Assembly: GCF_014252255.1 (NCBI RefSeq)
Contig: NZ_CP059213.1
Location: forward strand, 558,001 to 622,000
Source: Blattabacterium cuenoti
Lineage (GTDB): Bacteria > Bacteroidota > Bacteroidia > Flavobacteriales > Blattabacteriaceae
Length of the DNA: 64,000 nt
Reading direction: 5' to 3'
Shown here one piece after another: positions 1-64,000 of the stretch; position 1 is the stretch's first letter; the number at the start of each line of letters is the position of its first letter. Below the pieces are notes generated by a model. That model did not search any database and was not told the origin of the DNA. It saw only the letters and a list, made by a program, of their open reading frames with translations. Position numbers and translations under genes: made by a program.

Positions 1-506
1 TATTCTTGAATATCGTTTTTTATAGTTTGAATTAAATCATCAGAAATTTTATCTCCATATTTTATTTTTTTTATATTAGGGAACTGTTCTTTTCTAATTC
101 CTATTGTTTTAACTTCATGAATTTCTATTAAATCTTCTAATTCAAAAAATAAATCTATTTCATTTTTAGAAATATTTTTTTTATAAATAGATATATTTTT
201 AAATAGATGACTGTTCCATAATTTTTTAATAGCAAAATCTATCTTAATTCCATAAAAATCAATTAAATCTCCATCATAAATACCAGATAATTTGGAAATA
301 AATTGACTATTATATTTTGATTTTCCTATTATATGAATTGATTTTACAACTATATTTAAATTTTCATTTTTTTGAATATTAAAAATTTTCTTTTGATTAA
401 AAGAGTATCCATGTTGGTTCTTTTGATTAAAAGAGTATCCATGTTGGATTTGTAGCATTATCATTAATAAATAAAAAATGCCTATTAGAAATATATTTTT
501 TTTCAT
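1..506 (-). CDS. bamA: Outer membrane assembly factor BamA (Omp85), N-terminal part, cut by window edge
   Basis: The ATG is at 504-506 and the frame stays open to base 1, giving about 168 residues. The protein starts with a lysine-bearing hydrophobic signal peptide (residues 1-19), followed by POTRA-like sequence: a strand with VVKSIHIIGKSKYNSQ, then a turn reading LSGIYDGDLID. BamA inserts beta-barrel proteins into the outer membrane. It lies 11 nt downstream of uppS on the same strand, the usual flavobacterial uppS-bamA order. Residues 21-40 are a tandem duplication of ten residues (see repeat). The barrel domain lies outside the window, so the call rests on the POTRA pattern and gene order. 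Confidence 0.75.
   Translation of the reverse strand, partial: MKKNIFLIGIFYLLMIMLQIQHGYSFNQKNQHGYSFNQKKIFNIQKNENLNIVVKSIHIIGKSKYNSQFISKLSGIYDGDLIDFYGIKIDFAIKKLWNSHLFKNISIYKKNISKNEIDLFFELEDLIEIHEVKTIGIRKEQFPNIKKIKYGDKISDDLIQTIKNDIQE
388..447. repeat. Perfect 30-bp tandem duplication inside bamA
   Basis: Bases 388-417 and 418-447 are identical. The unit is a multiple of three, so it adds ten residues in frame: QHGYSFNQKN at residues 21-30, then QHGYSFNQKK at 31-40. It sits directly behind the signal peptide, before the first POTRA strand. Perfect identity suggests a recent replication-slippage event or an assembly artefact. Confidence 0.9.
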
Positions 507-517
507 GAATAAAAAAG

Positions 518-1249
518 TTATTCAACGTTTCCAAAACGACGTTTTCTTTTTTGATAATTTATAATAGCTTCAAAAAAATCTTTTTTCCTAAAATCTGGCC
601 ATAAAATATTTGTAAAATATAATTCTGCATAAGCAGATTGCCAAAGTAAAAAATTACTAATACGTTGTTCTCCACTAGTTCTTATAATTAAGTCTACATC
701 TGGTAAATCTTTAGTATATAAATGATTTTGAAAAAAAGAATCATTTATATCTTGTAATGAAAAAAATCCATTAGAAACTTTTTTAGCAATATTTTTCGTT
801 GCTCTTAATATCTCTTTTCTTGCACTATAACTTAATGCTAAAATCAAAGTTCCAGACGTATTATTTTCTGTTTTTTTCATAAAAAAAAATAATTCTTTTT
901 GAATAATTTTTGAAAATTTTTCAATTTCTCCTATTATAATAATTTTTACATTCTTTTCATGAATTTCTTTTAAATGAATTTTTAAATTAGTATGAAATAA
1001 ACGCATTAAATCATTTATTTCTTTTTGTGGCCTATTCCAATTTTCAGAAGAAAAAACATATAAAGTAACATAAGGAATTCTTAATTCTTTACATCCATTT
1101 ATAGTATCTCTTACAGATTGCATTGCTTTTTCATGACCAAACGTTCTTAATTTTCCTCTTTTTTCCGCCCAACGTCCATTTCCATCCATAATAATAGCTA
1201 CATGATGAGGAATATTATTATAATCTATTTTTTCTAATAAATTTTTCAT
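518..1249 (-). CDS. uppS: Isoprenyl (undecaprenyl) diphosphate synthase
   Basis: Cis-prenyltransferase of 243 residues that condenses isopentenyl diphosphate onto farnesyl diphosphate to make the C55 lipid carrier for peptidoglycan. The first signature, HVAIIMDGNGRW, is at residues 16-27 with the catalytic Asp at 22. FSSENWNRP follows at about 66-74, and the C-terminal signature RTSGEQRISNF starts at 190, followed by AYAELYF. Length is normal. It is the first gene of the uppS-bamA pair. The isoprenoid kinase at 2318 runs the other way nearby. Retention implies that the symbiont still makes cell wall precursors. Confidence 0.96.
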   Translation of the reverse strand: MKNLLEKIDYNNIPHHVAIIMDGNGRWAEKRGKLRTFGHEKAMQSVRDTINGCKELRIPYVTLYVFSSENWNRPQKEINDLMRLFHTNLKIHLKEIHEKNVKIIIIGEIEKFSKIIQKELFFFMKKTENNTSGTLILALSYSARKEILRATKNIAKKVSNGFFSLQDINDSFFQNHLYTKDLPDVDLIIRTSGEQRISNFLLWQSAYAELYFTNILWPDFRKKDFFEAIINYQKRKRRFGNVE

Positions 1250-1318
1250 GAGAAATATAAATCATAAATACATCTTTAACAAAGATATAAATAAATAAAA
1301 AACAAATATTTTTCATTT

Positions 1319-2215
1319 TCAATTTCTTTGATCTATTCCCCATAAAAGTTTTTCTCGTAATGTTTTATAATAAGTATTTTTACCTTCTTGAAGAAGATAA
1401 ATATAAAAAGGAGCTTTTTGTATATATAATTCATTTTCTTTATTTAAAGAAGTTAATCTAGTATCCATAGATAAAGAATAATATTTTACACGGCTATGAA
1501 TTTTTAAATGAATTTTTTGATTATCTGATATAATTAGTGGACGTGAAAATAAATTATGAGGAGATATAGGTGTAATAACAAAATTATGATTATCAGGACT
1601 AATAATAGGACCACCACAACTCAAAGAATATCCAGTTGATCCAGTAGGAGTAGAAATGATTAATCCATCTGCCCAATAAGAAGTTAAAAATTCATTATCA
1701 ATATAAGCATCTATAGTAATCATAGATACTGTTTCTTTACGAAGAATAACAATTTCATTTAATGCAAAATTAAAAAATTTGTTATGATTAGTGTTAATAT
1801 TTGTAATTGAAGTTTTTAAATATAATAAACTTCTAGGCATTAAATGAAATTTTTTATTAAAAATTTGATCTATTTTTTGAATAAAAACATCTTTATTAAA
1901 AGTAGCTAAAAAACCAAGATTTCCTGTATTAACTCCAACTATAGGAATTCCAGAATCTCTTATTAATGTAATAGCTGATAAAATAGTTCCATCTCCTCCA
2001 AAAGTAAACATTAAACTAAAATCTTTAGTTAATTCTTTATAATTAGAAAAAATAGGAAAATCTAAATTTTTAAATTCTTCAAAAGAAGACAAAATATCAA
2101 AAAAGGATTTTTCAATATAAATTTCTATTGAATTACTATATGCATAACCGATAAACTGATTTAAATATGGTATATTTTTTTCCAAAAAATTTTGTCCATA
2201 TACGGCTATTTTCAT
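1319..2215 (-). CDS. nadK: NAD kinase
   Basis: Phosphorylates NAD+ to NADP+, supplying NADPH for the biosynthetic genes nearby (fatty acid synthesis, thioredoxin reductase). The protein has 298 residues. The catalytic GGDGT is at 73-77, NTGNLGFL at 96-103, and the STPTGSTGYSLS motif that forms the NAD-binding site lies about two thirds along. Family length is normal and no key motif is missing. It sits upstream of uppS on the same strand with a 69-nt gap, and is divergent from the GHMP kinase at 2318. Confidence 0.96.
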   Translation of the reverse strand: MKIAVYGQNFLEKNIPYLNQFIGYAYSNSIEIYIEKSFFDILSSFEEFKNLDFPIFSNYKELTKDFSLMFTFGGDGTILSAITLIRDSGIPIVGVNTGNLGFLATFNKDVFIQKIDQIFNKKFHLMPRSLLYLKTSITNINTNHNKFFNFALNEIVILRKETVSMITIDAYIDNEFLTSYWADGLIISTPTGSTGYSLSCGGPIISPDNHNFVITPISPHNLFSRPLIISDNQKIHLKIHSRVKYYSLSMDTRLTSLNKENELYIQKAPFYIYLLQEGKNTYYKTLREKLLWGIDQRN

Positions 2216-2282
2216 TTTAATTTTTTTTATAAATTAATTATTTAATTAAATAAATTTGTAATTAATTTAGTTTAGTTTGTAT

Positions 2283-2290
2283 TAAATTTG
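2283..2290 (+). promoter_or_regulatory. Candidate Bacteroidetes -7 box (TAnnTTTG) for the GHMP kinase
   Basis: TAAATTTG at 2283-2290 matches the Bacteroidetes -7 consensus TAnnTTTG, 27 nt before the ATG. A second TAAATTTG lies at 2251-2258. An AAGGA-like ribosome-binding sequence (AAAAAGGAAAAAAG) precedes the ATG at 2318. No clear -33 TTTG was found at the right spacing, and the box is easy to match by chance in DNA this AT-rich. Confidence 0.3.
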
Positions 2291-2317
2291 TTTTTTGAAT
2301 AAAAAGGAAAAAAGAAT

Positions 2318-3265
2318 ATGAAAAAATCAGAATCTTTATTTCCTGCAAAAGTATTATTATTTGGAGAATATGGAATTTTAGAAAATTCTAGTGGTCTCTC
2401 TATTCCTCATAATTTTTATAAAGGAACTTTAAAATTACATTATAAATTTAATAAAATTCATAAAAATGAAGAGATCTTATCTTCTAATTATAAAATTAAA
2501 AAATATTATAATTTTTTATCTTTTTTAAAAAAAAAACAAATTTTAAAAAAATTAAATTTAAAACAATTATATCAAGATATACAAAATGGTTTATTTTTTC
2601 ATTCCAATATTCCTCAAGGATATGGATTAGGAAGTTCTGGAGCATTAGTTGCTGCTATTTATGATAAATATGCAAAAAATAAATTAAAAAAATGTTTCAT
2701 AAATGAAAATATAATAATTTTAAAAAAAATATTTAGTCAAATGGAATCTTTTTTTCATATAAAAAGTTCTGGAATAGATCCTTTAATTTGTTATTTAAAT
2801 TTACCTCTTTTAATTCGTTCAAAAACAGATATTTCTATAATAAAAATTCCTAAAAAAAGAAAAGGAAAAGGAGCTATTTTTTTATTAAATTCTGGAATTC
2901 CTAGCAAAACTTCTTCTGTAATAAAGATTTTTTTAGAAAAATTAAAAAATAATAAATTTAAAAAAATTTTAAAAGAAGAATTCATTATATACAACGAAAA
3001 ATGTATTGAAAATTTTTTAAAAGAAGATTTCAAAATTTTATTAAAAAATGTAAAAAAACTTTCTACATGGGTTTTTTATCATTTTCGTCCAATGATACCA
3101 AAAAATATATATGAAATATGGGAAGAAGGCCTTTTGAATAATATACATTATTTAAAATTATGTGGATCTGGAGGAGGAGGATTTATTTTAGGATTTACTC
3201 CAAATTATAATATATCAAAAAAAAAATTAAAACAATATACAATGGAAGTTCTCTTTCGTTTTTAA
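2318..3265 (+). CDS. GHMP-family kinase, probable mevalonate kinase
   Basis: ATP-dependent small-molecule kinase of 315 residues. The N-terminal strand FPAKVLLFGEYGIL is at 8-21. The GHMP phosphate-binding loop, GYGLGSSGAL at 101-110, is preceded by IPQ. SSGIDP at 150-155 resembles the mevalonate kinase SGxD motif, and a glycine-rich C-terminal motif, LCGSGGGGF, is near 280. These fit a mevalonate-pathway kinase, phosphorylating mevalonate on the way to isopentenyl diphosphate, and flavobacteria have such a gene next to a pseudouridine synthase, as here. No other mevalonate-pathway gene is in the window, so the substrate is inferred and phosphomevalonate kinase is not excluded. Confidence 0.75.
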   Translation: MKKSESLFPAKVLLFGEYGILENSSGLSIPHNFYKGTLKLHYKFNKIHKNEEILSSNYKIKKYYNFLSFLKKKQILKKLNLKQLYQDIQNGLFFHSNIPQGYGLGSSGALVAAIYDKYAKNKLKKCFINENIIILKKIFSQMESFFHIKSSGIDPLICYLNLPLLIRSKTDISIIKIPKKRKGKGAIFLLNSGIPSKTSSVIKIFLEKLKNNKFKKILKEEFIIYNEKCIENFLKEDFKILLKNVKKLSTWVFYHFRPMIPKNIYEIWEEGLLNNIHYLKLCGSGGGGFILGFTPNYNISKKKLKQYTMEVLFRF

Positions 3266-3289
3266 TTTTTTTTTAATTAAAATATAATT

Positions 3290-4006
3290 ATGCAAATTAA
3301 TAATAATAAAATTAGATTAAATCATTATTTATCTAATGCTGGAATTTCTTCTAGAAGAGAAGCGGATAAACTAATTTTATCTGGAGCCATAAAAGTTAAT
3401 GGAAAATCTATTTGTAGATTAGGAACAATTATTCATATAAATGATATTGTTACATTTTATGGATCAAAAATAAAAATTCAAAATAAAATTTATATATTGC
3501 TCAATAAACCTAAAGGATATATCACTACTACAAAAGATCCATTTAACAGAAAAATAGTAATGAATTTAATACCTTTTTTTTCAAAATATAGAATTTTTCC
3601 AGTAGGAAGATTAGATAGTTCTACTACTGGTGTCTTGCTTTTAACAAATGATGGATTTGTATCTGAAAAATTAACTCATCCAAAATATAAAATTAAAAAA
3701 ATTTATCATGTCTTGTTAAATAAAGAAATTAAAAATGAAGATTTAGATAAAATTAGAAAAGGAAAAATATATTTAAAAGAAGGAAAAGTGACAGTTATTT
3801 TTGTAAATAAAGGTTATACAAAAAATCAAATTAAAATAGGATTATATATAGGATGGAATAGAATCATTAAACGTATTTTTAAAAAATTAGATTATCAAGT
3901 AATTCAATTAGATCGAGTTTATTTTGGAGGATTATCTAAAAAAAATATAAAAATAGGAAAATGGTGTTATTTAAATAAAAAAGAAATAGAAAATATTATA
4001 ATATGA
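3290..4006 (+). CDS. rluB: rRNA pseudouridine synthase, RsuA/RluB family
   Basis: Converts a specific uridine in ribosomal RNA to pseudouridine. The 238 residues contain an N-terminal S4 RNA-binding domain (about 8-52, IRLNHYLSNAGISSRREAD) and a catalytic domain with VGRLDSSTTGVLLLTNDG, where Asp109 in GRLD is the expected nucleophile. KPKGYITT at 73-80 is also typical. Its TGA overlaps the ATG of aroQ as ATGA at 4003-4006, showing translational coupling. RluB or RsuA/RluE specificity cannot be settled by eye; the gene symbol follows common flavobacterial naming. Confidence 0.88.
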   Translation: MQINNNKIRLNHYLSNAGISSRREADKLILSGAIKVNGKSICRLGTIIHINDIVTFYGSKIKIQNKIYILLNKPKGYITTTKDPFNRKIVMNLIPFFSKYRIFPVGRLDSSTTGVLLLTNDGFVSEKLTHPKYKIKKIYHVLLNKEIKNEDLDKIRKGKIYLKEGKVTVIFVNKGYTKNQIKIGLYIGWNRIIKRIFKKLDYQVIQLDRVYFGGLSKKNIKIGKWCYLNKKEIENIII

Positions 4007-4427
4007 AAAAATTCACCATTATCAATGGACCTAATTTAAATCTTTTAGGAAAAAGAGAACCAAAATTATATGGAAATGAAAATTTTTTAGATTATTTTAA
4101 TAAATTAAAAAAAAAAAAATTTTTAATAATATAGAAATTATTTATCATCAAAATAATAGTGAAGGAAAAATTATAGATCTTTTACATTCTTTAGGATTTC
4201 AAATGGATGGAATTATATTAAATGCTGGAGCTTATACTCACACTTCTATAGGAATTGCTGATGCAATAAAATCTATATCATCACCTGTTATAGAAATTCA
4301 TATTTCTAATATTCATTCAAGAGAATCTTTTCGGAAAAAATCATTTTTATCTCCTGTATGTAAAGGAACAATTTTTGGATTTGGATTAAAATCTTATGAA
4401 TTAGGAATCATTAGTTTTCTTTTATAA
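4003..4427 (+). pseudogene. aroQ: 3-dehydroquinate dehydratase type II, split by a frameshift in an A13 tract
   Basis: Third step of the shikimate pathway, dehydroquinate to dehydroshikimate. From the ATG at 4003 (coupled to rluB by ATGA) the frame reads INGPNLNLLGKREPKLYG, the type II N-terminal motif, then runs into 13 A residues at 4107-4119 and stops at TAG 4132-4134. One frame over it continues at once with NIEIIYHQNNSEGKIIDLLH, NAGAYTHTSIGIADAI, IEIHISNIHSRESFR and GFGLKSYELG up to TAA 4425-4427. One extra A (or two fewer) restores about 141 residues, the normal family length, with every motif intact. So only a homopolymer indel separates this from a working gene: recent inactivation, transcriptional-slippage rescue or a sequencing error. 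Confidence 0.9.
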
Positions 4428-4432
4428 GATTA

Positions 4433-5023
4433 TTAATGATTATGGAATTTTTGAATATATTGAATAATATTTTTTCTTCCATATCTTTTTTTTACAGAAA
4501 CTTTAAACCAAATAGGAATAATAAAACCGTTATTTTTAATTTTTTCAATACAAAAAGAAATATTTTTTTCAATAAATTTACGATTCAATTTATCTATTTT
4601 TGTAAAAATAATACAAAAATTTTTTTTAAGATTATTTAGTTTTTTTATAAAATCTAAATCAATTTTTTGTATAAAAAATCTACTATCTATTAATAAAAAT
4701 AAACAAAAAAGATTTTTTGTATAAAAAATATAATCTAAAATTAATTTTTGTGTTTCTTTTTTAATTCTTTTTTTTGAAAAAAATCCATATCCAGGTAAAT
4801 CTATAAAATACCATTGATTATTTATTAAAAAATGGTTTATATATTGAGTTCTTCCAGGATAAGAAGAAACTTTAGCTATTTTTTTTCTTCCTACTATATA
4901 ATTTATTAAACTAGATTTTCCAACATTAGAACGTCCTACAAAAGCATATTCAGGAAAATTAAAATTATTAATTTTATTTAGTTCTTTTGAACTTCCTTTA
5001 AATTTTACAGAAAAAATTTTCAT
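4433..5023 (-). CDS. engB: Ribosome biogenesis GTP-binding protein YsxC/EngB
   Basis: TrmE-Era-like small GTPase needed for large ribosomal subunit assembly; 196 residues. G1 (P-loop) GRSNVGKSS is at 30-38, G3 DLPGYG at 75-80, and G4 TKID at 140-143. SVKKRYGRKNIIQYI near the end carries the G5 region. The start overlaps the 3' end of the alpha/beta hydrolase gene by 26 nt, the same neighbour pair as in free-living flavobacteria. It ends 5 nt from the convergent aroQ. Confidence 0.95.
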   Translation of the reverse strand: MKIFSVKFKGSSKELNKINNFNFPEYAFVGRSNVGKSSLINYIVGRKKIAKVSSYPGRTQYINHFLINNQWYFIDLPGYGFFSKKRIKKETQKLILDYIFYTKNLFCLFLLIDSRFFIQKIDLDFIKKLNNLKKNFCIIFTKIDKLNRKFIEKNISFCIEKIKNNGFIIPIWFKVSVKKRYGRKNIIQYIQKFHNH

Positions 5024-5786
5024 GATGGAAATTAAATTTAGAAAGCCATTTATCTAATATTTCTATAAATTTTTTAGGATGTTCCATCATAGGAGCATGT
5101 CCACATTTATCAATCCAATGTAATTCAGAATCAGGTAATAATCTATGAAATTCCTCCGCTATTTCCGGTGGAGTTACATGATCTTGTTTCCCCCATATTA
5201 AACAAATAGGTTGTTGAATAATAGATAAATCTTTAGACATATTATATTTCATAGCACTTTTAGCAATATATAAAATTTTAATTCCCTTTTTTTTATCATT
5301 AACAATATGAAATACTTCATCAACCAATTTTTTGGTAGCTATTTTAGGATCATAAAATATTTCTTGTGATTTTTTTCTTATAAATTCATAATTTTCTCTT
5401 TTTGGAAAAGCATATCCAAAAGATTTTTCAAATAAACCTGAACTTCCCGTAAGAACTAAAGAATGTACTAAATCTATTCTTTTTTTTGCTATAATTAAAG
5501 CAATATGTCCTCCAAGTGAATTTCCCACTAAAGTAGCTTTTTTAATTCCTATTTGTATCAAAAATTGAATAATATATTTAGATAAATTAGAAATATTTGT
5601 TAAAAATAATGGCATATTATAAATAGGTAATGAAGGAATAATTACTTTATAACCTTTTTGTGGAAAAAAATCCAAAAGCGCTTTAAAATTGCTTAATCCT
5701 CCCATTAATCCATGAAGTAAAATCAAAGGGTGCCCTTTTCCTTTTTTTACATGAGGAAAATTTTTATTTTTATTAAAAAAAAACAT
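4998..5786 (-). CDS. Alpha/beta-fold hydrolase
   Basis: Cytoplasmic serine hydrolase of 262 residues with no signal peptide. The oxyanion-hole motif LLHGLMGG is at 23-30. The nucleophile elbow VGNSLGGH places Ser90, and the triad is completed by Asp202 in WGKQDHVTPPE and His230 in CGHAP. All three catalytic residues are present, so the enzyme is probably active. The natural substrate is unknown; an ester or thioester is likely for this MhpC/BioH-like fold. Free-living flavobacteria keep it directly before engB, as here. Confidence 0.85.
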   Translation of the reverse strand: MFFFNKNKNFPHVKKGKGHPLILLHGLMGGLSNFKALLDFFPQKGYKVIIPSLPIYNMPLFLTNISNLSKYIIQFLIQIGIKKATLVGNSLGGHIALIIAKKRIDLVHSLVLTGSSGLFEKSFGYAFPKRENYEFIRKKSQEIFYDPKIATKKLVDEVFHIVNDKKKGIKILYIAKSAMKYNMSKDLSIIQQPICLIWGKQDHVTPPEIAEEFHRLLPDSELHWIDKCGHAPMMEHPKKFIEILDKWLSKFNFHHENFFCKI

Positions 5787-5797
5787 AAATCATGCTA

Positions 5798-6535
5798 TTA
5801 AGTAGTTTTACTATATTTTTTTTGGACAAAAAAATAAGCTGCTTTTGCAGAAAGCTCTTCCGATTTTTTTTTCGAAGTACCTCTACCTTCAGTTTGAATT
5901 CCACATTCTAATATAGTTAACTCCGATAAATAAATAATTATATTTTTATCTTTTTCTTCTTTTTCTCTAAAAGTTTTAAAATTTATTGTAAACTTATTTT
6001 TTTGAGACCATTCCATTATCCATACTTTATAACTAAAAATTTCACTTTGTAATTTTACTATATTTATATGAAATTGTAATATTTTTTGATATACAAAATT
6101 TTTACAACCTTGATATCCTATTTCTAAATAAATAAATCCTATTAAAGCTTCAAGGGTATTTCCCAATATATTATCAGATATAATAGGTTTATTTAAAAAA
6201 ATATCCGTAATCGTTAATTTTCTAGATATTTTATTCAAATTTTTTCTACATACTATTTTAGATCGTATTTGAGTTAATTCACCTTCTTTTTTTTTAGGAA
6301 ATTTTTCACATAAAAAATGTGATATTATAGTATTTAATACAGAATCTCCTAAAAATTCAAGTCTTTGAAAAGAAATAGAATAATTTTGATTTAAATTTTT
6401 TCTTTTTGTAGAAAAATTATAAATAAATACTTCTTTTAAGAATTTAGTATTTTTTGGACAAAATCCTAATATTTTTATTAATTTTTTAACTAAAATAGAA
6501 TCTATATCTTTTTCAAAAAGAGGATTAGATAACAT
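5798..6535 (-). CDS. rnc: Ribonuclease III
   Basis: Cleaves double-stranded RNA in rRNA precursors and some mRNAs. In 245 residues the signature QRLEFLGDSVLN sits at 57-68, with acidic metal ligands Glu60 and Asp64, and the second acidic helix GNTLEALIGFIYLE near 124-137. A C-terminal double-stranded RNA-binding domain reads GRGTSKKKSEELSAKAAYFF. Both domains are present. The start overlaps the end of fabF by 11 nt. acpP-fabF-rnc is a typical Bacteroidetes gene string. Confidence 0.95.
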   Translation of the reverse strand: MLSNPLFEKDIDSILVKKLIKILGFCPKNTKFLKEVFIYNFSTKRKNLNQNYSISFQRLEFLGDSVLNTIISHFLCEKFPKKKEGELTQIRSKIVCRKNLNKISRKLTITDIFLNKPIISDNILGNTLEALIGFIYLEIGYQGCKNFVYQKILQFHINIVKLQSEIFSYKVWIMEWSQKNKFTINFKTFREKEEKDKNIIIYLSELTILECGIQTEGRGTSKKKSEELSAKAAYFFVQKKYSKTT

Positions 6536-7790
6536 TTATCTTTTTAAATAAAATACAAACATTGTGTCCTCCAAAACCAAAAGTATTGCATAAACTAATT
6601 TGTACTTCTTTTTTGATAGCTATATTTGGAATAAAATTCATTTTAGAATCTATATTTTTATCTAATTGAAATAAATTTATAGTTGGAGGTATTATTCCTT
6701 TTGTTAAAGGAAGTATAGAAGCTATTGCTTCTATCGCCCCCGCAGCTCCTAATAAATGTCCTGTCATAGATTTTGTAGAATTAATATATATATTATATAC
6801 ATTTTTTTTAAAAACTTTTTGAATAGCTTTTACTTCTGCAATATCTCCTAACTTAGTAGAAGTTCCATGAGAATTAATATGATCAACATCTTCATATTTA
6901 ATACCTGCTTCTCTAATAGCTGTTTCCATTGCTAAAACTATTCCTTTTCCTTCTGGATGAGGTGCAGTAATATGATAAGCATCTCCAGACATTCCTACTC
7001 CTCCTATTTCTGCATATATATTAGCTCCTCTTTCTTTAGCGTGTTGATATTCTTCAAGAATAAGACATCCTGCTCCCTCTCCTAATACAAAACCATCTCT
7101 ATCCTTTTCAAAAGGTCTAGATGCTGTTTTATAATCATCATTTCTAGTAGATAAGGCATGTAAAGCATTAAATCCTCCTACTCCACTTTGTGTAATAGCG
7201 GCTTCAGATCCACCAGTAATCATAATATCTACTTTACCTAAACATATTAAATGATAAGAATCTACAATAGCATTAGAAGAAGATGCACAAGCAGAAACAG
7301 TTGCGTAATTTGGTCCATGAATACCATAATTCATAGAAATAAAACCAGCAGTAATATCTATTAACATTTTAGGAATAAAAAATGGACTAAATCTAGGATA
7401 TTTTCCTCCATTTAAATAATCAGAAATAGATTCTTCCAAATTAAGAAGACCTCCAATTCCTGAAGACCAAATTACTCCAATTCTTTCTTTTTTTTCTTTT
7501 AAAAAATTAATACCACTATTTTTTATAGCTTCTTCAGAAGCAATTATTCCATATTGTGCACATGGATCTAATTTTCGTTTTTCTTTTCTACTAAAAAAAA
7601 GGTTTGGATCATAATTTTTTAATTCACAAGCAAATTTAGTCTTGTATTTTTTTGTATTAAAATAAGTTATAGGAGCACATCCATTTTTTCCATTAATCAG
7701 AGAAATCCAATATTCTTCTACATTATTTCCTATCGGAGTAATAGAACCAATACCAGTTATTACTACTTTTTTTAAGTTCTCCATACTCAT
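6525..7790 (-). CDS. fabF: Beta-ketoacyl-ACP synthase II
   Basis: Elongating condensing enzyme of type II fatty acid synthesis, joining malonyl-ACP to acyl-ACP. The 421 residues include the nucleophile Cys168 in SACASSSNA, the first catalytic His in INSHGTSTKLGD near 305 and the second in SMTGHLLGAAGA near 344, giving the Cys-His-His triad. Length is normal. ATG codons at residues 1 and 3 are both possible starts. It lies 14 nt after acpP, its carrier protein, and overlaps rnc. Confidence 0.97.
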   Translation of the reverse strand: MSMENLKKVVITGIGSITPIGNNVEEYWISLINGKNGCAPITYFNTKKYKTKFACELKNYDPNLFFSRKEKRKLDPCAQYGIIASEEAIKNSGINFLKEKKERIGVIWSSGIGGLLNLEESISDYLNGGKYPRFSPFFIPKMLIDITAGFISMNYGIHGPNYATVSACASSSNAIVDSYHLICLGKVDIMITGGSEAAITQSGVGGFNALHALSTRNDDYKTASRPFEKDRDGFVLGEGAGCLILEEYQHAKERGANIYAEIGGVGMSGDAYHITAPHPEGKGIVLAMETAIREAGIKYEDVDHINSHGTSTKLGDIAEVKAIQKVFKKNVYNIYINSTKSMTGHLLGAAGAIEAIASILPLTKGIIPPTINLFQLDKNIDSKMNFIPNIAIKKEVQISLCNTFGFGGHNVCILFKKINVI

Positions 7791-7804
7791 ACATAATAAA
7801 AATA

Positions 7805-8080
7805 CTAATCAGATTTTTTTTTATCAATATTATTTTTATTTTTTTCCATTAAAAGATATTCTATAGCCTGTATGGCTTCGCCGACTGTTGTTATTTTTTC
7901 CGCTTTTTCATCAGAAATACTAATATTAAATTCTTTTTCAAATTCCATAATAAGTTCTACTATATCTAAGGAATCGGCGCCTAAATCATTAGTAAAACTA
8001 GCAGTAGAAATAATTTCACTTTCATCTACACTTAATTTATCTACAATAAGAGCATTTACTCTGGATGCAATATCAGACAT
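7805..8080 (-). CDS. acpP: Acyl carrier protein
   Basis: Carries growing fatty acids on phosphopantetheine attached to Ser37 in [12 protein letters not shown] chose the ATG at 8078-8080 (91 residues, starting MSDIASRV like other ACPs) rather than the GTG at 8105-8107, which would add nine residues and lie on top of a candidate minus-strand promoter box at 8107-8114. The C-terminus has a Lys/Asn-rich tail ([12 protein letters not shown]) that makes it longer than the usual about 78 residues. It heads acpP-fabF-rnc and is divergent from pckA. Confidence 0.95.
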
Positions 8081-8106
8081 AGGATCATAATTTTTTTTTT
8101 CTTTCA

Positions 8107-8114
8107 CAAAATTA
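8107..8114 (-). promoter_or_regulatory. Candidate -7 box for acpP-fabF-rnc
   Basis: On the minus strand bases 8114-8107 read TAATTTTG, matching the Bacteroidetes TAnnTTTG box. Transcription would begin near 8100, about 20 nt before the chosen ATG and inside the alternative GTG extension, which favours the shorter acpP. No clear -33 element was seen. Confidence 0.35.
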
Positions 8115-8136
8115 GTAAACTTTTATAAATCATATA

Positions 8137-8144
8137 TAAATTTG
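8137..8144 (+). promoter_or_regulatory. Candidate -7 box for pckA
   Basis: TAAATTTG at 8137-8144 fits TAnnTTTG and lies 41 nt before the pckA ATG. An AGAAAGAGGAA purine stretch precedes the ATG as a possible ribosome-binding site. It faces away from the acpP box in the same short divergent spacer. Confidence 0.35.
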
Positions 8145-8185
8145 CTGTTATACAGATAAAGTATAGAAAATAGAAAGAGGAATAT

Positions 8186-9757
8186 ATGATATTTTTTTCA
8201 TTAGAAAATTACGGAATATTTAATTCTTATGAGAATTACCAATTAACTCCTTATGAGTTACAAAATATAATTATTCAAAAAAAAATGGGAGTTGAGACAA
8301 AATCAGGAGTTTTAGCAATAAATACTGGGATTTTTACTGGTAGATCTCCTGAAGATCGATTTATTGTAAAAGACAGTATTACAGAAAAAAAAATATGGTG
8401 GAATAAAACATTTAATCAATCTTTTGATCCAGAAAAATTTGATAATTTATACCAAAAAATAGTAAAATATTTATCTGGAAAAACATTATATATTAGAGAT
8501 GGTTATCTATGTTCTGATAAACGTTATCAATTAAATGTTCGTTCTATTAGTGAATATCCATGGTCGGATTTATTTATTCATAATCTTTTTTTACGATTTA
8601 AAAAAATAAAAAAAATTATACCAGATTGGTTATTATTTTGCGCCCCAGGATTTAAAGCAAATCCAATAAATGATGGAACACGTCAAAAAAATTTTTCTAT
8701 ATTAAATTTTTCTAAAAAAATAATTTTAATTGGAGGATCTGGCTATACAGGAGAAATAAAAAAATCTATTTTTTCTGTTTTAAATTTTATACTTCCAATA
8801 TATAAAAATGTTTTTCCCATGCATTGTTCAGCAAATGTAGGAAAATATAAAAAAGATACAGCTCTTTTTTTTGGATTATCTGGAACAGGAAAAACAACTA
8901 TTTCTAATGATATAAATAGAAATTTGGTAGGAGATGATGAACACGGATGGACTTGTGATAATATTATTTTTAATTTTGAAGGAGGATGTTATGCAAAAAT
9001 ATTGGGTATTTCTAAAGAAAAAGAACCTATGATTTATAATGCTATCAAAAAAGGATCAATGTTAGAAAATGTTATTTTAAAAAATGAAAATAATGAAATT
9101 GATTTTTTAGATGATTCTATTACTAAAAATATGAGAATTAGTTATCCTATTTATTTTATAAAAAATATTGAAAAAAAATTATATTCTTCTAATATTAAAA
9201 ATATTTTTTTTCTTACATATGATTCTTTTGGTATTTTACCTCCCATTTCTAAATTAAATAGAGCTCAATCTTCTTATTATTTTTTATTAGGATATACTTC
9301 TAAAGTAGCTGGTACTGAATTAAATATAAATAATCCAAAAGCTACATTTTCTTTTTGTTTTGGAGCTCCATTTATGACTTTACATCCTATTCAATATACA
9401 AATATGTTCATAAAAAAATTATATAATACTGAAATAAATGTTTGGATGGTTAATACAGGATTGATATCAGAAGGATATCGAATAAAATTAAATGATACTA
9501 GAAAAATTGTAGAAAATGCTTTAAATGGTTTTTTATTAAATGTCCCTTATGAAATATATCCAATTTTTAATTTTAAAATACCAAAATATTGCCCAGAAAT
9601 ATCTTCTCATATTTTAAATCCAAAAAATTCATGGAAAAATGAAAAAGATTATCAAAATCAAGTAAAAATACTTGCAAAAAAATTCATTAATCATTTTAAT
9701 ATATATAGAAAATATACAGATAAAAATATTTCATCTGGAGAACCTATTTTAGAATAA
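8186..9757 (+). CDS. pckA: Phosphoenolpyruvate carboxykinase (ATP)
   Basis: Interconverts oxaloacetate + ATP and phosphoenolpyruvate + CO2, linking the TCA cycle with gluconeogenesis. The protein is 523 residues. Substrate-binding TGRSPEDRF is at 51-59, MHCSANVGK at 212-220, the kinase P-loop GLSGTGKTT at 230-238, and the metal-binding GDDEHGW at 249-255, followed by NFEGGCYAK. Length and motifs are those of the ATP-type bacterial enzyme. In a symbiont living on host amino acids and organic acids it would feed PEP to the shikimate pathway and cell wall synthesis (inference). It overlaps convergent ribE by 14 nt. Confidence 0.97.
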   Translation: MIFFSLENYGIFNSYENYQLTPYELQNIIIQKKMGVETKSGVLAINTGIFTGRSPEDRFIVKDSITEKKIWWNKTFNQSFDPEKFDNLYQKIVKYLSGKTLYIRDGYLCSDKRYQLNVRSISEYPWSDLFIHNLFLRFKKIKKIIPDWLLFCAPGFKANPINDGTRQKNFSILNFSKKIILIGGSGYTGEIKKSIFSVLNFILPIYKNVFPMHCSANVGKYKKDTALFFGLSGTGKTTISNDINRNLVGDDEHGWTCDNIIFNFEGGCYAKILGISKEKEPMIYNAIKKGSMLENVILKNENNEIDFLDDSITKNMRISYPIYFIKNIEKKLYSSNIKNIFFLTYDSFGILPPISKLNRAQSSYYFLLGYTSKVAGTELNINNPKATFSFCFGAPFMTLHPIQYTNMFIKKLYNTEINVWMVNTGLISEGYRIKLNDTRKIVENALNGFLLNVPYEIYPIFNFKIPKYCPEISSHILNPKNSWKNEKDYQNQVKILAKKFINHFNIYRKYTDKNISSGEPILE

Positions 9758-10352
9758 ACATATCATTATAATTTATAATATATTTACTAATATATTTTCC
9801 TAAAATATCAAATTCTACATTAACAATGTCTCCGACCTTTAAAAAAGATATATTTGTTTTTTTGTAAGTATAAGGAATAATAGAAACACTAAATGTGTAT
9901 TGATTACATGTTATAATAGTAAGACTTATCCCATTTATAGCAATAGACCCTTTTTCTACTACTTTGGTAGTTAATTTTTTTTTAGATTTAAAAAAAAATA
10001 ACCAACTTCCATTTCTATTTTCTATTTTTAAAATTTTGGCAGTTGTATCTACATGTCCTTGTACTATATGTCCATTTAATCTTTCACCCATCATTAATCC
10101 TCTTTCCAAATTGATTTCATCTTTAATTTTTAAAAAATTTAAATTAGTACGGAATAAAGTTTCTTCAGAAGCTATAACTGAATAAGTTTTTTCATTTACA
10201 TGAATAATAGTAAAACATATTCCATTATGACAAATACTTTGATTTATTTTAATTTCATATGAAAATGGATTAATAAAAGTAATATAAAGATTTTTTTTAT
10301 AAAAATTAAATTTATATACTTTTGTTGTACATTCTATAATACCAGTAAACAT
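9744..10352 (-). CDS. ribE: Riboflavin synthase, alpha chain
   Basis: Dismutates two 6,7-dimethyl-8-ribityllumazine molecules into riboflavin. The 202 residues hold two lumazine-binding barrel repeats. The first begins MFTGIIE; the second begins at about residue 95 with GHIVQGHVDTTAKI, and GSIAINGISLTI lies further on. The conserved N-terminal MFTGII fixes the start. With ribF (13274) it gives part of a flavin-cofactor supply. The symbol ribC is also used in this phylum. It overlaps the pckA end by 14 nt. Confidence 0.95.
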   Translation of the reverse strand: MFTGIIECTTKVYKFNFYKKNLYITFINPFSYEIKINQSICHNGICFTIIHVNEKTYSVIASEETLFRTNLNFLKIKDEINLERGLMMGERLNGHIVQGHVDTTAKILKIENRNGSWLFFFKSKKKLTTKVVEKGSIAINGISLTIITCNQYTFSVSIIPYTYKKTNISFLKVGDIVNVEFDILGKYISKYIINYNDMFILK

Positions 10353-10386
10353 AGTTTATAATAATTTTTATTAAATTAAATTTTCA

Positions 10387-11406
10387 ATGAATTATAAAAA
10401 AAAAAAAATTAAAGTTGGATTCACTACAGGTGATATTAATGGTATAGGAATGGAAATTTTTTTAAAAGTATGTCGTAAAAAAAGACTTTTAGATTTTTTT
10501 ACACCAATATTATTTGGATCAACTAAATTATGTTTTTTTTATAAGAATATTCTAAATATAGAAATCAATAATATACGAGAAATAAAAAATTTTCAAGAAA
10601 TTATGGATTATAAAATTAATGTATTTAATATATGGAAAGAAGATATTCAATTTGAATCTATAAAAATAAATAATCCAGATTCAGGAATCTATTCTATTCT
10701 ATCTTTAGAAAAAGCTGTTAAGGCTTTAAAAGAAGGAAAAATAGATGTACTTGTTACTTCTCCTGTAAATAAGAAATATATGAATTTTAAAAATTTTTCA
10801 TTTTTTGGACATACTGAATATTTACAAAATATTTTAGAAGGAGAATCCTTAATGGTTATGATTCATGATCTTTTAAAAGTAGCTTTAGTAACTAATCATT
10901 TACCTTTAAAAAAGGTATCTTTTGAATTAAATGTAAAAAAAATAATAAAATCAATAAAAATTCTACATAAATCTCTTATTATTGATTTTTCTATAGAAAA
11001 ACCTAAAATTGCCGTTTTAGGATGTAATCCTCATTCTAGTGATAATGGATTAATAGGAGATGAGGAAAAAACAAAAATAAAACCTGCTATTGATAATTTA
11101 TTTCAAAAACAAGGATGGCTCATTTTTGGACCTTATTCTGCAGATAGTTTTTTTGGAAATCAAAAATATCGTCATTTTGATGCTATTTTATCTATGTATC
11201 ATGATCAAGGATTAATTCCTTTTAAAACATTAACTTTTAATCAAGGAGTAAATTTTACCGCAGGACTTTCTCATATACGAACTTCTCCAGATCATGGAGT
11301 TGCCTATGATATAGCAAAAAAAGGAATTGCTAATGAAAATTCTTTTGAAGAAGCTATTTTTAGTGCTATAAAAATATTTAACAATAGAAAAGAAAATATA
11401 AAATGA
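10387..11406 (+). CDS. pdxA: 4-hydroxythreonine-4-phosphate dehydrogenase
   Basis: Oxidises 4-phosphohydroxy-L-threonine in the DXP-dependent pathway to pyridoxal phosphate. The 339 residues include the start motif VGFTTGDINGIGMEI, metal and substrate motifs FFGHTEYLQ, VALVTNHLPL and SMYHDQGLIPFK, and a late HIRTSPDHGVAYDIA. All conserved His residues of the family appear present. With pdxH at 39667 it indicates vitamin B6 synthesis. Its 3' end forms half of a strong inverted repeat shared with atpC. Confidence 0.96.
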   Translation: MNYKKKKIKVGFTTGDINGIGMEIFLKVCRKKRLLDFFTPILFGSTKLCFFYKNILNIEINNIREIKNFQEIMDYKINVFNIWKEDIQFESIKINNPDSGIYSILSLEKAVKALKEGKIDVLVTSPVNKKYMNFKNFSFFGHTEYLQNILEGESLMVMIHDLLKVALVTNHLPLKKVSFELNVKKIIKSIKILHKSLIIDFSIEKPKIAVLGCNPHSSDNGLIGDEEKTKIKPAIDNLFQKQGWLIFGPYSADSFFGNQKYRHFDAILSMYHDQGLIPFKTLTFNQGVNFTAGLSHIRTSPDHGVAYDIAKKGIANENSFEEAIFSAIKIFNNRKENIK

Positions 11407-11427
11407 AATTTTTTTTTCTTTTCTATT
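11383..11427. terminator. Likely bidirectional terminator between pdxA and atpC
   Basis: A perfect 14-bp inverted repeat: left arm 11383-11396 (AATAGAAAAGAAAA), 17-nt loop holding the pdxA stop codon, right arm 11414-11427, then a T-rich stretch. The two genes converge here, so one hairpin could end both transcripts. The arms are purine/pyrimidine-rich with only two G-C pairs, so stability is modest. Confidence 0.5.
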
Positions 11428-11436
11428 TATTTTTTT

Positions 11437-11670
11437 TTATAAAAGAATAATGATAAAATTATTTTTTACTTGTAAAATTCCACCTTTTATTTTTATTTTT
11501 TTTTGATTATCTACTTCTGAATAAAATTTTATTATTCCATTTTTTAATATAGAAATAAAATAATCATGATTTTCTAATATTTGAAAATATCCATATAATC
11601 CAGGAGCAATAATAGAAATTATATTTTCTTTATATAAATTTTTATTATAATAAATAATTTTTATTTTCAT
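11437..11670 (-). CDS. atpC: ATP synthase F1 subunit epsilon, minimal form
   Basis: Rotor subunit of F1Fo ATP synthase coupling gamma to the c-ring. Only 77 residues: it carries the N-terminal beta-sandwich (IISIIAPGLYGYFQILENHDYF, then IKGGILQVKNN) and ends there, lacking the C-terminal helical hairpin that acts as an inhibitory latch in E. coli-type epsilon (about 135 residues). Short epsilon is common in Bacteroidetes. It follows atpD by 23 nt. The remaining ATP synthase genes are elsewhere, as usual in this phylum. Confidence 0.85.
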   Translation of the reverse strand: MKIKIIYYNKNLYKENIISIIAPGLYGYFQILENHDYFISILKNGIIKFYSEVDNQKKIKIKGGILQVKNNFIIILL

Positions 11671-11693
11671 AATATTATATTAATTATATTATT

Positions 11694-13238
<1,545 letters not shown>

Positions 13239-13253
13239 TAAATATAAATTTAG

Positions 13254-13261
13254 TATATTTG
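13254..13261 (+). promoter_or_regulatory. Candidate -7 box for ribF
   Basis: TATATTTG at 13254-13261 fits TAnnTTTG. Transcription would begin near 13268, only a few bases before the TTG start of ribF, so the mRNA would be nearly leaderless. Confidence 0.35.
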
Positions 13262-13273
13262 TAATAAAACATT

Positions 13274-14212
13274 TTGAAAATTTATTCATTTATTGATGAA
13301 TTTTCTTCTTTTTTTCCATGTGCATTTACCCTTGGAGTTTTTGATGGAGTTCATATAGGACATCAAGAAATTATTAAAAATTTAATTTTTAGAGCTAAAA
13401 AAAAGTATTGTACTGTTTTACTTACTTTTTATCCACATCCTAAAGAAATATTGAATCCTAATAAAAAATTTTTCTATTTAAATACTCTTTCCGAAAGAAT
13501 ATATAAATTAAAAAAAATAGGAATAGAACATTTAATTATTCATCCTTTTTCTATAAATTTTTCAAAATTAAGTACAAAAAATTTTTTTCAAAAAATTTTA
13601 GATCCTAAATTTAAAATAAAACGAATTATTACTGGATATGATTCTCATTTTGGAAAAAATAGAGAATGTAATTATGAAAAATTAAAAAATTTTTCTCACA
13701 TTTACGGATTTAAACTTTATCAAGTTAAACCTTTTAAATATAAAAAAAAAATAATCAGTTCTACTAATATACGGAAATCTATTTTATTAGGAAATATAAA
13801 ATGGGCTAATAAAGCTTTAGGATATTATTATACATTATCCGGAAATGTTATAAAAGGAAAAGGTATAGGTAAGACTATTAATTTTCCAACTGCAAATTTA
13901 CAAGTAGATTTAAAAAAATTAATTCCAAAAAATGGAGTTTATGCTGTAAAAATTAATTATTTAAATAATATTTATCAAGGAATGTTAAATATAGGAATAA
14001 ATCCTACTATTAATCAGTATACTAAAAAAATTTATATAGAAGTACATATTTTTAATTTTTTTCAAAATATTTATGGAAAAAAAATAGATATTTTAATCAT
14101 TCATATGATTCGTGAAGAAAAAAAATTTAATACACTTCAAGAATTAAGAAAACAAATTAAAGAAGATCAAATAAATATTAAAAAATTTTTTTCTTGTGAA
14201 AAAAAAAATTGA
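13274..14212 (+). CDS. ribF: Bifunctional riboflavin kinase/FAD synthetase
   Basis: Makes FMN and then FAD from riboflavin. The N-terminal adenylyltransferase domain begins ALTLGV-like: the actual read is TLGVFDGVHIGHQ at about 19-31, with TFYPHPKEIL later. The C-terminal flavokinase domain carries GKGIGKTINFPTANLQ and NGVYAV. Length is 312 residues, normal. The start is TTG at 13274: no in-frame ATG lies before the conserved domain, and MKIY fits flavobacterial homologues. Its end overlaps the next gene by 17 nt. Confidence 0.94.
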   Translation: MKIYSFIDEFSSFFPCAFTLGVFDGVHIGHQEIIKNLIFRAKKKYCTVLLTFYPHPKEILNPNKKFFYLNTLSERIYKLKKIGIEHLIIHPFSINFSKLSTKNFFQKILDPKFKIKRIITGYDSHFGKNRECNYEKLKNFSHIYGFKLYQVKPFKYKKKIISSTNIRKSILLGNIKWANKALGYYYTLSGNVIKGKGIGKTINFPTANLQVDLKKLIPKNGVYAVKINYLNNIYQGMLNIGINPTINQYTKKIYIEVHIFNFFQNIYGKKIDILIIHMIREEKKFNTLQELRKQIKEDQINIKKFFSCEKKN

Positions 14213-16835
14213 TCAAATAATTCAACATTTATTACAAAAAATAAATTTAAATCAAAAATACATATTCATATCAAAAGAGGATGCAATTATAGAATATATA
14301 AAAAATAAATATAAATCGAAATTTAATCAAAAAACTGAATTTTTTACAATGGAGAAATTTTTTGAAAAAATTTCTGGATTAAAAATTTTAAATAATCATT
14401 CTATTCTTCTTGATTTTTTTTATATGTTAAAAACAGAAGATTTTTTGCATGAAAATTTTAATAATTTTTTTCATTGGGGACCTAAAATATTGAATGATTT
14501 TCAAAGTATAGATATTAATATGATTAATGTGGAATATTTTTTTTCTTCTATTATTTCTACAGAAAAAATAAAAAAGTGGAATTTTAATATTTTAGAACAA
14601 AAAAAAAATTTTTTTTGGGAAAAAATTCGTGAATATTATTATATTATGCAATCTCAATTTTTACAAAAAGGATTCACTTATAAAGGAATGCTTTTTAAAA
14701 GAGCTCTTTCTCATTTTAATTTTTTTTTATATAAAAATTCAAAAATAAATATTATTTTTTTCATAGATATTATATTAAATCAATGTGAAAAAATTTTTGT
14801 TCAAAAAATAATGCAATATGATAATGGATTAGTTTATAATTTATATGATAAAAATATTTTTGAAAATAAAAATATAATTTCAAAAGAACATAAAAAATTA
14901 AGTAATTTAAAAATAATTGAAGTTTCTAAAGAATTAGAACAAGTTAAAGTTGTAGAAAATATAATAGAAAAATTAATTCAAAAAGGAAAAAAACCCTATA
15001 ATATACTTATAATACCTGGAGATAATTTTTTATTAATTCCATTATTACATTCTATAAAAAAATTAAATATTAATTTATCTATTAATATAGATTATTCATA
15101 TAAAAATATTCCAATTTATTATACTTTTTACTATATTTTTCAATTTTTATTAAAAAAAGATAAATATGTAAAATTTTTAGATAAAAAAAATGTTATAAAA
15201 TTATTATCTGATGGATATATTCAGAAATTTTTTTTAAAAAAAAATTTTTTATTAAAAAAATTGATAATTGATAACGATTCCAATATGATTTCTGAAAATG
15301 TAATAAAAAAATATTTATTAAAAAATGATTTATGGATTATTTTTCAAATTCCAATTTATAATACAAAAATTATTCTTTTAAGTATTATTAGTTTTATTAG
15401 AAAATTTAAAAAACTTCTTTTCAAAAATATTAATAAACATTTTTTAGAGTTAAAATTTCTTTTTAAACTAGAAATTTATATACAAAAATTAAGAATAATA
15501 GTTAGAAAGAAAAATTTAATTTTAGGAATTAATAACGTATTTCATATATATGAACAATTCGTAAATACAGAAAGTATAAGATATATACATAAAAATAAAA
15601 GAGGATTACACATAACAGGTTATGAAGATTTTTTTCTTAAAAATTTTGATACAGTGATTATTACTTCTTTTAATGAAGGTATAATTCCTCCTAAAAATTA
15701 TGAAAAAAATTATTCTTTTATTTCTTTGGATCTTCGTAAGAAATTACAAATAAAAGATTTTAATAATGACATTTATTTTTCTCATTTTATGAGAATATTT
15801 CAATATTCTAAATATATATATTTAATATATAAAAATAAACAAGATGAAATTAATTCTGGAGAAAAAAGTCGTTTTATTCATCAAATAGAAATGAATTATA
15901 AAATTTCAACAGAAAAAATAAAAAATACATTTTTTCCTATCAATTTTACAAAAAAACCAATTGTAATTGAAAAAACAAAATCAATTATTCATCGTTTACA
16001 TGAATTAATTACTAAAGGATTATCTCCTTCTTCTATTCGTTTATATAATTATAATCCTCTTTTATTTTATTATAAAAAAATACTTAATTTAAACGATCCT
16101 GAAGAAAATTATTTTAATAAAAAAGAAGTAGGAAAAGTTATTCATAAAATATTAAAAATTTTATATTATCCTATAAAAGAAAGTTTTATAAATATTAATC
16201 ATATTTATAAAATGAAAAAAATATATGAATCTATTATAAAAAAAATTCTTTTAGGTAAAAAAAAAATAATGAAAGGGGAAAATATGTTATTTTATTATAT
16301 AATAAAAACTTATATAAAAAATTTTATAAAATGGGATGAAAAATCTATTCAAAATGGACACAAAATTTTTCTAAAAAAAATAGAATATAAAATATCTACA
16401 GTGTTAAATATTGGATCAATAAAAGTAAATTTACATGGTATAATAGATCGTATAGATGAGTATGACGGAATTACTCGTATTATTGATTACAAAATTGGAT
16501 TTTCTAAAATTAAAGAAATGAATATTTCTTTAAAAAATATTAAAAATATTTTTCAAGACCCAAATTACGCCAATATAATGCAATTATTAATTTATGTTTA
16601 TTTGTGGTTTAAATATTCTATTTCTTTTAAAAAAAAAAGAATAACTACTCCTATAGGGATAGGAATAGTATCTCCTGCAAAAAATGGAATAATATTACAA
16701 ATACCTATAAATTTTTTTGATCAAAAAAAAATAAATATTACATATGAAGATTATAAAATTAATTTTTTACCATTTCTCATTAATAGAATTTCAGAAATAT
16801 TAGATCCAAAAACACCAATTATAGAAACAATTTAA
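14196..16835 (+). CDS. addB: AddB-like PD-(D/E)XK nuclease family protein
   Basis: Large (879-residue) Lys/Asn/Ile-rich protein resembling the flavobacterial AddB-type subunit of a double-strand-break repair nuclease. The N-terminal part is a helicase-like, probably inactive domain with TMEKFFEKISGL. The C-terminal RecB-like nuclease domain starts near 608 (LSPSSIRLYNYNPLLFYYKK). It keeps GKVIHKILKILY, GIIDRIDEYDG, the catalytic DYKIG and a late QLLIYVYLW. The start is GTG at 14196, inside the end of ribF. No AddA helicase-nuclease partner is in the window. The symbol is a homology guess. It overlaps convergent leuB by 4 nt. Confidence 0.75.
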   Translation: MKKKIDQIIQHLLQKINLNQKYIFISKEDAIIEYIKNKYKSKFNQKTEFFTMEKFFEKISGLKILNNHSILLDFFYMLKTEDFLHENFNNFFHWGPKILNDFQSIDINMINVEYFFSSIISTEKIKKWNFNILEQKKNFFWEKIREYYYIMQSQFLQKGFTYKGMLFKRALSHFNFFLYKNSKINIIFFIDIILNQCEKIFVQKIMQYDNGLVYNLYDKNIFENKNIISKEHKKLSNLKIIEVSKELEQVKVVENIIEKLIQKGKKPYNILIIPGDNFLLIPLLHSIKKLNINLSINIDYSYKNIPIYYTFYYIFQFLLKKDKYVKFLDKKNVIKLLSDGYIQKFFLKKNFLLKKLIIDNDSNMISENVIKKYLLKNDLWIIFQIPIYNTKIILLSIISFIRKFKKLLFKNINKHFLELKFLFKLEIYIQKLRIIVRKKNLILGINNVFHIYEQFVNTESIRYIHKNKRGLHITGYEDFFLKNFDTVIITSFNEGIIPPKNYEKNYSFISLDLRKKLQIKDFNNDIYFSHFMRIFQYSKYIYLIYKNKQDEINSGEKSRFIHQIEMNYKISTEKIKNTFFPINFTKKPIVIEKTKSIIHRLHELITKGLSPSSIRLYNYNPLLFYYKKILNLNDPEENYFNKKEVGKVIHKILKILYYPIKESFININHIYKMKKIYESIIKKILLGKKKIMKGENMLFYYIIKTYIKNFIKWDEKSIQNGHKIFLKKIEYKISTVLNIGSIKVNLHGIIDRIDEYDGITRIIDYKIGFSKIKEMNISLKNIKNIFQDPNYANIMQLLIYVYLWFKYSISFKKKRITTPIGIGIVSPAKNGIILQIPINFFDQKKINITYEDYKINFLPFLINRISEILDPKTPIIETI

Positions 16836-17890
16836 TGATTTTTAATATATGTATCTATATAATTTCCTACTTCTTCAGTAGTTGAAGAATATTCTATATC
16901 AATAATATCTGATGTACATACTTTATTTTCTATCGACTTTTTGACAGCTTCTTCTAAAAGATTTTTTTCTTTATACATTTTAAAATATTCTAACATCATA
17001 GATGCTGAAAGGATACATCCCAAAGGATTTGCTATATTTTTTCCAGCTGCTTGAGGATAAGATCCATGTATTGGTTCAAACATAGATTGTTTATTTCCTA
17101 TAGAAGCTGAAGGTAATAATCCTAAAGAACTTGTAATAACACTAGCTTCATCTGAAAGAATATCTCCAAACATATTATCTGTTAATATAATATCGAACTT
17201 TTTAGGATTCATGATAATTTGCATAGCAGCATTATCTATATATAAAAAGTCTAAACTTACATCTGGATAATCTAATGCTATTTCTTGAATGACTTCTCTC
17301 CATAATTTAGAAGTTTCTAGTACATTTGCTTTATCTACTAGTGTTACTTTTTTTCTTCTTGAAAGAGAAGCTTTAAAAGCCATTATACCAATTCTTTGAA
17401 TTTCTTTTTTTGAATAAATACAATAATCATAAGCAATTTCTTTATTTTTAGAACGACCTTTTTCTCCAAAATAAATACCTCCTGTTAATTCACGATATAT
17501 TATAAAATCAACTTCATCTAATAATTCCTTTTTTATAGGAGATTTATTAATTTGAGAATAAACTACTATAGGACGAATATTACAATATAAATTCATTATT
17601 TTTCTTAATTTTAATAATCCATCTTCAGGTCTCATTCCTATTGTATTATTATCATATTTAGGATCTCCTATACAGCTCAATAAAACAGCATCTGATTTTA
17701 AACAAGTATCTATAGTTTCTTTTGGCATTGGAGTACCAAACTTTTCTATAGCTATAGATCCAGCTAGAATATTTTTATAATAAAAATTATGACCATATTT
17801 TTTGGTTATAGAATTTAAAACTTTGATTGTTTGTTTCATTATTTCAGGACCTATTCCATCTCCTTCTATAACAGAAATATTTTTTTTCAT
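16832..17890 (-). CDS. leuB: 3-isopropylmalate dehydrogenase
   Basis: Oxidatively decarboxylates 3-isopropylmalate to 2-ketoisocaproate, the third leucine-pathway step. The 352 residues begin with ISVIEGDGIGPEIM. YRELTGGIYFGE provides the substrate Tyr, LLDEVDFIIY precedes it, and the metal-binding Asp residues are in DNMFGDILSDEAS; EPIHGSYPQAAGKNIANP is the cofactor region. All expected motifs are intact. It is the last gene of leuA-leuC-leuD-leuB, 5 nt after leuD. Confidence 0.97.
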   Translation of the reverse strand: MKKNISVIEGDGIGPEIMKQTIKVLNSITKKYGHNFYYKNILAGSIAIEKFGTPMPKETIDTCLKSDAVLLSCIGDPKYDNNTIGMRPEDGLLKLRKIMNLYCNIRPIVVYSQINKSPIKKELLDEVDFIIYRELTGGIYFGEKGRSKNKEIAYDYCIYSKKEIQRIGIMAFKASLSRRKKVTLVDKANVLETSKLWREVIQEIALDYPDVSLDFLYIDNAAMQIIMNPKKFDIILTDNMFGDILSDEASVITSSLGLLPSASIGNKQSMFEPIHGSYPQAAGKNIANPLGCILSASMMLEYFKMYKEKNLLEEAVKKSIENKVCTSDIIDIEYSSTTEEVGNYIDTYIKNH

Positions 17891-17895
17891 ATTTT

Positions 17896-18498
17896 TTAAT
17901 TTAAAAAAAATTTTATTCTATTTTTTTCAAAATTTTTAACATCTTCTTTTATAGAAATTAAAAAATCTATATCATCATACCCATTCAAAAAACAATTTTT
18001 TTTGTATGGGTGTATATAAAATGTTTCAAATTCTCCTGTTTCTATTATTGTTATTTTTTGATTCATTAAATCTACTTTTATTTGAATATTAGGATTTTTA
18101 TTAATTAAATTAAATAATCTATTTAAAAAATATTCAGATATTTCTACAATTAGTAATCCATTATTTAATGCATTTTCTTTAAAAATATCAGCAAAAAAAC
18201 TAGATATTACAACTCTAAATCCATAATCATAAATAGCCCATACAGCATGTTCACGACTAGATCCACAACCAAAATTTTTTCCTGAAATAAGAATTTTTCC
18301 ACAAAAAAGAGAATTATTTAATATAAAATCTTTATTAATAGATCCATCTTTTTTATAACGCCAATCAATAAAAAGATTTTTTCTACACTCTTCACGTTTA
18401 ATTTCTTTTAAAAAACGAGCTGGAATAATTTGATCCGTATCTATATCTACTATAGGTAATGGTACGGCTTTACTAATTAAAGTCGTAAATTTTTTCAT
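17896..18498 (-). CDS. leuD: 3-isopropylmalate dehydratase small subunit
   Basis: Swivelling-domain subunit of isopropylmalate isomerase, which works with LeuC. The 200 residues start with a strand leading to VDIDTDQIIPARFLK at about 18-32. The conserved GKNFGCGSSREHAVWA loop that forms the substrate pocket follows, then FADIFKENALNNG. Its 5' end overlaps leuC by 26 nt, suggesting coupled translation at a fixed 1:1 ratio. Confidence 0.97.
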   Translation of the reverse strand: MKKFTTLISKAVPLPIVDIDTDQIIPARFLKEIKREECRKNLFIDWRYKKDGSINKDFILNNSLFCGKILISGKNFGCGSSREHAVWAIYDYGFRVVISSFFADIFKENALNNGLLIVEISEYFLNRLFNLINKNPNIQIKVDLMNQKITIIETGEFETFYIHPYKKNCFLNGYDDIDFLISIKEDVKNFEKNRIKFFLN

Positions 18499-19867
18499 TA
18501 ATATATTTATTTATATCTACAATTTTTCCTTCAATAGCTATAATAGCAGCTGTTAAAGGACTTGTCAGTAAAGTTCTAGATCCTGGTCCTTGTCTTCCTT
18601 CAAAATTTCTATTAGATGTAGAAATACAATATTTTCCTGAAGGAATTTTATCTTCATTCATTCCCAAACAAGCAGAACATCCAGGTTGACGAAATTCAAA
18701 TCCACAATTTTTAAAAATTTTATCTAACCCTTCTTTTTTAGCTTGTTTTACTACATTATTTGATCCAGGAACTATCATTACACGAACATGAATTGCTTTT
18801 TTTTTCCCTTTTACTATAGAAGCTACTAATCTTAAATCCTCTATTCTAGAATTAGTACAACTTCCTATAAAAATATAATGAATTTTTTTTCCTATTAAAT
18901 ATTCTCCTGGACAAAACCCCATATAATTTAAAGATTTTTGATAAAAATTTAATTTTGGAATAGATTCAGAAATTTTTATTGCCATACCAGGATTTGTTCC
19001 ATAAGTAATCATAGGTTCAATTTCTTTAGCATTGAAAACATATTCTTTATCAAAAATTTTATTTTTATCTGTTACAAAATATTTCCAATATTCTATTTTT
19101 TTTTTGGATTCTTTAATATTTAAATTTGTATATTTTTGAATATAATCAAAAGTAATTTTATCTGGAGCAATTAATCCACCTTTTGCTCCCATCTCAATAC
19201 TCATATTACAAATAGTCATTCTTCCTTCCATGCTCATTTTTTCAATAACAGATCCTGTATATTCTACAAAATAACCAATTCCTGCATTAACACCTAACTT
19301 AGAAATGATATATAAAATAACATCTTTTGGTGTTACTCCTCTATTTAAACTTCCATTTAATTGAATTTTCATTTGTTTTGGTTTGGATAACAATAAACAT
19401 TGACTAGCCATAACCATTGTTATTTGACTAGTTCCAATTCCAAAAGCAATACAGCCAAAAGCTCCATGAGTTGAAGTATGACTATCTCCACAAACAATTG
19501 TCATTCCAGGTAATGTATATCCTAATTCTGGTCCAATAACATGAACTATTCCATTATTTTTATGACCTAATTGATATAATTTTATTTTAAATTTTTTACA
19601 ATTAACTGTTAATAAATTTATTTGTTTTTTAGATAAAGGGTCTGAAATAGGTAAATGTTGATTTATTGTAGGTACATTATGATCCACAGTTGCTATAATT
19701 TTTTTAGGTCTAAAAATAGAAATATTTCTTTTTTTTAATTCTAAAAAAGCTTGAGGACTAGTTACTTCATGTATATAATGCCTATCAATATAAATAACAT
19801 CTATTTTATTATCTAATTTTTTAACTATATGAGTTTCCCAAATTTTATCAAATAATGATTTTGACAT
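18473..19867 (-). CDS. leuC: 3-isopropylmalate dehydratase large subunit
   Basis: Aconitase-family catalytic subunit of isopropylmalate isomerase, 464 residues. Early motif YIDRHYIHEVTSPQAF and ATVDHNVPT are present, then VCGDSHTSTHGAFG. The 4Fe-4S cluster ligands are Cys in GSCTNSRIEDLR and two Cys in PGCSACLGMNED. SNRNFEGRQG is at the C-terminal end. The cluster would come from the Suf system encoded at the right end of the window. It lies 2 nt after leuA. Confidence 0.97.
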   Translation of the reverse strand: MSKSLFDKIWETHIVKKLDNKIDVIYIDRHYIHEVTSPQAFLELKKRNISIFRPKKIIATVDHNVPTINQHLPISDPLSKKQINLLTVNCKKFKIKLYQLGHKNNGIVHVIGPELGYTLPGMTIVCGDSHTSTHGAFGCIAFGIGTSQITMVMASQCLLLSKPKQMKIQLNGSLNRGVTPKDVILYIISKLGVNAGIGYFVEYTGSVIEKMSMEGRMTICNMSIEMGAKGGLIAPDKITFDYIQKYTNLNIKESKKKIEYWKYFVTDKNKIFDKEYVFNAKEIEPMITYGTNPGMAIKISESIPKLNFYQKSLNYMGFCPGEYLIGKKIHYIFIGSCTNSRIEDLRLVASIVKGKKKAIHVRVMIVPGSNNVVKQAKKEGLDKIFKNCGFEFRQPGCSACLGMNEDKIPSGKYCISTSNRNFEGRQGPGSRTLLTSPLTAAIIAIEGKIVDINKYINEKIYDFN

Positions 19868-19869
19868 TT

Positions 19870-21090
19870 TTACACAACATTTATTCTTCTATTATTCGTC
19901 GTATTATTATTAGTTTTATGCAAAAAATTATTATTTATATTAGCTTTTTTTAATATTATTTTTAATTCTATATCAGTAATTTCTTTTTTTCTATCTGCAT
20001 ATTCTAAAAATATAGAATAAACCAAATCTAAAGAATTTTTATTTAAAAAATAACCCAATTTTTTATAACGATAAGATAAGGCAGATCTTCCACTTCTAGC
20101 CGTTAGAATAATTGAAGATTTATTTATACCAACATCTTCTGGATTAATACTTTCATAAGTTTCTCTTTTTTTAAGAACTCCATCTTGATGAATCCCTGAT
20201 GAATGAGAAAATGCATTAATTCCTACAATAGCTTTATTAGCTTGAACGTTCATCCCTGTACATTTAGACACTAAATAACTTGTAGAAGAAATTAATTTTG
20301 TATTAATTTTCGTAAATAAATTTAAATGAGAATTCTGTTTAATAATCATAACTATTTCTTCCAAAGAAGTATTTCCAGCTCTTTCTCCAATTCCATTTAT
20401 AGTACATTCCACTTGTTGTGCTCCATTTATAATTCCAGATAAAGAATTAGCTGTAGCTAATCCTAAATCATTGTGACAATGAGTTGATAATATAATTTTA
20501 TGAATTCCTTTAACGTTTTCTTTTAAAAATCGTATTTTTTCTCCATATTCTTTTGGAAGACAATAACCTGTAGTATCAGGTATATTAATAACTGTAGCTC
20601 CATATTTAATGACATTTTCACAAATTTTTGCTAAAAACTCATTTTCTGTACGTCCTGCATCCTCTGCATAAAATTCAACATCTTCTACAAACTTTTTTGC
20701 ATATTTTACTGCATGAATAGCTCTTTCTATAATTTTATGCGGAGTACTATTAAATTTATAAAGTATATGATAATTAGATGTTCCTATCCCTGTATGAATT
20801 CTTGGTCTATTAGCATATTGTAATGCTTGAGCTGCTATTTCTATATCTTTTTCTACTGCTCTTGATAATGCACAAACTATAGTAGTTTTTGAAACTGATT
20901 TACAAATTTCTTGAACAGATTTATAATCTCCTGGACTAGAAGTAGGAAATCCTGCTTCAATAATATCAACACCCAAATCTTCTAATTTTTTAGATATTAT
21001 TATTTTTTCTTTTGTATTTAATTTGCAACCTGGAACTTGTTCTCCATCCCGTAAAGTTGTATCAAAAATTTGTATTTTTTTATTTTCCAT
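19870..21090 (-). CDS. leuA: 2-isopropylmalate synthase, short form
   Basis: First committed leucine step: acetyl-CoA + 2-ketoisovalerate to 2-isopropylmalate. The catalytic TIM barrel begins [16 protein letters not shown] and includes the metal-binding HxH in [15 protein letters not shown] and [11 protein letters not shown]. At 406 residues it lacks the C-terminal LeuA allosteric domain of about 130 residues that mediates leucine feedback in the roughly 515-residue enzymes. Short forms exist in this phylum, so this may be ancestral rather than decay. It heads the leu operon; a palindrome overlaps its promoter-like box. Confidence 0.93.
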
Positions 21091-21102
21091 ATCATTGGAT
21101 TA

Positions 21103-21121
21103 TTTGATAATATCAAAACTA
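21103..21121 (-). promoter_or_regulatory. Candidate leuA promoter box with overlapping palindrome
   Basis: On the minus strand 21121-21114 reads TAGTTTTG, fitting TAnnTTTG. It overlaps the perfect palindrome TTTGATA-A-TATCAAA at 21103-21117, which ends 13 nt before the leuA ATG. The half-site TTTGAT also recurs as ATTTGAT ... ATCAAAT further upstream near 21186-21211. The arrangement resembles an operator over a promoter but contains few bases of information. Confidence 0.35.
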
Positions 21122-21233
21122 TTTTTTCCAAAAAGAAAATAGAAATAAATTATTATAATACTTACAATATCTAATTGTAAAAATTATTTGATATTTTTCT
21201 AGTAATCAAATTAAATATTATTATATAATTACA

Positions 21234-22790
21234 ATGTCTAAATATAATAAATTGGATCATCTTCTTTTATTAATTCAAACTTTATCAAAATCAGAAAAAA
21301 GAAATTTTAAACTTTATGTTAATCGTATAAAAAAAAATACTTTTTCTAAGTTTATAAAACTTTTTGAAATAATGAAAAAAATGAATTTTTATGATGAAAA
21401 AAAAATATTAAAAAATACACATATAAGTAAAATGCAATTATCTAATGTAAAAGCTCATTTATATAAACAAATTTTGATTAGTCTTAAATTACAATATACT
21501 GAAGAAAATTATGACATACAAATACGTGAATATTTAGATTTTTCTAAAATTTTATATAATAAAGGATTATATATACAAAGCTTAAAATTATTAAAAAAAG
21601 CAAAAATTATTGCTAGATATTATGAGTCTAATACTATTCTTTTAGAATTAGTAGAATTTGAGAAAATGATAGAATCTCAACATATAACTAGAAGTCTTTA
21701 TTCTAGATCCGGAGAATTATCATCAGAATCTAAAGAATTAATTGAAAAAATACAATGTAATAATGCTTTATCCAATCTTTCTCTAGAATTATATGGTTTA
21801 TATTTAAAAGTAGGATATGTAAGAAATAAAAAAGATAAAGTATTTATAGAGACATATTTTCGTACAAATTTACCAAAATTTGATATTGATAAACTTAGTT
21901 TTTATGAAAAGTTATTTTTATATCAAGCTCAAGTATGGTATCATTATATACGACAAGATTTTATTATGTGTTATAGATCATCTCATAAATGGGTAGAATT
22001 ATTTAAAAATCATACAAAAGAAAAAAAAATTTCTCCTGTCAGTTATTTAAAAGGATATCATTATTTATTAGAAACTTTATTTTATTTAAATCATTATTCT
22101 AAATTCATTGATGTATTAAAAAAATTTGAACAAGAAGTTCAAAATGGAGAAATACTTATGAATGGAAATACAAAAATATTGATTTTTATGTATATATATA
22201 CTAATCGTATTAATAAACATTATATGGAAGGAACTTTTTCAGAAGGAATTAAAAAAGTTATTCCATCATTATTTACAAATTTTAAAAAGATATTTAATCG
22301 TTTAGATTCTCATTATATTATGATTCTTTATTATAAAATTGCTTGTTTATATTTTGGAAGTGGAGATAATAAAAATACCATTTTATATTTGTCCAAAATA
22401 ATGGAAAATAAGAAAAAAAATTTACGACAAGATTTACAATGTTTCGCAAGATTATTATATTTAATTGCTTGTTATGAAAGTGGATTAGATGAAAATATGG
22501 ATCAAAAAATTCAATCTACATATAAATTTTTTATCCAAATGGATGATTGGTATATTGTACAAAAAGAAATCATTTATTTTTTTAAAAATCTGGGAAATGT
22601 ATATCCACATCAAATAAAAAGTCAGTTTAAAAAATTAAGAGATAAATTAATTAAATATTATAATCATCCTTATGAAAAAAGAACTTTTTTATATTTAGAT
22701 ATTATTTCTTGGTTAAATTCTAAAATAGAAAATAAATCAGTTGAAGTCATTATAAATGAAAAATTTATAAAAACTAATTATCAAAAATAA
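21234..22790 (+). CDS. Conserved Bacteroidetes protein of unknown function, all-helical
   Basis: Not recognised as a named family. The 518 residues have no signal peptide or membrane segment and look helical throughout, with repeated Tyr/Leu-rich helix pairs (for example YLDFSKILYNKGLYIQSLKL and KIACLYFGSGDNKNTILYL) suggesting TPR-like repeats. The N-terminal segment LDHLLLLIQTLSKSEKRNFK resembles the start of hypothetical proteins I associate with flavobacteria. A scaffold or binding role is plausible but unproven. It is divergent from leuA and stands alone. Long retention in a reduced genome suggests it is needed. Confidence 0.7.
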   Translation: MSKYNKLDHLLLLIQTLSKSEKRNFKLYVNRIKKNTFSKFIKLFEIMKKMNFYDEKKILKNTHISKMQLSNVKAHLYKQILISLKLQYTEENYDIQIREYLDFSKILYNKGLYIQSLKLLKKAKIIARYYESNTILLELVEFEKMIESQHITRSLYSRSGELSSESKELIEKIQCNNALSNLSLELYGLYLKVGYVRNKKDKVFIETYFRTNLPKFDIDKLSFYEKLFLYQAQVWYHYIRQDFIMCYRSSHKWVELFKNHTKEKKISPVSYLKGYHYLLETLFYLNHYSKFIDVLKKFEQEVQNGEILMNGNTKILIFMYIYTNRINKHYMEGTFSEGIKKVIPSLFTNFKKIFNRLDSHYIMILYYKIACLYFGSGDNKNTILYLSKIMENKKKNLRQDLQCFARLLYLIACYESGLDENMDQKIQSTYKFFIQMDDWYIVQKEIIYFFKNLGNVYPHQIKSQFKKLRDKLIKYYNHPYEKRTFLYLDIISWLNSKIENKSVEVIINEKFIKTNYQK

Positions 22791-22798
22791 AAATATAA

Positions 22799-23167
22799 TT
22801 ATTTCAATAGAAAAAAAATTCTAAAAAAAAGAACCATAAAATATGAAAAAATAAAATTTAAAAAAATTCTTAATAAAAAAAAATTATAAATTTCATCTAT
22901 TAAATAAAAAAAAATAAAAATATTAAAAAATAAATTTATTATACCACATAAAATATAAATACATATAATTAATTGTGATTTATTTTTTTTTATATTATGA
23001 CTTATAAGTAAACAAATAAAAAATAAAAAACTACTAAAAGGTAATAAAAAAATATATATTCTTGATATGAATATCAAATTTTTTTTAAAAAAAAAAGCAT
23101 TAAAAATAATATGCATAAAACTAAAAAAAAAAGTAAAAAAATTATACCCTATGATTTTTTTTATCAT
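22799..23167 (-). CDS. Small hypothetical membrane protein with about four transmembrane segments
   Basis: No family recognised. The 122 residues are mostly hydrophobic, rich in Phe and Ile, with four likely membrane spans: about 8-26, 32-56, 68-90 and 95-118. A Lys/Asn-rich loop (SHNIKKNKSQ) joins the second and third. Start MIKKIIG is a plausible positive N-terminus. It is convergent with the 518-residue gene (8 nt apart) and divergent from tyrS. In DNA with this much T on one strand a hydrophobic open frame could arise by chance, but 123 codons without a stop and regular loop spacing favour a real gene. Confidence 0.55.
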   Translation of the reverse strand: MIKKIIGYNFFTFFFSFMHIIFNAFFFKKNLIFISRIYIFLLPFSSFLFFICLLISHNIKKNKSQLIICIYILCGIINLFFNIFIFFYLIDEIYNFFLLRIFLNFIFSYFMVLFFRIFFLLK

Positions 23168-23212
23168 TAATTCATAAAGATTATATATTCTAATATATTA
23201 TATGATACATAC

Positions 23213-24490
23213 ATGCAAAAAAACATTATTGATGAACTCTCATGGAGAGGATTAATAAAAAATAAAGTTCCAGGAATAGAAAATCAATTACAAAATCCTA
23301 CTACAATATATGTAGGATTTGATCCAACATCTGATTCTCTTCATTTAGGAAGTTTAGTTCCTATTATTATTCTTATTCATTTTCAAAAAATGGGACATAA
23401 ATCTTTAATATTAATTGGTGAAGGAACAGGTTTTATAGGTGATCCTTCTGGAAAAAAAAATAGAAGAATTTTTCTTACTCAAGAAATGTTAAAAAAAAAT
23501 ACAGAATCTATAAAAAATCAAATTTTAATACTTTTAAAAAGTCATTCACAAAAAATAGAATTATTAAATAATATAGATTGGATTAAAAATATTTCTTTCT
23601 TAGAATTTATTCGTAAAATTGGTAAATATTTTACTGTTAATTATATGATTTCTAAAGAAACTGTAAAAAAAAGAATTAATGATCAAAAAAATGGAATTTC
23701 TTTTACTGAGTTTTCTTATTCTCTTATACAAGGATATGATTTTTTATATTTAAATAAAATAAAAAATTGTTTATTACAAATAGGTGGATCTGATCAATGG
23801 GGAAATATAATAACAGGAATAGAATTAATAAGAAAAAAAACAAAAAAAAAAGCGTATGGATTAACTTTTCCTTTAATTACAAAATCTAATGGAATAAAAT
23901 TTGGAAAAAGTGAAAAAGGAGAAAATATATGGTTAGATAAAAATAAAACTTCTCCATATAAATTTTATCAATTTTGGATAAATATTTCTGATTTTGAAAT
24001 TGAAAAATATATAAAAATATATACTTTTTTTTCAAAAGAAGAAATTAATAAATTAATTATTAAACATAGAAAAAATACCAATAAAAGGTTTTTGCAAAAA
24101 AAACTAGCTTATGAAATAACTAAATGGATTCATGGAAATAAAATTTCTGAAGAAATAATTAAAATAACAAATATATTATTTAATAAAAAAAATGAAACTT
24201 TTCAATCCCTAAATAAGGATACTCTTGTTTCTATATATAATCATATTCCACATATGAATATTTCTTGTAAAGAATTTCAAAAAGGAATTTTTTTATTAGA
24301 TATTTTAAAAAAAAGTGATTTTTTTGATTCTAAAAGTGAAGCTAATCGTGCTTTAAAATCCAATTCCATTTTTTTAAATAAAATTCCAATAAAAAAAAAT
24401 ATTTTACTTCAAAAAAATAACGTTATAAAAAATAAATATATTATTTTCCAATTTGGAAAAAAAGAATTTTTTATCATAAAAATTGAATAA
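23213..24490 (+). CDS. tyrS: Tyrosyl-tRNA synthetase
   Basis: Class I aminoacyl-tRNA synthetase charging tRNA-Tyr, 425 residues. The HIGH-like motif appears in YVGFDPTSDSLHLGSL (about 33-48), the tyrosine pocket in YSLIQGYDFLYL and GGSDQWGNI, and the KMSKS-equivalent is KFGKS. A C-terminal S4-like domain follows (FDSKSEANRALKSNSIFLN). Domains and length are normal. It stands alone with an AT-rich gap before convergent clpB. Confidence 0.97.
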   Translation: MQKNIIDELSWRGLIKNKVPGIENQLQNPTTIYVGFDPTSDSLHLGSLVPIIILIHFQKMGHKSLILIGEGTGFIGDPSGKKNRRIFLTQEMLKKNTESIKNQILILLKSHSQKIELLNNIDWIKNISFLEFIRKIGKYFTVNYMISKETVKKRINDQKNGISFTEFSYSLIQGYDFLYLNKIKNCLLQIGGSDQWGNIITGIELIRKKTKKKAYGLTFPLITKSNGIKFGKSEKGENIWLDKNKTSPYKFYQFWINISDFEIEKYIKIYTFFSKEEINKLIIKHRKNTNKRFLQKKLAYEITKWIHGNKISEEIIKITNILFNKKNETFQSLNKDTLVSIYNHIPHMNISCKEFQKGIFLLDILKKSDFFDSKSEANRALKSNSIFLNKIPIKKNILLQKNNVIKNKYIIFQFGKKEFFIIKIE

Positions 24491-24653
24491 ATTTAATATA
24501 TAAAAAATTTTAATTTATTAATATAATTAATCTTTTCAAATTATTTTATTTATACTCAATGACAAATTATTTTTCATATAATGGATATTTTTTATACTTA
24601 ATAATATTAATATTAAATATTAATCAATTGTTTATTTTTATAAATCATAATTG
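24491..24653. other. 163-nt AT-rich spacer between convergent tyrS and clpB
   Basis: I see no gene or RNA here. AATAATATTAATATTAAATATTAAT near 24600-24625 holds short overlapping inverted repeats of A and T only that could weakly fold, but no GC-containing terminator stem is evident. Confidence 0.4.
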
Positions 24654-27284
24654 TTAATAATTATTAACATTTTCTAATTTTTCTGATCGACGAAATACAA
24701 TTCCTTGTTCTTTAAAAAAATCTATCAATATTTTATGATTTTTTTGTACCTTTCCTCCAAGGATTTCTTTGGAAAGATTATTTAAAATATCATGTTGAAT
24801 AACTCTTTTTAAAGGACGAGCTCCAAAATGTGGATCGTATCCTTTTTCTGATAAATATTCTATGGCTTCATGAGTATATTCTATATGAATGTTATTATTT
24901 TTTAATAATAAAATACCTAATTTTTCCATTTGCAATTTTACAATACCTATGATTTCTTTTCTAGAAAGAGGTTTAAATAAAATAATTTCATCAATACGAT
25001 TAATAAATTCCGGTCTTACAATATTTTTTAATAAATCTATTAAAGTTTTTTTTGTAGCTTTCATTCGATTATAAGATATTTCTTGATCAAAATTTTCATG
25101 AATAATATCCGATCCTATATTAGAAGTCATAATAATAATGGTATTTGTAAAATTAACTGTTCTTCCTTTATTATCTGTTAATCTACCATCATCCAAAACT
25201 TGTAATAAAATATTAAAAATATCTGAATGTGCTTTTTCTATTTCATCTAATAAAATAACACTATAAGGTCGTCTACGTATAGATTCTGTTAATTGTCCAC
25301 TTTCATCATAACCTATATATCCAGGAGGTGCTCCTATAAGCCTACTTACAGAATGACGTTCTTGATATTCACTCATATCTATACGAACCATATTATTTTC
25401 ATCATTAAATAAATATTCTGCTAAAGTTTTAGCTAGTTCTGTTTTACCTACTCCTGTACTACCCATAAAAAGAAAAGATCCTATAGGTCTTTTTTCATCT
25501 TGTAATCCAGCCTTAGAACGTCTTATTGCATCTGCTACAGATTTAATTGCATCATTTTGTCCTATTACTCTTTTATGTAATTCTTTTTCTAAAAATAATA
25601 ATTTATATCTTTCACTTTGTAACATTTTAGTAACGGGAATTCCTGTCCATTTAGATACAATTTGAGCTATATCTTCTCTAGATACTTCTTCTTGTATCAT
25701 TTTTTTTCCTTTATCTTCCTGTTTTTTTAATTCATTTTTAAATTCTTGAACTTTATTTTCTTCTTCTTTTATTTTTCCATATCTTAATTCTGCTACTTTT
25801 CCATAATCTCCTGATCTTTCTGCTTGTTCTGCTTCAAATTTATAATTTTCTATTTTATCTTTAGATTTTTGTATTCCTTCAACTAAATCTTTTTCATTTT
25901 GCCATTGATCTTCTAATTGTATTTTTTGTTCATTTAATTTTAATAATTCCTTTTTTAAGGGGATAAGTTGTTTTTCATCATTTTCTCTTTTTAAAGCTTC
26001 TATTTGTATCTCCATATGCATAATTTTTCTTTGCAATACATCTAATTCTTCTGGTTTTGAATTAATTTCCATTCTTAATTTAGAAGCGGCTTCATCTATA
26101 AGATCTATAGCTTTATCAGGTAAAAATCTTTCATTAACATAACGTTTTGATAATTCTACAGCTGCTATAATGGATTCATCTTTAATCCTTACTTTATGAT
26201 GACTCTCATATTTTTCTTTAATACCACGCAATATAGATATAGTATCAGAAACAGAAGGTTCATTTACGTATACTTGTTGAAATCTTCTTTCCAAAGCTTT
26301 ATCTATTCTGAAATATTTTTGATATTCATTTAAAGTTGTAGCACCTATAGCTCTTAACTCTCCTCTTGCTAACGCTGGTTTTAAAATATTTGCTGCATCC
26401 ATAGAACCTTCTCCACCACCTGCTCCAACTAAAGTATGAATTTCATCAATAAATAAAATAATTTCTCCATCTGAAAACGTAACTTCTTTTACAACAGCTT
26501 TAAGACGTTCTTCAAATTCTCCTTTATATTTTGCTCCTGCAATTAAAGAAGCCATATCCAAAGAAAAAACTTGTTTATTTTTTAAATTATCCGGAATATC
26601 TCCACTAATGATACGATGAGCTAATCCTTCAGCAATAGCTGTTTTTCCTACTCCTGGTTCACCAATTAAAATGGGATTATTTTTTGTTCTTCTAGATAAT
26701 ATTTGTAAAACTCTACGTATTTCTTCATCTCGTCCAATAACTGGATCTAATTTTCCTTTTTTAGCCCATTCATTAAGATTTTTTGCATATTTTTCTAAAG
26801 CATTATAAGTATTTTCAACTGTAGAGGAAACTATATTACCACTTTTTTTTCTAATATTTTCAATAATTTCTTTAATATTTTTTTCTATAATTCCATGATC
26901 TTTTAATAATTGTGATGTACGATCTGATATGATAAAAATTCCATAAAAAATATGTTCTACTGATATAAATTTATCTTGTAATAAATTAGCGTAATTTTCC
27001 GCTATATTTAACATTTTGGTAACATTTGAACTCAAATGTTGAGTATAAGATCCACTTATTATTTTTGGGTAAGAAGAAATAATATGATCTAATCCTTTTA
27101 TGATTAATTGATTATTAACTTTTAATTTTTTTAAAATAAAAGGTATCATATTTTTATCTCTCTTTAAAAGAGCTTTTAAAATATGAGCCGTTTCAATAGA
27201 TTGTTGATGATTTTTTAGTGCAATATGTTGTGATTCCTGTATGATTTCTTGAGATTTTGTAGTAAACTTATTATTATAATTCAT
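24654..27284 (-). CDS. clpB: ATP-dependent disaggregase chaperone ClpB
   Basis: Hsp100 disaggregase rescuing aggregated proteins with DnaK. The 876 residues show the N-domain (about 1-145, [18 protein letters not shown]) and AAA+ domain 1 with Walker [16 protein letters not shown] and Walker [16 protein letters not shown] coiled-coil middle domain follows ([17 protein letters not shown] onward), the ClpB hallmark. AAA+ domain 2 has [19 protein letters not shown] and [11 protein letters not shown]. No IGL/F ClpP-binding loop is apparent. Chaperone retention is typical of endosymbionts that must buffer destabilised proteins. Confidence 0.97.
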
Positions 27285-27394
27285 ATAAAAATGAAATTTT
27301 TTATTTTTTTTCAGTTATAGGAATGTAAAATATTAATAATATAAAAAAAATTTATGATCATCATAGTTTTTTTAAAATATTTATTTTCGTATTT

Positions 27395-28492
27395 ATGATA
27401 AAAAAAGAAGAAATTCAATCTCTTTCAGAAAGAATTTATAAAATATATGATATTTTAAAAATTAATAAAATTAAAAAATTACTTGATAAAAATCAAAAAA
27501 TGATATCAAATCCTAATTTTTGGAATAATTATAAAAAATATAAAAATTTTATTAAAGATATGCATCATATGAAAAAATGCATAAAAGATTTTAAAACCTT
27601 GAAAACATCTTTAGAAGAATTAGAAATAATATTTTCTCTTTCTAAAGAAGAAAATGTAGAAAAAGAATTACAAATTCAATTAAATAAAACTAAAAATTTA
27701 CTTTTAAATATAGAATTTCAAAATCTTTTATCAGAAAAAGAAGATTCTTTAAACGCTATTTTACAAATTTCTTCTGGTGCAGGAGGAACTGAAAGTTGTG
27801 ATTGGACTTCTATGTTAATGAGAATGTATTTTATGTGGGCTGAAAAACATAATTTTTCTGTAAAAAAAATAAATTTTATATCTGGAGATGTAACTGGAAT
27901 TAAATCTGTAACTCTAGAAATAGATGGAATTTATGCTTTTGGATATTTAAAAGGAGAAAATGGAGTACATAGATTAATACGTATATCTCCATTTGATAAT
28001 AATTCTAAACGGCATACTTCTTTTTCTTCTGTTTATGTTTATCCTATGGTAGATAATAATATAGATATAAATATTAAAATTTCTGATATTCAATGGGAAA
28101 CTTTTCGTTCTAGTGGCGCAGGAGGACAAAATGTCAATAAAGTTGAAACAGGAGTTCGATTACGTCATAATCCAACAGGAATTATTATAGAAAATACAGA
28201 ATCACGTTCTCAAATACAAAATAGACAAAAAGCTTTACAGATTTTAAAATCTAGATTATTTGAAATAGAAATAATGAAAAAAAATGAGAAAAAAGAAAAA
28301 ATAAAATCTGAAAAAAAAAAAATAGAATGGGGATCTCAAATTCGTAATTATATTATGCATCCTTATAAATTAGTAAAAGATTTAAGAACAGGTTATGAAA
28401 CTTCAAAAATTCAATCAGTAATGGATGGTGAAATAGATTCTTTTTTAAAAAAATTTTTAATATATAAAAAAAATAAAGAAAATAAAATTTAA
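27395..28492 (+). CDS. prfB: Peptide chain release factor 2, without programmed frameshift
   Basis: Terminates translation at UAA and UGA. In 365 residues the stop-codon-reading tripeptide SPF is at 198-200, distinguishing it from RF1, and the peptidyl-hydrolysis motif [18 protein letters not shown] has GGQ at 243-245. The frame is open from ATG to stop: the region equivalent to the autoregulatory CUU-UGA-C site near codon 25 reads straight through [13 protein letters not shown]. So the programmed +1 frameshift found in many bacteria is absent here. Upstream spacer to clpB is 110 nt. Confidence 0.96.
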
Positions 28493-28511
28493 TTAAACTA
28501 TTTATTTTTCA

Positions 28512-29906
28512 ATGAAAATTCGTTATACTGATCTTATAGATCAAACTTTTGATTTTCCCACTGAGGAATTTTCTATAAAAAATAATTTATTAGAATTTCA
28601 TGGTATTCCATTAATGGATTTAATAAAAAAATATGGAACTCCATTAAAATTTACATATTTACCAAAAATATCTCAAAATATAAAAAAAGCTAAAAAATGG
28701 TTTAAAAAAGCTATTCATTCTAATCAATATAATAATAAATATACTTATTGTTATTGTACAAAAAGTTCTCATTTTTATTTTGTCTTAGAAGAAGCATTAA
28801 AAAATGATATTAGCATTGAAACTTCATATGCTTATGATATAGAAATCATCAAAAATCTTTATAAAAAAGGAAAAACTAATAAAAAAATAGAAATAATATG
28901 TAATGGATTTAAAACAAAAAATTATATTAAAAATATATCAGAATTGATAAATAATGGTTTTTGTAATACTATACCAATATTAGATAATTCAGATGAATTA
29001 GAAAAACTTAATTTAGTTATTAATTATCCTTTTAAACTTGGTATACGTATAGCTTCTGAAGAAGAACCAAAATTTGAATTTTATACTTCTAGATTAGGAA
29101 TAGGATATAAAGATATTGTTGTTTTTTATTTAAATAAAATAAAAAATAATCCCAAAATAGAATTAAAAATGTTACATTTTTTTATTAATACAGGTATCAA
29201 AGATACTGCTTATTATTGGAATGAACTTTTTAAGTGTTTACATATATATGCAATATTAAAAAAAATAGCACCAGAATTAGATATTTTAAATATAGGAGGA
29301 GGGTTTCCAATAAAAACATCTATGTCTTTTAATTATAATTATGAATATATGACCAATGAAATTGTTTATCAAATTAAAAAATTTTGTCAAGAAGAAAATG
29401 TTTTGGAACCACATATATATACAGAATTTGGAGCTTATACAGTTGGAGAAAGTGGAGGTATTTTATATAAAATACTTAATCAAAAACGTCAAAATGATAG
29501 AGAAAAATGGAATATGATAGATAGTTCTTTTATGACCACACTTCCTGATACATGGGCAATAAGTAGAAGATTTATTATGATGGCTATTAATCGTTGGAAT
29601 GATTATTATGAAAGAGTTTTTTTAGGAGGATTAACATGTGATAGTGATGATTATTATAATTCAGAACAACATATGAATGCTATATATCTTCCTTTTTTTT
29701 GTGAAAAAACTCCACTTTATATTGGTTTTTTTAATACTGGAGCTTATCAAGATACAATTAGTGGATATGGAGGAGTTCATCATTGTTTAATTCCACAACC
29801 TATTCATATATTAATAAATCATGATGAAAAAAAAAATTTTGTATATAGAATATTCCGTCAATCACAAAGTCCTGAAGAAATATTAAAAATATTAGGTTAT
29901 TTATGA
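28512..29906 (+). CDS. speA: Arginine decarboxylase, short flavobacterial type
   Basis: PLP-dependent (alanine-racemase-fold) decarboxylase making agmatine from arginine. At 464 residues it is shorter than E. coli SpeA (about 650) and matches the flavobacterial form from end to end. Recognisable stretches are the PLP-lysine region YCYCTKSSHFYFVLEEAL, GIRIASEEEPKFEFYTSRLG, LNIGGGFPIKTS, TEFGAYTVGESGG, and CDSDDYYNSEQHMNAIYLP near the end. Its TGA overlaps the speB ATG as ATGA. With speB it forms arginine to agmatine to putrescine plus urea. Confidence 0.93.
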   Translation: MKIRYTDLIDQTFDFPTEEFSIKNNLLEFHGIPLMDLIKKYGTPLKFTYLPKISQNIKKAKKWFKKAIHSNQYNNKYTYCYCTKSSHFYFVLEEALKNDISIETSYAYDIEIIKNLYKKGKTNKKIEIICNGFKTKNYIKNISELINNGFCNTIPILDNSDELEKLNLVINYPFKLGIRIASEEEPKFEFYTSRLGIGYKDIVVFYLNKIKNNPKIELKMLHFFINTGIKDTAYYWNELFKCLHIYAILKKIAPELDILNIGGGFPIKTSMSFNYNYEYMTNEIVYQIKKFCQEENVLEPHIYTEFGAYTVGESGGILYKILNQKRQNDREKWNMIDSSFMTTLPDTWAISRRFIMMAINRWNDYYERVFLGGLTCDSDDYYNSEQHMNAIYLPFFCEKTPLYIGFFNTGAYQDTISGYGGVHHCLIPQPIHILINHDEKKNFVYRIFRQSQSPEEILKILGYL

Positions 29907-30771
29907 AAAAAAAATTTTTTATTTTTCTGGAATATATAAAAAATATTCTACACTTGAAAAATCAAAAACAGTATTAATTCCTGTTCCATATGATTCTACT
30001 CAAACATGGAAAAAAGGGGCTAAAAAAGGACCAAAAGCTTTTTTAGCTGCATCAGAACATATGGAATTATACGATATTGAAACGGATTCAGAAGTCTATA
30101 AAAGAGGAATTTTTATTGTTTCTCCACCCGTAAATAATTCAATTTCCTCTAGAGAAATGGTTAAAAAAGTATATAATATTACAAAAAAATACCTTTTTAA
30201 AGAAAAATTTGTAACTCTTATAGGAGGAGATCATTCTATATCTATAGGTAGTATTAGAGCTTTTGGAGAAAAATATCCAAATTTAAGTATTCTTCATATG
30301 GATGCACATATAGATTTACGTTCTGTATATAAAGGAGATCCATATAATCATGCATGTTCTATGCATGAAGCATCTCAAAAATATCCTTTAATACAAATAG
30401 GTATTCGAAGTATGGATATACTGGAAAAAAAATTTATTCAAAAAGGAAACGTTTTTTATATGCATAAAATTTATAAAAACGATTTTTGGATGAAAAAAGC
30501 TATTCAAAAACTTACAAAAAATGTATTCATTAGTATAGATATTGATGTTTTTGATCCTAGTATAGCTCCTTCTACTGGAACTCCAGAACCAGGAGGATTA
30601 GATTGGTATACAACGTTAAAATTTTTAAAAAAAGTTTTTCAAAAAAAAGAAATAAAAGGATTTGATATTGTTGAACTTTTGCCAAATCAAAAAGAATCAT
30701 CTACAGATTTTTTAGCTGTGAAACTTTACTATAAATTACTATCATATAAATATGAATTAATAACATCATAA
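29903..30771 (+). CDS. speB: Agmatinase (ureohydrolase), out of frame at its start codon
   Basis: Hydrolyses agmatine to putrescine and urea using two Mn2+. Metal motifs GGDHSIS, HMDAHIDLR and SIDIDVFDPSIAPSTGTPEP are intact, as is the C-terminal VELLPNQKESSTDFLAVKL. The expected ATG at 29903-29905 overlaps the speA stop (ATGA), but is followed by A9 (29906-29914) and T6 and is one base out of phase. The conserved N-terminal segment, with TVLIPVPYDSTQTWKKGAKK, lies in the next frame, open back to 29896 with no ATG, GTG or TTG. One extra A would give MKKKIFYFSGIYKKYSTLEK. An internal ATG at 30061 gives only 236 residues, losing about 52. Arginase or another ureohydrolase specificity is less likely given speA. 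Confidence 0.85.
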
Positions 30772-30782
30772 ACATCATAAAT

Positions 30783-31490
30783 ATGAACAATAAAATTATT
30801 ATAGCTATAGATGGATATTCTTCATCGGGAAAAAGTACTTTAGCAAAAAAAATATCCCAAAAATTAAAATATAAATATATAGATACCGGAGCTATGTATA
30901 GAGGAATAACTTTATTAGCTATTCGAAAAAAAATTTTTAATAGTGATTTATGGAATATACGTAATTTTATACCTTTTTTAAAAAATATTAATTTTAAATT
31001 TAAATGGAATAATAAATTTCATAAAACTGATATTTTTTTAAATAAAGAAAATATACAATATGAGATTAGATCATTAAAAGTAACAAAAAAAGTGAGTTTA
31101 ATAGCTCAGATTCCTGAAATTCGTAAAATATTAACTATTTTTCAGAGAAATATTGGAGAAAAAAAAGGAATTGTTATGGATGGAAGAGATATCGGTAATT
31201 CTGTTTTTCCTAAATCTGAATTAAAAATTTTTATGAAAGGATCTATAGAAGTTCGTTCTTATAGAAGATATAAAGATCTTCAAAAAAGAGGAGAAAAAAT
31301 TTCTTATGAAGAAGTTAAAAAAGATATTATTCATAGAGATATAATGGATACTTCTAGAAAAATTTCTCCATTAAAAAAATATGAAGATTATATAGAAATA
31401 GATAATACTTTTATAAGTATGGAAAAACAATTAAATTTAATTTTTCAATTAATAAATAAAATGAAAAAAAATAATCATATTATTATATGA
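30783..31490 (+). CDS. cmk: Cytidylate kinase
   Basis: Phosphorylates CMP and dCMP to diphosphates for RNA, DNA and lipid synthesis. The 235 residues begin with the P-loop in IIIAIDGYSSSGKSTLAKKI, followed by YIDTGAMYRGITLLAI, and later GIVMDGRDIGNSVFP, the NMP-binding signature. RRYKDLQKRGEKISYEEV and RDIMDTSRKISPL complete the kinase. Its end overlaps fabG by 4 nt. Confidence 0.96.
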   Translation: MNNKIIIAIDGYSSSGKSTLAKKISQKLKYKYIDTGAMYRGITLLAIRKKIFNSDLWNIRNFIPFLKNINFKFKWNNKFHKTDIFLNKENIQYEIRSLKVTKKVSLIAQIPEIRKILTIFQRNIGEKKGIVMDGRDIGNSVFPKSELKIFMKGSIEVRSYRRYKDLQKRGEKISYEEVKKDIIHRDIMDTSRKISPLKKYEDYIEIDNTFISMEKQLNLIFQLINKMKKNNHIII

Positions 31491-32221
31491 AATTATTAAA
31501 TGGAAGAATATCTTTAGTTACAGGAGGTTCAGGAGATATAGGAAGATCTATTGTAAAAACTTTTGTACAACATGGAGCTAATGTTATTTTTACATTTTTT
31601 TCCTCAATAAAGGAGGCTAAAAAATTAGTTTTAGAATTTAAAAATTCAGTAGAAGCATATCAAATTGATCTTTCAGATTTTAATTCTTCAAAAAATTTAG
31701 TTGAAAAAATTATAAAAAAATATGGAAAAATAGATATATTAGTCAATAATGCTGGTATTATTAAAGATAATTTTTTACTTAAGATTTCCCAAAAAGATTG
31801 GGATAACGTTATAAAAACTAATCTTTATTCTATTTTTAATTTAACTAAATTTGCGATTTTTCCTATGATGAGACAAAAAAAAGGAAGTATTATTAATATG
31901 AGTTCTGTTATAGGATTAACAGGAAATATTGGACAATCTAATTATGCAACATCTAAAGCAGGTATTATTGGATTTACTAAATCTATAGCTAGAGAATTAG
32001 GAAAAAAAAATATTCGTTGTAATGCTATAGCTCCTGGATATATTATGACAAAAATGAATTCTCATTTTAAATATAAAATCAAAGAAGATTGGATAAAAAA
32101 TATTCCATTAAAAAGACCGGGAACTCCTCAAGATATAGCGAACTGCACTTTATTTCTTGCTTCAGATTTATCTAATTATATTACCGGTTCTGTGTTAAAT
32201 GTAAATGGAGGATTAATTTAA
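31487..32221 (+). CDS. fabG: 3-oxoacyl-ACP reductase
   Basis: NADPH-dependent reductase of fatty acid elongation, reducing beta-ketoacyl-ACP made by FabF. The 244 residues show the Rossmann TGGSGDIGRSIV near 13-24, LVNNAGIIKDN, the catalytic Ser in NMSSVIGLTGN, and YATSKAG giving Tyr and Lys. The C-terminus ITGSVLNVNGGLI is typical. The start is ATGA-coupled to cmk. Other short-chain dehydrogenases look similar, but size and the end motif favour FabG. Confidence 0.92.
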   Translation: MKLLNGRISLVTGGSGDIGRSIVKTFVQHGANVIFTFFSSIKEAKKLVLEFKNSVEAYQIDLSDFNSSKNLVEKIIKKYGKIDILVNNAGIIKDNFLLKISQKDWDNVIKTNLYSIFNLTKFAIFPMMRQKKGSIINMSSVIGLTGNIGQSNYATSKAGIIGFTKSIARELGKKNIRCNAIAPGYIMTKMNSHFKYKIKEDWIKNIPLKRPGTPQDIANCTLFLASDLSNYITGSVLNVNGGLI

Positions 32222-32264
32222 TCATTGATTTATATATAATATATGAGTGTTTTTTATTTTTATT

Positions 32265-33956
32265 ATGGAAATATATTCAAATAAAAAAATTGTACAAAGT
32301 TTAGGGGAAATATTAAAAAAAAAATACGTAATTAATATAATTATATCTCCAGGATCTAGAAATGCTCCTATCATTATTCATTTTACACAAAATAAGTATT
32401 TTAATACTTATAGTATTGTAGATGAACGTTGTGCTGGTTTTTTTGCTTTAGGAATTGCACAACAAATTAGAAAACCTGTAGTCATTAGTTGTACTTCTGG
32501 ATCTGCTGTTGTAAATTATTATCCTGCAATTACAGAAGCTTTTTATCAAAATATTCCACTTATTTTAATAACGGCAGATAGGCCAAAAGAAATTATAGAT
32601 ATTTTTGAAGGACAATCAATTCATCAAGAAAATATTTTTCAAAAACATGTAGAAACATCTGTTCAACTAACAGAAGACGAATCTAAATTAGGTATGTGGT
32701 ATAATGAAAAATTAATTAATGAATCTATCAATAAATGTATTTTAAAAAATAAACCTATACATATTAATATTCCTTTTTCTGAACCACTTTATAAAACAAC
32801 AAATCGACTACAAGTAAACCCTAAAATTATAAAAATTATATACGAAAAAAATTTTCGTATTAAAACATCCAATCATTATCATATAGAACAATCTATATGG
32901 AAAAAATATAAAAAAAAAATGATTTTATTAGGATTACATTATCCAGAAAAAAATATGGAAAATATTTTAAAAAAATTTAGTTATGATTCATCTATTGTAA
33001 TTTTTACAGAAACAACATCTCATGTATGTGGAAAATTATTTTTTTCAAGTATAGATCAACTTATTTTTAATATGACTGTTAAAGAGTGGAATCATTTTAA
33101 ACCTAATATTTTATTAACTATTGGTGTAAATATTATATCTAAAAAAATAAAATTTTTTTTGAGAAAATATCCTCCAATATATCATTGGCATATAGGAAAA
33201 AATTATGAAAAATACCCAGATACTTATTATAAGTTAACTACTTATTGGTCTATGACTTTAGAATCATTTTTTCAAATTTTTCAAAATTTGAATTTATCTA
33301 TTTCAGATTATAAATATCAATGGGAAAAATTAAGAAAAAAAAGAATTAAAAAACATAAATTTTTTATCAAAAAAGAAAAAAGTTTTTCAGATTTAAAAGT
33401 TCTTTTTTTTATATTTCAATCTATTCCTAATAATTCTATTTTACAATTAGGAAATAGTATGATTATTAGATATTATGAACTTTTTTATAAAAAAAAATCT
33501 TCTATTCATTCTTATTGTAATCGTGGAACATCAGGAATAGACGGATGTGTTTCAACAGCTATAGGTTCTGCAACAAGTAGTAAAAAAATTGTAACATTAA
33601 TCATTGGAGATATAAGTTTTTTTTATGATAGTAATGCCTTATGGAATAATTATATTCCAAAAAATTTTAGAATTATACTTATTAATAATAGAGGTGGAAA
33701 TATTTTCAGATTTATTTCCAAAACGAAACTTCCTGAAAAAATTTTCAATTTTTTCGAAACAAAACATATTTTTTCTGCAGAAAAAATATGTGAAATGCAT
33801 AATTGGAAATATAAAAAAGTTTCTAATCAATCTAATTTAAAAAAAAGTTTATCTTTTTTTTGGAACAAATCAGATAATCCTTTTTTATTAGAAATAGATA
33901 CTCATAAATATAAAAATGCGGAAATTTTAAAAAAATATTTATCCTATTTATTTTAA
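32265..33956 (+). CDS. menD: 2-succinyl-5-enolpyruvyl-6-hydroxy-3-cyclohexene-1-carboxylate synthase
   Basis: Thiamine-diphosphate enzyme joining isochorismate and 2-oxoglutarate in menaquinone synthesis. Motifs are IISPGSRNAPIIIHF, IVDERCAGFFALGIAQQI, CTSGSAVVNYYPAI, LILITADRP, and the ThDP-binding region NRGTSGIDGCVSTAIG with GDISFFYDSNALWN and NNRGGNIFRF. I chose the ATG at 32265 (563 residues, starting MEIYSNKKIVQSL) over a GTG at 32247 that adds six hydrophobic residues not expected in the family. Menaquinone is the usual respiratory quinone of Bacteroidetes. It overlaps the next gene, convergent, by 9 nt. Confidence 0.95.
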   Translation: MEIYSNKKIVQSLGEILKKKYVINIIISPGSRNAPIIIHFTQNKYFNTYSIVDERCAGFFALGIAQQIRKPVVISCTSGSAVVNYYPAITEAFYQNIPLILITADRPKEIIDIFEGQSIHQENIFQKHVETSVQLTEDESKLGMWYNEKLINESINKCILKNKPIHINIPFSEPLYKTTNRLQVNPKIIKIIYEKNFRIKTSNHYHIEQSIWKKYKKKMILLGLHYPEKNMENILKKFSYDSSIVIFTETTSHVCGKLFFSSIDQLIFNMTVKEWNHFKPNILLTIGVNIISKKIKFFLRKYPPIYHWHIGKNYEKYPDTYYKLTTYWSMTLESFFQIFQNLNLSISDYKYQWEKLRKKRIKKHKFFIKKEKSFSDLKVLFFIFQSIPNNSILQLGNSMIIRYYELFYKKKSSIHSYCNRGTSGIDGCVSTAIGSATSSKKIVTLIIGDISFFYDSNALWNNYIPKNFRIILINNRGGNIFRFISKTKLPEKIFNFFETKHIFSAEKICEMHNWKYKKVSNQSNLKKSLSFFWNKSDNPFLLEIDTHKYKNAEILKKYLSYLF

Positions 33957-34457
33957 TTGAAAAATTAAAAAAATATCCCATAAAGCTTTAATTCTAGCAA
34001 ATATTTCTCTTAATTGTATTCTACTATCAAAATATAGGTTTTTAGCGTTAAACCCTATAACATCTAATCCTAAACAATTTCCAATAAAAATAGCTCTTTC
34101 ATTATGAAATTTTTGAGATATAATAGTGAATCTTTTTTGATGAAAAATTTTATAAACTCTTAATATAGATTGTAATGTATTAATACCATAACAATCTTCA
34201 TATATAAAACAAGAAGGAATTCCTTTTTTTATTAATTCTTTTTTCATCATTTTGGGTTCATTATAATTTTTTTCTCTATTATCACCACTTACAATGATAT
34301 AACGTATTTTTTTATGATAAAAAAGATAATAAGCAGCATCAATTCTATACTTAAAATAAGCATTTACACCACCTCCATGTAAATATTTAGAAGTTCCTAA
34401 TACAACACCAAATGTATTATATGGAATATAATTGACATAATCAAAATTTTTTCTCAT
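33948..34457 (-). CDS. sanA: SanA/YdcF-like DUF218 protein, membrane anchor apparently cut from the start
   Basis: The 169 residues carry DUF218 motifs: FGVVLGTSKYLHGGGVN, KYRIDAAYYLF, IIVSGDNREKNYNEPKMM and ISQKFHNERAIFIG. SanA-type proteins are inner-membrane proteins affecting envelope permeability. Homologues start with one transmembrane helix. Here the frame continues upstream of the ATG at 34457 as KRILFIIISFIFSCYFIVSF, a good helix, but reaches a TAA at 34530-34532 without a normal start codon. An ATG at 34544-34546, well placed 11 nt after secA, is one base out of frame. Either an ATA/ATT start is used, or a one-base deletion removed the anchor. Confidence 0.75.
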   Translation of the reverse strand: MRKNFDYVNYIPYNTFGVVLGTSKYLHGGGVNAYFKYRIDAAYYLFYHKKIRYIIVSGDNREKNYNEPKMMKKELIKKGIPSCFIYEDCYGINTLQSILRVYKIFHQKRFTIISQKFHNERAIFIGNCLGLDVIGFNAKNLYFDSRIQLREIFARIKALWDIFLIFQLK

Positions 34458-34557
34458 TGACCAAAAACTAACTATAAAATAACAAGAAAAAATAAATGAA
34501 ATTATGATAAATAATATACGTTTTATTGTTTAATAAACACAATCATCTTTTTTTAAT

Positions 34558-37500
34558 TTAAAAAGAATCATTTTCTATCACCCATTCTCCTTTTTCTAAA
34601 AAAAACTCTGCTTGTTTAAATTTAATATTTTTAATTTCTCCTGTAATTAAATGACGAATATTAATTCTATTATTTCTTCCTAATTTTTTTCCGTTTTTTC
34701 CTATCATTAAAAAATCCATTTTTATATTATTTTTATTTTTTGGAATATATAAAATGTCTCCTATTATTATGGTAGATTTAAATAAAAAAGAAACAATTTT
34801 TTTATTAATATCATAAATTTTTTCTTGAAATAAATTAAAAGCATTTTGTTTATAGACGATTAAAGGATCTTTTTGTTCAAAAACTGCATTTTGCACAGAA
34901 TATCTTAAACTATCCATATCACGTAAATGTTCTTTCCATTTTTCATCCAAAAAACATAATATAGTTTTTTTTTCAAATATTGATAATAAAGATTCCCCTT
35001 TAGTATTATAAAATTCCTTCAATTCTGATATAGAAATGATATTTTTTAATCCATCAGTAAAAATAACTTGTATTTGATAAGATTTATCATCCTTATTTTT
35101 TATAAAATTAGATGTAATTGGCATGATATCTTTATTAATTATAATTTTCTTTTTTTGATCATAAAAATTTATAACAATATCATGAAGTTTATTTATACAA
35201 TAAAATTCTTTATAAGATAAAAATTCTTTTTCATGAAATGGAAATTCTATATTAAAAATTTGAGTAAATTCATATTTTAAATTTTTAAAATCATTTAAAG
35301 ATTTATTAACTGAAATTATAACATCTAATAAAAAATAAACCATATTAGAAATGTCTAAACTTAATTCTTTACCAAATAATGCATTTTTACGTTTTTTATA
35401 AATAAATTCTCTTTGTTTATTAATAACATCATCATAGTCTAATAAACGTTTTCGCATACTAAAATTATTATCCTCTATTTTTTTTTGTGCTTTTTCAATA
35501 GATTTTGTTAATAAAGTATGTTGTATTATATCCCCTTCTTTATGCCCAAATCTATCCATAAGTTTGGAAAGTCTTTCTGAATCAATAAATAGACGAATCA
35601 AATTATCCTCTAATGATACATAAAATTGAGAACTTCCTGGATCTCCTTGACGTCCAGATCTTCCTCTTAATTGATTATCAACTCTTCTAGAATCATGTCT
35701 TTCTGTTCCTAAAACGTATAATCCTCCATTTTTTATAACTTCTTTTGACAATTTAATATCTGTTCCACGACCAGCCATATTAGTTGCAATAGTTACCGAG
35801 CCAGGAAATCCTGCTTTTGCTATAATATCCGCTTCTTTTTCATGTAATTTAGCATTTAAAACATTATGTGGTATTTTTCTAAATTTTAAAGATCTACTTA
35901 AAAATTCCGATACTTCAACAGAGGTTGTTCCAACAAGAACTGGACATTTTTTATTTTGAGATAAATGAATAATTTTTTCTATAATTGCATTATATTTTTC
36001 TCGTTTTGTTTTGAAAACAAGATCTTGAAAATCTTTTCTTTGTACAATTTTATTTGTAGGAATTACTACTACATCTAATTTATAGATATGCAAAAATTCT
36101 CCAGATTCTGTTTCTGCTGTTCCCGTCATTCCTGATATTTTCCTATACATTCTAAAGTAATTTTGTAAAGTAATTGTAGCAAATGTTTGACTAGATGATT
36201 CTATTTTTACATTTTCTTTTGCTTCTATAGCTTGATGTAATCCATCTGAATAACGTCTTCCTTCCATTATACGACCAGTCTGTTCATCTACTATTTTTAC
36301 TTTTTCTCCTAAAACAACATAATCTATATTTTTTTCAAATAAAGTAAAAGCTTTAAGAAGTTGATTAATAGTATGTATTCTTTGTGATTTAATAGAAAAA
36401 TTTTTTAAAATTTTTTCTTTTTCTTTTATTTCTTTTTCTTTAGATAACTTATTTTTTTCCAACTCATAAAGTTCTACGTTTACATCTGGTAATATAAAAA
36501 ATCCTATATCTTCTACATTTTTAGATAAAAATTCAATTCCTTTATCTGTTAATTCTACTGTATTATTTTTTTCATCAATTAAAAAATAAAGATCTTTATC
36601 TACTTTATACATTTCTCTTCCATAATCTTGTAAATATTGATTTTCAGTTTTCTGTAAAATAAAACGTATATTCTCTTCACTTAAAAATTTAATTAATGAT
36701 TTTTTTTTTGGTAATCCCCTATATGCTTGAAATAATTTAAATCCACCTAATTTTTTATCTCCATTTTTTATCAAATTTTTTGCTTCTAGCAAAAAATTAT
36801 TAACTATTACATTTTGTTGAATGACAATATTTTCTACTTTTTCTTTAAAAAATTCAAACTCATCTTTATTATCTTTATTAGAATCTACAGGTCCAGATAT
36901 AATTAAAGGAGTACGAGCCTCATCTATCAAAACAGAATCAATTTCATCTATAATAGCATAATTCAATTCTCTTTGAACTAATTCTTTTTTAGAAGATGCC
37001 ATATTATCTCTTAAATAATCAAAACCAAATTCATTATTTGTTCCATAAGTAATATCCGCTTGATATGCTTTTTTACGTTTTTGTACATCAGTAGGAGAAT
37101 AATTATCAATACAATCAACTTTCAATCCATGAAATTCCATTAAAGGAGCCATCCAACCAGTATCTCTTCTAGATAAATAATTATTAACTGTTACAATATG
37201 GACACCTCTACCAGATAAAGCGTTCAAATAAGCAGATAAAGTAGCTACCAAAGTTTTACCTTCTCCTGTTGACATTTCCGATATTTTTCCTTGATGTAAT
37301 ACAACTCCTCCCATTAATTGAACATCATAATGAACCATATCCCAAATTATTAATTTACCATATGCATCCCATTTATTTTTCCAAATAGTTTTATTTTCAT
37401 TATCATTTAAAATAACATAAGATTTTGTTTTAGATAATTCTTTATCAAAAGAAGTTGATTTTACTATAAGTTTTTTTTTTTCTTTAAAACGTTTTGCTGT

Positions 37501-37857
37501 TTCTTTGATAAGAGCAAAAGCTTGAGGTAAAATATTCATCAATTCTTTTTGTTCTGCAACATAACGTTTTTCTTTAATTTCCTCTATATTAGAATATATT
37601 TTTTGCAATACACTAATAGAATAAAATTTTTCTTTTATTTTTTTTAAAAAATTTTTTTCTTCTTCTTCAAAAATTTTTGTAGAATCTTTTATAATTTTTT
37701 TAAAATAAAAAGTTTTATTTCTTAATTCATCATCAGATAATAAAGATATATTACTCTCCTCTTTTTTGATTAAAATCAAAAATTTTCTAACCTCTTTAAG
37801 GTCTTTTTCATTTTTATTAACTAATAATTTATTTAAAATATTTCTAATGAAATTCAT
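34558..37857 (-). CDS. secA: Preprotein translocase ATPase SecA
   Basis: Motor that pushes unfolded proteins through SecYEG. At 1099 residues it is the long Bacteroidetes form. DEAD motor motifs include LHQGKISEMSTGEGKTLVA (Walker A), NYAIIDEIDSVLIDEARTPL (Walker B), and MAGRGTDIKL with RGRSGRQGDPGSSQFYVS in the second motor domain. Helical wing and scaffold domains follow. The C-terminus ends EKGEWVIENDSF with no Cys-rich zinc/SecB-binding tail. It would export BamA and the other envelope proteins in the window. It follows the DUF2795 gene by 29 nt. Confidence 0.97.
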   Translation of the reverse strand: MNFIRNILNKLLVNKNEKDLKEVRKFLILIKKEESNISLLSDDELRNKTFYFKKIIKDSTKIFEEEEKNFLKKIKEKFYSISVLQKIYSNIEEIKEKRYVAEQKELMNILPQAFALIKETAKRFKEKKKLIVKSTSFDKELSKTKSYVILNDNENKTIWKNKWDAYGKLIIWDMVHYDVQLMGGVVLHQGKISEMSTGEGKTLVATLSAYLNALSGRGVHIVTVNNYLSRRDTGWMAPLMEFHGLKVDCIDNYSPTDVQKRKKAYQADITYGTNNEFGFDYLRDNMASSKKELVQRELNYAIIDEIDSVLIDEARTPLIISGPVDSNKDNKDEFEFFKEKVENIVIQQNVIVNNFLLEAKNLIKNGDKKLGGFKLFQAYRGLPKKKSLIKFLSEENIRFILQKTENQYLQDYGREMYKVDKDLYFLIDEKNNTVELTDKGIEFLSKNVEDIGFFILPDVNVELYELEKNKLSKEKEIKEKEKILKNFSIKSQRIHTINQLLKAFTLFEKNIDYVVLGEKVKIVDEQTGRIMEGRRYSDGLHQAIEAKENVKIESSSQTFATITLQNYFRMYRKISGMTGTAETESGEFLHIYKLDVVVIPTNKIVQRKDFQDLVFKTKREKYNAIIEKIIHLSQNKKCPVLVGTTSVEVSEFLSRSLKFRKIPHNVLNAKLHEKEADIIAKAGFPGSVTIATNMAGRGTDIKLSKEVIKNGGLYVLGTERHDSRRVDNQLRGRSGRQGDPGSSQFYVSLEDNLIRLFIDSERLSKLMDRFGHKEGDIIQHTLLTKSIEKAQKKIEDNNFSMRKRLLDYDDVINKQREFIYKKRKNALFGKELSLDISNMVYFLLDVIISVNKSLNDFKNLKYEFTQIFNIEFPFHEKEFLSYKEFYCINKLHDIVINFYDQKKKIIINKDIMPITSNFIKNKDDKSYQIQVIFTDGLKNIISISELKEFYNTKGESLLSIFEKKTILCFLDEKWKEHLRDMDSLRYSVQNAVFEQKDPLIVYKQNAFNLFQEKIYDINKKIVSFLFKSTIIIGDILYIPKNKNNIKMDFLMIGKNGKKLGRNNRINIRHLITGEIKNIKFKQAEFFLEKGEWVIENDSF

Positions 37858-37886
37858 TCAAAATATATATTAAAAAATAAATAAAT

Positions 37887-38120
37887 TTAAAGTTCATATT
37901 CATCTCTATTCCAATAAAAATCTTCATCATCACGTGGATAATCTGCCCATATATCTTCTATAGATTCAAAAATTTCTCCTTCTCCATTTTCTAATTGTTG
38001 TAAATTTTCAACGACTTCTAAAGGAGCTCCAGTACGAATAGCAAAATCTATCAATTCTTCCTTTGTTGCTGGCCAAGGTGCATCTTCTAAATGAGAAGCT
38101 AATTCTAAAGTCCAATACAT
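37887..38120 (-). CDS. DUF2795-type small acidic protein
   Basis: The 77 residues start MYWTLELASHLEDAPWPATK and contain ELIDFAIRTGAPLEVVENLQ, a segment strongly conserved in Bacteroidetes DUF2795 proteins, then an acidic C-terminus (FESIEDIWADYPRDDEDFYW). Function is unknown. I chose the ATG at 38118-38120; a TTG at 38154 would add twelve residues unlike the family. It sits directly upstream of secA on the same strand, likely in one transcript. The strong conservation compared with its AT-driven surroundings suggests purifying selection. Confidence 0.85.
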   Translation of the reverse strand: MYWTLELASHLEDAPWPATKEELIDFAIRTGAPLEVVENLQQLENGEGEIFESIEDIWADYPRDDEDFYWNRDEYEL

Positions 38121-38172
38121 ATATTGATATTTTCTATATTTAATATTAAAAATCAAAATAATGATATTTTTA

Positions 38173-38180
38173 TATATTTG
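38173..38180 (+). promoter_or_regulatory. Candidate -7 box for fmt
   Basis: TATATTTG at 38173-38180 fits TAnnTTTG. Transcription would start near 38187, upstream of both possible fmt starts (38195 and 38255), so it does not decide between them. Confidence 0.3.
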
Positions 38181-38254
38181 ATTTTCAAAAAAAAATGAAC
38201 TTTTCCATAAAATTACAAGATAAAATTAGTGAATTTAAATTACAAATAAATTAT

Positions 38255-39208
38255 ATGAAAAAGTTTCCAAAAATTGTATTTATAGGTTCAACATATTTTT
38301 CACTTTTTTCCTTAAAAGAATTACATATGAAAAAATATAATATTGTAGGAATAATTACGATACCTGATTTTCCAAAAAAAAAAGACAAAGGTTTTTCTCC
38401 TATAAAAAAATATGCTATAGAAAATAATATTCCTTTTTTGCAACCTATAAATCTTTTAGACGATTTTTTTTTAAAAAATCTAAAAATATGGAATGCAGAT
38501 ATACAAATTGTTGTTTCTTTTAAAATTTTACCTAAAAATGTATGGAATTTACCTAAAATGGGATCTTTTAATTTACATGCATCTCTTCTTCCACAATATA
38601 GGGGAGCAGCTCCTATTAATTGGGTTATTATTAATGGAGAAAATAAAACTGGTCTAACTACTTTTTTTATAGAAAAAAAAATAGATTATGGAAAAATAAT
38701 ACTTCAAAAAGAAGTAAAAATAGAAAAAAATGAAACTGCAGGAGAATTAGAAAATAAATTAAAAAAAATGAGTGGATCTATAATTATAGAAACTTTAGAA
38801 AAAATTATAGAAAATAAAATAAAACCTACTGATCAAAAAAATATTAATTTTTTAAAATATGCTCCAAAAATATACAATAAAGATTGTAGAATACAATGGG
38901 ATAATCCTTCTATTGAATCAATTTATAATAAAATAAGAGGATTAAGTCCTCATCCTACTGCATGGACTTTATTATTTTTTAATCAAAAAAAATTTATTAG
39001 ATTAAAAATTTTTATTGTTAATATAATACGAAAAAAACATTTTTTTCCTATTGGATTAATATTTATTATTTCATCAAATAAAATGAAAATATCCGTAAAA
39101 GAAGGTTTTATATCTATTATTGAAGCACAAATAGAAGGTAAAAAAAGAATGAATGTAAAAAATTTAATTAATGGAATAAAAATAAAAAAAAATATTTTTG
39201 TTCAATAA
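38255..39208 (+). CDS. fmt: Methionyl-tRNA formyltransferase
   Basis: Formylates initiator Met-tRNA for translation start. From the ATG at 38255 the protein has 317 residues beginning KFPKIVFIGSTYFSLFSLK. The formyl-transfer signature FNLHASLLPQYRGAAPINW carries the catalytic Asn and His, and IDYGKIILQKEVKI follows. The C-terminal tRNA-binding domain is poorly conserved (FIRLKIFIVN onward). An in-frame ATG at 38195 would add 20 residues with no family counterpart, so I prefer the later start. It is divergent from the DUF2795-secA unit. Confidence 0.92.
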   Translation: MKKFPKIVFIGSTYFSLFSLKELHMKKYNIVGIITIPDFPKKKDKGFSPIKKYAIENNIPFLQPINLLDDFFLKNLKIWNADIQIVVSFKILPKNVWNLPKMGSFNLHASLLPQYRGAAPINWVIINGENKTGLTTFFIEKKIDYGKIILQKEVKIEKNETAGELENKLKKMSGSIIIETLEKIIENKIKPTDQKNINFLKYAPKIYNKDCRIQWDNPSIESIYNKIRGLSPHPTAWTLLFFNQKKFIRLKIFIVNIIRKKHFFPIGLIFIISSNKMKISVKEGFISIIEAQIEGKKRMNVKNLINGIKIKKNIFVQ

Positions 39209-39262
39209 AATAATATTTTTTTATAAAATTTTAATCATTTATACTTTTTATAATAAATATTT

Positions 39263-39270
39263 TATATTTG
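39263..39270 (+). promoter_or_regulatory. Candidate -7 box for the HU gene
   Basis: TATATTTG at 39263-39270 fits TAnnTTTG and is followed by a 77-nt leader before the HU start codon. The leader contains a short direct repeat, TAGGTTAATAGGTTAAT near 39284-39300. No clear -33 element was found. Confidence 0.35.
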
Positions 39271-39347
39271 CTATCGTTAATTATAGGTTAATAGGTTAAT
39301 TATAAATATAAATAAGTAAATAATTATATAATATATAAATTAAATTC

Positions 39348-39614
39348 ATGAATAAAACAGAATTGGTAAACTCAATAGCTGAAAAAACTGGAATAACAAA
39401 AATAAAAGCTAAAAATATAACAGATGCATTTATTGAAACAGTCATTGAATCTTTAAAAAAAGGAGATAAAGTTACATTAGTAGGATTTGGAACTTTTTCT
39501 GTTGTAGAAAGACATCCTAGAAATGGAGTCAATCCTAGAACAGGTAAAAAAATACAAATTCCAGGAAAAAAAGTTGCTAAATTTAAAATAGGAGCAGAAT
39601 TAACAAAATTATAA
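39348..39614 (+). CDS. hup: HU-family DNA-binding protein
   Basis: Histone-like nucleoid protein that bends DNA as a dimer. The 88 residues begin MNKTELVNSIAEKTGITK. The arm contains VTLVGFGTFSVVERHPRNG and NPRTGKKIQIPGKKVAKFK, the HU/IHF signature with the intercalating Pro. The length is that of canonical HU-beta. It stands alone, preceded by a promoter-like box and followed by the strongest hairpin in the window, suggesting a highly expressed single-gene transcript. Confidence 0.97.
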   Translation: MNKTELVNSIAEKTGITKIKAKNITDAFIETVIESLKKGDKVTLVGFGTFSVVERHPRNGVNPRTGKKIQIPGKKVAKFKIGAELTKL

Positions 39615-39668
39615 AATTTAAAGATAAAGTTTTGTATATATAACTTTATCTTTAAATTTTATAATTTT
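39605..39668. terminator. 27-bp perfect inverted repeat: bidirectional terminator between HU and pdxH
   Basis: Left arm 39605-39631 and right arm 39642-39668 are exact reverse complements (27 bp) around a 10-nt loop. The core reads AAATTTAAAGATAAAGTT on the left. The arms include the HU stop codon (39612-39614) and run into the pdxH stop codon (39667-39669). T runs flank the hairpin in both directions. This is by far the longest perfect hairpin I found and is well placed to end both convergent transcripts. Confidence 0.85.
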
Positions 39669-40326
39669 ATGGTGATAATCTATATAAAATCCACTTCTTT
39701 TCTTTATTTAAACTATAAACAAGTCTATCATGAAGTCTATTAGGTTGTCCTTGCCAAAATTCCATTTTATATGGTTTAATAATATATCCTCCCCAATAAA
39801 AAGGACGTTTTATCATTTTTTTTTGAAAAAAATTATTCCATTTTTTATATTGTTTTAATAAATATTCTTTAGATAAAATTTTAGAACTTTGTTGAGATGC
39901 CCAACATCCTATTTGATTTTCTTTAGGTCTTTTTTGAAAATATTTATCTGATTTTTCTTTTTTTATTTTAAATGTTATTCCTTTAATAATAATTTGTCTT
40001 TCTGTATTTTTCCAATAAAAAGAAATACATACTTTTGGAATATTTTGAATAGATCTTCCTTTAAAACTATAATAATTTGTATAAAAAATAAATCCTTTTT
40101 CAGAATATTCTTTTAACAAAACAACTCTAGTTTCTGGAGCTCCATCTTTTCCTATAGTAGAAATAAACATGGCATTTATTTCATCATTATTATTTTTTTT
40201 TTTATAAAACAATTTTTCTTGTTCAAACCAATAATGAAATAATTGAAAAGGTTTTTTTGGAACATCAGATTCTAATAAAGAATTTTGATAATAATTTTTT
40301 CTATAATTACTTAAGTCAAAAATCAT
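39667..40326 (-). CDS. pdxH: Pyridoxine/pyridoxamine 5'-phosphate oxidase
   Basis: FMN-dependent oxidase making pyridoxal 5'-phosphate. In 219 residues, FMN and substrate motifs are TRVVLLKEYSEKGFIFYTNY, FKGRSIQN, FYWKNTERQIIIKG and the C-terminal EFWQGQPNRLHDRLVY, which binds substrate via Arg and His. Length is normal. It complements PdxA in B6 synthesis, and its product serves SpeA and SufS in this window. Its FMN comes from RibF. Confidence 0.96.
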   Translation of the reverse strand: MIFDLSNYRKNYYQNSLLESDVPKKPFQLFHYWFEQEKLFYKKKNNNDEINAMFISTIGKDGAPETRVVLLKEYSEKGFIFYTNYYSFKGRSIQNIPKVCISFYWKNTERQIIIKGITFKIKKEKSDKYFQKRPKENQIGCWASQQSSKILSKEYLLKQYKKWNNFFQKKMIKRPFYWGGYIIKPYKMEFWQGQPNRLHDRLVYSLNKEKKWILYRLSP

Positions 40327-40394
40327 AATTTTTTTTATTTTTTAAAATGAAAATATATTATCTTTATAATATTTTTATCTCTTAAAAAATATAA

Positions 40395-40468
40395 GGCGTG
40401 ATAGCTCAGTTGGTTAGAGCGTTGGATTCATAACCCAGAGGTCGGGGGTTCAAATCCCCCTCACGCTA
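40395..40468 (+). tRNA. tRNA with anticodon CAU, probably elongator tRNA-Met
   Basis: A 74-nt cloverleaf: acceptor GGCGTGA pairs with TCACGCT (with a G1-U72 wobble), D-arm TAGCTCAGTTGGTTAGAGC, anticodon loop TTCATAA, T-arm GGGGGTTCAAATCCCCC, discriminator A73. CCA is not encoded. It lacks the three G-C pairs in the anticodon stem of initiator tRNA. Positions 4-69 and 5-68 are G-C and T-A, not the two C-G pairs typical of tRNA-Ile2, so elongator Met is favoured. The anticodon stem has one A-C mismatch (31-39). Confidence 0.9.
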
Positions 40469-40501
40469 TTATTTTACAAAATAAAATAATAAAAAAAAAA
40501 T

Positions 40502-41689
40502 ATGTATTTCTTTGTTTCTAGTCGTTTTTTGTTACAAAAATTACATACTTTATATCAAATTATAAATTCCCATAATTTAAATTCAAAATATTTAATTTTT
40601 AATATTATAAAAAATAAATTAAAAATTATAGTATTCTCTGATTCAGAAAACATAGTAAAAACATATATAAAAATTAATGTAAAAAAATATACAAAAAAAA
40701 AAGTTATTGTATCTATTAAATTTATGATAGATATTTTAACTACCTTTCATAATGATATACTTCTTTTTAAAAGAAAAAAAAATACACTTCATATTTATTT
40801 TGAAAAAGTATCTTATAAAATACCCACATACTCTCATTCTCATAAATATTTAATAGATTTTTTTTATAAAAAAAAATCAACATTGAAATTATCTACTACT
40901 ATAAATACTATAAAAATAACTTTATTTTCAAATACTCTTTTAAAAATATTAAATAGAACATTATTTGCCGTTGGTAACAAAAAATTTCAACCAATATTAA
41001 ATGGAGTTTTTTTTCAATTTTCTCCTTATGAAGCAAATTTTGTAGCTACAGATAGCTTTCGTCTTGTAAAATATACTATAAAAAATATAAAATTTAATAA
41101 AAATATCAAATTTATAATACCAAAAAAATCACTTTATATCATAAAAAAAATTTTAAAAAATGAAAAAAAAAGTAATATTATTATTGAATATAATAATAAT
41201 ATTAATATTATATTTCATTTTAAAAATTATATTTTTTCATGCAGTTTAATAAATGAAAAATATCCAGATTACAATTCTATTATTCCAAATAAAAATTGGG
41301 ATGTTTCATTTGTTATCAACCGACTTTTATTATTAAATATAATAAAAAGAATTTCTATTTTTTCTAAAAAAAAGAAAAAAAATTTTATCCATTTACATTT
41401 AAATCGTAATAATTTAAAAATATGTGAATATGATCAAGAAACTATTAATGATTATAATTTTGGATTAAAAATAAAGTGTAAACCAATTTTTAATAAATTA
41501 ACAAAATTAAAAAATATGAAAATGGGATTTAACTCTCAATTTTTAATTGAAATTTTATCTTCTTTAAATGAAAATTTAATTTTATTTGAATTATATCATT
41601 CCTATAAAATAGGAATTTTAAAACCATTTTTGAATAAAAATAAACAAACAGAAGAATCCATTTCTATATTAATAATGTCTACAATATGA
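40502..41689 (+). CDS. dnaN: DNA polymerase III sliding clamp (beta subunit)
   Basis: Ring-shaped processivity clamp. The 395 residues are very Lys/Asn/Ile-rich and strongly drifted, but the family pattern persists: LLQKLHTLYQIINSHN at the start, GVFFQFSPYEANFVATDSFRLVKY in the middle domain, IIPKKSL, NEKYPDYNSIIP, and a late LIMSTI in place of the usual LMPM ending. It is slightly longer than the usual about 370 residues. Its stop overlaps the pheT start by 4 nt. Confidence 0.9.
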   Translation: MYFFVSSRFLLQKLHTLYQIINSHNLNSKYLIFNIIKNKLKIIVFSDSENIVKTYIKINVKKYTKKKVIVSIKFMIDILTTFHNDILLFKRKKNTLHIYFEKVSYKIPTYSHSHKYLIDFFYKKKSTLKLSTTINTIKITLFSNTLLKILNRTLFAVGNKKFQPILNGVFFQFSPYEANFVATDSFRLVKYTIKNIKFNKNIKFIIPKKSLYIIKKILKNEKKSNIIIEYNNNINIIFHFKNYIFSCSLINEKYPDYNSIIPNKNWDVSFVINRLLLLNIIKRISIFSKKKKKNFIHLHLNRNNLKICEYDQETINDYNFGLKIKCKPIFNKLTKLKNMKMGFNSQFLIEILSSLNENLILFELYHSYKIGILKPFLNKNKQTEESISILIMSTI

Positions 41690-43791
41690 AAATATCATAC
41701 AATTGGCTTAAACAATATATATCTATTGATATTAATGCAGAAAAAATATCTAATATTTTGACTGAAATTGGATTACCTGTAAAAAATATCAAAAAAATAT
41801 TTTCAAAAGAAAAAGAAGAAGACTCTATTCTAGATGTAGAAATTACACCAAATCGTACAGATGCTATGAGTCATTATGGAATAGCACGTGATTTATACAC
41901 TGTATTAAAATATCGTGGATATACAGTAAATTTATTAAAACCAAAAATATCTGTAATAGTAAATAAAAATATAAATGAAAATATAAATCATAATATACAA
42001 ATTTTTATAAAAGAAAATAAAAAATGTATACGATATTCTGGAATGTCTATTTATCAAATAAAAATAGAACCTTCTCCACATTGGTTAGTTTTTAGATTAA
42101 AATCTATAGGAATTAAACCAATTAATAATATAATAGACATTATAAATTTTGTCATGTATGAATTAGGACAACCAATTCATGTTTTTGATATTGATAAAAT
42201 AGAAGAAAAAAAAATTATAATACAAAATGCTAAAAAAAATACAAATTTTCAATCTTTAGATAAAATTATAAGAAAACTCGATGAAGATGATTTAATTATT
42301 TGTGATACACAAAAACCATTATCTATATCTGGAATAATTAATAGTATTCAATCTAATATAAATGAAAATATTACTAAAAATATTTTTTTAGGTAGTGCTT
42401 ATTTTAACCCTTCTTTTATACGATTTATTAGTAAAAAACACTTAATTCAAACAGAATCAAAATATCTATTTGAACGAGGAATAGATCCTAATCAAACTAT
42501 ATATGCTTTACAAAGAGCTGCTTTTCTTATAAAAGAAATAATACAAAAAAAAATATATTTCCATATCATAGATATTTATCCTAATCCTATATCTCCTTCA
42601 AAAATAAAACTTAGATATAATAAAATTAAAAAAATTTTAGGAAAAAAAATATCTAATAATAAAATTAAAAAAATTTTATCATTATTAGAAATTATAATTC
42701 ATTATGAAAATGACAAATATTTATTTGTAGAAATTCCATCTTATAGAATAGATGTTAAAAGAGAAATTGATTTAATTGAAGAAATTTTACGTATTAATGG
42801 AATTAATAAAATTAAAATATCTAATAAAATAAAAATATCTCCACTTCCTAATTTTTTTTATAAAACAGAACATAAAATACAAAAAATACTTTTTGAACAA
42901 TTAGTTTGTTATGGATTTCAGGAAATTATTTCTTCTACTATGAGAGATAAAAATAAATATTCAATTTTACTAAATTCTATTTTTAATAGAGAAGAAATTA
43001 AAATTATTAATCCAGTTAATCAAAATTATAAATTTATGCGTTCTAGTTTATTATTTGGAATAATAGATTGTATAAAATATAATTGTAATAAAATAAATTA
43101 TTATAATTCAAATATAAAATTATTTGAAAAAGGAAAAATATATTTTAAAATAAATAATAAATTTTTAGAAAAAACATATCTTGGAATTGCTTTTTTACAA
43201 AAAAAAGACAAAAATTATTTTGAATTCCAATCTTTTTTCTATTTAAAAGGAATTGTTGAACAAATTTTTCAAAAAACAGGAATATCCAATTATACTCAAA
43301 TATTTTCTAAACATCCTTTATTAGAAAATAGTATTTCTATATTATATAATAAAAAAAATTTAGTTGAATTAGGAAAATTAAAAAATAATTTTTTGAAAAA
43401 AAAAGAAATTTTTTATGCAGAAATTGATTGGGATTATTTCATTTCTATTATTCAAAAAGAAAAAATAATTTATATTCCTTTTTCTAAATACCCAACTTCT
43501 AGGAGAGATTTATCTTTATTAGTTGATAAAACTATTTCTTTTGAAACAATTAATCAATTAATAAAGAAAAAAGAAAATCATATAATAAAAAAAATTAAAA
43601 TATATGATTTTTATGAAGGAAAAAATTTACCAAAATCAAAAAAATCATATACTATTAGTTTTTTTTTGGAAAGTAAAACAAAAACACTAACTGAAAAAAT
43701 TATTAATAATTATATGAAAAAAATTGAATTTTTTTTAAAAAAAGAATTAAAAGTTATAATTAGAGAAAAAAAAAATAATTATATTAAATGA
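41686..43791 (+). CDS. pheT: Phenylalanyl-tRNA synthetase beta subunit, lacking the N-terminal tRNA-binding domain
   Basis: Beta subunit of the alpha2-beta2 synthetase for tRNA-Phe. It begins normally (KISYNWLKQYISIDINAEKI, then LTEIGLPVKN), but passes after about residue 33 straight into DVEITPNRTDAMSHYGIARD at 50-69, skipping the roughly 110-residue OB-fold (EMAP-like) domain expected between them. Total length 701 versus about 800. The rest is present: B3/B4 editing region, DLIEEILRINGINKI, core motif NPVNQNYKFMRSSLL, and the C-terminal anticodon-binding domain (PTSRRDLSLLVDK). The join is clean and in frame. It overlaps convergent glyQS by 13 nt. Confidence 0.94.
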   Translation: MKISYNWLKQYISIDINAEKISNILTEIGLPVKNIKKIFSKEKEEDSILDVEITPNRTDAMSHYGIARDLYTVLKYRGYTVNLLKPKISVIVNKNINENINHNIQIFIKENKKCIRYSGMSIYQIKIEPSPHWLVFRLKSIGIKPINNIIDIINFVMYELGQPIHVFDIDKIEEKKIIIQNAKKNTNFQSLDKIIRKLDEDDLIICDTQKPLSISGIINSIQSNINENITKNIFLGSAYFNPSFIRFISKKHLIQTESKYLFERGIDPNQTIYALQRAAFLIKEIIQKKIYFHIIDIYPNPISPSKIKLRYNKIKKILGKKISNNKIKKILSLLEIIIHYENDKYLFVEIPSYRIDVKREIDLIEEILRINGINKIKISNKIKISPLPNFFYKTEHKIQKILFEQLVCYGFQEIISSTMRDKNKYSILLNSIFNREEIKIINPVNQNYKFMRSSLLFGIIDCIKYNCNKINYYNSNIKLFEKGKIYFKINNKFLEKTYLGIAFLQKKDKNYFEFQSFFYLKGIVEQIFQKTGISNYTQIFSKHPLLENSISILYNKKNLVELGKLKNNFLKKKEIFYAEIDWDYFISIIQKEKIIYIPFSKYPTSRRDLSLLVDKTISFETINQLIKKKENHIIKKIKIYDFYEGKNLPKSKKSYTISFFLESKTKTLTEKIINNYMKKIEFFLKKELKVIIREKKNNYIK

Positions 43792-45221
43792 GATAATTTT
43801 TTTAAATTTTTTTCTAATCCAGTTTCTTTTTGAATGATTTTGGATATATTTTTAATATGAACTCTTTTTTGTTTCATACTATCTCTATATCTCATAGTAA
43901 CTGTATTTGTTTCTTTAGTTTCATAATCAACAGTAAAACATATAGGTGTTCCTATTGCATCTTGTCTTCTATATAATTTTCCAATAGATTCTTTTTGATC
44001 ATAAATTAATTTATGCTTTATTTTAAAATTATTAAATATTTTTTTAGCAATTTCTGGTAATCCATCTTTTTTAACTAATGGAAAAATAGCAGCTTTTATA
44101 GGTGATAAATAATGAGGTAATTTTAATACTATCCGTATATTTCCATTTTCTAATTTTTCTTTTTTAAGAGAAGAAAAAAATATAGCTAAAAAAATACGAT
44201 CTAAACCAAGAGATGTTTCTATTACATAAGGAATATAATTTTTTTTTGATTCATATACTTTGAATTTTTTTTTAGAAAAAAATTCATGTTTTTTTAAATC
44301 AAAATCTCTACGAGAATGAATACCTTCTATTTCTTGAAATCCAAAAGGAAATTTATATTCAATATCTGTTCCATAACTAGCATAATGTGCTAAATGATCA
44401 TGATTACGTAATTTATAATTCTTTTTATCTCCAAAAAAAAATAAATGCCATTTTAAACGAATATTTTTCCAATATTCATACCATTTTTTTTCTTCTTCAG
44501 GAAGAATAAAAAATTGCATTTCCATTTGTTCAAATTCTCGCATTCTAAATAGAAATTTTTTGGAAAATATTTCATTTCTAAATGACTTTCCTATTTGAGC
44601 TATTCCAAATGGAATTTTCATTCTATTAGATTTTTTAACATTATGAAAATTACAAAATATACCCTGAGCTGTCTCTGGACGAAGATATAAATCTTTCTCA
44701 TTTTCATTTTTTATTTTAAACATCATATTAAAATAACGAATTTTTGTCCAATTTTTTGTTTTAGAAATAGGATCACAAATGTTTAATTCATCAATTAAAA
44801 TTCTTAAATCTAAAAAATCTTTTTTTTTTAAAGATTTAGATAAACGAAATAATATATCTTCTTTTTTTTTAGGATTTTTGGAAAAATTTTTTTCTACGTA
44901 TTCTTTTATTAAAATATCTGGACGATATCTTTTTTTAGAATCTTTATTATCAATTAATAATTCATTAAATTCATCAATATGTCCTGAAGCATTCCAAATA
45001 TTAGAATGCATCAATATTGATGAATCAATCCCTACTATATTTTCATGAAGAAAAGTCATTGACTTCCACCAAAATTTTTTAATATTATTTTTTAATTCAA
45101 TTCCATATGGTCCATAATCATATACAGCATTTAATCCTCCATAAATATCACTAGAAGGAAAAATAAAACCATAAATTTTTGCATGAGAAATTAAAAAATC
45201 AAAAATATAACATTTTTTCAT
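43779..45221 (-). CDS. glyQS: Glycyl-tRNA synthetase, single-chain alpha2 type
   Basis: Class II synthetase charging tRNA-Gly, of the eukaryote/Bacteroidetes dimer type rather than the E. coli alpha2-beta2 type. From the ATG at 45219-45221 it has 480 residues starting MKKCYIFDFLISHAKIYGF. Motifs are SSDIYGGLNAVYDYGPYG, RPETAQGIF (motif 2 approach), QIGKSFRNEI, MREFEQMEMQFF and SLGLDRIFLAIF (motif 3). A TTG at 45258 extends into trxB and is not needed: the ATG overlaps the trxB stop as ATGA, a usual coupling. Confidence 0.95.
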   Translation of the reverse strand: MKKCYIFDFLISHAKIYGFIFPSSDIYGGLNAVYDYGPYGIELKNNIKKFWWKSMTFLHENIVGIDSSILMHSNIWNASGHIDEFNELLIDNKDSKKRYRPDILIKEYVEKNFSKNPKKKEDILFRLSKSLKKKDFLDLRILIDELNICDPISKTKNWTKIRYFNMMFKIKNENEKDLYLRPETAQGIFCNFHNVKKSNRMKIPFGIAQIGKSFRNEIFSKKFLFRMREFEQMEMQFFILPEEEKKWYEYWKNIRLKWHLFFFGDKKNYKLRNHDHLAHYASYGTDIEYKFPFGFQEIEGIHSRRDFDLKKHEFFSKKKFKVYESKKNYIPYVIETSLGLDRIFLAIFFSSLKKEKLENGNIRIVLKLPHYLSPIKAAIFPLVKKDGLPEIAKKIFNNFKIKHKLIYDQKESIGKLYRRQDAIGTPICFTVDYETKETNTVTMRYRDSMKQKRVHIKNISKIIQKETGLEKNLKKLSHLI

Positions 45222-46153
45222 GATATTAAATACTTTTCCAAATCTAATGCTGCCATACAACCAGTACCTGCAGATGTTATAGCTTGTCTATAATTTGGAT
45301 CTTGTACATCTCCTGCAGCAAATACTCCTGGTTTATTAGTGATAGTGCTTCCTTTTTTTACTATAATATATCCCTTATTATCCAAATCTAATTGATTTTT
45401 AAAAATTTCTGTATTAGGTATATGACCAATTGCAATAAATAAACCATTTACTAAAATAGTAATATTTGTTTTTTTTTCATGATTAAATATTTTAATCCCT
45501 TCTAAAAAATTATTTCCAATAATTTTTGTAATTTGAGAACAAAATAATATTTTTACATTTTTTTTTTTTAAAATATAAGATTGTAATATTTTAGATGCTT
45601 TAAAATAATTTTTTCTAACTATTAAATATACTTTTTTACAAATTTTGGATAAATAATTAGTATCTGATAAAGCAGTATCTCCACCTCCTACTACTGCAAC
45701 ATCTTTATCTTTATGAAAAAATCCATCACAAGTAGCACAAAAAGAAATTCCTAATCCAATTAGTTTTTTTTCTTTTTGTATTCCTAATAATTTAGGATTT
45801 GAACCTGTAGCTATAATCACTCCTCTACTATTAATACACTTTTTTTCAAAAAAAATATGATGAATTCCTCTATTTTTATTGGATAAACATACATTTATTA
45901 CAGATTGATTAATTATTTTAGTATTATAACGTTCTGCTTGTTTTTTGCAATTTTGCATAAAATTAATTCCATCAATTCCTACAGGAAATCCTAAATAATT
46001 ATCAATACTAGTTGTAGTCGTTAATTGTCCACCTGGTTGCGTCCCTTCAAATAAAATAGGATTTAAATCCGCTCTTGATGCATAAATTGCAGCAGAATAA
46101 CCAGCCGGTCCAGATCCAATAATTACACAATCTTGTATTTTTTTTAATGCCAT
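45218..46153 (-). CDS. trxB: Thioredoxin reductase
   Basis: FAD enzyme reducing thioredoxin with NADPH. The 311 residues show the FAD-binding VIIGSGPAGYSAAIYASRA near 10-28, the redox centre CATC with Cys139 and Cys142, NADPH-binding VAVVGGGDTALSD, and the late GVFAAGDVQDPNYRQAITSA. No thioredoxin gene lies in the window. It is followed by glyQS with an ATGA overlap and is divergent from the HsdR-N-like gene. Confidence 0.96.
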   Translation of the reverse strand: MALKKIQDCVIIGSGPAGYSAAIYASRADLNPILFEGTQPGGQLTTTTSIDNYLGFPVGIDGINFMQNCKKQAERYNTKIINQSVINVCLSNKNRGIHHIFFEKKCINSRGVIIATGSNPKLLGIQKEKKLIGLGISFCATCDGFFHKDKDVAVVGGGDTALSDTNYLSKICKKVYLIVRKNYFKASKILQSYILKKKNVKILFCSQITKIIGNNFLEGIKIFNHEKKTNITILVNGLFIAIGHIPNTEIFKNQLDLDNKGYIIVKKGSTITNKPGVFAAGDVQDPNYRQAITSAGTGCMAALDLEKYLIS

Positions 46154-46189
46154 AATATAATTATAGTTATATTTACATTATTATATTAT

Positions 46190-46624
46190 ATGTATTTATT
46201 TAATTTTTTTATTAAAAAACATTTATATTTAAATCAAATAAAAAATAAAATTTTTATATTCTGCGTAATTAGAAAAAAATTTTATTCCTTCACTCAAGAA
46301 GAAGTTATTCGACAATATATAATTTTTTTATTAAAAAAAATAAAAAATTATACAAATCAAAATATATGGGTAGAATTTCCTTTACAAATAAACAACTTAA
46401 ATAAAAGAATAGATATTCTAGTTCAATTAAATGGAAATCCACATATTCTTATAGAATGTAAATCCCCTAAAATTAGGATAAAACAAAAAACTTTTGATCA
46501 AATTGCAATATATAATAATGTAATACAAGCTCCATTTTTAATGATAAGTAACGGAATAAAAAATTTTATTTATAAAATTGATAAATATCAAAAAAAATTT
46601 ATTTTTTTGAAAAAAATTCCTTAA
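46190..46624 (+). CDS. HsdR-N-domain (PD-(D/E)XK fold) protein, not part of a restriction system
   Basis: The 144 residues match the short flavobacterial protein annotated as type I restriction enzyme R N-terminal domain: IRKKFYSFTQEEVIRQYI near 27-44, VEFPLQINNLNKRIDILV, then the nuclease-fold core with Asp in RIDILVQL and ILIECKSPKI giving E-x-K. FDQIAIYNNVIQAPFLMISNG follows. No HsdM, HsdS or helicase domain is present, so this is a stand-alone domain of unknown role. Retention in a reduced genome with no restriction system suggests a housekeeping function, perhaps in DNA maintenance. Confidence 0.8.
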   Translation: MYLFNFFIKKHLYLNQIKNKIFIFCVIRKKFYSFTQEEVIRQYIIFLLKKIKNYTNQNIWVEFPLQINNLNKRIDILVQLNGNPHILIECKSPKIRIKQKTFDQIAIYNNVIQAPFLMISNGIKNFIYKIDKYQKKFIFLKKIP

Positions 46625-46643
46625 AATTTTATATTTTTTTCTA

Positions 46644-47654
46644 TTAATTTATAGAATGCATATAATCAATAAGATCAACTAATTTTGTAGAATAACCAAC
46701 TTCATTATCATACCAAGAAATTATTTTTAAAAAATTAGGATTTAACATTATACTAGAATTTGCATCAAAAATAGAAATTCGATCATCTCCTATAAAATCT
46801 GATGAAACAACCGATTCTTCTGTATATCCTAGTATACCTTTTAATATAGTTTCAGAAGATTTCTTCATACAGTATTTAATTTTATCATAATTAGTACTAT
46901 TTTTTAAACGAACTGTAAAATCTAATACAGATACATCTGAAATAGGAACTCTAAAGGCCATACCAGTTAATTTTCCATTTAAACTTGGTATAATTTTTCC
47001 AACAGCATTAGCTGCACCTGTAGATGATGGAATTATATTAATTAACGAAGATCTTCCCGCTCTCCAATCTCTTGTAGAAACAGAGTCTACTACTTTTTGA
47101 ATAGCAGTGGAAGCATGTATAGTAGTCATTAATCCCTCTAATATTCCAAAATTATCATTTAAAACTTTTACAATTGGAGATAAACAATTTGTAGTACAAG
47201 AAGCATTTGATACAATATTTTGACTTTTTTTTATTTTTTTATGATTCACCCCCATAACAAACATAGGAATATCATCTTTAGGAGGAGCTGATAAAATAAC
47301 TTTTTTAGCTCCTGATTTTAAATGTGCATTAGCTAAATCTTTTGTTAAAAATAATCCAGTTGATTCAACAACATATTCTACATTTAAATTTCCCCAATTT
47401 AATTTACTAGGATCTTTTTGATTAGTTACTTTTATACGTTTTTCTTCATTAAATACTAAATAATTTTCATCTTCTATTCTAATTTTTCCTTTAAAAGAAC
47501 CATGAACAGAATCATATTTTAATACATAAGCTATGTATTCTATAGGAACTAGATCATTTATAGATATAATTTCAATATTTTTTCTTCTTAAGGAAGATAA
47601 TAAAACTAGTTTTCCTATTCTACCAATACCATTTATTCCTATTTTAATAGACAT
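46644..47654 (-). CDS. gapA: Glyceraldehyde-3-phosphate dehydrogenase
   Basis: Glycolytic/gluconeogenic enzyme oxidising glyceraldehyde 3-phosphate with NAD+. The 336 residues begin with the Rossmann motif KIGINGIGRIGKL. The acidic-side residues at SINDLVP fit NAD binding, the catalytic Cys153 is in SNASCTTNCLSP, and SSTGAANAVGKIIP, AFRVPISDVSVLDFT and SWYDNEVGYSTKLVDL complete the domain. It follows lepA by 35 nt on the same strand. With PckA it suits gluconeogenic flux. Confidence 0.97.
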   Translation of the reverse strand: MSIKIGINGIGRIGKLVLLSSLRRKNIEIISINDLVPIEYIAYVLKYDSVHGSFKGKIRIEDENYLVFNEEKRIKVTNQKDPSKLNWGNLNVEYVVESTGLFLTKDLANAHLKSGAKKVILSAPPKDDIPMFVMGVNHKKIKKSQNIVSNASCTTNCLSPIVKVLNDNFGILEGLMTTIHASTAIQKVVDSVSTRDWRAGRSSLINIIPSSTGAANAVGKIIPSLNGKLTGMAFRVPISDVSVLDFTVRLKNSTNYDKIKYCMKKSSETILKGILGYTEESVVSSDFIGDDRISIFDANSSIMLNPNFLKIISWYDNEVGYSTKLVDLIDYMHSIN

Positions 47655-47689
47655 ATATTAAATAATTTTTTATTGATTATTTTATAAAA

Positions 47690-49483
47690 TTAATTTTTAA
47701 CTTTCAAAAAAGTCATAAAAGCAGATGAAGGTATTTCCACTTTTCCTATTTTTCGCATTTTTTTCTTTCCTTTTTTTTGTTTTTCTATAAGTTTTTTTTT
47801 ACGAGTAAAATCTCCTCCATAACACTTATCAGTTACATTTTTTCTCAAAGCTTTAATAGTTTCTCTTGCTATAATTTTTCCATATACAGAAACTTGAATA
47901 GGAATACTAAATTGATGTTTTGGAATCAAAGTAGATAGTTCTTGACATATTTTTTTAGCTAAAATGAAAACTTTAGTTTTATGAACTAAAAGAGATAAAG
48001 GTTCTATTTTTTCATGATTAATCAATACTGTTATTTTCCTTAAATCTGAATTTTTATAACCAATAAAACTATAATCAAAAGAAGCATATCCTTTAGATAT
48101 TGTTTTCAATTTATCATAAAAATCAAATACAATTTCAGATAAAGGCATTTCAAATATAATTTTTATTCTTTCAGATGTTAAATAATTTTTATTATCAATC
48201 ATTTTACCACGTTTTCCAATACATAAAGATATTACATTTCCTATATAAATATTTTTAGTAATAATAGAAACTAAAACATAAGGTTCTTCTATTTTTTTAA
48301 ATTTTTCCATTTCTGGAAAATCTGAAGGATTACTAACTACAATAGTTTTATTATTTTTTAAATGGACTTTATAAGAAACATTAGGAAATGTAAGGATAAC
48401 AGAAATATTATATTCACGTTCTAAACGATCCTTAACTATTTCCATATGAAGTAATCCTAAAAAACCACAGTAAAAACCAAAACCTAAAGCAGGAGATGAT
48501 TCACTCTTAAAAGAAAGAGACGCATCATTTAAATGTAATTTTTCCATAGAAGAACGTAACTCCTCATATTTATCAGAATCAACTGGATAAATACTTGCAA
48601 AAACCATAGGTTTAACTTCTTCAAATTTTTCAATAGCTTTTTCTGCCGGATTATTAGCATCTGTTATTGTATCACCTACTTTAACCTCATAAGTATTTTT
48701 TATTCCAGAAACAACATAACCAACATCTCCTGTATTAATTCTATTTTTAGAAATATGTTTTAATTTTAATGTACCTATTTCATAAGCAGAATAAATTTTT
48801 CCCGTTGACATAAATCGTAATTTTTGTCCTTTTTGAATAGAACCATTTTTTACTCTAAAAAAAACTTTAATTCCTGTAAATGGATTATATAAAGAATCAA
48901 AAATAATAGCTTGTAAAGGTGCTTTTGTATCTCCTTTTGGAGAAGGAATACATGTTACAATTTTTTCTAAAATATGATGAATTCCTAATCCATTTTTAGC
49001 ACTAACAGGAATAATATCTTCCATTTTACATTGGACTAATTCCATTATCTCTTCCATAACTTCGTCATAAGTAGAACATGATAAATCAATTTTATTCAAA
49101 ATTGGTATAATAACAAGATTTTTTTTCAAAGCTAAAGAAAGATTAGATATAGTTTGAGCTTGTACACTCTTAGTACAATCTACAACGAGTAAAGCACCTT
49201 CACAAGCAGCAATAGAACGTGATACTTCATATGAAAAATCTACATGACCAGGTGTATCTATTAAATTTAATATATATACTTTCCCATTATATTTATATTC
49301 CATTTGAACAGCATGACTTTTTATAGTTATTCCACGTTCTCTTTCTAAGTCCATATCATCTAATAACTGATTTCTGTTTTTTTTTGAAATAGTTTTTGTA
49401 AATTCTAATAAACGATCTGCTAATGTACTTTTACCGTGATCTATATGTGCAATAATACAGAAATTACGAATATTATGAATCAT
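47690..49483 (-). CDS. lepA: Elongation factor 4 (LepA)
   Basis: Ribosome-associated GTPase linked with back-translocation or initiation quality. The 597 residues show G1 IAHIDHGKSTLADRLLEF near 10-27, G2 ERERGITIKSHAV, G3 LIDTPGHVDFSYEVSRS and G4 ILNKIDL. EF-2-like domains follow, then the LepA-specific C-terminus with KCYGGDFTRKKKLIEKQKKG. All domains are present. The tRNA-Arg gene lies 39 nt upstream. Confidence 0.97.
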   Translation of the reverse strand: MIHNIRNFCIIAHIDHGKSTLADRLLEFTKTISKKNRNQLLDDMDLERERGITIKSHAVQMEYKYNGKVYILNLIDTPGHVDFSYEVSRSIAACEGALLVVDCTKSVQAQTISNLSLALKKNLVIIPILNKIDLSCSTYDEVMEEIMELVQCKMEDIIPVSAKNGLGIHHILEKIVTCIPSPKGDTKAPLQAIIFDSLYNPFTGIKVFFRVKNGSIQKGQKLRFMSTGKIYSAYEIGTLKLKHISKNRINTGDVGYVVSGIKNTYEVKVGDTITDANNPAEKAIEKFEEVKPMVFASIYPVDSDKYEELRSSMEKLHLNDASLSFKSESSPALGFGFYCGFLGLLHMEIVKDRLEREYNISVILTFPNVSYKVHLKNNKTIVVSNPSDFPEMEKFKKIEEPYVLVSIITKNIYIGNVISLCIGKRGKMIDNKNYLTSERIKIIFEMPLSEIVFDFYDKLKTISKGYASFDYSFIGYKNSDLRKITVLINHEKIEPLSLLVHKTKVFILAKKICQELSTLIPKHQFSIPIQVSVYGKIIARETIKALRKNVTDKCYGGDFTRKKKLIEKQKKGKKKMRKIGKVEIPSSAFMTFLKVKN

Positions 49484-49522
49484 AATAAATAAAATTAATT
49501 ATATGATAAAATAATAGAATAA

Positions 49523-49595
49523 TAACCTTGAAGGGATTCGAACCCATACCATAGAAATCGGAATCCTATATTCTTTCCTATTAAACTACAAGGTT
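49523..49595 (-). tRNA. tRNA-Arg (anticodon CCG)
   Basis: Read on the minus strand, 73 nt fold with acceptor AACCTTG/CAAGGTT, a weak D-stem GTTT/GAAT, anticodon stem TAGGA/TTCTA around loop TTCCGAT (anticodon CCG), T-loop TTCGAAT with one T-T mismatch in its stem, and A73. CCA is not encoded. The first two bases are also the last two of the pth stop codon. It is unusually AT-rich and weakly paired, as often seen in reduced genomes. Anticodon assignment depends on this hand-made fold. Confidence 0.85.
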
Positions 49596-50166
49596 ATTTG
49601 AGATTATTGTTATTAAATATATTCATTGTTTTTTGAATTCCATTTTTTATAAATGAAAATATTATTTTCATACCTATATCTAATTTAGATAATAAATAAT
49701 CTATTTCTTCATTTTTCCAATTTTCTAATACATAATAATTAATTTTTTTTTTAAAATGATTATTAATTCCAAAACGAAGACGTGCATAATGTGATGTTCC
49801 TATTTCTTTTTCTATACTTTTTAATCCATTATGACCTCCACTACCTCCTTGACTTTTTAAACGAAAATCACCAAAATTTAAATAAATATCATCAGATATT
49901 ATAAGAATATTTTTTAATAAAATTTTTTTTTGTATCATCCAATATTTAACAGAAATACCACTATTATTCATCCAAGTAGAAGGTTTTAAAAAAATAATTG
50001 ATTTATGATCATAAATAAACTCAGAAATAAATCCTAATTTTTTTTTTGAAAAAAAAATAGAATATTTTTTAGAAATTTGATCTAAAATAAAAAATCCTAA
50101 ATTATGTCTTGTTTTTTCATAAAAAAATCCAGGATTTCCTAATCCTATTATTAAAAATTTATCCAT
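49594..50166 (-). CDS. pth: Peptidyl-tRNA hydrolase
   Basis: Frees tRNA from dropped-off peptidyl-tRNA. In 190 residues the start FLIIGLGNPGFFYEKTRHN contains the conserved Asn and the catalytic His in TRHNLGF. LKPSTWMNNSGISV, LIISDDIYLNFGDFRLK and GGSGGHNGLKSIEKEIGT follow, all diagnostic. Length is normal. Its TAA stop at 49594-49596 shares two bases with the tRNA-Arg gene, so the tRNA is probably processed from the same transcript. Confidence 0.96.
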   Translation of the reverse strand: MDKFLIIGLGNPGFFYEKTRHNLGFFILDQISKKYSIFFSKKKLGFISEFIYDHKSIIFLKPSTWMNNSGISVKYWMIQKKILLKNILIISDDIYLNFGDFRLKSQGGSGGHNGLKSIEKEIGTSHYARLRFGINNHFKKKINYYVLENWKNEEIDYLLSKLDIGMKIIFSFIKNGIQKTMNIFNNNNLK

Positions 50167-50180
50167 TTTTTTTTAAAAAA

Positions 50181-51056
50181 TTAATGAATAATTTCATATA
50201 CGGTAATACCGATATTTGACGGAGATTTCACTATATGTATTCCACTTTTTTCCATTATTTTCATTTTTACTTGTGCTGTTTCTATTTTTTTACCTATAAT
50301 AGCCCCAGCATGTCCCATTATTTTTCCTTTAGGCGCTGTTTGTCCTGCTATAAAACCTATTATTGGTTTTTTTTTATTCAATTTTTTTATATATTCTGCA
50401 GCTTCAATCTCTAAACTTCCTCCTATTTCTCCAATCATAACAATACATTCTGTTTCTTGATCATCTAAAAATAATTTTATAATATCTTTCATACTCATTC
50501 CAATAATAGTATCTCCTCCTATACCAATAGCTGTGGAAATTCCATGCCCATATTTAATAATTTGATCTGCTGCTTCATAAGTAAGAGTCCCTGATCTAGA
50601 TATTATACCTATTTTACCTTTTTTTCTAAAAACTGAATTAGGCATAATTCCTACTTTAGATTTTTCTGGAGAAATAATTCCAGGACAATTTGGACCAATT
50701 AAACAAGATTTTCTTTTTTTTAAGAAAGATTTTACTTTAATTATATCCGAAACAGGTATTCCTTCTGTAATACAAACAATTAATTCAATATCAGAGAATA
50801 CAGATTCTAAAATGGCATCTGAAGCAAAAGGAGAAGGAACAAAAATAACACTTACATTTCCTCCTGTTTTTTGAACTGCTTCTTCAACAGTATTAAAAAT
50901 AGGAACTCCTAAATAAAATTGACCTCCTTTTCCTGGAGTAACTCCACCTACTATAGATGTTCCATAATTAATCATTTGTTCAGTATGAAATAACCCCTCT
51001 TTTCCAGTTAATCCTTGTACAATAACTTTAATATTTTGATCTATTAAAATACTCAT
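50181..51056 (-). CDS. sucD: Succinyl-CoA ligase subunit alpha
   Basis: TCA-cycle enzyme converting succinyl-CoA to succinate with nucleotide triphosphate formation. The 291 residues show CoA-binding [17 protein letters not shown] near 13-29, [20 protein letters not shown], and the phosphorylated active-site His in [11 protein letters not shown]. The beta subunit (sucC) is not in the window. It sits 14 nt upstream of pth and 28 nt downstream of efp on the same strand. Confidence 0.96.
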
Positions 51057-51084
51057 AATTTTTTTTCTAATTTATGAAAAATTT

Positions 51085-51648
51085 TTACTCTCTAATTCTT
51101 TCTATATAAGATCTATTATCCGTATTAATTTTAACAAAATCTCCTATATCTATAAAAGAAGGAACCAATAATTTAATTCCTGTTTCTAAAATAGCAATTT
51201 TATTGGTATTATTAATAGTATATCCTTTTTTTACAATTTCTGTATGTTTTACTTTTAAAATAACCGTAGAAGGCATCTTTAAAAATAAAAAAATCTTTTC
51301 TTTTTCATTTTTAATATGAAAAAAAATAGTAATCCTCATTCCCTCTTTTAAAAAATCTATATTTTTAATTAGTTTTTTTTCTATTTGTATTTGATCATAA
51401 TTTATTTCATTCATGAAATAAAAAAAATTTTTTTCTTTATATAAATACTGATAAAAATTAGATTCTACTTTTACTTCTTTAATTTTATGTTTTGATGAAA
51501 AGTTATTTTCTAAAATATTACCTGTAATTATATTTTTTAATTTAGTTCTTATAAAAGCATATCCTTTTCCTGGTTTTACATGAAGAAAATCAATTATTTT
51601 ATATACTTCTTTATTCCATTGTATATATAAACCTTTTTTAATCTTCAT
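51085..51648 (-). CDS. efp: Elongation factor P
   Basis: Helps the ribosome through polyproline stretches. The 187 residues begin MKIKKGLYIQWNKEVYKI; the acceptor loop HVKPGKGYAFIRTKL places the conserved Lys at 28. The OB domains follow, ending TDNRSYIERIRE, typical of flavobacterial EF-P. The N-terminus is a few residues shorter than in free-living relatives. In flavobacteria lpxA precedes efp and an lpxD-like gene follows it; both are missing here. Confidence 0.94.
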   Translation of the reverse strand: MKIKKGLYIQWNKEVYKIIDFLHVKPGKGYAFIRTKLKNIITGNILENNFSSKHKIKEVKVESNFYQYLYKEKNFFYFMNEINYDQIQIEKKLIKNIDFLKEGMRITIFFHIKNEKEKIFLFLKMPSTVILKVKHTEIVKKGYTINNTNKIAILETGIKLLVPSFIDIGDFVKINTDNRSYIERIRE

Positions 51649-51662
51649 TTTTTTTTTTAATA

Positions 51663-52982
51663 TTATTCGTAATTTTTAGTTATTTTAGCCATAACTTCAG
51701 CTTCTACTACAAGTTTATTATTTACATACCCTCTTCCTTGCATATGAACTATTCCTCTTTTCAATGCTTCTAATAAATCTACTTGAAAAATAATGATATC
51801 TCCAGGTACTATTTTATGTTTAAATTTAACTTTGTCTATTTTTAAAAAATAAGTAGAATATAATTCAGGATTATCTAATTTATTTAATATAAGTATTCCT
51901 CCTACTTGAGCTATAGCTTCTATTTGTAAAACACCAGGCATAATTGGTTCTTTTGGAAAATGTCCTATAAAAAAAGATTCATTCATAGTTACATTTTTAA
52001 CTCCTGTTATACTATTTTCTGTTAAATCTATAATTTTATCTACCATAAGAAATGGAGGTTTATGAGGTAAAATTTTCATAATTTTTTTGATATCTAAAAT
52101 AGGTTTACTTGCTAAATTCAATTTAGGAATATCATTTTTTTTGAATTTTTTAACTTTTTTAATTATTTTTTTTAAAAATTGCATAATAATATAATTATCT
52201 GGCTTATAAAAAATTAATTTACCTTTTAATTTAGCTCCTATTAAAGTTAAAAAACCTATAATATCTAAAATAAAATGTTTAGCTATTTCATTAGATTCTT
52301 GAAAATTAACATCAAAAAAAGAAAAAAAAGGAGACATAAATTTTTTTTTTCTTTCCAATTGATTTTTTAATAAAAAATTATTTTTTTTTTCATGAATAAT
52401 ACAAAAATTTTTTGAATTAGCTATTTTTTCTTTAAATTGATTGATACTTTTTAGTATTGCATTTTGTATATTCATAAATTTTGATTCAAAATCTATAATA
52501 CTTATAATTTCAAGTTTTTTAGAAGGTAAAGCTATAATTAATGATCCTGTTTTTTTATTTTCATAATAAATAATTTCTTTTATTGAATAATATTTTCTAT
52601 TTGCAGTTTGTTCTATAACTCCAACTTTTTCAATTGCTTCTACAAAAAATTTAGAAGAACCATCCATTATTGGAATTTCTATATTATCTAATTCTATAAT
52701 AATATTATCTAAATCCATTCCAGTAAGAGCAGCGAGAATATGTTCAATTGTATAAATTTTAAATCCATTTTTTTCTAAAATAATACCTTGATCTATTCTT
52801 TTTTTTAATAAAAAATAAAAATGAGCTTTTATACAAAATTTTTCTTTTATATCTGTTCTTATAAAAATAAATCCTGTATGTTCTGGAGCAGGTTTAAAAG
52901 TAATAGTTACTTTTTTTTTAGTATATAAACCGAATCCCTGTAAAGAAATTTTTTTTGTAATAGTTTTTTGTTTATCAAACAT
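51663..52982 (-). CDS. lpxC/fabZ: LpxC-FabZ fusion with degenerate LpxC half and intact FabZ half
   Basis: Bacteroidetes fuse the lipid A deacetylase LpxC (about 1-280) with 3-hydroxyacyl-ACP dehydratase FabZ (about 290-439). FabZ looks fully functional: LPHKPPFLMVDKI, then FFIGHFPKEPIMPGVLQIEA with catalytic His341 and Glu355. In LpxC the first half is recognisable (TIEHILAALTGMDLDNI with Glu80 and His81; EIPIMDGSS), and zinc ligands His236 and Asp240 persist. By position, however, E. coli Lys239, Asp246 and His265 correspond to Phe237, Phe244 and Asn263, and the stretch around 195-230 is eroded. FabZ serves the FabF/FabG/ACP pathway encoded in this window. Confidence 0.92.
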   Translation of the reverse strand: MFDKQKTITKKISLQGFGLYTKKKVTITFKPAPEHTGFIFIRTDIKEKFCIKAHFYFLLKKRIDQGIILEKNGFKIYTIEHILAALTGMDLDNIIIELDNIEIPIMDGSSKFFVEAIEKVGVIEQTANRKYYSIKEIIYYENKKTGSLIIALPSKKLEIISIIDFESKFMNIQNAILKSINQFKEKIANSKNFCIIHEKKNNFLLKNQLERKKKFMSPFFSFFDVNFQESNEIAKHFILDIIGFLTLIGAKLKGKLIFYKPDNYIIMQFLKKIIKKVKKFKKNDIPKLNLASKPILDIKKIMKILPHKPPFLMVDKIIDLTENSITGVKNVTMNESFFIGHFPKEPIMPGVLQIEAIAQVGGILILNKLDNPELYSTYFLKIDKVKFKHKIVPGDIIIFQVDLLEALKRGIVHMQGRGYVNNKLVVEAEVMAKITKNYE

Positions 52983-53091
52983 ATAATAAGAAATTTATTC
53001 CCTTTTTTTAGGATTTCAATTTTATTAAAAAAAATATTTAAAAAAAATAAAAAAATTTATGTAATTTACTAATCGTTTATTTTTTTAAAAT

Positions 53092-53170
53092 ATGAATTTT
53101 TTAAGACGTATTATTTTTTTTTTATAGGTTTTATTATTGGTATTTTAATTTTATTTTTTTTATTAAAATA
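53092..53170 (+). pseudogene. Possible remnant of a small single-span membrane protein
   Basis: From ATG 53092 the frame reads MNFLRRIIFFL and stops within a T10 tract (53114-53123). Adding one T would extend it as a membrane helix, IGFIIGILILFFLLK, to a TAG at 53169. The shape (short positive N-terminus, then one helix) resembles many small flavobacterial membrane proteins, but no family can be named. The rest of the 52983-53216 spacer shows nothing else. Chance is a real alternative in DNA this T-rich. Confidence 0.25.
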
Positions 53171-53216
53171 GAAAAAATAGTATAAATAAAAATTTTTTAA
53201 GTAAAAGTAAAATAAT

Positions 53217-53366
53217 ATGAAAAGAACATATCAACCTTCTAATAGAAAAAAAGTTAATGTTCATGGGTTTATGAAAAGAATGAATACAAAAGCAGGACGT
53301 ATGATTATATCTAATAGAAGAAAAAAAGGAAGAAAAAAATTAGCAGTTTCTAATTATAAAAAATAA
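53217..53366 (+). CDS. rpmH: 50S ribosomal protein L34
   Basis: A 49-residue gene. It begins [18 protein letters not shown] and continues with [20 protein letters not shown] and GRKKLAVSN, the L34 signature throughout, with typical very basic composition. The TAA stop is at 53364-53366, 5 nt from the end of the convergent M14 peptidase gene. No dnaA or rnpA is adjacent, unlike the common bacterial arrangement, but Bacteroidetes often separate them. Confidence 0.96.
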
Positions 53367-53371
53367 TCAAA

Positions 53372-54535
53372 TTAAAAAATATTAAAATATTCTATATCTC
53401 CAATTTTTGGATAATTTTTTCCATAAAAAGTTTGTCCTGGTAGAATAAATTCTTCATAAGCAAAAAAATTTGATAAATCTCCTATATCAACAATCTTATA
53501 AACAAAAGAAAGATTTTTTTTATCAAAATTGAATTTTTCAAAATTCATTAATCCTATATCTATTATAAACTTATCATTGTTTTTTTTGATTTGAATTTTT
53601 CGATAAATTTTATCTAATAAAATATTTTTATTTTCTGGAATAGAAAAATAAAATTTATAATTTTTTTCAAGATTATCTTTTTGATAAGAAATAAAATAAA
53701 ATCCTGCAATAATAGATAAAAAATTATATTTTCTTATTTTTTCTTTTTGATTATCTTTAGGATAATTTCCTGCTTCAAATAATACACAAGGATAACCTCC
53801 TTTTTGTAAAGTATCTCCAGTTGCTGTAGGATAAAAATTATCAGAAAATCGACCAATTGATCCAATATTAGGTAATACTTTTTGTATTTCTTTTGTAATA
53901 AAATATATAATTGCCATAGATTTTTTTCTAGAAGAAAAAAAATTAATATCTTTTTTTACAGAAACAGAAGGTGATAAAAAAGATAAAATAGCAGGATTAA
54001 AATATTTATCCCCTACATTGTATATACTTCTTTGATCATGTAAGTTAAAAAGAATATGAGGTTTATATTTATAAATTTGTTGAAAAAGAATTTTTATTTC
54101 TGGAGATTGTAAACGAATTGCATCTCTATTTAAATCAATATTTATTGCATTTCTTCTTTGAAATTTTTCAGATCCATCAGGATTTAACATTGGAATATAA
54201 AAAATAGTTAAATTTTTTCTGAAAAATTGAACTAAATCATGATCTTTTTGTTTTGAAAAAAAATGAAAAATATCAAACATAGATTTTGTTCCTGTAGTTT
54301 CATTTCCATGCATTTGAGACCAAATAAATATTTTAATTTTTCCAACTCCCCATTGAATTTGAAAAATTTTTCTTTTTTCTATAGATAAACCTATAGGATT
54401 AATAGAGCATATATTATTATATTTTTCAATAATTTCTAATAAATTACAGTATCTAAATATTTTAGAAGGTTTTATACTATGATCTTTAAAAAATTCATAA
54501 TTATGAAATATAGATTTAATATTAAATAACGACAT
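53372..54535 (-). CDS. M14-family zinc carboxypeptidase-like protein
   Basis: The 387 residues show the M14 zinc site: His76 and Glu79 in SQMHGNETTG and His166 in LFNLHDQRS. Substrate-binding Asn136/Arg137 are in DLNRDAIRL, and the catalytic Glu254 is in VLFEAGNYP. All are intact, so it should be an active metallopeptidase. There is no signal peptide (MSLFNIKSIFHNYEFF), suggesting a cytoplasmic location. Peptidoglycan peptides or host-derived peptides are possible substrates; neither is shown by the sequence. It is convergent with rpmH. Confidence 0.85.
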   Translation of the reverse strand: MSLFNIKSIFHNYEFFKDHSIKPSKIFRYCNLLEIIEKYNNICSINPIGLSIEKRKIFQIQWGVGKIKIFIWSQMHGNETTGTKSMFDIFHFFSKQKDHDLVQFFRKNLTIFYIPMLNPDGSEKFQRRNAINIDLNRDAIRLQSPEIKILFQQIYKYKPHILFNLHDQRSIYNVGDKYFNPAILSFLSPSVSVKKDINFFSSRKKSMAIIYFITKEIQKVLPNIGSIGRFSDNFYPTATGDTLQKGGYPCVLFEAGNYPKDNQKEKIRKYNFLSIIAGFYFISYQKDNLEKNYKFYFSIPENKNILLDKIYRKIQIKKNNDKFIIDIGLMNFEKFNFDKKNLSFVYKIVDIGDLSNFFAYEEFILPGQTFYGKNYPKIGDIEYFNIF

Positions 54536-54787
54536 ATTTTTTTTATTTTTTCTTTAAAAGAATTATATATTTATTTTTTTATGTAAAAAAATAAATAAAA
54601 ATGAAAAAATTACAAAAAATAATAAATAATAAAAAATGAATTATAATTACTAAATTAAAATTAAATGATTTTATAAATCATTAATATATTAATATCTAAA
54701 TATTAAATTGTATTTTAGATATAAATGATATATAATTTCATATTATATATATTATATATATGAACAGGAAAAAATGAATTTTTTATT
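54536..54787. other. 252-nt AT-rich divergent spacer
   Basis: Longest gene-free stretch in the window, between the M14 peptidase and CPBP protease genes, which point away from each other, so it should hold both promoters. No convincing TAnnTTTG box, RNA gene or conserved frame is seen. Near 54740-54762 a run of alternating A and T (TATTATATATATTATATATA) precedes an ACAGGAAAAA ribosome-binding-like sequence. Confidence 0.4.
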
Positions 54788-55588
54788 ATGAAGAATTATT
54801 TTAAAATAAATTACATAGAGTCTTTTTTATTAATAGTTGCATTTACTGCTTTAAATTTTTTTAATGTAATTTTTAGAAAATTATTAATTTCTATTAATTT
54901 ACCTGATAATATGATATTTTCAATATCATATACTTTACCTTTTCTATTCTTATTTATTTTTATTTCTCATCAATCTCAAAAAAAAAATATTTTTATAGAT
55001 CTCTCTATGAGATTTTCACCATGGTATACTTATATTATTATTTTTTGCATGATGTTTTGTATGATTATTATTAATGAATATATTTCTTCATTTCTTCCTA
55101 GAGAAGGACCTATATTAGGAAATATGTATAAAGAAATTGAAGAATTTTTAAAAAAAGAAATAAAAAATACAATTCCTTTTTTTTCAACCACAATATTACT
55201 AGCCCCTATATGTGAAGAAGTTCTTTTTAGAGGAATTATTTTAAATGGAATGTTAAAAAATAAAATACATCCAATTAAAGCTATCTTATTTTCTTCATTT
55301 TTATTTGGATTAACTCATATGAATCCATGGCAATTTGTAGGTGGTCTTATTATTGGATCTTTTATAGGATATATTTATTATGTCACATCTTCTATTATAA
55401 ATTGTATATTATTACATATTTTTAATAATTCTTTTGCCATATTGAGTATGTTTTTTTTCATAAAAAATGAAAATATTATTTCACAAAAACAAGATAAAGA
55501 GCCTAATTTTTTATTAATTTTAATAACTTCTTTCACTATAATAATAATAGGTTCGATTTTTTTATTTAAAAAAAGAAAACAATTATGA
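54788..55588 (+). CDS. CPBP-family intramembrane metalloprotease
   Basis: Integral membrane protein of 266 residues with about seven hydrophobic segments. The CAAX/ABI (CPBP) motifs are all present: Glu143-Glu144 in ICEEVLFRGI, His177 in GLTHMNPWQF, and His210 with Asn213-214 in LLHIFNNS, forming the intramembrane active site. Bacterial members are linked with peptide processing or stress tolerance, mostly unproven. It ends with a membrane span and KKRKQL. Confidence 0.88.
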   Translation: MKNYFKINYIESFLLIVAFTALNFFNVIFRKLLISINLPDNMIFSISYTLPFLFLFIFISHQSQKKNIFIDLSMRFSPWYTYIIIFCMMFCMIIINEYISSFLPREGPILGNMYKEIEEFLKKEIKNTIPFFSTTILLAPICEEVLFRGIILNGMLKNKIHPIKAILFSSFLFGLTHMNPWQFVGGLIIGSFIGYIYYVTSSIINCILLHIFNNSFAILSMFFFIKNENIISQKQDKEPNFLLILITSFTIIIIGSIFLFKKRKQL

Positions 55589-55692
55589 AAAACTTTTTTT
55601 TATAAAAAAAAATTATATGAAATAAATATTGATAATAAAAATTTAATTTTTAAAAAATTAATTTATTTTCTAAATAAAAGAAATTTTTGATA

Positions 55693-56610
55693 ATGCAAAA
55701 ACCTTCATTAACTATTTTGGGATGTCATTCTTCCATTCCTACAAATAAATTTCATCCTACTGCTCAAATATTGGAAATGAAAGGGTTTTCTTTTCTTATT
55801 GATTGTGGAGAAGGAACACAAGTTCAACTAAGAAAAGCTAAAATAAAATTTAATAGAATAATACATATATTTATCTCTCATTTACATGGAGATCACTTTT
55901 TTGGATTAATTGGACTATTATCTACATTTCATTTATTAGGAAGAGAAAAATCTGTTAATATTTATGCACCAAAAGGATTAAAAGAAATTATAGATGTTCA
56001 TTTTAAATGGTCTTATACTAAATTAAAATACTATATCGATCATATTGAATTATCATCTCAAAAATTGGAAAAAATAATGGAAAATGAAAAAATAGAAGTT
56101 TTTTCTATTCCATTAAAACATAGAATTTATACTAATGGATTTTTATTTAAAGAAAAATCTAGTAAAAGAAAATTAAATATGGAAGAAATTAGAAAAATTC
56201 CTGATATAAAAATATTAGACTATAAAAATTTAAAATTGGGAAAAGATTTTAAAACAAATGATGGAAAAATAATTCAAAATAAAAAATTAACTTTTGATCC
56301 TCCTAAAAGATTATCTTATGCTTTTTGTTCAGATACTTCTTTTTATCTTCCTATAATTGAACATATCAAATATGTAGATTTATTATATCATGAATCTACT
56401 TTTTTAAAAATAGAAGAAAATAGAGCTATGAATACAGGACATTCAACAGCAAATCAAGCTGCATACATAGCTAAAAATGCTAAAGTTAAAAAATTATTAT
56501 TAGGACACTATTCGAATCGATTCCCAAATATTAAAGAATTTGAAAAAGAAGCAAAAAAAATATTTTCCAATGTAGAAGCATCACTCCCATTAAAAACATA
56601 TTATTTATAA
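55693..56610 (+). CDS. rnz: Ribonuclease Z
   Basis: Metallo-beta-lactamase-fold endonuclease that trims tRNA 3' ends, needed because none of the tRNA genes here encodes CCA. From the ATG at 55693 it has 305 residues. The zinc motif SHLHGDHFFGLIGLL has His63, His65, Asp67 and His68, preceded by LIDCGEGTQVQLRKA. YAFCSDTSFY, YHESTFL and TGHSTANQAA with LLGHYSNRF complete the site. A TTG at 55687 would add two residues and is not needed. It overlaps the convergent permease gene by 6 nt. Confidence 0.95.
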   Translation: MQKPSLTILGCHSSIPTNKFHPTAQILEMKGFSFLIDCGEGTQVQLRKAKIKFNRIIHIFISHLHGDHFFGLIGLLSTFHLLGREKSVNIYAPKGLKEIIDVHFKWSYTKLKYYIDHIELSSQKLEKIMENEKIEVFSIPLKHRIYTNGFLFKEKSSKRKLNMEEIRKIPDIKILDYKNLKLGKDFKTNDGKIIQNKKLTFDPPKRLSYAFCSDTSFYLPIIEHIKYVDLLYHESTFLKIEENRAMNTGHSTANQAAYIAKNAKVKKLLLGHYSNRFPNIKEFEKEAKKIFSNVEASLPLKTYYL

Positions 56611-57810
56611 AATAATATTATTTATTCTTTTTGAAGAAAAAATAGATATAATTATTCCTAATATAAAAATAATACTTATTACTATACAAGAATCTATCAT
56701 TGTTATTTTTATAGGAAAAGGAATTTTTTCTGTTACTTTAATTATATGATATTTTTTTTGTATAAAAGAAATTAAATATGACATAAATAATCCACTAAAA
56801 CATCCAAAAATAGTAATTAAAAAACCTATATAAAAAAAAATAATTTTTATTTTATTAATAGTGAATCCAAGACTCCATAATGTAAAAATTTCTTTTTTTT
56901 TATCTAATTGTAATATACAAATAGCACTAAATAAATTTAATATAGTAATAAATGTTATTAAACTGAATAAAAAATAAATAAATATTTTTTCTGTATTTAT
57001 AACTTTATAAAAAGCTTTTTCTTTTTCTACATGTGTGATTATATTAAATTTAGATCCAAATTTTTTTTGTAAAATTTTTTTAATTTTTTGAATATTAGCT
57101 TTTTTATCAATTTTAATTTCTAATTTTTGAATTCCTTTTTTTTTTATAATATTTTGAATATCATATAAATTACAAAATAAATATTCTATATCCATTTTTG
57201 GAAAAAATTGAAAAAAACCTTTGATCCAAATTTTTTTTTTTATAAAAAATGGAAAAAAAATATTATTTTTTTTTTTATAAGAAAAAAATAATATTTGATA
57301 AGGAATATTCATATTTTTTTTTTTACTAAATATGATTGGGAAATAAAATTCTATAGTAGATAATCCTACATAAACATTTAAATAATTAGGATATAAAGTA
57401 TTTATTAAATCTACTTTTTTAAATTTTTTTATAACTTTATCGTATTCTTCATCTATTCCTTTTAAAGAAAGAAAAAATTCTTGATTATTATAATAAAAAA
57501 AAACTTTTTTTTCTATACTTTTAGAAAAAGATATAATCTCTTTTATAGATGTGATTTTTTTTTCTATAGGTTTATCATAAATAAATAAATCTCCTTCATG
57601 AGAAGAAGAAATAATAATATCTGGATAATAATTTTGATAAAATTTTTTATTTAAATTTTCTAATCCAGAAAAAATAAATAAAATTATAGATAAAGAAAAT
57701 GTAGAAATATTAAGAGATATAATAGATAAAAAAACAATAATATTTACAATATTAGTTTTTTTTTTAGAAAAAAAATAACGTATAGCTATATAAAATTCTG
57801 TTTGAAACAA
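56605..57810 (-). CDS. FtsX-like ABC permease, LolC/LolE type
   Basis: A 401-residue membrane protein with the MacB/LolE layout: one N-terminal span (IVNIIVFLSIISLNISTFSL) after FYIAIRYFFSKKKTN, a large extracytoplasmic domain to about 270, then three C-terminal spans. LolC/E move lipoproteins toward the outer membrane. Flavobacteria keep this gene directly after rbfA, as here (8 nt). No LolD ATPase is in the window. The extracytoplasmic domain has drifted toward Lys/Phe, so activity is uncertain. Confidence 0.82.
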   Translation of the reverse strand: MFQTEFYIAIRYFFSKKKTNIVNIIVFLSIISLNISTFSLSIILFIFSGLENLNKKFYQNYYPDIIISSSHEGDLFIYDKPIEKKITSIKEIISFSKSIEKKVFFYYNNQEFFLSLKGIDEEYDKVIKKFKKVDLINTLYPNYLNVYVGLSTIEFYFPIIFSKKKNMNIPYQILFFSYKKKNNIFFPFFIKKKIWIKGFFQFFPKMDIEYLFCNLYDIQNIIKKKGIQKLEIKIDKKANIQKIKKILQKKFGSKFNIITHVEKEKAFYKVINTEKIFIYFLFSLITFITILNLFSAICILQLDKKKEIFTLWSLGFTINKIKIIFFYIGFLITIFGCFSGLFMSYLISFIQKKYHIIKVTEKIPFPIKITMIDSCIVISIIFILGIIISIFSSKRINNIIL

Positions 57811-57818
57811 TGGAATAT

Positions 57819-58136
57819 TTAATTAAATTCATTTTTTGATACCAAAAAATCTAATTTTGGTATTTTTTTTACACGATATCTAAGTCTTTTAGAAAGTAAT
57901 TTTCTATAAAAATGAGATTTAGAACGTATTAATTTTAATATATATTTATTAAAATAAGGATAAATTTTTATGTATATTTTCATAAAATTCATATCATTAT
58001 TTATAGATACCTTTATAATGGTAACTAAAAATTTTTTATTATTTTTATTTCTAATTTCATTATCAATAATTTCTGCTATTTCTATAGAAAATATTGAAGA
58101 TAATTTTTCATTTTTAATAAAACTAATTTCTTTCAT
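57819..58136 (-). CDS. rbfA: Ribosome-binding factor A
   Basis: Cold-shock-linked 30S maturation factor with a KH-like fold. The 105 residues show the family pattern: LSSIFSIEIAEIIDNEIRNK, VTIIKVSINNDMNFMKIYIK in the central sheet, then a helix, LSKRLRYRVKKIPKLDFLVS at the end. Length is normal. It precedes the LolC/E-like permease. Confidence 0.85.
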   Translation of the reverse strand: MKEISFIKNEKLSSIFSIEIAEIIDNEIRNKNNKKFLVTIIKVSINNDMNFMKIYIKIYPYFNKYILKLIRSKSHFYRKLLSKRLRYRVKKIPKLDFLVSKNEFN

Positions 58137-58184
58137 AATTTTATAAATTAAATCAAAAAAATTTTTATAGAAATCATAAATAAT

Positions 58185-58259
58185 ATGAAAAAAACTTTCA
58201 AAAAATTTGTAATAGGAATAATAATGTTGTATACTTGCAAAAATTACATTATTTATTAG
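58185..58259 (+). CDS. Tiny possible lipoprotein-like ORF or remnant before a tRNA
   Basis: ATG 58185 opens 24 codons: MKKTFKKFVIGIIMLYTCKN, then YIIY and a TAG at 58257-58259 whose last base is the first base of the tRNA. The layout (positive start, hydrophobic stretch, Cys preceded by LYT) resembles a lipoprotein signal with lipobox. It could be a microprotein, the stub of a lost lipoprotein, or chance. Confidence 0.2.
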   Translation: MKKTFKKFVIGIIMLYTCKNYIIY

Positions 58260-58332
58260 GTCCCATAGCTCAGTTGGTTAGAGCACCTGACTCATAATCA
58301 GGGAGTCGCTGGTTCAAATCCAGCTGGGACCA
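58259..58332 (+). tRNA. tRNA with anticodon CAU, probably tRNA-Ile2 (lysidine-modified)
   Basis: A 74-nt cloverleaf with fully paired arms: acceptor GGTCCCA/TGGGACC, D-arm TAGCTCAGTTGGTTAGAGC, anticodon stem CCTGA/TCAGG around CTCATAA, T-arm GCTGGTTCAAATCCAGC, A73. CCA is not encoded. Acceptor pairs C4-G69 and C5-G68 match the features TilS uses to recognise tRNA-Ile2, and the T-arm resembles E. coli tRNA-Ile2. If so, its C34 becomes lysidine and it reads AUA, a very common codon in this AT-rich genome. Confidence 0.9.
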
Positions 58333-58376
58333 TTTGATTTTTTCTATACTTACTTTTTAAGTACCTAATTTTATTA

Positions 58377-58667
58377 TTAATTATTATTAATAGTATTAAT
58401 ATTATTATTTATTTTATCTGAAATAATATAAACAAAAGATCTATTTTTTTTCATTTTTTTAAAATGAACATATCCACTTTTTATAGCATATAAAGTGTGA
58501 TCTTTCCCTATTCCTACATTTATTCCAGGATGATGTTTAGTACCACGTTGACGAACTATTATATTTCCAGGATTTACATATTGATTTCCATATATTTTAA
58601 CTCCTAATCTTCTTCCTATTGAATCTCGACCATTTCTAGAACTTCCTGAACCTTTTTTATGAGCCAT
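58377..58667 (-). CDS. rpmA: 50S ribosomal protein L27
   Basis: The 96 residues begin [20 protein letters not shown] and continue [20 protein letters not shown] and [20 protein letters not shown], the L27 signature. The N-terminal tail that reaches the peptidyl-transferase centre starts directly at Met-Ala-His, so no processing extension is needed. A poorly conserved Asn-rich tail ([10 protein letters not shown]) adds about 10 residues. It follows rplU by 5 nt. Confidence 0.97.
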
Positions 58668-58672
58668 TTTTT

Positions 58673-58999
58673 TTAATTATTGTTTTTTTCTAAAAAAGAA
58701 ATTACTTGAATTTTTGAAAAAATAGGTCTAAATCCATTTTTTACTTTATATCCTTTTCTTCTTTTTTTTTTAAAAATAAAAATTTTTTTACCTTTTATAT
58801 GTTGTAATATTTCTACTTGAACGCTTATATTTTCTAAAAAAGGATTTCCAAAAAAATGAAGTCCTTTTTTAGAAAACATAAAAACTTTATTTAATAATAT
58901 TTTATCACCTATTTTCATAGAAATATGAGGAATATAAACATATTTTTTTTCAAAAAGTTTAAATTGATTCCCTTTTATATTGACAATAGCGTAAGTCAT
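58673..58999 (-). CDS. rplU: 50S ribosomal protein L21
   Basis: The 108 residues begin [20 protein letters not shown], with [13 protein letters not shown] and the C-terminal [20 protein letters not shown], close to the L21 signature. It forms the universal rplU-rpmA pair and is only 6 nt from sufS, so ribosomal and Fe-S genes may share a transcript. Confidence 0.96.
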
Positions 59000-59005
59000 A
59001 AAATT

Positions 59006-60244
59006 TTAATATTTTAATAATAATTTTTTTGCTTTTAAAAGTCCTTCAAATAAATAATCTATTTCTTTAAAAGTATTATATACAGAAAAACTGGCACGAA
59101 TCATACCTGAAACTTTAAAAAAATTCATTAAAGGCTGTGCGCATAAATGTCCAGTACGAACAGTAATTCCTAAACGATCTAAAATACTTCCTACATCAAA
59201 ACAATGTAATTTATTTAAATTAAAAGAAATAATACTAGATTTTTTAGAAAAATCTTTGATTTCTCCATATAATTGAATTCCATCTATAGTACTCAAACGT
59301 TGAATTGCATATGATAAAAGTTCTTTTTTATAAGATTGTATTTTTGATAAACCTATTTTTTCTATAAAATCTATAGCTGAACTCCATACAATAATTCCTT
59401 CTATATTTGGAGTACCAGCTTCAAATTTAAAAGGTAAATCTGAATAAGTCGTTTTTTCAAAACTTACATTTTTAATCATTTCTCCTCCAAATTGATAAGG
59501 ACAAATAGTTTCCAATATTTTTTTTTTACCGTATAATATTCCAATTCCAGTTGGACCATACATTTTATGTGCAGAAAAAACATAAAAATCTGTATTTAAA
59601 TCTTGCATATTTAAATGTAAATTAGAAGGGGATTGAGCTCCATCAATTAAAACTAATGCTCCATATTCATGAGATTTTTTAATAATATATTTTATAGGAT
59701 TAATAATTCCAAGAACATTAGATATATGACTAATAGATACTATTTTTGTTTTTTTTGATATTAAAAATTCAAAATCTCTTAATTTTAAATATCCATTATT
59801 ATAAATAGGAATTATTTTTAAAATAGCTCCTTTTTTTTTACAGATAATTTGCCATGGAACAATATTTGAATGATGTTCAATACAAGAAATTAAAATTTCA
59901 TCTCCTTTTTTAATCAAATAACTAATACTAGAAGCTACTAAATTAATAGATTCTGTTGTTCCTTTAGTAAATATAATTTCTGAAGAATATTTTGCATGAA
60001 TAAATTTTTGAATTTTTTTTCTTGTATTTTCTACTTGATTTGTTGCTTTTTGACTAAGATAATGTAATCCACGATGCACATTAGCATTCGTTGTAAAATA
60101 ATATTTTTGAATAGCTTGAATTACTTGTAAAGGTTTTTGAGTTGTAGCTGCATTATCTATATAAATTAAAGGATTCGAATAAATTTTTTCTTTTAAAATG
60201 GGAAATTGTTTTCTTATTTTTTGTATTTCTTTTTCTGAAAACAT
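59006..60244 (-). CDS. sufS: Cysteine desulfurase SufS
   Basis: PLP enzyme releasing sulfur from cysteine for Fe-S assembly. The 412 residues show YIDNAATTQKP, NVHRGLHYLSQ, HHSNIVPWQ, the PLP-binding Lys227 in FSAHKMYGPTGIG, and the persulfide Cys368 in RTGHLCAQP. Group II (SufS) character fits its place in sufB-C-D-S. No sufE or sufU is adjacent. It needs the PLP made through PdxA and PdxH. Confidence 0.97.
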   Translation of the reverse strand: MFSEKEIQKIRKQFPILKEKIYSNPLIYIDNAATTQKPLQVIQAIQKYYFTTNANVHRGLHYLSQKATNQVENTRKKIQKFIHAKYSSEIIFTKGTTESINLVASSISYLIKKGDEILISCIEHHSNIVPWQIICKKKGAILKIIPIYNNGYLKLRDFEFLISKKTKIVSISHISNVLGIINPIKYIIKKSHEYGALVLIDGAQSPSNLHLNMQDLNTDFYVFSAHKMYGPTGIGILYGKKKILETICPYQFGGEMIKNVSFEKTTYSDLPFKFEAGTPNIEGIIVWSSAIDFIEKIGLSKIQSYKKELLSYAIQRLSTIDGIQLYGEIKDFSKKSSIISFNLNKLHCFDVGSILDRLGITVRTGHLCAQPLMNFFKVSGMIRASFSVYNTFKEIDYLFEGLLKAKKLLLKY

Positions 60245-60250
60245 ATTAAA

Positions 60251-61576
60251 TTATAAGTGTTTATTTAATTTTTTTTTCATTTTTTGATAAATAAATTTTT
60301 TCAATTCAAAAATTGAAATAGTATTTAATATTTCTTTTAAAAAAGAAAGTAATAATAAAATTTTTCCATTTTTTTCAGAAATACCTCTTGATTGAAGATA
60401 AAATAATTCTTTTTCTTGAATATTTCCTATAGTACAACCATGTGAACATTTTACATCTTCAGAATAAATTTCTAATTGAGGTTTTGTCTGCATACATGCT
60501 TCATCAGAAAGAATAATATTACTATTTCTTTGAAAAGCATTTATACCTTTAATATCTTTATTAATAATTATTTTTCCATTAAAAATACCTTTAGATTTAT
60601 CAAATAAAATATTTTTATATAATTGATAACTATAAGCATCAGAATATAAATGATCTATTAAAGTATTTTGATTTACAAGTTGTTTTTTTGATAAAATAGA
60701 AATACCATATAAATAAGAATAAGTTTTTTCTCCACTAAAAGAAAATTTTAAATTATTTTTAATAAAATTTTTTTGAAAAGAAAAAGTATAAACGGAACAT
60801 TTACTATATTTTTTTTGTTTTAAAAATGTATTATCTATTATAGAAGTTTCTCCCTTCAAAGAATCATTTTGTATTTTATAATAATCCACTTTACTATAAT
60901 CAGAAGCATAAATTTCACTAACAGAATTAATAAAAGTTAAATGTTTTTTTAAACATTTATGATGTTCAATTATTTTTACATAAGAATGTTTTCCTACTAT
61001 AATTAAATTTCTAGTATTCATCATAATTTTATGATATTCTAAACCAGTCGAAATATGTAATATTTCGACTGGTTTTTCTAAAATAATATTATCAGGTATG
61101 TAAATATATGCTAGATCTTTTGTAAAAATGGTATTTAAAGTATAAAAAACATCATATTTATATGATATTTTTCCATAAAAATTTTTAAATTCATCTTTTT
61201 CTTGAGATGCTATATTTGATAATATAACATTATTTTTTATTCCACATAATTTAGAAAGAGAATAATCATATTTTCCATCTATAAAAATAAAAAGAAAAGA
61301 TTTTTCTTTTTTGAGAAAAATAAAATTTTGAATATTTTTATATTCTATATTTTTTATATTATTCTTTTCACTTTCACAAAGAATATGATAATCATGATTC
61401 ATAATTGAATTTATATTCATGTTTTTCCATTCTTTATTTTCAGTAAAATAAGAAAATCCTTTTTTTTTGAAAAAATTAATATGTTTTTTTTTAAAAAATG
61501 AAATATAAGAGTTGTCTTTTTTTTGACATAAATAATATTTATTGATCAATGAAATTATTTTTTCTTTTAATAGCAT
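60251..61576 (-). CDS. sufD: Fe-S scaffold component SufD
   Basis: Partner of SufB in the SufBC2D scaffold. The 441 residues are diverged in the first half, but the C-terminal beta-helix keeps the family pattern: GIFNGKIIINKDIKGINAFQ, then SDEACMQTKPQLEIYSEDVK and CSHGCTIGNIQEKELFYL with RGIS. The conserved Cys-His region is intact. Position between sufC and sufS (6 nt) supports the call. The N-terminal half drifts strongly toward Lys/Asn/Ile. Confidence 0.94.
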   Translation of the reverse strand: MLLKEKIISLINKYYLCQKKDNSYISFFKKKHINFFKKKGFSYFTENKEWKNMNINSIMNHDYHILCESEKNNIKNIEYKNIQNFIFLKKEKSFLFIFIDGKYDYSLSKLCGIKNNVILSNIASQEKDEFKNFYGKISYKYDVFYTLNTIFTKDLAYIYIPDNIILEKPVEILHISTGLEYHKIMMNTRNLIIVGKHSYVKIIEHHKCLKKHLTFINSVSEIYASDYSKVDYYKIQNDSLKGETSIIDNTFLKQKKYSKCSVYTFSFQKNFIKNNLKFSFSGEKTYSYLYGISILSKKQLVNQNTLIDHLYSDAYSYQLYKNILFDKSKGIFNGKIIINKDIKGINAFQRNSNIILSDEACMQTKPQLEIYSEDVKCSHGCTIGNIQEKELFYLQSRGISEKNGKILLLLSFLKEILNTISIFELKKFIYQKMKKKLNKHL

Positions 61577-61605
61577 TCAATTAATGTTAAATTATATTAT
61601 TTATT

Positions 61606-62364
61606 TTATGAAAAATTTTTTTTTTTTAAAATCCAATCGTATCCCTTTTCTTCTAATTTTTCAGCTAATTTTTTATTTCCTGAATGAATAATTTTTCCAT
61701 TATATAAAATATGTACAATATAATCTGAAAGAAGATAATCTAATAATCTTTTATAATGAGTAATAATTAAAAAAGAATTTTTTTTATTACGAAAAGTATT
61801 AATTCCTTGAGAAACTATACGTAAAGAATCTATATCTAAACCTGAATCTACCTCATCTAAAATAGATAATAAAGGATCTAACATCATCATCTGAAATATT
61901 TCATTTCTTTTTTTTTCTCCTCCTGAAAATCCTTCGTTTAAAGAACGGTAAATAAAATCTTTTTCAATATTTAATTGAAAAGATAAATATTTTATTTTAT
62001 CTAAAATCTCTTTAGCAGACATTCTTTTCATATTTTTTGCTTTTCGAATAGAATTTATAGCTGTTTTAATAAAATTAATAATTGAAATTCCTGGTATTTC
62101 TATTGGATGTTGAAAAGAAAGAAAAATTCCTAAATGTGCACGTTCTTCTGGAGAAGAATTTAATAAATTTTTATTTAAAAAAAAGATATCTCCTTTGGTT
62201 ATTTTATACTCTTTTTTACCAGCTATTATAGAAGCAAGAGTACTTTTTCCAGAACCATTAGGCCCCATTATAATATGAGTTTCCCCTGCATTTATTGTTA
62301 AATCAACACCTTGAAGAACTTTTTTATTTTCTATAGAAACATGTAAATTTTTTATACTTAACAT
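61606..62364 (-). CDS. sufC: Fe-S assembly ATPase SufC
   Basis: ABC-type ATPase driving the SufBC2D scaffold. The 252 residues show Walker A GPNGSGKST at 34-42, FLSFQHPIEIPG for the Q-loop, the ABC signature FSGGEKKRNEIFQMM, Walker B LSILDEVDSGLDID and the switch His in FLIITHYKRLL. The extra Glu/Asp residues of the SufC type (DEVDSGLD) separate it from transporter ATPases. It follows sufB by 23 nt. Confidence 0.97.
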   Translation of the reverse strand: MLSIKNLHVSIENKKVLQGVDLTINAGETHIIMGPNGSGKSTLASIIAGKKEYKITKGDIFFLNKNLLNSSPEERAHLGIFLSFQHPIEIPGISIINFIKTAINSIRKAKNMKRMSAKEILDKIKYLSFQLNIEKDFIYRSLNEGFSGGEKKRNEIFQMMMLDPLLSILDEVDSGLDIDSLRIVSQGINTFRNKKNSFLIITHYKRLLDYLLSDYIVHILYNGKIIHSGNKKLAEKLEEKGYDWILKKKNFS

Positions 62365-62387
62365 AATTTATTTAAACATTATCCTAA

Positions 62388-63833
62388 TTATCCTACGGAT
62401 CCTTCTAAAGAAATTTCTAAAAGTTTTTGAGCTTCTACTGCAAATTCCATAGGTAATTTTTTTAAAATTTCATTACTAAAACCATGAACTATTAAAGAAA
62501 TCGCTTTTTCTGTATCAATTCCTCTTTGATTACAATAAAAAAGTTGTTCTTCTCCAATTTTTGAAGTAGTTGCTTCATGTTCAACTTGAGAAGTCGAATT
62601 ATTATATACATTAATATATGGAAAAGTATGTGCACCACATTTGTTTCCTATGAGTAAAGAATCACATTGAGAGAAATTCCTAGAATGAATAGCTTGAGAA
62701 GCTATTTTAACTAATCCTCTATAATTATTTTGAGCTTTTCCTGCAGATATTCCTTTTGATATAATTACACTTTTTGTATATTTTCCAATATGTATCATTT
62801 TTGTTCCCGTATCTGCTTGTTGAAAATCTTTAGTTAATGCTAAAGAATAAAATTTTCCCATAGAATAATCTCCTTTTAAAATACAAGATGGATATTTCCA
62901 TGTAATAGATGAACCCGTTTCTACTTGTATCCAAGATATTTTTGCATGTTTATCACATAATCCACGTTTTGTAACAAAATTAAAAACACCACCTTCTCCT
63001 TTTTTATTTCCAGGAAACCAATTTTGAACAGTAGAATATTTTACTTCAGAATTTTCTAAAGCTATAATTTCTACTACCGCTGCATGTAATTGATTTTCTT
63101 TTTGCTGTGAAGCGGTGCATCCTTCTAAATAGCTTACATAAGAATCTTTATCTGCAATAATTAAAGTTCTCTCAAATTGACCTGTTCCACTTTCATTAAT
63201 ACGAAAATATGTTGATAATTCCATAGGACAACGAATTCCTTTTGGAATATAACAAAAAGAACCATCTGAAAAGACAGCTGAATTTAAAGCAGCATAAAAA
63301 TTATCATTTTTTAAAACTACTGATCCTAAATATTTTTTAACAATTTCTGGATATTTATTTAAAGCATCATTAATAGAACAAAATATAATTCCTTTATCTT
63401 TTAATTTTTTTTGAAATGTAGTGGCTAAAGAAACAGAATCTAATACTATATCTGTAGCTACTCCTGAATAATTTTTTTTTTCTTCTATAGGAACTCCTAA
63501 TTTTTCAAATGTATTTATTAATTCTTGATCTACTTCTTTTAAATTTTTTAAATTTATTTTTTTTTTAGGAGCAGAATAATAACTTATTTCTTGAAAAATT
63601 GGAACATTATACTTAATATTTGCCCATTTTGGAGGTTTCATTTTTTTCCATATATGATAAGATTCTAATCTCCAATCTAACATCCATTTTGGTTCATTTT
63701 TTTTTTCTGTTATTAAACGAATAATATCTTCATTTAATCCAATTGGAATTTTATCTGATTCTATTGGAGTGTAAAATCCATATTTATATTCAGATTCAGT
63801 AAAATTTTCCAATATTTTATTATTGTCTTTCAT
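62388..63833 (-). CDS. sufB: Fe-S scaffold protein SufB
   Basis: Main scaffold on which clusters are built. The 481 residues show [80 protein letters not shown], and the C-terminal core [20 protein letters not shown] containing the conserved Cys. All are hallmarks of SufB and the length is normal. It ends 23 nt before sufC and follows the sufA-like gene by 3 nt. Confidence 0.97.
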
Positions 63834-63836
63834 TAT

Positions 63837-64000
63837 TTATGATGAAAAACTTTTTCCACATCCACAAGTATGTTTTGCATTAGGATTCTTAAAATAAAAT
63901 CCTTTTCCATTTAATCCATCTGAATATTCCAACGTTGTTCCTTCTAAATAAGGAATACTATTTTTATCTATTAATATTTTCATTTCTTGATATTGAAAAA
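63837..64000 (-). CDS. sufA: HesB/IscA-family Fe-S carrier (SufA-like), C-terminal part, cut by window edge
   Basis: The last about 53 residues of an A-type Fe-S carrier, running off the right edge. It reads ILIDKNSIPYLEGTTLEYSD, then GLNGKGFYFKNPNAKHTCGC, ending GKSFSS. The CGCGKSF motif supplies the two terminal cluster-binding cysteines. It is 3 nt upstream of sufB, so the operon order is sufA-B-C-D-S. IscA or ErpA naming is also possible; the start is outside the window. Confidence 0.93.
   Translation of the reverse strand, partial: FQYQEMKILIDKNSIPYLEGTTLEYSDGLNGKGFYFKNPNAKHTCGCGKSFSS

Follow-up and report, generated by a model that had tools for sequence, protein, structure and literature searches.

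A putatively dead LpxC domain in Blattabacterium, seemingly retained through its fusion to FabZ

By its residues, the LpxC half of the fused LpxC-FabZ protein of the cockroach endosymbiont Blattabacterium is a catalytically dead domain, and we put a probability of roughly 0.77 on the explanation that it persists as a pseudoenzyme held together by zinc, which its fusion to FabZ constrains in cis and which erodes wherever FabZ gains a start of its own. The analysis started from a window of 64,000 nt (G000:C1:558001-622000) of a 628,934 bp genome assembled as one contig, and was extended to 49 Blattabacterium genomes, 37 of which carry the fusion.

The fused gene and the predicted LpxC active site

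The 439-aa open reading frame matched the Pfam domains LpxC (PF03331) at residues 5-274 with 187 bits and FabA-like at residues 305-429 with 104 bits, and the whole protein scored 549.6 bits against the NCBIfam fusion model PRK13188, for which the cut-off is 465. The FabZ half exceeded the cut-off of PRK00006 (160.4 against 113 bits) and stayed slightly below that of TIGR01750 (154.9 against 155.15). In its fusion, domain order and fold the protein is the same as the bifunctional LpxC-FabZ of Bacteroidota described by PRK13188, but the window locus is without the LpxC catalytic residues, the acyl tunnel and the adjoining lpxD and lpxA genes, and only FabZ can be functional here. The positions of all features are given in Table 1.

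Table 1 Features of the fused lpxC-fabZ locus; residue counts refer to the 37 Blattabacterium fusions, reference residues to E. coli LpxC
Feature	Position	Strand	Basis or remark
Fused lpxC-fabZ gene	51663..52982	-	439 aa, frame intact
LpxC half, residues 1-282, putative pseudoenzyme domain	52137..52982	-	PF03331 and AlphaFold model
FabZ half, residues 293-439 and stop, dehydratase intact by sequence	51663..52106	-	profiles and residue table
Glu80-His81, equivalent to Glu78 and predicted zinc ligand His79	52740..52745	-	kept in 37/37
Acyl-tunnel stretch, shortened, residues 194-235	52278..52403	-	42 aa
His236, equivalent to predicted zinc ligand His238	52275..52277	-	kept in 36/37
Phe237, replacing Lys239	52272..52274	-	Lys in 0/37
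Asp240, equivalent to predicted zinc ligand Asp242	52263..52265	-	kept in 35/37
Phe244, replacing Asp246	52251..52253	-	Asp in 3/37
Asn263, replacing His265	52194..52196	-	His in 8/37
FabZ active-site His341 (GHFP)	51960..51962	-	37/37
FabZ active-site Glu355	51918..51920	-	37/37
efp	51085-51648	-	EF-P intact in window
fabZ-efp gap, 14 nt, site of lpxA in relatives	51649..51662	.	gene-order comparison
efp-sucD gap, 28 nt, site of LpxD-like gene in relatives	51057..51084	.	gene-order comparison
Gap upstream of lpxC, site of lpxD in relatives	52983..53371	.	gene-order comparison
LptD_2-type LPS-assembly barrel (L231)	G000:C1:17812-18576	+	outside window

The segment NEIAKHFILDIIGFLTLIGAKLKGKLIFYKPDNYI aligned without gaps to P. 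aeruginosa LpxC (35 letters in the reference segment), and this alignment bore out the reading of the first-pass annotation, in which Lys239, Asp246 and His265 (E. coli numbering) are replaced by Phe237, Phe244 and Asn263 and the zinc ligands are kept. The predicted ligands His79, His238 and Asp242 and the base Glu78 all have their equivalents in the window protein (His81, His236, Asp240 and Glu80). Among LpxC-FabZ homologues of other Bacteroidota, 77/77 carry all eight of the residues Glu78, His79, Thr191, His238, Lys239, Asp242, Asp246 and His265, and the three losses are therefore not chance variation; the comparison agrees with the earlier proposal that this half is catalytically dead. Lys239 and His265 are part of the phosphate-binding region of LpxC, and the zinc site is placed at the interface of its two domains (PMC10254716).

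The stretch that forms the acyl-chain tunnel of E. coli LpxC (residues 195-217, with Met195, Ile198, Phe212 and Val217; PMC10254716) has been shortened to a variable extent. The interval from Phe192 to His238 measures 68-70 residues in the 77 functional homologues, 17-51 in Blattabacterium and 42 in the window protein, with in-frame deletions of variable size among the fusions, and the conserved K-G-G...N-A-I-V tunnel residues are missing in essentially all 37. Thr191 is kept in 11/37, and the three genomes with Asp246 are G001, G041 and G047. Counted over all residues that are universal in functional homologues, Blattabacterium still has 33/69 in LpxC and 36/40 in FabZ, in which the catalytic pair is intact, as had been noted for the window protein (Table 1).

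These distributions suggest an order of events. Catalysis was probably lost already in the common ancestor of Blattabacterium, and the decay may have been stepwise, beginning with Lys239 and the tunnel stretch and proceeding to Asp246 and His265. Genome G043 is without Asp246 and His265 and its sister trio has both, and the state of His265 differs between the sisters G006 and G014 and among G018, G021 and G045, from which it follows that these two residues were probably lost later and more than once. We also observed that the replacing residues are themselves conserved, with Phe at site 246 in 22/37 genomes and Asn at site 265 in 24/37, a pattern that suggests new packing constraints at these sites rather than free drift.

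An AlphaFold model of the LpxC half superposed on P. aeruginosa LpxC (7q01) with a Z score of 33.5 and an rmsd of 2.2 Å over 255 residues. Its mean pLDDT was 82.7, falling below 50 in the tunnel stretch (residues 194-228). The LpxC fold thus appears to be kept in the predicted structure, where the model, which drew on aligned functional relatives, indicates compatibility with this fold and is no proof of it.

Lipid A genes and the gene neighbourhood

Profiles of LpxA (PF13720), LpxB (PF02684), LpxD (PF04613) and LpxK (PF02606) matched none of the 49 near-complete Blattabacterium genomes, and all four matched the related genome of a Geopemphigus endosymbiont (G053), which served as the positive control. 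The hexapeptide proteins left in the window genome were considered as LpxA or LpxD and excluded, since they were identified as a sugar nucleotidyltransferase, DapD, CysE and an alternative GlmU. Gene order gave the same picture. The order lpxD - lpxC/fabZ - lpxA - efp - lpxD-like is found in Aequorivita and, followed by sucD and with an intact LpxC, in the Geopemphigus symbiont; in the window, lpxC/fabZ is followed after 14 nt by efp, and efp after 28 nt by sucD. Both the absence of the lpxA and lpxD-like neighbours and the loss of lipid A synthesis, as the first-pass annotation had proposed them, were thus confirmed at the level of gene content, and lipid A synthesis is, by this evidence, lost in Blattabacterium. 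The efp gene of this neighbourhood is itself subject to change: about 19 Blattabacterium genomes have no EF-P at this locus, and in at least two (G028 and G004) it is truncated, apparently through several independent losses.

Metabolic modelling had arrived at the same view of the pathway. According to one Blattabacterium model, which leaves LPS out, LPS cannot be made (PMC3287516), and the passages of the 2013 model that deal with BLBBGE_037 treat its LpxC step (EC 3.5.1.108) as an orphan, drop the lipid IVA pathway and reassign the gene to FabZ activities, regarding the LpxC activity as an annotation error (PMC3819652). That the LpxC activity is a misannotation in Blattabacterium is in this respect already known from that part of the 2013 work. 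The same passages do not mention a fused pseudoenzyme domain, the decay of its residues, selection on it or its loss, which are the points added here. Furthermore, a literature search covering papers outside subscription found none that links Blattabacterium to a dead LpxC domain, and neither the decay series of LpxC nor the releases of FabZ were described in any paper within that scope.

One observation sits oddly with a cell without lipid A. An LptD-type barrel (PF19838) is present in 36/49 Blattabacterium genomes, with an intact frame of 756 aa in the window genome and an omega of about 0.20 in two clades; the LptD profile PF04453 matched only G026, as Bacteroidota have the PF19838 form. 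The persistence of this outer-membrane protein counts against our preferred explanation and would fit a cell that still makes lipid A, either from precursors of the host or a co-symbiont or with lpx genes that were missed. Given four enzyme profiles that match G053 but none of the 49 near-complete genomes, and the omission of LPS from both metabolic models, we regard continued lipid A synthesis as extremely improbable.

Selection on the two halves and their parting

Selection was estimated with codon model M0 (GY+F3X4) over the 37 genomes with the fusion. Omega was 0.130 for the LpxC half, with 0.084 for its domain 1 and 0.158 and 0.171 for the two parts of domain 2, and 0.052 for FabZ, compared with 0.062 for lepA, 0.071 for sucD, 0.091 for pth, 0.106 for an M14 peptidase and 0.121 for a CAAX protease as controls. 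Five recent, little-saturated clades gave similar values (LpxC 0.115-0.162, domain 1 0.063-0.129, domain 2 0.159-0.297, FabZ 0.036-0.093). In Aequorivita, which has a functional fusion, omega was 0.018 for LpxC and 0.010 for FabZ. At equal FabZ distance, the divergence of domain 1 is close to that seen among functional enzymes, and that of domain 2 is roughly double. A six-taxon deep set (FH) was left out of these conclusions because of saturation and unstable bootstraps, which reached 1.0. The LpxC half is thus relaxed, chiefly in domain 2, yet far from neutral.

The low omega foreseen for FabZ was found; the value near 1 foreseen for LpxC was not. The overall value of 0.13, the domain 1 values of 0.06-0.13 in recent clades and the almost invariant zinc site amount to the strong purifying selection that the first-pass annotation had named as speaking against its own proposal, and its picture of a dead domain welded to FabZ has to be divided: retention through the fusion stands, the notion of neutral baggage that is merely carried along does not. 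In its strict form that notion, which lets the LpxC half drift without constraint as long as the frame stays open, is refuted by unsaturated clades in which omega lies far below 1; even though the lost catalytic residues, the variable in-frame tunnel deletions and the repeated loss of the domain would all be expected of it, we consider any version of it very unlikely in view of these omega values and the zinc site. Neither a broken frame nor an omega near 1, the marks of a pseudogene, was found in the LpxC half of the 37 fusions. Like other pseudoenzymes, it has kept its predicted fold and zinc ligands, has lost catalytic residues and is under purifying selection, but unlike them it has no known partner or regulatory role and has been lost repeatedly.

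These losses point to where the constraint lies. FabZ is present in 49/49 genomes, and its gene neighbourhood is the same in all stretches examined. The LpxC profile matches 37/49, all with an intact fusion frame, and the remaining 12 have open stand-alone fabZ frames of 156-190 aa. On a six-gene tree, 8 losses of the LpxC half were mapped: in G007 (the sister of the window genome), G024, G002+G016+G017, G004, G015, G009+G029+G038 (a grouping with only 65% support), G008 and G032. Relics of LpxC were counted only where they were collinear (G002, G004, G016 and G017); other tblastn matches lay on the wrong strand or had low identity and were rejected as AT-rich chance matches. In G016 and G017 a frameshifted and stop-filled LpxC relic is found upstream of fabZ, whose 190-aa frame starts with an ATG inside the former LpxC C-terminus (MES.FIFYNPDNYIIMQFLKEL), and G002 and G004 have shorter relics upstream of fabZ. 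A separate intact LpxC gene was found in none of the 49 genomes. Retention through the fusion, as first proposed, is therefore in keeping with the distribution of both halves. A function in trans would be expected to have preserved a separate intact gene in at least one genome, and since LpxC decays after FabZ has acquired a start of its own, the constraint probably acts in cis and seems to come from the covalent linkage to FabZ.

The same distribution bears on the idea that the LpxC half is still a zinc hydrolase, with Glu78 and the zinc acting on another substrate. The near invariance of Glu78 and the three predicted zinc ligands would be explained by such an activity. Lys239 and the acyl tunnel are gone in 37/37 fusions, His265 and Asp246 in most, there is no LpxA to supply substrate, and the unlinked half decays without any lineage retaining a separate gene, which together make a remaining hydrolase highly improbable.

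Source of the constraint on the LpxC half

The course of events under our preferred explanation, a pseudoenzyme constrained in cis by FabZ, may have been as follows. Once the ancestor of Blattabacterium had lost lpxA, lpxB, lpxD and lpxK, deacetylation by LpxC would no longer have been needed. FabZ is presumably essential in Blattabacterium, and as LpxC forms the N-terminal half of the FabZ protein, a stop, a frameshift or misfolding there would take FabZ down too. With LpxC and an essential FabZ in one protein, the gene could not simply break; catalysis would have been lost while purifying selection kept the LpxC half folded. We infer that what constrains the LpxC half is foldedness, so that FabZ is not spoiled in cis. 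The LpxC half presumably still binds zinc as a structural staple, and the retained site, which joins the two LpxC subdomains, would probably hold the fold together. Escape would be open only via a new FabZ start codon in the linker or the LpxC tail, after which the LpxC part would decay and be deleted.

The omega of domain 1 (0.06-0.13) speaks against this explanation to some degree, as it points to a stronger constraint than a mere demand not to misfold might give, and a positive structural role is therefore possible. The LpxC half might have been repurposed as a scaffold or chaperone in cis that aids FabZ in folding, assembly or work, as might be suggested by a domain 1 that, at equal FabZ distance, is as constrained as its functional counterparts, the retained two-domain predicted zinc site and the predicted fold of high confidence. 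FabZ is a stand-alone protein in most free-living bacteria outside Bacteroidota, which counts against such a role, as do the 8 losses of the LpxC half without detectable acceleration of FabZ. The ratio after release was 1.09 (permutation p = 0.29), and the absence of a measurable acceleration favours a hostage over a helper. We therefore hold a positive role in cis to be rather unlikely. We give the same doubtful standing to the more specific idea of a zinc-stapled module on which FabZ relies while fused and which is shed only where FabZ evolved independence; if true, an enzyme of lipid A synthesis would have become a cis-acting scaffold of fatty-acid synthesis.

As in gene erosion of insect endosymbionts generally, the pathway goes first in Blattabacterium and the leftover genes decay; what differs from the usual course is that the erosion of LpxC is held at the level of the domain by the fusion and freed by a new start codon. 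The 49 genomes with about 8 releases amount to a replicated natural experiment on the slowing of genome erosion by a gene fusion, and they provide a measure of the purifying selection on a dead domain that is due only to its weld with a live one. The annotation 'bifunctional LpxC/FabZ' in Blattabacterium should not be equated with lipid A synthesis. Finally, outside the window, a lytic-transglycosylase-like protein of the window genome (L083:1932-3002; G000:C1:43931-45001) was seen to contain a long His/Pro tract of low complexity, with HHPP repeats; the corresponding gene of G008 and that of G011 have no such tract.
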